The translations under genes and the position numbers were made by a program. DNA of 11,906 nt, from positions 1 through 11,906 of the forward strand of contig NZ_JAZGLW010000017.1 of assembly GCF_036409155.1 (NCBI RefSeq), given 5' to 3'. The notes beneath the pieces were generated by a model that was given only the letters and a program-made list of their open reading frames with translations, was not told the DNA's origin and did not search any database. This DNA is from Mycobacterium sp. 050128 (lineage in GTDB: Bacteria > Actinomycetota > Actinomycetes > Mycobacteriales > Mycobacteriaceae). Positions 1 through 11,906 of the stretch are shown in pieces (position 1 is the first letter of the stretch; each line of letters begins with the position of its first letter).

Positions 1-95
1 CATCACTGACCGGTGGCGGGTTGCCGACGGCCCGCTACATTCGGCCGGGATGCGCTGGAGCACCTCGAGCAGGCTGTCACCCGAAGCGCCTGGAG

Positions 96-419
96 TCAGG
101 CTTTGGAGAGTTGGTGCGGGCAATAGAACTTCGCCGAGATCAGCGCGAAGTCCGATGCCATCTCCATACTCATTCCGGGGTTGTGGTTTTTCACGTCGTG
201 CACCAGCTCCAGGCCCGATTCGCCGTTGTTCAAGGATGAGCACACAGCTCTGCCGGCCGCGATGGCAGCACTTTCGCTGGAAAAGGTGAAGCCGGCTTGG
301 CGCAGCGTAGCCAGGAAGGCCCCGTCGTCACCGTCGGGGTCGGGCACTGGTTCGGCGTACGCCGGCGCCGCGAGGCCAATCATCGCGAACACACCGAGTA
401 CCGCGAATAGCCGTTTCAT
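96..419 (-). CDS. DUF732 family secreted protein
   Basis: This 107-aa protein is exported and of unknown function. It has a classical signal peptide: MKR, a hydrophobic core, and a likely AYA-EP cleavage site near residue 22. The mature part is about 85 aa, with the DUF732 pattern of FLATLRQAG near 35-43, a central AAIAAGRAVC, and a second cysteine in the C-terminal FYCPHQL. Cys60 and Cys100 probably form a disulfide. These small secreted proteins occur in many copies in mycobacteria, and their role is not established. The ATG at 417-419 is favoured because the signal peptide begins there and AAGAAGG lies about 6 nt upstream. It follows the second PPE gene by 47 nt on the same strand, so it may be the last gene of that transcript. 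Nothing looks damaged. The family call is secure; the function is unknown. Confidence 0.9.
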   Translation of the reverse strand: MKRLFAVLGVFAMIGLAAPAYAEPVPDPDGDDGAFLATLRQAGFTFSSESAAIAAGRAVCSSLNNGESGLELVHDVKNHNPGMSMEMASDFALISAKFYCPHQLSKA

Positions 420-466
420 GATTACCTTCTTTCGTGCTGAGCCAGATCACTGAATCAGGTTGTTCC

Positions 467-1858
467 TCAACCTAATTGCGCATCTCCGGACGGGATGACC
501 TTGGACTTCTTCTTTTTTAGGTGCACCGCGTGGATACCCGGCTTCTTGGCCAGCTGCTCGAGCAGCGCGTCGAGACCTTTCTCATCGACGTTGTGATGCT
601 GCACGGTTTCGGGCTTCTCCGAAATCTGTGCCACCAAACGTTTCAGGTGTTCCGGCGAGTTCTTATCTTTGAGGTCTTTGAGCGGTTTCATCCGGTTGCG
701 GACACCGGCGTTTACCACGGTGGGACCTCCGGCGCCCATCGCGCTTCCGAGCATTCCCGCCATTCCCAACGAGCTGAACAGGCTTCCCTCGCTGAGCGCC
801 GCCGCCGGGATGGCCTCCGGCCCGGCGGCCGTCAAGGCGGCGGCCACCGTCCTGATCGCCGGCGTCGACGAGGCCCAACTGGGCGGAACCGTCAGCGATC
901 CGACCAGCGTGCCCCGAGCGAAACCCGCCGTGGGCGAGATCGCGTCGAACAGGGTGCCCCGGGTGAAGCCCAACGCGCCCAGACCAGCGCCCAGCGCGTC
1001 TTTGGGGAGTGCGCCGTACGCCACCGGAGGCGCGAACTTGAGCCATTGCGACACAGGGAAGTTGATCAGCAGCCCGATGTCGTTGAACCCGGTGGTAAAG
1101 CTGAGTGGGCCCTTGAGGCCGGTGTACACAGCGTTGACCCACGCTGATCCGTTTGGCCCAAGGGCCGAGTTGAAGAGCCCGTTGATGAAGTTTGTGTACT
1201 CGGTGGCGAGCTGCGAGAGAAATTGCAGCGGGCCGCCCGAGGTCGCGCTGGCAGCAGCTGCGGCCGCTGGTGCCGCGGCTGCCGCAGCGGCTGTGGTTGG
1301 TGCGACCGCAGCCTGCATCTCCGTGCCTGCGGGGTTGGTCGTCTGCGGCGCCTCGGTGAACGGCGCCAACTCGGACGCAGTTGCCGAGGACGCGAAGTAG
1401 GTGTCCATCGCCTCGCCGTCCTGGGCCCACATTTCGGCGTATTGCGCCTCGGTGGCGGCGATCGCCCCGGTGTTCTGCCCGAAGAGGTTGGTCGCCATCA
1501 ACTGCGTCAGCAGTTCACGGTTGGCCGCGATCAGCGGCGGCGGCACGTGCGCGGCGAATGCCGTTTCGTACGCGCCCGCCGCCTCGGTCAATTGGGCCGC
1601 CGTTTTGGCGGCCTGGGCCGCCGTTTGCTGCATCCACGCCACGTAGGGCGCGGCCGCGGCCGCCATGGCCAACGACGACGGACCCACCCAGGCCCCGCCG
1701 GTCAGATTCGAAACCACCGACGAATAGGCGGTCGCCGCGGACTGCAATTCGGCGGCCAGGTTCTCCCAGGCCGTCGCCGCCGTCACCAACGACTCCGCTC
1801 CCGGACCGCTGTACATCCGGCCCGAATTGAACTCGGGTGGAAAGGCTGCGTAAAACAT
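467..1858 (-). CDS. PPE family protein, SVP subgroup, with a lysine-rich C-terminal tail
   Basis: This 463-aa protein starts at MFYAAFPPEFNSGRMY, with the PPE signature at residues 7-9. The N-terminal ~180 residues are the helical PPE domain, including WVGPSS near 57-62, VPPPLIAANR near 105-114 and the conserved ATEAQYAEMWAQD near 135-147. An alanine-rich linker (about 187-206) leads to a C-terminal part with GSLTVPPSW at 320-328, the GxxSVPxxW motif of the PPE-SVP subgroup. PPE proteins are typically exported by type VII (ESX) systems and act at the cell surface or in nutrient uptake; the role of this one is unknown. The last ~75 residues are unusually charged, ending with HAVHLKKKKSK. The start is fixed by family alignment and by GGAGG 7 nt upstream, inside the end of the preceding PPE gene. 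The same frame stays open well upstream, but that is out-of-frame reading of the neighbouring gene. Confidence 0.93.
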   Translation of the reverse strand: MFYAAFPPEFNSGRMYSGPGAESLVTAATAWENLAAELQSAATAYSSVVSNLTGGAWVGPSSLAMAAAAAPYVAWMQQTAAQAAKTAAQLTEAAGAYETAFAAHVPPPLIAANRELLTQLMATNLFGQNTGAIAATEAQYAEMWAQDGEAMDTYFASSATASELAPFTEAPQTTNPAGTEMQAAVAPTTAAAAAAAPAAAAAASATSGGPLQFLSQLATEYTNFINGLFNSALGPNGSAWVNAVYTGLKGPLSFTTGFNDIGLLINFPVSQWLKFAPPVAYGALPKDALGAGLGALGFTRGTLFDAISPTAGFARGTLVGSLTVPPSWASSTPAIRTVAAALTAAGPEAIPAAALSEGSLFSSLGMAGMLGSAMGAGGPTVVNAGVRNRMKPLKDLKDKNSPEHLKRLVAQISEKPETVQHHNVDEKGLDALLEQLAKKPGIHAVHLKKKKSKVIPSGDAQLG

Positions 1859-1860
1859 CT

Positions 1861-3096
1861 TTAGTCCTCCAGCTCCGGGATGACGATGATGGTGGCGGCG
1901 GCGGGGTCCGCTTCGGCGACGAGGCTGCCGAGGGCGGCTGCCGTCGCGGCATTGCTGCTCACCGTGTGGGTCGAGGTGGCGGCGACGGCGCGACCGGCCA
2001 GGCTGGACAAAGCCATCTGGCTGAACGCGCCTTCCTCGCCGATCAGCGATGCGGCCGGGACGGCCGCCAGGTTGGCGGGCAGCGACTGCGCGAGCATCCT
2101 GATGTTCGGGGCGGCTTCGGTCCACCCCTGTGGCACCGACATGCTTCCGACCAAAGCCGATTTGCCCATCGAGCCCGTCACCGGCGCCCCGCCGACAGCG
2201 GAGCTCAGCATGGGGTGAACGGCGCTGGGCACCCTGGTCAGCGGTTCCAACGCCCCCTTGATGAATTTCGGCCCGGACAGATAGGCCGCGGCGCTCTGCC
2301 CGTTCTGGCCCCAGGCGTACGCCTGACCGAACGACAAGAACGGACCACCGGGTAAGGAAGTTAAGCCCTGCAGGGAATACGGGCCCGAGGCGATGGTCGA
2401 GAAGATGTTGTTCCACGCGGTCAGGGCCGGCGGCACTGGCGGCAAGGTGATTGGTGACGTCGCCGCGGGCGCCGCGGCCGCCAGCTGGGACACCTGTGTC
2501 GCGGCATTGGTGCCCGACGAGGTGCTCGACTGAGCCACCGCGGCCGCCTGCCTGCCCGAGGCGGATTCGTTCGTGGTCTGCGGCGGCTCGGTGAACGGCT
2601 GCAGCCGCGACGCCGTCGCCGACGAGCCGGCGTACCCGTACATCGCGGCGGCGTCCTGCGCCCACATCTCCATGTACTGGGCTTCGGTGGCCGCGATCGC
2701 CGGGGTGTTCTGGCCCAGGATGTTGGTGGCGATCAATGTCGCGAGCAGCGAGCGGTTGGCCGCGATGACGGGCGGCGGCACCGTCGCCACGAAGGCCGCC
2801 TCGTAGGCACCCGCGGCCAGCTTGGCCTGAGTGGCCGCCAGCTCGGCCTGCGCTCCCGTCGCGCTCATCCACTGCACATACGGTGTGGCCGCGGCGGCCA
2901 TCGCGATCGAGGAGGGACCGGTCCAGGGACCGACGGACAGACTCTGAATTGTCGAGCCATACAGAGCCGCAGTCGAATAGAGCTCGGCGGCCAACTCGTC
3001 CCATGCCGCCGCGGCGGCCAGCATCGGCCCCGATCCCGCACCGACATACATTCGACCGGAGTTGATCTCCGGCGGTAACGCCCCGAAGTCCAACAT
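1861..3096 (-). CDS. PPE family protein, SVP subgroup
   Basis: This 411-aa protein begins [17 protein letters not shown], the canonical PPE N-terminus. It contains WTGPSS (58-63), [10 protein letters not shown] (106-115), [13 protein letters not shown] (136-148) and, near the end, GSMSVPQGW (317-325), which places it in the PPE-SVP subgroup. It ends in a short acidic tail, with no long extension. PPE proteins usually pair with a PE partner for ESX export, but no PE gene is seen here, so any partner must be encoded elsewhere. The ATG at 3094-3096 is chosen over the upstream in-frame TTG because the family starts at MLDFG and because GAGGGGG lies 6 nt before it. Its stop is 2 nt from the ATG of the next PPE gene, so the two are probably translationally coupled. 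The two share the N-terminal domain pattern but differ in the linker and C-terminus, consistent with an old tandem duplication. Confidence 0.94.
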
Positions 3097-3135
3097 CTCA
3101 TGCCCCCTCAACTGGTCGCAGCCGCGCCGGCGGCT

Positions 3136-3387
3136 TCACTGCTTGCGCAAGAATCCGGGCAATCGCCCCCCCGTAACGGTGTGCTGGGTCCCCCTGTAGA
3201 ACGTTGTGTCGCCGTAGATCTCGCGCCTGGCCGGGTATTTCTCCTCGGGGACCAGGTGGATCTCTGAGGGTGCCCCTCGTATGCGACCCGCCCAGCAGAT
3301 GAAGGCTTCGCCGCACAGGAGGTGGCGTTTGCCACCGGAAGGCCGCCGGTAGCGGTGTCGCTCGTTAAATCCGTTGTGCGTAGCCAT
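3136..3387 (-). CDS. hypothetical 83-aa protein upstream of the PPE pair
   Basis: This open frame runs from ATG at 3385-3387 to TGA at 3136, 39 nt before the first PPE gene on the same strand. The protein is basic, with no signal peptide or membrane segment. It contains two cysteines (LLCGEAFICWAG, near residues 25-32) and a C-terminal stretch YRGTQHTVTGGRLPGF. I do not recognise a family. Codon third positions become strongly G/C-biased through the second half, which supports real coding. The ribosome binding site is poor (only AAAG just before the ATG). Other frames here are open too, so this could be a chance ORF or the tail of an older gene. Its position suggests it could be the first gene of the PPE transcript. 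Confidence 0.45.
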   Translation of the reverse strand: MATHNGFNERHRYRRPSGGKRHLLCGEAFICWAGRIRGAPSEIHLVPEEKYPARREIYGDTTFYRGTQHTVTGGRLPGFLRKQ

Positions 3388-3457
3388 CTTTAGTGGTTCC
3401 GTCGGGTCGGATTAACGTCGACAGGCCGAAAATCTTCTGCCGCGCTGGGGTGTAGGC

Positions 3458-4189
3458 CTACCCAGTTCGCGAGGGGTCGGCGGCCTGGGTGGCCTGCACT
3501 GGTTCGGGCGCATTGCGGGCCAACAGCCGCCACACCATTGGGTAGGCGGTAGCAAAGCCTAGCCACATACCCACCCACATAAGCAGCCAGAACGCGGCTG
3601 TCGTGGGTCCGTAGTGCAGCACGAATGCCACCAAAACCATGATCGCACCCATACCCAGATCGAAAGCCAGGATCGCCAGCACCGAAATCCGCACCGCCAT
3701 CTGGAGTCGCCGAGCCGTGGAAGGAATCTGATCAGCCAGCGAACGGTACTCGAAACCGATTAGCAGTGGCAGCGCGAACACCGCAATCAGCAGGATCATT
3801 GCCCAGACATGTTTGCCAGCGATTGTCCACCCGGTCCACATCACGAGGGGCACCGCAAGGGTGTGTCCGATGAATGACGCGGCCCCGCCCGCGATGGTCT
3901 GGGTGACCGCGGTTACCCCTAAACCCCATTGGGGCGACCACTGTTGCTGTTCTTGCCATTTCGTTGTGAGGGGCCGACCCCATTTGTAGTAGGCCCACAG
4001 CGCCAGCGGGCCGGAATAGACGGCGGTGATCGGCCAAACGGCTTCCATCGCACGCTCCGGCTGGCGGTAACCACGCACATAAATGTCGACGATCATCATC
4101 GCGGCCACAACGAACCCCGTCCACGTGATAATCCAGCCGGCGATGGTGAGCCACGTCGGCGCTGTACCCATGGCCATATTCATATTCAT
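3458..4189 (-). CDS. DUF4396-like multi-pass membrane protein
   Basis: This is a 243-aa integral membrane protein with about six hydrophobic segments, roughly at 12-34, 46-66, 86-110, 123-147, 163-188 and 197-218. Features that fit the DUF4396 family are the early VWPITAVYSGPLALWAYYKW block, the central GGAASFIGHTLA followed by TGWTIAGKHVW, and the late FWLLMWVGMWLGFATAYPMVW. The usual Cys-containing GAGC-type central motif is GGAAS here, so it is a divergent member. Function is unestablished. The N-terminus MNMNMAMG carries four methionines in eight residues, and that plus the neighbours suggests a metal link, which is inference only. I chose ATG 4187-4189; AAGGGA lies 12 nt upstream. TTG at 4213 and GTG at 4210 are alternatives. 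A possible 39-aa ORF ends 4 nt before this start. The gene looks intact. Confidence 0.8.
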   Translation of the reverse strand: MNMNMAMGTAPTWLTIAGWIITWTGFVVAAMMIVDIYVRGYRQPERAMEAVWPITAVYSGPLALWAYYKWGRPLTTKWQEQQQWSPQWGLGVTAVTQTIAGGAASFIGHTLAVPLVMWTGWTIAGKHVWAMILLIAVFALPLLIGFEYRSLADQIPSTARRLQMAVRISVLAILAFDLGMGAIMVLVAFVLHYGPTTAAFWLLMWVGMWLGFATAYPMVWRLLARNAPEPVQATQAADPSRTG

Positions 4190-4193
4190 GACG

Positions 4194-4313
4194 TCACCGC
4201 GTCCCTTCACCAACGGTGCTGGCGCCGATCGGATATCTGCGCGGCATCGCGCCGGTCGTTGTGCGCTGGGGGTGAATAGCTTCTCCCGAGCGCAAGCTCA
4301 CATTGAGCAGCAT
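4194..4313 (-). CDS. possible 39-aa leader or small protein upstream of the DUF4396 gene
   Basis: A short frame from ATG at 4311-4313 to TGA at 4194 lies on the same strand as the DUF4396-like gene and ends 4 nt before its ATG. It is preceded by AAAGGAGGATAAAGAAAATG, the best Shine-Dalgarno sequence in this part of the window, with 9 nt spacing. The peptide begins MLLNVSLRSGEA and ends GASTVGEGTR. It is basic, with no cysteines and no obvious membrane segment. Its close spacing would allow translational coupling to the membrane protein. The strong ribosome binding site is the main evidence. The peptide itself is not recognised, and this could be a remnant of a longer gene start. Confidence 0.4.
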   Translation of the reverse strand: MLLNVSLRSGEAIHPQRTTTGAMPRRYPIGASTVGEGTR

Positions 4314-4364
4314 TTTCTTTATCCTCCTTTGATGGGTAGTTGTTAATCGTTGCGCGCAGGGGGT

Positions 4365-4911
4365 TCAGGCCACGCGTACCCCGAAGGAGTCCGCAAGCCG
4401 AGCTGACGCTTCGGTAAGAGCAGCCCCGCGACAATGTGACGCCGACGCCGCCGTGGCTATAGTCGTGCGCGATTGGCGCCCCTGGCTCGCGCACACCGGT
4501 GCTACGGAAAGGCCGCAGCTCCAACCGTATTGGGTCAACTGTCTCTAGCCGAGCTTTCTGCAGGATCGGCGTGAAGTCGATGCAGCGCTTGAGGATCTCC
4601 CGTGTCGGCGGGTAGTTGTTGAGGGTGAGGTCGGTTTCGCATTCGCCGGGTTCGACCAATCCGTCGAGCAGAAGGTGGTCGTCGGCGCGTGGCGCGATGA
4701 AGACCACGTTACGGTCCTCGGTGCTCGTGTCGATTGCCAGCGCAGGGTCTACGGTCACACGAGGCATCGCGGTGCCATCGTCGAGCACCCACGGTCGGAG
4801 ACCACGGTGACATTCCAGCGGTGAGGCGCCAGGACTAACGCGGCAGCGCATCCAGTTACCCCGGTGCCGATCACTGGGGCACTTGGGGGTTCGGTTCGAT
4901 TGTGCTGTCAT
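4365..4911 (-). pseudogene. D-amino-acid-oxidase-like FAD oxidoreductase, internally deleted and frameshifted
   Basis: The start (ATG 4909-4911, MTAQSNRTP) is followed, after a one-base frame change near 4883, by VIGTGVTGCAAALVLA and VTVVSDR, the FAD-binding Rossmann GxGxxG region. Within 4759-4790 the sequence jumps directly to the C-terminal half: VTVDPALAIDTSTEDRNVVF, then LEPFRS-type LRPFRSTGVREPGAPI and AHDYSHGGVGVTLSRG. That last block matches the D-amino-acid oxidase signature (usually HNYGHGGxGxTLSWGC), with some key residues changed. About 150 or more middle residues are missing. A second frame change in the G run at 4424-4427 is needed to reach the natural-looking end, AALTEASARLADSFGVRVA, with stop at 4365. 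Intact members oxidise D-amino acids using FAD. This copy lacks most of the FAD and substrate regions and must be inactive. One frame stays open for 236 codons, so automated annotation may call it an intact gene. Confidence 0.8.
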
Positions 4912-5083
4912 GACCACACCGCCTGTCGCTTGTTAACGATCTGGGCTGCGAGGCAGCGAGTGCGTTGGAGGTTCCTCATAAAGTTCTCTTTTCTGCATCA
5001 AAATGCCGCGACGTTGTGCGGCGACGGATCTGAACATCGCCCACTGGCCGCGGTAACCGAGCACCACGGCGGGCGCAGATCGA

Positions 5084-5503
5084 TCAGCGACGAGAGATGC
5101 AGAGGCGGGTCAGGATAGCTTGACCCGATTGATGGACGACAACATCAACGGGGCGGGGAGGGCCTCGCGTTGTCGACCGGACCGGCCCGGCCAGCGAAGC
5201 AACCATGGCCACAACCGTGACGATGAGGTCAAGCGCAACCAAATCGGGTATTCGGCATGCCGGCATTAGAGGAGTACCGGCCTTGAGTCCCACCGAACAG
5301 CAATCGACACCCGCGCTCGGCCTGTGCGGCGATTCAGCAACCATCGTTTTGCCAGCAGCGGTCAACACGGACCCGCCGTGAAGCGCGGGGTGTCCCGAAT
5401 GGGGAAGGTGGCAACCAGCAGTAATACCGAGCAACCAAACAGCGACCGCCGCGCTGGTTACGTATCGCAACCAGCGTTTTGGATGACGTTCCCGGGGGCG
5501 CAT
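5084..5503 (-). CDS. lpqS: LpqS-like copper-associated lipoprotein
   Basis: This 139-aa predicted lipoprotein has a basic n-region (MRPRERHPKRW), a hydrophobic core, and a lipobox ending ITAGC with Cys31 as the lipidated residue. The mature N-terminus is histidine-rich (CHLPHSGHPALHGG), followed by a Cys pair (VDCCSVG), PAC, a hydrophobic stretch LDLIVTVVAMVASLAG, and the ending SGQAILTRLCISRR. From memory, M. tuberculosis LpqS (a RicR copper-regulon member, about 130 aa) shares the post-lipobox histidines and a closely similar ending (GQDLLTRFCLARR). I choose ATG 5501-5503 because GAAGG lies 5 nt before it. GTG 5513-5515 is an alternative. The frame also remains open upstream to ATG 5732-5734, which would add 77 residues and destroy the lipoprotein signal. 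A TATACCCC half-box sits 19-35 nt upstream. Likely cell-surface copper handling; the exact role in the family is unknown. Confidence 0.7.
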   Translation of the reverse strand: MRPRERHPKRWLRYVTSAAVAVWLLGITAGCHLPHSGHPALHGGSVLTAAGKTMVAESPHRPSAGVDCCSVGLKAGTPLMPACRIPDLVALDLIVTVVAMVASLAGPVRSTTRGPPRPVDVVVHQSGQAILTRLCISRR

Positions 5504-5521
5504 AGCGACCTTCACGCTAGC

Positions 5522-5538
5522 ATTTCCGGGGGGGTATA
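5522..5538 (-). promoter_or_regulatory. degenerate CsoR/RicR-type half-box upstream of the lpqS-like gene
   Basis: Read on the minus strand this is TATACCCCCCCGGAAAT. The left arm TACCC matches the boxes at 7284, 9982 and 10366, but the right arm is GAAAT in place of GGGTA, so only half the palindrome is conserved. Its position 19-35 nt before the ATG matches the spacing of the intact box before the Met-rich gene. Either the operator has decayed or the site is a coincidence of a C run. Confidence 0.35.
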
Positions 5539-6125
5539 TGCCAGAGATCGCTGGCATAACAGCTGTCAGTCCGTCTGAAAAGACCAGACTTTCCAGGAAA
5601 AAGCGGCGACCGATGCCGCGCCGGGCGACGTTTGCCCAATCGATGAGGTACCTACTACCTGTAACGGGTATCAATGGCTGTACGTCGTCGGCGGAGGCAA
5701 CCGAGCGGCAGATCAGATCGCCTAGGGTCTTCATCGTCTGCCTCTTTTTTCGTTGGCCGTGCGTGCATCGCGTCGCTGATCGATGTGGCATGTCAGCGCG
5801 GTTGTCGCGTTCGGGGTGCGCGAAACTGCGGCCAGCGACACCCGGGGGCAAGTGCTGGTCGACGCGGACCCCCTCGGGCTAGCGCAAACCTCACCAGGGC
5901 GTCATCATTGTTAGCTTCACGCTAGCCGTCGCGAATCAATTCGATCGTCAGTTCCAGCGCGGGCCAGGTATGAGCCCTGGACTCCCCGATGGCTCCACTC
6001 GATGGCGGCGGCGTACGCCATTTGGTAGACACGGGACCAGCGGAGGTCAGTCTGTGCGCAGGGATGACGTTGCACACCAGACGTTTCAGTCGCTTGTTGT
6101 GTTACGCGAACTTGCTCCATTCGCG
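5539..6125. other. gap without a recognisable gene between the lpqS-like gene and the DUF2231 remnant
   Basis: Several frames are open on both strands but none has convincing protein character. On the minus strand ATG 5732-5734 has GAGG 6 nt upstream and a frame that continues into the lpqS-like gene; its peptide (MKTLGDLICRSVASADD and onward) is not recognised. The one-mismatch palindrome at 5656 lies inside. The stretch 5917-6125 on the minus strand is a non-homologous read-through after the DUF2231 fragment. The region looks like decayed coding DNA. Confidence 0.5.
5656..5670. promoter_or_regulatory. one-mismatch copper-type palindrome
   Basis: TACCTGTAACGGGTA matches TACCC-N5-GGGTA at nine of ten arm positions. 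It lies 153 nt upstream of the lpqS-like ATG, inside a frame that stays open into that gene. It could be the true distal operator of lpqS or a chance match; about 0.35 one-mismatch hits are expected in a window this size. Confidence 0.35.
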
Positions 6126-6560
6126 TTATCTCTTCATCCGAGACCGAAGGCCCGCCAGGATCAGCCACGCGGTAGATCTGGACCATTGACGAGATCCCAA
6201 CGATGAGAACTGTTATGCCCACGATGGTATGCAGGAGAATCCGGGGCTTTTGGGAACCCTGTTCCGTGATGCGCAACATGACGAGGCCGATCACGATTGC
6301 CAGCAGGGCGGCTGAGAAGTGACCATTGTGCTGCCACGGGCGGCGAGTTGGTGCAAGAGGGGGCTGGGGTTGGCCGTCAAGTGGTAGAGCCAGAGCCCGG
6401 CGTTTGCGGTGATTGGCGCCAATATCATTGTGGCGCTTGCCAGTATTAGCGTGAGCCACAACGATTGGCTCGTCTAGCGGCCGGCCACAATCCGCACACG
6501 ATCTCCAGCAGTGCGGTCAACGGCACGAGCGCCGCGACCAAGTGAGGCCCTGTTCCCGGA
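6126..6560 (-). pseudogene. DUF2231 membrane protein, broken by two single-base losses
   Basis: Three consecutive fragments in different frames reconstruct a DUF2231-type membrane protein. The first reads HLVAALVPLTALLEIVCGLW-PAARRANR. After a frame change at 6460-6461 it continues LWLTLILASATMILAPITANAG, LWLYHLTANPSPLLHQLAARGSTMVT. After another at 6317-6318 it continues FSAALLAIVIGLVMLRITE and ends ILLHTIVGITVLIVGISSMVQIYRV. In both places adding one T (coding strand) restores the family sequence. The intact family member is a four-helix membrane protein of about 150-160 aa and unknown function. The natural start is missing or unrecognisable: the residues before HLVAAL do not match the usual N-terminus. 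The end after QIYRV also departs from the family. It lies between a broken SHOCT gene and an lpqS-like gene on the same strand. Confidence 0.75.
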
Positions 6561-6561
6561 T

Positions 6562-6888
6562 GGCAATCGTCTCGCCCGGTAGCTAACTGCTTGGCAGAGT
6601 TGCGATTAGGTGTGACGCGAGACTTCCGCGGCTGGCAGAAGCTTCCTTGCGCGCACGCCCGCCGGTGATTGGACGGCGAACTCTCGCACTTACGATGGGT
6701 GGCGCGGTGGCCCGCAGGAAGGTCATCCACAACACGGTTGATTGCGTTGCGCGACGTGACCATTCCCGCGTAAGGGCGTCCGGCCGGCGTTGGTATGTGT
6801 GGATACACAGCGCGTCCGATATCGAAGCGCAGACCGATGACAGTGCCTGAAGCGAGTGGAACGAACTTCGCGAGCACTGCGGCCCGTT
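6562..6888. other. gap without a recognisable gene between the DUF2231 and SHOCT remnants
   Basis: Minus-strand frames here stay open for long distances (for example a stretch reading RNAINRVVDDLPAGHR), but no family is recognised and no start with a ribosome binding site is convincing. No box, hairpin or repeat was seen. It is probably decayed coding sequence between two neighbouring remnants. Confidence 0.45.
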
Positions 6889-7164
6889 TCAACCTAGCCA
6901 TCTTGACTGGCGGTATTCCCGCAGCAGCGTAATGCGTTGCCGGCGTTTGTCTTCGTCGGTCTCGCCGGACGCAAAGCCCTCCGAGAGTCCGTCTTGAGGC
7001 TGCATCGACTGGTCGTGGGGCGGACCGATTAGCCCCGGGTCGGCGATGGCAAGAACGGTCTGGGTCGTGGCCGCCGTCGAAAAACAACACGATGATGATG
7101 CACATCAAACAATCAAGCCGACGATCCACACCGAGCCGTTGCCGCACGTGCTGTCGTCATACAT
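6889..7164 (-). pseudogene. small SHOCT-domain membrane protein, disrupted
   Basis: From ATG 7162-7164 the frame reads MYDDSTCGNGSVWIVGLIV and then hits TGA. Downstream the same frame reads STAATTQTVLAIADPGLIG and ends with DGLSEGFASGETDEDKRRQR, ITLLREYRQSRWLG and a stop at 6889. The C-terminal part fits the SHOCT pattern (L-x2-x-[FY]-A-x-G-E-x3-[ED], then a basic helix). Between the halves, the adjacent frame offers the hydrophobic run LMCIIIVLFF, which completes a transmembrane helix far better than the stop-containing frame. Two compensating indels in T runs therefore explain the break better than a single TGG-to-TGA change, though both are possible. SHOCT proteins are short membrane-anchored proteins often found beside transport and stress genes. 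The gene is divergent from the Met-rich gene, with a copper-type box between them. Confidence 0.6.
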
Positions 7165-7283
7165 CGTGGTCGACGTGGAGTTTCGGGACCTTGCTCTCAA
7201 TGGTGAACGGGGCCCGTACTACTTCGGGTTAGGCTTTTCGGACGGAGCGGCAGCCCGCTGGGTGTTTTAGGGCCGTTGGTCCC

Positions 7284-7300
7284 TACCCCGGCAGGGTATA
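7284..7300 (+). promoter_or_regulatory. CsoR/RicR-type copper box overlapping a -10 element
   Basis: TACCCCGGCAGGGTATA is an exact TACCC-N5-GGGTA palindrome extended by TA. The right arm provides a TATATG -10 hexamer (7297-7302), predicting a transcript start near 7309 and a leader of only about 12 nt to the ATG at 7321. Repressor binding here would directly occlude RNA polymerase. This is the layout known for CsoR-family operators, which are released by Cu(I). Confidence 0.75.
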
Positions 7301-7320
7301 TGTGTGGCAGCGTCTAACGC

Positions 7321-7686
7321 ATGACGCAAACTCCAGAAGCTAGGGAATCGATAAACGTGACTGGCCAGCCGAATTATGATGCGCGATCTGATCGGCCTAG
7401 TCGGCTGGGTCAGGCCGCTGCGTGGGTGGGCATCGTTGCCGGTGTCGTGTTCATAGTGGCGGTGATCTTATTCTCGGGGTTCTTCTTGGGCTTATCCTCA
7501 GGCGGCCCGTACAGCTGGCATCGGGGTTCCAACGTCGGCCGTGACGTTAGCTGTCCGATGATGGGATCTGGAGGCATGATGGGACCTGGCGGCGGCATGA
7601 TGGGACCCGGTGGAATGGGTCCGGGCGGACCGACGGGTCCTCAGCAAACCCCGAGCACGACGGCACCTACCATGCCGCGGCCCTAA
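7321..7686 (+). CDS. Met/Gly-rich single-pass membrane protein, probable copper-responsive
   Basis: This 121-aa protein has three parts. Residues 1-31 are polar and probably cytoplasmic. Residues 32-57 are one strong transmembrane helix (AAAWVGIVAGVVFIVAVILF and following). The C-terminal part probably lies outside the membrane and contains His67, Cys78 and a repeat of methionine pairs, MMGSGGMMGPGGGMMGPGGM, at 80-99, then a Pro/Thr tail. Clustered methionines outside the membrane are typical Cu(I) ligands in copper chaperones and resistance proteins. I do not recognise a named family. The ATG lies 21 nt after an exact copper-type box; the ribosome binding site is weak, and the short predicted leader suggests near-leaderless translation. 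The gene is intact although both flanks are decayed. Copper binding is inference from composition and promoter. Confidence 0.75.
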   Translation: MTQTPEARESINVTGQPNYDARSDRPSRLGQAAAWVGIVAGVVFIVAVILFSGFFLGLSSGGPYSWHRGSNVGRDVSCPMMGSGGMMGPGGGMMGPGGMGPGGPTGPQQTPSTTAPTMPRP

Positions 7687-8099
7687 CGCTGAGCAAGAAT
7701 AAACGGGCTCGGAGCAGAAGCCACCCGGATGCGGCGTCGCGCCACTGCCTCACAAGCGCTCGCTAGTTCCTTGACATCTCACCGCTGGCACGTGGCGGAT
7801 GGCACGGTTCAAAACTGGGACTGGGACATTCGTTTGCGCCGCGGGCACTCCGCACAGTTGGGCAATGGTGGCGGGTCAGCGTCGGACGGATTAAGGAGTG
7901 GATCGCGTGTTGTGTCCCTGCGGTCGGGTCGCTATTGGTGTCGATGTCGTTGTGTCGCTTGATAAAAACGCCGCCACCGACTCCACCCGCTACTGCCACC
8001 GTGGCGACACCGCCTACCAGTGCGTCCGGGTTTTGATTCGAGAGCGTACCGATCGCTCCAATCCGCATGGGCGACTTTCTGCCCCCACGTCCTACCACT

Positions 8100-8114
8100 T
8101 ACTCTTACGGGGTA
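8100..8114. promoter_or_regulatory. one-mismatch copper-type palindrome
   Basis: TACTCTTACGGGGTA differs from TACCC-N5-GGGTA at one arm position. It lies 2 nt before a possible GTG start on the minus strand (8096-8098). It lacks the GGGTATA extension of the three exact boxes, so it is either a decayed operator or a chance match. Confidence 0.3.
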
Positions 8115-8460
8115 ATTCATTCCAGGGGCTCTACGCTCGGTGGTGTGGTGACTAGAGGCGCGGGTGCACGAGTGGTGCTCGTCACGGTGGCCTTGCGACC
8201 AGGACCTGATCAAATGGGCGTGGAGCGACGAGCCGCTATTTCCTGACGGCAGCGCACTAAGCGTGAACGTGTCACTGATCCTGCCGGACTGCGATACCTA
8301 CCGCGTCGACGTTCAACATTGCTGATTGTGTCGGGTTGTGTTCACCCGCCGCGACCATTGGCGCGGTGGCTCCGTTCACCGCAGCTGTGCTTACCGACCC
8401 CAGCAGCGCCGCGGCGATGTCTGCGCAGCGACGGCAACGCCCGCACGAGTTGTGCAGATT

Positions 8461-8484
8461 GCCTAGTGCCTAGTGTCTAGTGCC
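8461..8484. repeat. short tandem repeat, 7-bp unit
   Basis: GCCTAGT-GCCTAGT-GTCTAGT-GCC: three 7-bp units and a partial fourth, the third with one change. A 7-bp unit shifts the frame and adds TAG stops, so if this arose inside a gene it would have broken it. Confidence 0.7.
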
Positions 8485-8708
8485 GCGGCGAATGTGACGC
8501 CCGCAGCGCGGGCGCACCGCAACGCCAGCCCGACGTCATCGTTCATCGTCTGGGATGAGCTGACTTATCACCTCATGATTTTCGCCGGGTGAGAGCATTG
8601 CCTCGGTGCCACCGAGCTGCCGGTGACTCTCAGCTCCAATGCGAGCATTAGTCTTGCCACGTCGTCGAGGCAGGTCGAATTCGCGGAGGCGTCCACCAAG
8701 GGGACCCG

Positions 8709-9451
8709 TCAACGGGATCTCTTTCGAAGTGCTCCTGCCAATGATCGGCTAGACCAGCGTTGGCTGCGTGACTGCTTCACAAGGACCCGACGGTTGCCAT
8801 GGAGATGCGTGTAACCGGCGGTTAGCGAACAAATGATGGTGGCGACCGCCAGCATCTGGGACCCATTGGCAACCAGGCTAATACCTCCGCCGACCGAAGC
8901 GCCAACGACTAAACTTAGGTACAGCAGAAAGTATCCCAGCCACGCAGACGCGGAGCCGCCGTTGATGTGACGCTCGATACCCTGGCCCATCTTGACCAGC
9001 GTGCCGGTCACGTAGCTCAACGGGGTTGAGACCTCGCCGTCCTTCACAAAGAAGTGTTGAGAGCACCAACTCCGAACGCAACAAAAAAGGTCGGCGTAAG
9101 TGAGAGCTCGCCTGTCGCCGACCATCCGTGTGTGGCAACGCAGACCACAGTGGCAGCGGCCAGTGACAAGGCGGTGAGTACCGTCGGGCCATGGGCGTGC
9201 TCCACCCAAAAGTGGCGCCGGCATAACGATGCAACAACCACGCCAACGACGAACGCCGCCAACAGCAGTGACGCTGTCAGAGCCAGCCAGGGCTGATGGC
9301 GGAAGTACCCCAACGCCGCACGTTCGGTGTTGCCGGTCATGAACGTCACAAAGTATCCGGCGGAATGGGTAAATGCCGCGGCCCCAATCAACCCGGCCAA
9401 CGCGGCCAGGACCCATGACAATCGCGTTTCGCTATCGAACATTTCGCGCAT
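8709..9451 (-). pseudogene. DUF1275 (YoaK-type) membrane protein with one frameshift
   Basis: The first part, from ATG 9449-9451, reads MREMFDSETRLSWVLAALAG, then AAAFTHSAGYFVTFMTGNTE, the diagnostic DUF1275 N-terminal motif, through several membrane helices to FGVGALNTS. At 9052-9053 the frame changes. The second part, FFVKDGEVSTPLSYVTGTLV then KMGQGIERH, matches the family's continuation (ALNTxFVxDGEVxxPLTYVTGTLV). Adding one T in the coding strand gives ALNTFFVKDGE, so the lesion is a single-base loss. The second fragment runs to a stop at 8709; its last ~30 residues are basic and not family-like, so the natural end may also be altered. Intact members are six-helix membrane proteins of about 220-230 aa and unknown transport role. 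A TAGAAT element 7 nt before the ATG suggests leaderless transcription. It could be intact if the base loss is a sequencing error. Confidence 0.8.
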
Positions 9452-9458
9452 ACGGCTA

Positions 9459-9464
9459 ATTCTA
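9459..9464 (-). promoter_or_regulatory. -10 element for leaderless start of the DUF1275 gene
   Basis: TAGAAT on the minus strand fits the mycobacterial TANNNT -10 consensus and ends 7 nt before ATG 9449-9451. That places the transcript start at the A of the start codon. No Shine-Dalgarno sequence is present, which agrees with leaderless translation, common in mycobacteria. Confidence 0.5.
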
Positions 9465-9981
9465 CAAAGCAGTCGGCTCCTGGCGGTGCGGGCGAGTAGT
9501 CCGCGGCTGGTTGCAACGCCATATTGGCGCCAGCCACCGGCCCGTCGCGAGTGTCGGCGGACAGGGGCGTCCTCAGCTGTGGCGCGGTTGGATGTCGGCC
9601 ACGAGGAAACCGCGAGCGACATCCTTGTAGGCGAGTGCACATCTATGAAATTTGCTGCGCTAAAAGCTGTTTCGTGCTCGAAATCGTGTTGTTGTCTGCG
9701 CTGAAGGTGACATCCGCTTGCGCAGCGGTCCGCGAACTCGGCCGCGGGTCGGCGGAAGAGATTGAGCTGGAACGCATCTCACGTAGCTGAACATCGAAGT
9801 GCAGCAGTGTTCTGCGCTCACACTCGTTGCAGTGGGCATCGATTGACCAACGGCCGCGCCACCGTCCAACCGACAGTGTGCGCAGGGCGACTGTACCCCT
9901 GCAATCCCATGGGTGCCCGGAGGCCTCGCCGGTCAGCTGGTGTGACCCGCACTGGCTTTAACGCCAGCCGCGCTTATTTAT
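9465..9981. other. gap without a recognisable gene
   Basis: Open frames are short and overlapping on both strands, with no family resemblance. A small inverted repeat, CTGGC-tttaac-GCCAG (9952-9967), lies just ahead of the copper-type box at 9982; its 5-bp stem is too short to call a terminator. The region may hold decayed sequence. Confidence 0.5.
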
Positions 9982-9998
9982 TACCCCGGTAGGGTATA
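9982..9998 (+). promoter_or_regulatory. CsoR/RicR-type copper box overlapping a -10 element
   Basis: TACCCCGGTAGGGTATA is an exact TACCC-N5-GGGTA palindrome. The right arm continues as TATAAA, a good -10 hexamer (9995-10000), predicting a transcript start near 10007 on the plus strand. The next in-line start is ATG 10023, preceded by GGGGGA. Confidence 0.7.
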
Positions 9999-10022
9999 AA
10001 GTCGTGTCCGCGGGGGACAGTC

Positions 10023-10169
10023 ATGGCGGTGAGCGCCGATTGCCAGCGGCAAGTCCGGTCCCCATTTCGACACGCCGGCCGTGGACCTGGTACGCCTCAA
10101 TTGTCACAGCGGTGTGTCAGTCATTGGATTGTTCCTCTGGTGTTCAACGTAATTAATGTGCCTGCGTGA
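10023..10169 (+). CDS. possible 48-aa protein behind a copper-type box
   Basis: ATG 10023-10025 follows GGGGGACAGTC (GGGGGA with 5 nt spacing) and lies 25 nt after the copper-type box, so the promoter and ribosome binding arrangement is good. The 48-residue product begins MAVSADCQRQVRSPFRH and ends IVPLVFNVINVPA. It has two cysteines (residues 7 and 31) and three histidines or so, not enough to resemble the MymT metallothionein, and no other family is recognised. It overlaps the end of a minus-strand frame that has more protein-like codon use (10104-10364). It may be a real copper-induced small protein, or the truncated remains of the gene the box once controlled. Confidence 0.3.
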   Translation: MAVSADCQRQVRSPFRHAGRGPGTPQLSQRCVSHWIVPLVFNVINVPA

Positions 10170-10364
10170 TCGCCATCGGAGGCGTCTCGTCTTAGCCGAT
10201 ACGCGTGGGCGAAACTCGGAAATCACCGTCATCGCGACGTCGGCCACCATCGCGCCGAGCAGCGGCCAAAACTCACCGTACAGGGGCCAACCGCCCAGAC
10301 TCTGGCGCGGCGCCTGCCCATCGCGTGGGTTCTGTCGGGCTACATCCGGAGAGGACTTAGGTCC
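10104..10364 (-). pseudogene. 5'-truncated reading frame of unknown family between two boxes
   Basis: An 87-codon open frame with no plausible start at its 5' end; it is bounded there by a TAG that falls inside the copper-type box at 10366. The translation looks like genuine protein: RDGQAPRQSLGGWPLYGEFW, then PLLGAMVADVAMTVISEFRP, then a basic tail containing RRLRWRSRRHINYVEH. Codons in the middle are strongly G/C-ending (for example the run encoding LLGAMVADVAM). The middle could form one membrane helix. I do not recognise the family. It is most likely the 3' part of a gene cut off when the adjacent promoter arrived, but a chance antisense frame is possible. Confidence 0.3.
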
Positions 10365-10365
10365 C

Positions 10366-10382
10366 TACCCCCGCAGGGTATA
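10366..10382 (+). promoter_or_regulatory. CsoR/RicR-type copper box overlapping a -10 element
   Basis: TACCCCCGCAGGGTATA is an exact TACCC-N5-GGGTA palindrome; the right arm continues as TATAAC, a -10 hexamer (10379-10384), predicting a transcript start near 10391. The leader of about 46-50 nt reaches the small secreted protein at 10437/10440 with a good ribosome binding site, and the metallopeptidase gene follows. Confidence 0.75.
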
Positions 10383-10436
10383 ACAGGTTAAGTTTGACGG
10401 TGATGAGGGCGACAGCCCTTGCATAGAAGGGAGAAC

Positions 10437-10712
10437 ATGATGAAGTCCCACAGCAAAACCGCGATCACACTGGCCGGCGGAGCAACCATTCTGGCCTTGG
10501 CGGTTGGATTCGGCGCAGGTGAATTGTCGAACAACACCACCACACCGATCGCAGACCCTGCCTCCAGCCTGACGCCGGCGCCCCCAGCGGATCCTTCTGC
10601 GCCGGCTACCAATGTCATTGTCCCCGATCCAAGTAACGGCGGGTGTATTCCGGGGTTGAATTGCGGCCCTATTAACCCGCCAAGGCCCACTCCCGCGAAA
10701 CCGCAGCCGTGA
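10437..10712 (+). CDS. small secreted or membrane-anchored Pro-rich protein behind a copper-type box
   Basis: This 91-aa protein (90 aa from the second ATG at 10440, which has the better 6-nt spacing from GGGAG) begins MMKSHSKTAITLAGGATILA, a basic n-region and a hydrophobic core, so it is a signal peptide or membrane anchor. The exported part is Pro/Ala/Thr-rich and low-complexity, with a conserved-looking segment NVIVPDPSNGGCIPGLNCGP containing Cys-x5-Cys, then a proline tail. No enzyme motif is present and I do not recognise a named family. The upstream GTG at 10419 is disfavoured because it precedes the ribosome binding site. The exact copper-type box 55 nt upstream predicts copper induction. 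It is followed by the LpqM-like gene on the same strand with no visible terminator, so the two are probably co-transcribed. Confidence 0.75.
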   Translation: MMKSHSKTAITLAGGATILALAVGFGAGELSNNTTTPIADPASSLTPAPPADPSAPATNVIVPDPSNGGCIPGLNCGPINPPRPTPAKPQP

Positions 10713-10788
10713 CCCAGGGATTCGTGTACACAACGTACCGATAATGTTCAGTCCGCTGCGCGGTCAGGTGATGGACGCTCACCCAGCC

Positions 10789-11906
10789 ATGGGCTACGCG
10801 CGCCATGATTGTCCGGTTGGGGTGAAGGTGGCATTCGCCTGCGCTAGCACGGTATTGCTGGTAGCAGGATGCTCGACGGTCGTCGACGGGCGTGGGTTGT
10901 CGATGTTTGACAACCCATTCAGGGTGGGGGGACTGCTCGCGATTAACGGTCCGAGCGGGATTCGTTCCAACGCACCCGGTCCCACCGGCACGGTGGTCAA
11001 CACCGACAACGGGAATATCGATAAGTTGTCGTTGCTATCGGTCAACGAGCTCGAGGACTACTGGCAGGCAACTTACGGCGAATCACTGAGCGGCACTTTC
11101 GTCCGGGTTGGCACGCTAGTCTCCTACGACTCCACCGATCCGACGAGTCCGATGGTGTGCCGCAACAAGACCTACCAAGTCCTCAACGCCTTTTTCACCT
11201 CAGGGTGCAACTTGATCGCCTGGGATCGGAGGGGGTTCATGGCGGTTGTGCGGCAGTACTTTGGCGACATGTCTGTCACTGCTGTGTTAGCGCACGAGTA
11301 CGGGCACGCCCTGCAGCAGATGGCGAAACTGGTGACGAGGAAAGACCCCACCCTCGTGCGCGAGCAGCAAGCCGATTGTTTCGCAGGTGTCTATCTGTTT
11401 TGGGTAGCTCAAGGTAAGTCGCCACGCTTCACGCTAAGTGCCGCTGACGGGCTCGACCACGTGCTGGCCGGGATCATCACCACGCGTGACCCCGTGATGG
11501 ACTCCGATGCCGAAATGGATGACGAACATGGGTCGGCGTTGGATCGGATCAGTGCCTTTCAGATAGGTTTCCTCGGCGGCCCCTCGGCGTGCGCGGGCAT
11601 TACTGTGAAGGAAATCGAGCAACGCCGCGGCAATCTGCCGACGATGTTGCGGGCCAAGCCCGGCGAAGCCCCGGAGACCGGTGAGGTTTCGATCAACGAA
11701 GTGACGTTGTCGGCGCTGTTGGAGCTGATGGGAAAGATCTTTTCGCCGAAGAATCCGCCAACGTTGTCCTACAGGGCGGCCAATTGTCCTGGTGCGCAAG
11801 CCGGCCCGCCGGCGTCTTACTGTCCGGCCACCAACACCATTGTGGTCGACCTACCAGCCCTGGTGGCGATGGGGAGACCTGCTGACATGACAGAGCATGC
11901 CCTGCC
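10789..11906 (+). CDS. LpqM-like lipoprotein, neutral zinc metallopeptidase (3' end outside window)
   Basis: The partial protein (372 codons visible) begins with a lipoprotein signal ending STVLLVAGC (lipobox VAGC, Cys28 with this start), then a domain reading DNPFRVGGLLAINGPSG and NGNIDKLSLLSVNELEDYWQ. The zinc site HEYGHALQQ is at 169-177 (HExxH), followed by REQQADCFAGVY from about 191. The ExxxD-CFAG element is shared with YpfJ-type neutral zinc peptidases and probably supplies the third ligand. This architecture matches mycobacterial LpqM, a surface metallopeptidase reported to be needed in the donor for conjugal DNA transfer in M. smegmatis. The start is uncertain: ATG 10744, ATG 10771 and GTG 10822 are in frame; 10789 gives the most usual signal length. 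The active-site residues are intact. It probably belongs to the copper-box transcript starting near 10391. Confidence 0.85.
   Translation, partial: MGYARHDCPVGVKVAFACASTVLLVAGCSTVVDGRGLSMFDNPFRVGGLLAINGPSGIRSNAPGPTGTVVNTDNGNIDKLSLLSVNELEDYWQATYGESLSGTFVRVGTLVSYDSTDPTSPMVCRNKTYQVLNAFFTSGCNLIAWDRRGFMAVVRQYFGDMSVTAVLAHEYGHALQQMAKLVTRKDPTLVREQQADCFAGVYLFWVAQGKSPRFTLSAADGLDHVLAGIITTRDPVMDSDAEMDDEHGSALDRISAFQIGFLGGPSACAGITVKEIEQRRGNLPTMLRAKPGEAPETGEVSINEVTLSALLELMGKIFSPKNPPTLSYRAANCPGAQAGPPASYCPATNTIVVDLPALVAMGRPADMTEHAL

Follow-up and report, generated by a model that had tools for sequence, protein, structure and literature searches.

Copper-type boxes and the genes around them

The DNA analysed here (the window) is a stretch of 11,906 nucleotides from Mycobacterium sp. 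050128, a contig of a heavy-metal plasmid that matches M. lentiflavum NZ_CP092424.2 at 97.7%. The motif TACCC-N5-GGGTA occurs exactly at three places, which are listed in Table 1 together with the neighbouring genes. The three copies announced by the original prediction are real: they are the sole matches in the window, and 0 of 200 dinucleotide shuffles contained any match. The continuation GGGTATA is likewise present on the + strand at all three boxes; since the motif is itself palindromic, however, the claim that they share one direction has to be judged from their flanks. In form, a TAC-N9-GTA dyad with G/C tracts and an N5 spacer, the boxes agree with the type-2 operators of CsoR/RicR (TAC-N9-GTA with N5 spacer) as given in the available part of PMC3902906, and the supposed resemblance to these operators stands.

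Table 1. Positions, strands and basis of assignment of the features in the window.
Feature	Position	Strand	Basis
LpqS-family gene	5084..5530	-	NCBIfam 82.2 bits, cut-off 35
DosR-type palindrome GGGCCGTTGGTCCC, abuts copper box	7270..7283	+	1 mismatch to GGGAC-N4-GTCCC, 0 to GGGCC form
RicR/CsoR type-2 operator (putative) TACCCCGGCAGGGTA	7284..7298	.	exact motif match
Putative -10, TATATG or TATGTG, overlaps right arm of 7284 box	7297..7304	+	sequence; inference
121-aa protein, one hydrophobic stretch, Met/Gly-rich tail (CPMM, MMGPGG repeats)	7321..7686	+	homologues, hydropathy
RicR-type operator (putative) TACCCCGGTAGGGTA, without DosR-type box	9982..9996	.	exact motif match
DosR-type palindrome AGGACTTAGGTCCC, abuts copper box	10352..10365	+	one mismatch, A for first G
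RicR/CsoR type-2 operator (putative) TACCCCCGCAGGGTA	10366..10380	.	exact motif match
Putative -10, TATAAC, overlaps right arm of 10366 box	10379..10384	+	sequence; inference
91-aa small protein, N-terminal hydrophobic stretch, Pro-rich tail (..CIPGLNCGPI..)	10437..10712	+	homology search, hydropathy
Neutral-zinc-metallopeptidase-like gene, start only, runs off contig	10789..11906	+	NF050010 30.9 bits, far under cut-off 250

The 7321 gene starts 22 nt past the first box, and its product has 646 homologues at E values up to 0.001. The product of the 10437 gene is probably exported; it has three paralogues, two on contig C12 and one on contig C19, likewise behind boxes of the fused kind described below, and the 10789 gene is possibly co-transcribed with it as an operon. 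A gene belonging to the 9982 box was also sought, but the 330 nt downstream hold only ORFs of 48-75 aa, which are not convincing; the box may serve the 10437 gene as an upstream promoter. Compared with the related plasmid, one of these ORFs, 10023, carries 1 synonymous and 2 non-synonymous changes. For 7321 and 10437, plasmid-to-plasmid coding tests found too few changes (0/1 and 0/2). As had been claimed, the gene set is not the classic one apart from the nearby lpqS-like gene, whose family is confirmed by NCBIfam and upstream of which no intact RicR box was seen. A scan of the window against Rfam at gathering scores returned zero families, and comparison with a phage collection zero matches. 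Remnants of dosR-regulon genes had been suspected by eye in the decayed stretch of the window; a tblastn search with the 263 ORFs of two parts of contig C3, 80 kb in all (60 kb around dosR, L232-L234, and positions 500000-519999, L231), yielded no match to the window at 1e-4, and such remnants are not claimed.

A second palindrome fused to two of the boxes

The boxes at 7284 and 10366, not the one at 9982, directly adjoin a palindrome of the DosR type (GGG[AC]C-N4-G[TG]CCC), so that the whole reads GGGMC-N4-GTCCC followed by TACCC-N5-GGGTA. With the hexamer that follows GGGTA taken as the -10, the palindrome would have its centre about 34 bp upstream of the putative TSS. In the available parts of the DevR literature, the TSP-proximal DevR site and the -35 overlap (PMC3029386), and for one promoter a distance of 34 bp is given from the site to the TSS downstream (PMC5360333). 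Near ordinary RicR-type boxes a TTGAC is found mostly 3, 5 or 7 bp upstream (43, 39 and 20 of 141, respectively), and the fused sites carry the palindrome where these boxes often have TTGAC; since TTGAC occurs within 12 bp of a box in only 102 of 297 genomes, it is a common rather than a general feature of ordinary boxes.

A search of the same genome for the fused pattern with up to 3 mismatches recovered 8 places, against 1 in the reversed control. Among them, C12:16590 and C19:6845 each precede a further member of the 10437 family (39-40% identity to 10437), while the matches at C12:11747 (ATPase) and C2:567573 are weak or due to chance. The copper regulon envisaged by the original prediction covers only half of the likely input, because two of the three boxes belong to a fused operator of the DosR-RicR type. 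As a whole, that earlier reading was right about the form of the boxes, the absence of a local regulator and the unusual gene set, but it missed the second palindrome. No fused operator of this kind was found in the literature searched.

Conservation of the putative fused operator

The core, GTCCC directly followed by TACCC-N5-GGGTA, is present in 36 of 396 genomes of the genus. When GTCCC was allowed to stand 0 to 20 nt from the box, 132 places were found in 392 genus genomes, 57 of them with spacing 0, while the remaining 20 spacings had an average of 3.75 places and at most 8; the places are largely orthologues of one gene and not independent, the 57 comprising 28 different 20-mers. The left arm of the palindrome was not part of the pattern by which the sites were selected; at the 51 non-duplicate places it nevertheless had 0, 1 and 2 mismatches to GGGAC in 6, 39 and 6 cases, respectively, and was never worse. 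In the reciprocal search, starting from the left arm, NNCCC abuts TACCC in 41 of 55 cases, and 33 of those read GTCCC. A left arm no more than one mismatch from GGG[AC]C can be recognized at all 27 distinct mycobacterial sites, at 10 of 18 other actinobacterial sites, and at 2 of 30 non-actinobacterial ones.

About six unrelated gene families lie downstream of the fused sites: the Met-rich protein, a small exported-type protein, DUF732, carbonic-anhydrase/YHS, DUF4189, and short membrane-type proteins that reach no Pfam family at its cut-off. We have also inspected the promoters of 30 relatives of the 7321 gene, picked by protein only. Both boxes are present in 14; the DosR-type box stands without a copper box in 3 by the rule of the script and in 5 by eye; 2 have a copper box with a weaker palindrome, and 9 have neither box.

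Genomic distribution of the motif and candidate regulators

Genome-wide, TACCC-N5-GGGTA occurs at 14 places, 7 of which are on the small contigs C12 (2), C17 (3) and C19 (2), all matching one plasmid. As to whether the motif also precedes unrelated genes, the outcome for the 7 other places is divided, with 3 before copper genes and 4 (C1:216340, C1:675099, C1:1979530, C3:343066) whose listed ORFs include no obvious copper gene. One of the former, at C1:1156235, lies between ricR (RicR by NCBIfam) and what we take to be ilvD; the gene behind C1:1158783 is presumably mymT-like, and the third place precedes a gene that, from the look of its sequence, we assume to encode a heavy-metal ATPase. These occurrences before ricR and the mymT-like gene further support the resemblance to CsoR/RicR operators.

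The genome contains four genes of the CsoR family, on C1, C12 and C19, and none was found within the window. The suggestion that the regulator acts in trans agrees with this absence but is incomplete: the contigs assigned by their match to the same plasmid carry a RicR-like gene (C12:14882-15124, 69% identity to the chromosomal RicR) as well as a CsoR-like one (C19:4343-4579), and the regulator is therefore probably not remote. The RicR-family repressor L089 scores 182.0 bits against a cut-off of 175, and the plasmid-borne L090, with 174.2 bits, is just below it. In the part of PMC10961391 available, the RicR regulon of Mycobacterium comprises ricR, mymT, lpqS, socAB, mmcO and Rv2963. The same kind of box is seen here, along with RicR and a RicR-like gene, whereas the genes are other ones, a DosR-type palindrome lies over the presumed -35 at two boxes, and the location is a plasmid. 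The Streptomyces CsoR type-2 operator ATATACCCCTNAGGGGTATAT (PMC3902906) likewise has the TAC-N9-GTA dyad, its G tracts also being N5 apart, but its left flank, as far as that paper was available, is AT-rich, in contrast to the GTCCC, half of a second palindrome, found here.

The genome also encodes a DosR orthologue, L095 (E = 7e-113 to DevR 3c3w), identical to it over the last stretch of the DNA-binding domain. Boxes like the DosR-type one also precede the dosR gene of this genome and USP-like ORFs. Across the genome, exact GGGAC-N4-GTCCC shows no enrichment (9 places vs 7 in the reversed control), and neither does a relaxed pattern at the dosR cluster (6 in 60 kb vs 6 in 90 kb elsewhere). 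The relaxed pattern may be too loose to discriminate and is uninformative as a genome-wide test; the name of the second regulator thus rests on form and position. With the promoters of DosR/DevR (DevR box over the -35; Streptomyces OsdR), as described in the available sources, the fused sites share the GGG[AC]C-N4-G[TG]CCC core, the presumed -35 position and a universal stress protein in the output; the difference is that here a copper operator adjoins without a gap.

Interpretation

In our view two of the three boxes are, with a probability of about two in three, parts of a fused two-input (AND) promoter, on which phosphorylated DosR would activate and apo-RicR repress. The palindrome (GGG[A/C]C-N4-GTCCC) would lie over the -35, and the gapless RicR/CsoR operator would cover the spacer and the -10. 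At low copper, apo-RicR (chromosomal, plasmid-borne or both) would block the promoter; at high Cu(I) it would leave, and the promoter, having no TTGAC-like -35, would still be weak; under hypoxia or NO, phosphorylated DosR would bind and recruit RNA polymerase. The products, the Met-rich membrane protein and the family of small, probably exported proteins, may serve to buffer copper in the envelope under joint copper and NO/hypoxia stress, for example in the phagosome or an anoxic niche. The boxes, their register and conservation, the gene families and the presence of dosR and ricR-type genes are observed; the identity of the binding proteins, the AND logic and the function of the products are what we infer.

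A variant with two independent inputs, in which DosR and copper each raise expression alone by OR or graded logic, is possible though doubtful. Some relatives of 7321 have one box only, which suggests that each box may work alone; on the other hand the palindrome stands where TTGAC is often found and the copper box lies over the putative -10, an arrangement that favours dominant repression over activation. Except in its logic, this variant overlaps with the AND promoter. It is unlikely, to a somewhat greater degree, that the fused operator is real but its left palindrome belongs to a different NarL/LuxR-type activator carrying another signal. The genome has 15 GerE-domain matches, of which 7 loci were translated and only L095 was compared with solved structures, and the missing enrichment of DosR-type cores, both genome-wide and in the dosR cluster, would fit such a protein; yet the arms, the N4 spacer, the presumed -35 position and the A/T-rich centre all match DevR/OsdR sites in the available parts of the published work, L095 is a DosR orthologue, and similar boxes precede dosR itself.

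That GTCCC simply extends the copper operator on one flank in a plain RicR regulon, with no second regulator, appears improbable. Nocardia does have GTCCC-TACCC without the GGGAC arm (5 of 5 sites at least 2 mismatches from GGG[AC]C), but in the genus the left arm is conserved though unselected, and the left palindrome is kept where the copper box is lost, both among 7321 relatives and at C1:3314529 of this genome. Chance, or duplication of a promoter within one plasmid, would be in keeping with the 87% likeness of the 7284 and 10366 promoters across 30 nt; given the shuffles, the unrelated genes downstream and the 36 genomes, it is refuted as a full explanation and deserves hardly any weight.

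Whether the fused DosR-RicR operator serves many mycobacteria, and perhaps other Actinomycetota, as a conserved coincidence detector for copper AND NO/hypoxia is to us an evenly balanced question; it would then define a distinct regulon, opened solely where the two signals coincide, for instance in an activated phagosome, with the Met-rich membrane protein as core member, multiplied on metal-resistance plasmids beside a plasmid-borne RicR paralogue. Copper homeostasis and the hypoxia response have been connected before, by the induction of 44 of 48 DosR genes upon csoR deletion (PMC4801387) and by a hypoxia-specific copper response via TbD1 (PMC9048740), but the links in the available parts of these papers are physiological and no shared promoter is described there. 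A promoter with both operators in fixed register would link copper regulation and the DosR/hypoxia response directly, and the genes behind the fused sites may switch on only when copper coincides with low oxygen or NO. In the macrophage copper, NO and low oxygen occur together. The gene set that the fused operator would define includes carbonic-anhydrase/YHS and DUF4189 besides the Met-rich membrane protein and the small proteins of exported type, and behind one member of the small exported-type family a universal stress protein gene is next in line.

Copper boxes abutted by a second palindrome

The exact copper box, TACCC-N5-GGGTA, occurs in the window at 7284, 9982 and 10366 only, as the original prediction had claimed, and has no match in 200 dinucleotide shuffles of the window; that observation is confirmed. 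What had been overlooked is a palindrome like GGGAC-N4-GTCCC, which with at most one mismatch is found only twice in the window, ending exactly at the starts of the 7284 and 10366 boxes; the 9982 box has none. Both of these fused sites (GGGMC-N4-GTCCC followed directly by the copper box) are also present on a Mycobacterium lentiflavum plasmid, and a third lies on contig C12 of the genome that the window comes from.

A search of the genus for GTCCC-TACCC-N5-GGGTA, in which the left arm was left free and so was not selected by the pattern, returned 58 places in 36 of 396 genomes, against 2 for the reversed pattern. Every one of the 58 was inspected together with its flanks and 7 duplicates were removed; among the remaining 51, the left arm differs from GGGAC at 0, 1 or 2 of its 5 bases in 6, 39 and 6 cases, respectively. 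When GTCCC was allowed to stand 0 to 20 bases before the box (392 genomes, 132 places), spacing 0 accounted for 57 places, the other spacings averaging 3.75 with a maximum of 8; many spacing-0 places are orthologues, with 28 different 20-mers among them. The reciprocal search, for GGGMC 14 bp before the box, gave 55 places across the same set of 392 genomes (reversed control, 6), with NNCCC adjoining TACCC in 41 and GTCCC in 33.

The first of these patterns was also searched in all species, where it matches at least 120 stretches; the analysis covered the 80 titled ones among the 120 listed, excluding sites within 14 bp of a stretch end and assigning taxa from titles. Among these matches, the distinct sites with a left arm within one mismatch of GGG[AC]C are all 27 from mycobacteria, 10 of the 18 from other actinobacteria (within loci L108-L187) and 2 of the 30 from outside the actinobacteria, and the A+T fraction of the central N4 is 0.82, 0.50 and 0.45, respectively. 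Because 10 of the 18 sites listed from other actinobacteria have this arm, the fused arrangement may predate the genus.

Ordinary copper boxes have TTGAC within 12 bp in 102 of 297 genomes (141 places), at 3, 5 and 7 bp upstream in 43, 39 and 20 of these places; distances of 4, 6 and 8 bp are rarer (17, 6 and 3), an odd two-base phasing. Two contigs of other genomes, one of 305,730 bases (G228:C2, loci L062-L065) and one of 325,152 bases (G359:C1, L075 and L076), carry five and three fused sites, respectively, some on opposite strands; they perhaps represent additional metal plasmids or islands.

Positions of boxes, fused sites and associated genes
Feature	Contig	Position	Strand	Remark
Fused site	C17 (window)	7284		start of copper box
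Copper box	C17 (window)	9982		
Fused site	C17 (window)	10366		start of copper box
7321 gene	C17 (window)	7321-7686	+	121 aa
10437 gene	C17 (window)	10437-10712	+	91 aa, probably exported
LpqS-family gene	C17 (window)	5084-5530	-	NCBIfam, 82.2 bits
Fused site	C12	16009		
Fused site	C12	16590		upstream of a 10437-type gene
Fused site	C19	6845		upstream of a 10437-type gene
Universal stress protein	C12	17037-17954		
7321 paralogue	C1	3314619		chromosomal, palindrome-only type
Match to fused pattern	C12	11747		ATPase; weak
Match to fused pattern	C2	567573		looks like chance

Copper regulators and the plasmid context

The window boxes have the TAC-N9-GTA form, with N5 spacer, that PMC3902906 gives for the type-2 CsoR operator. 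Genome-wide (6.73 Mb, 52 contigs) the exact box occurs at 14 places, 7 of them on C12, C19 and C17, the last of which is the window and is contained in it whole. One copy separates ricR from ilvD, and two others precede a mymT-like and a heavy-metal-ATPase-like gene (ricR by NCBIfam assignment; the other names are presumed); four further chromosomal boxes have no obvious copper gene beside them. The earlier reading as CsoR/RicR operators is partly supported: the type-2 form and the box at ricR bear it out, whereas it had missed the palindromes. The LpqS-family gene has only a broken CsoR-type box, ATATACCCCCCCGGA, upstream.

Four CsoR-family genes are encoded. RicR itself, on the chromosome, scores 182.0 bits against a cut-off of 175; C12 encodes a RicR-like protein that is 69% identical to it and scores 174.2 bits; C19 has a CsoR-like protein, and C1 a more distantly related member. 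The copper-site Cys pair aligns in all four and the His in all except the last of these; we take these residues to be ligands.

The window is 97.7% identical to positions 11396-23284 of the 225-kb M. lentiflavum ATCC 51985 plasmid NZ_CP092424.2, and both C12 and C19 align elsewhere on this plasmid, between 8 and 60 kb. All five exact boxes of the plasmid fall within 18.6-35.1 kb, amid arsenic, copper and cation genes. Plasmid-borne copper resistance in M. scrofulaceum is cited in PMC11877719. The right end of the window is a repeat present twice on the plasmid (window 11695-11906 and 1-95; plasmid 10753-10964 and 23073-23284); since, in addition, the ends of C12 and C19 match the same neighbourhoods, the contigs seem to be broken at plasmid repeats.

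The regulator of the palindrome and promoter logic

In its arms, spacer and position at the putative -35 the palindrome fits DosR/DevR sites as presented in the DevR and OsdR papers: overlap with the -35 is described for the proximal DevR site (PMC3029386), which in one studied promoter lies 34 bp upstream of the transcription start (PMC5360333), and the OsdR consensus, AGGGCCGATCGGCCCT, is described as agreeing with the M. tuberculosis one (PMC5069765). The genome encodes a DosR orthologue (E = 7e-113 against DevR 3c3w), whose DNA-binding end, from AEKTVKN to AVFA, is identical to that of 3c3w. The palindrome core is not enriched genome-wide (9 places against 7 for the reversed control), nor was enrichment found near dosR, and among 15 GerE-domain matches this orthologue alone was compared with solved structures; for these reasons DosR is only the likely second regulator, and another activator at the palindrome is possible.

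Under the proposed mechanism apo-RicR, covering the -10, would repress, Cu(I) would relieve this repression, and DosR~P at the -35 would activate a promoter devoid of TTGAC. AND logic is expected from this arrangement, OR logic being possible; the 9982 box may provide the 10437 gene with an upstream promoter that responds to copper only. Deletion of csoR induces 44 of 48 DosR genes (PMC4801387), and M. bovis reportedly has a hypoxia-specific copper response (PMC9048740). In the titles, abstract openings and passages covered, no operator joining DosR with RicR, CsoR or copper control is described. The fused site combines already known regulatory parts in a new arrangement, and deserves testing.

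Genes behind fused sites

The majority of fused sites lie upstream of relatives of the 7321 protein, whose sequence combines a single hydrophobic stretch with a Met/Gly-rich tail; the others precede 10437-like small proteins, DUF732, carbonic-anhydrase/YHS and DUF4189 proteins, and short membrane-type proteins that reach no Pfam family at its cut-off. From the 107 matches to this protein, found in 74 of 118 genomes, the best one of each of 30 genomes was taken by protein score alone. Of the 30 promoters, 14 carry the two boxes together, 9 carry neither, and 2 pair the copper box with a weaker palindrome; the palindrome is kept and the copper box lost in 3 by script rule (L256, L263, L269) or 5 by eye (adding L261 and L264), the combined score of L269 not being above shuffles (0.26).

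With up to 3 mismatches the fused pattern occurs at 8 places in the own genome (control, 1), C12:16590 and C19:6845 among them. The four 10437-family members of this genome share 39-56% identity (BLASTP, low-complexity filter off), and the 7321 protein, used as control, matched none of 8. The universal stress protein on C12, a metal plasmid contig, is encoded downstream of the small exported-type protein with the fused box at 16590, and shares 51% identity with two ORFs close to dosR on the chromosome.
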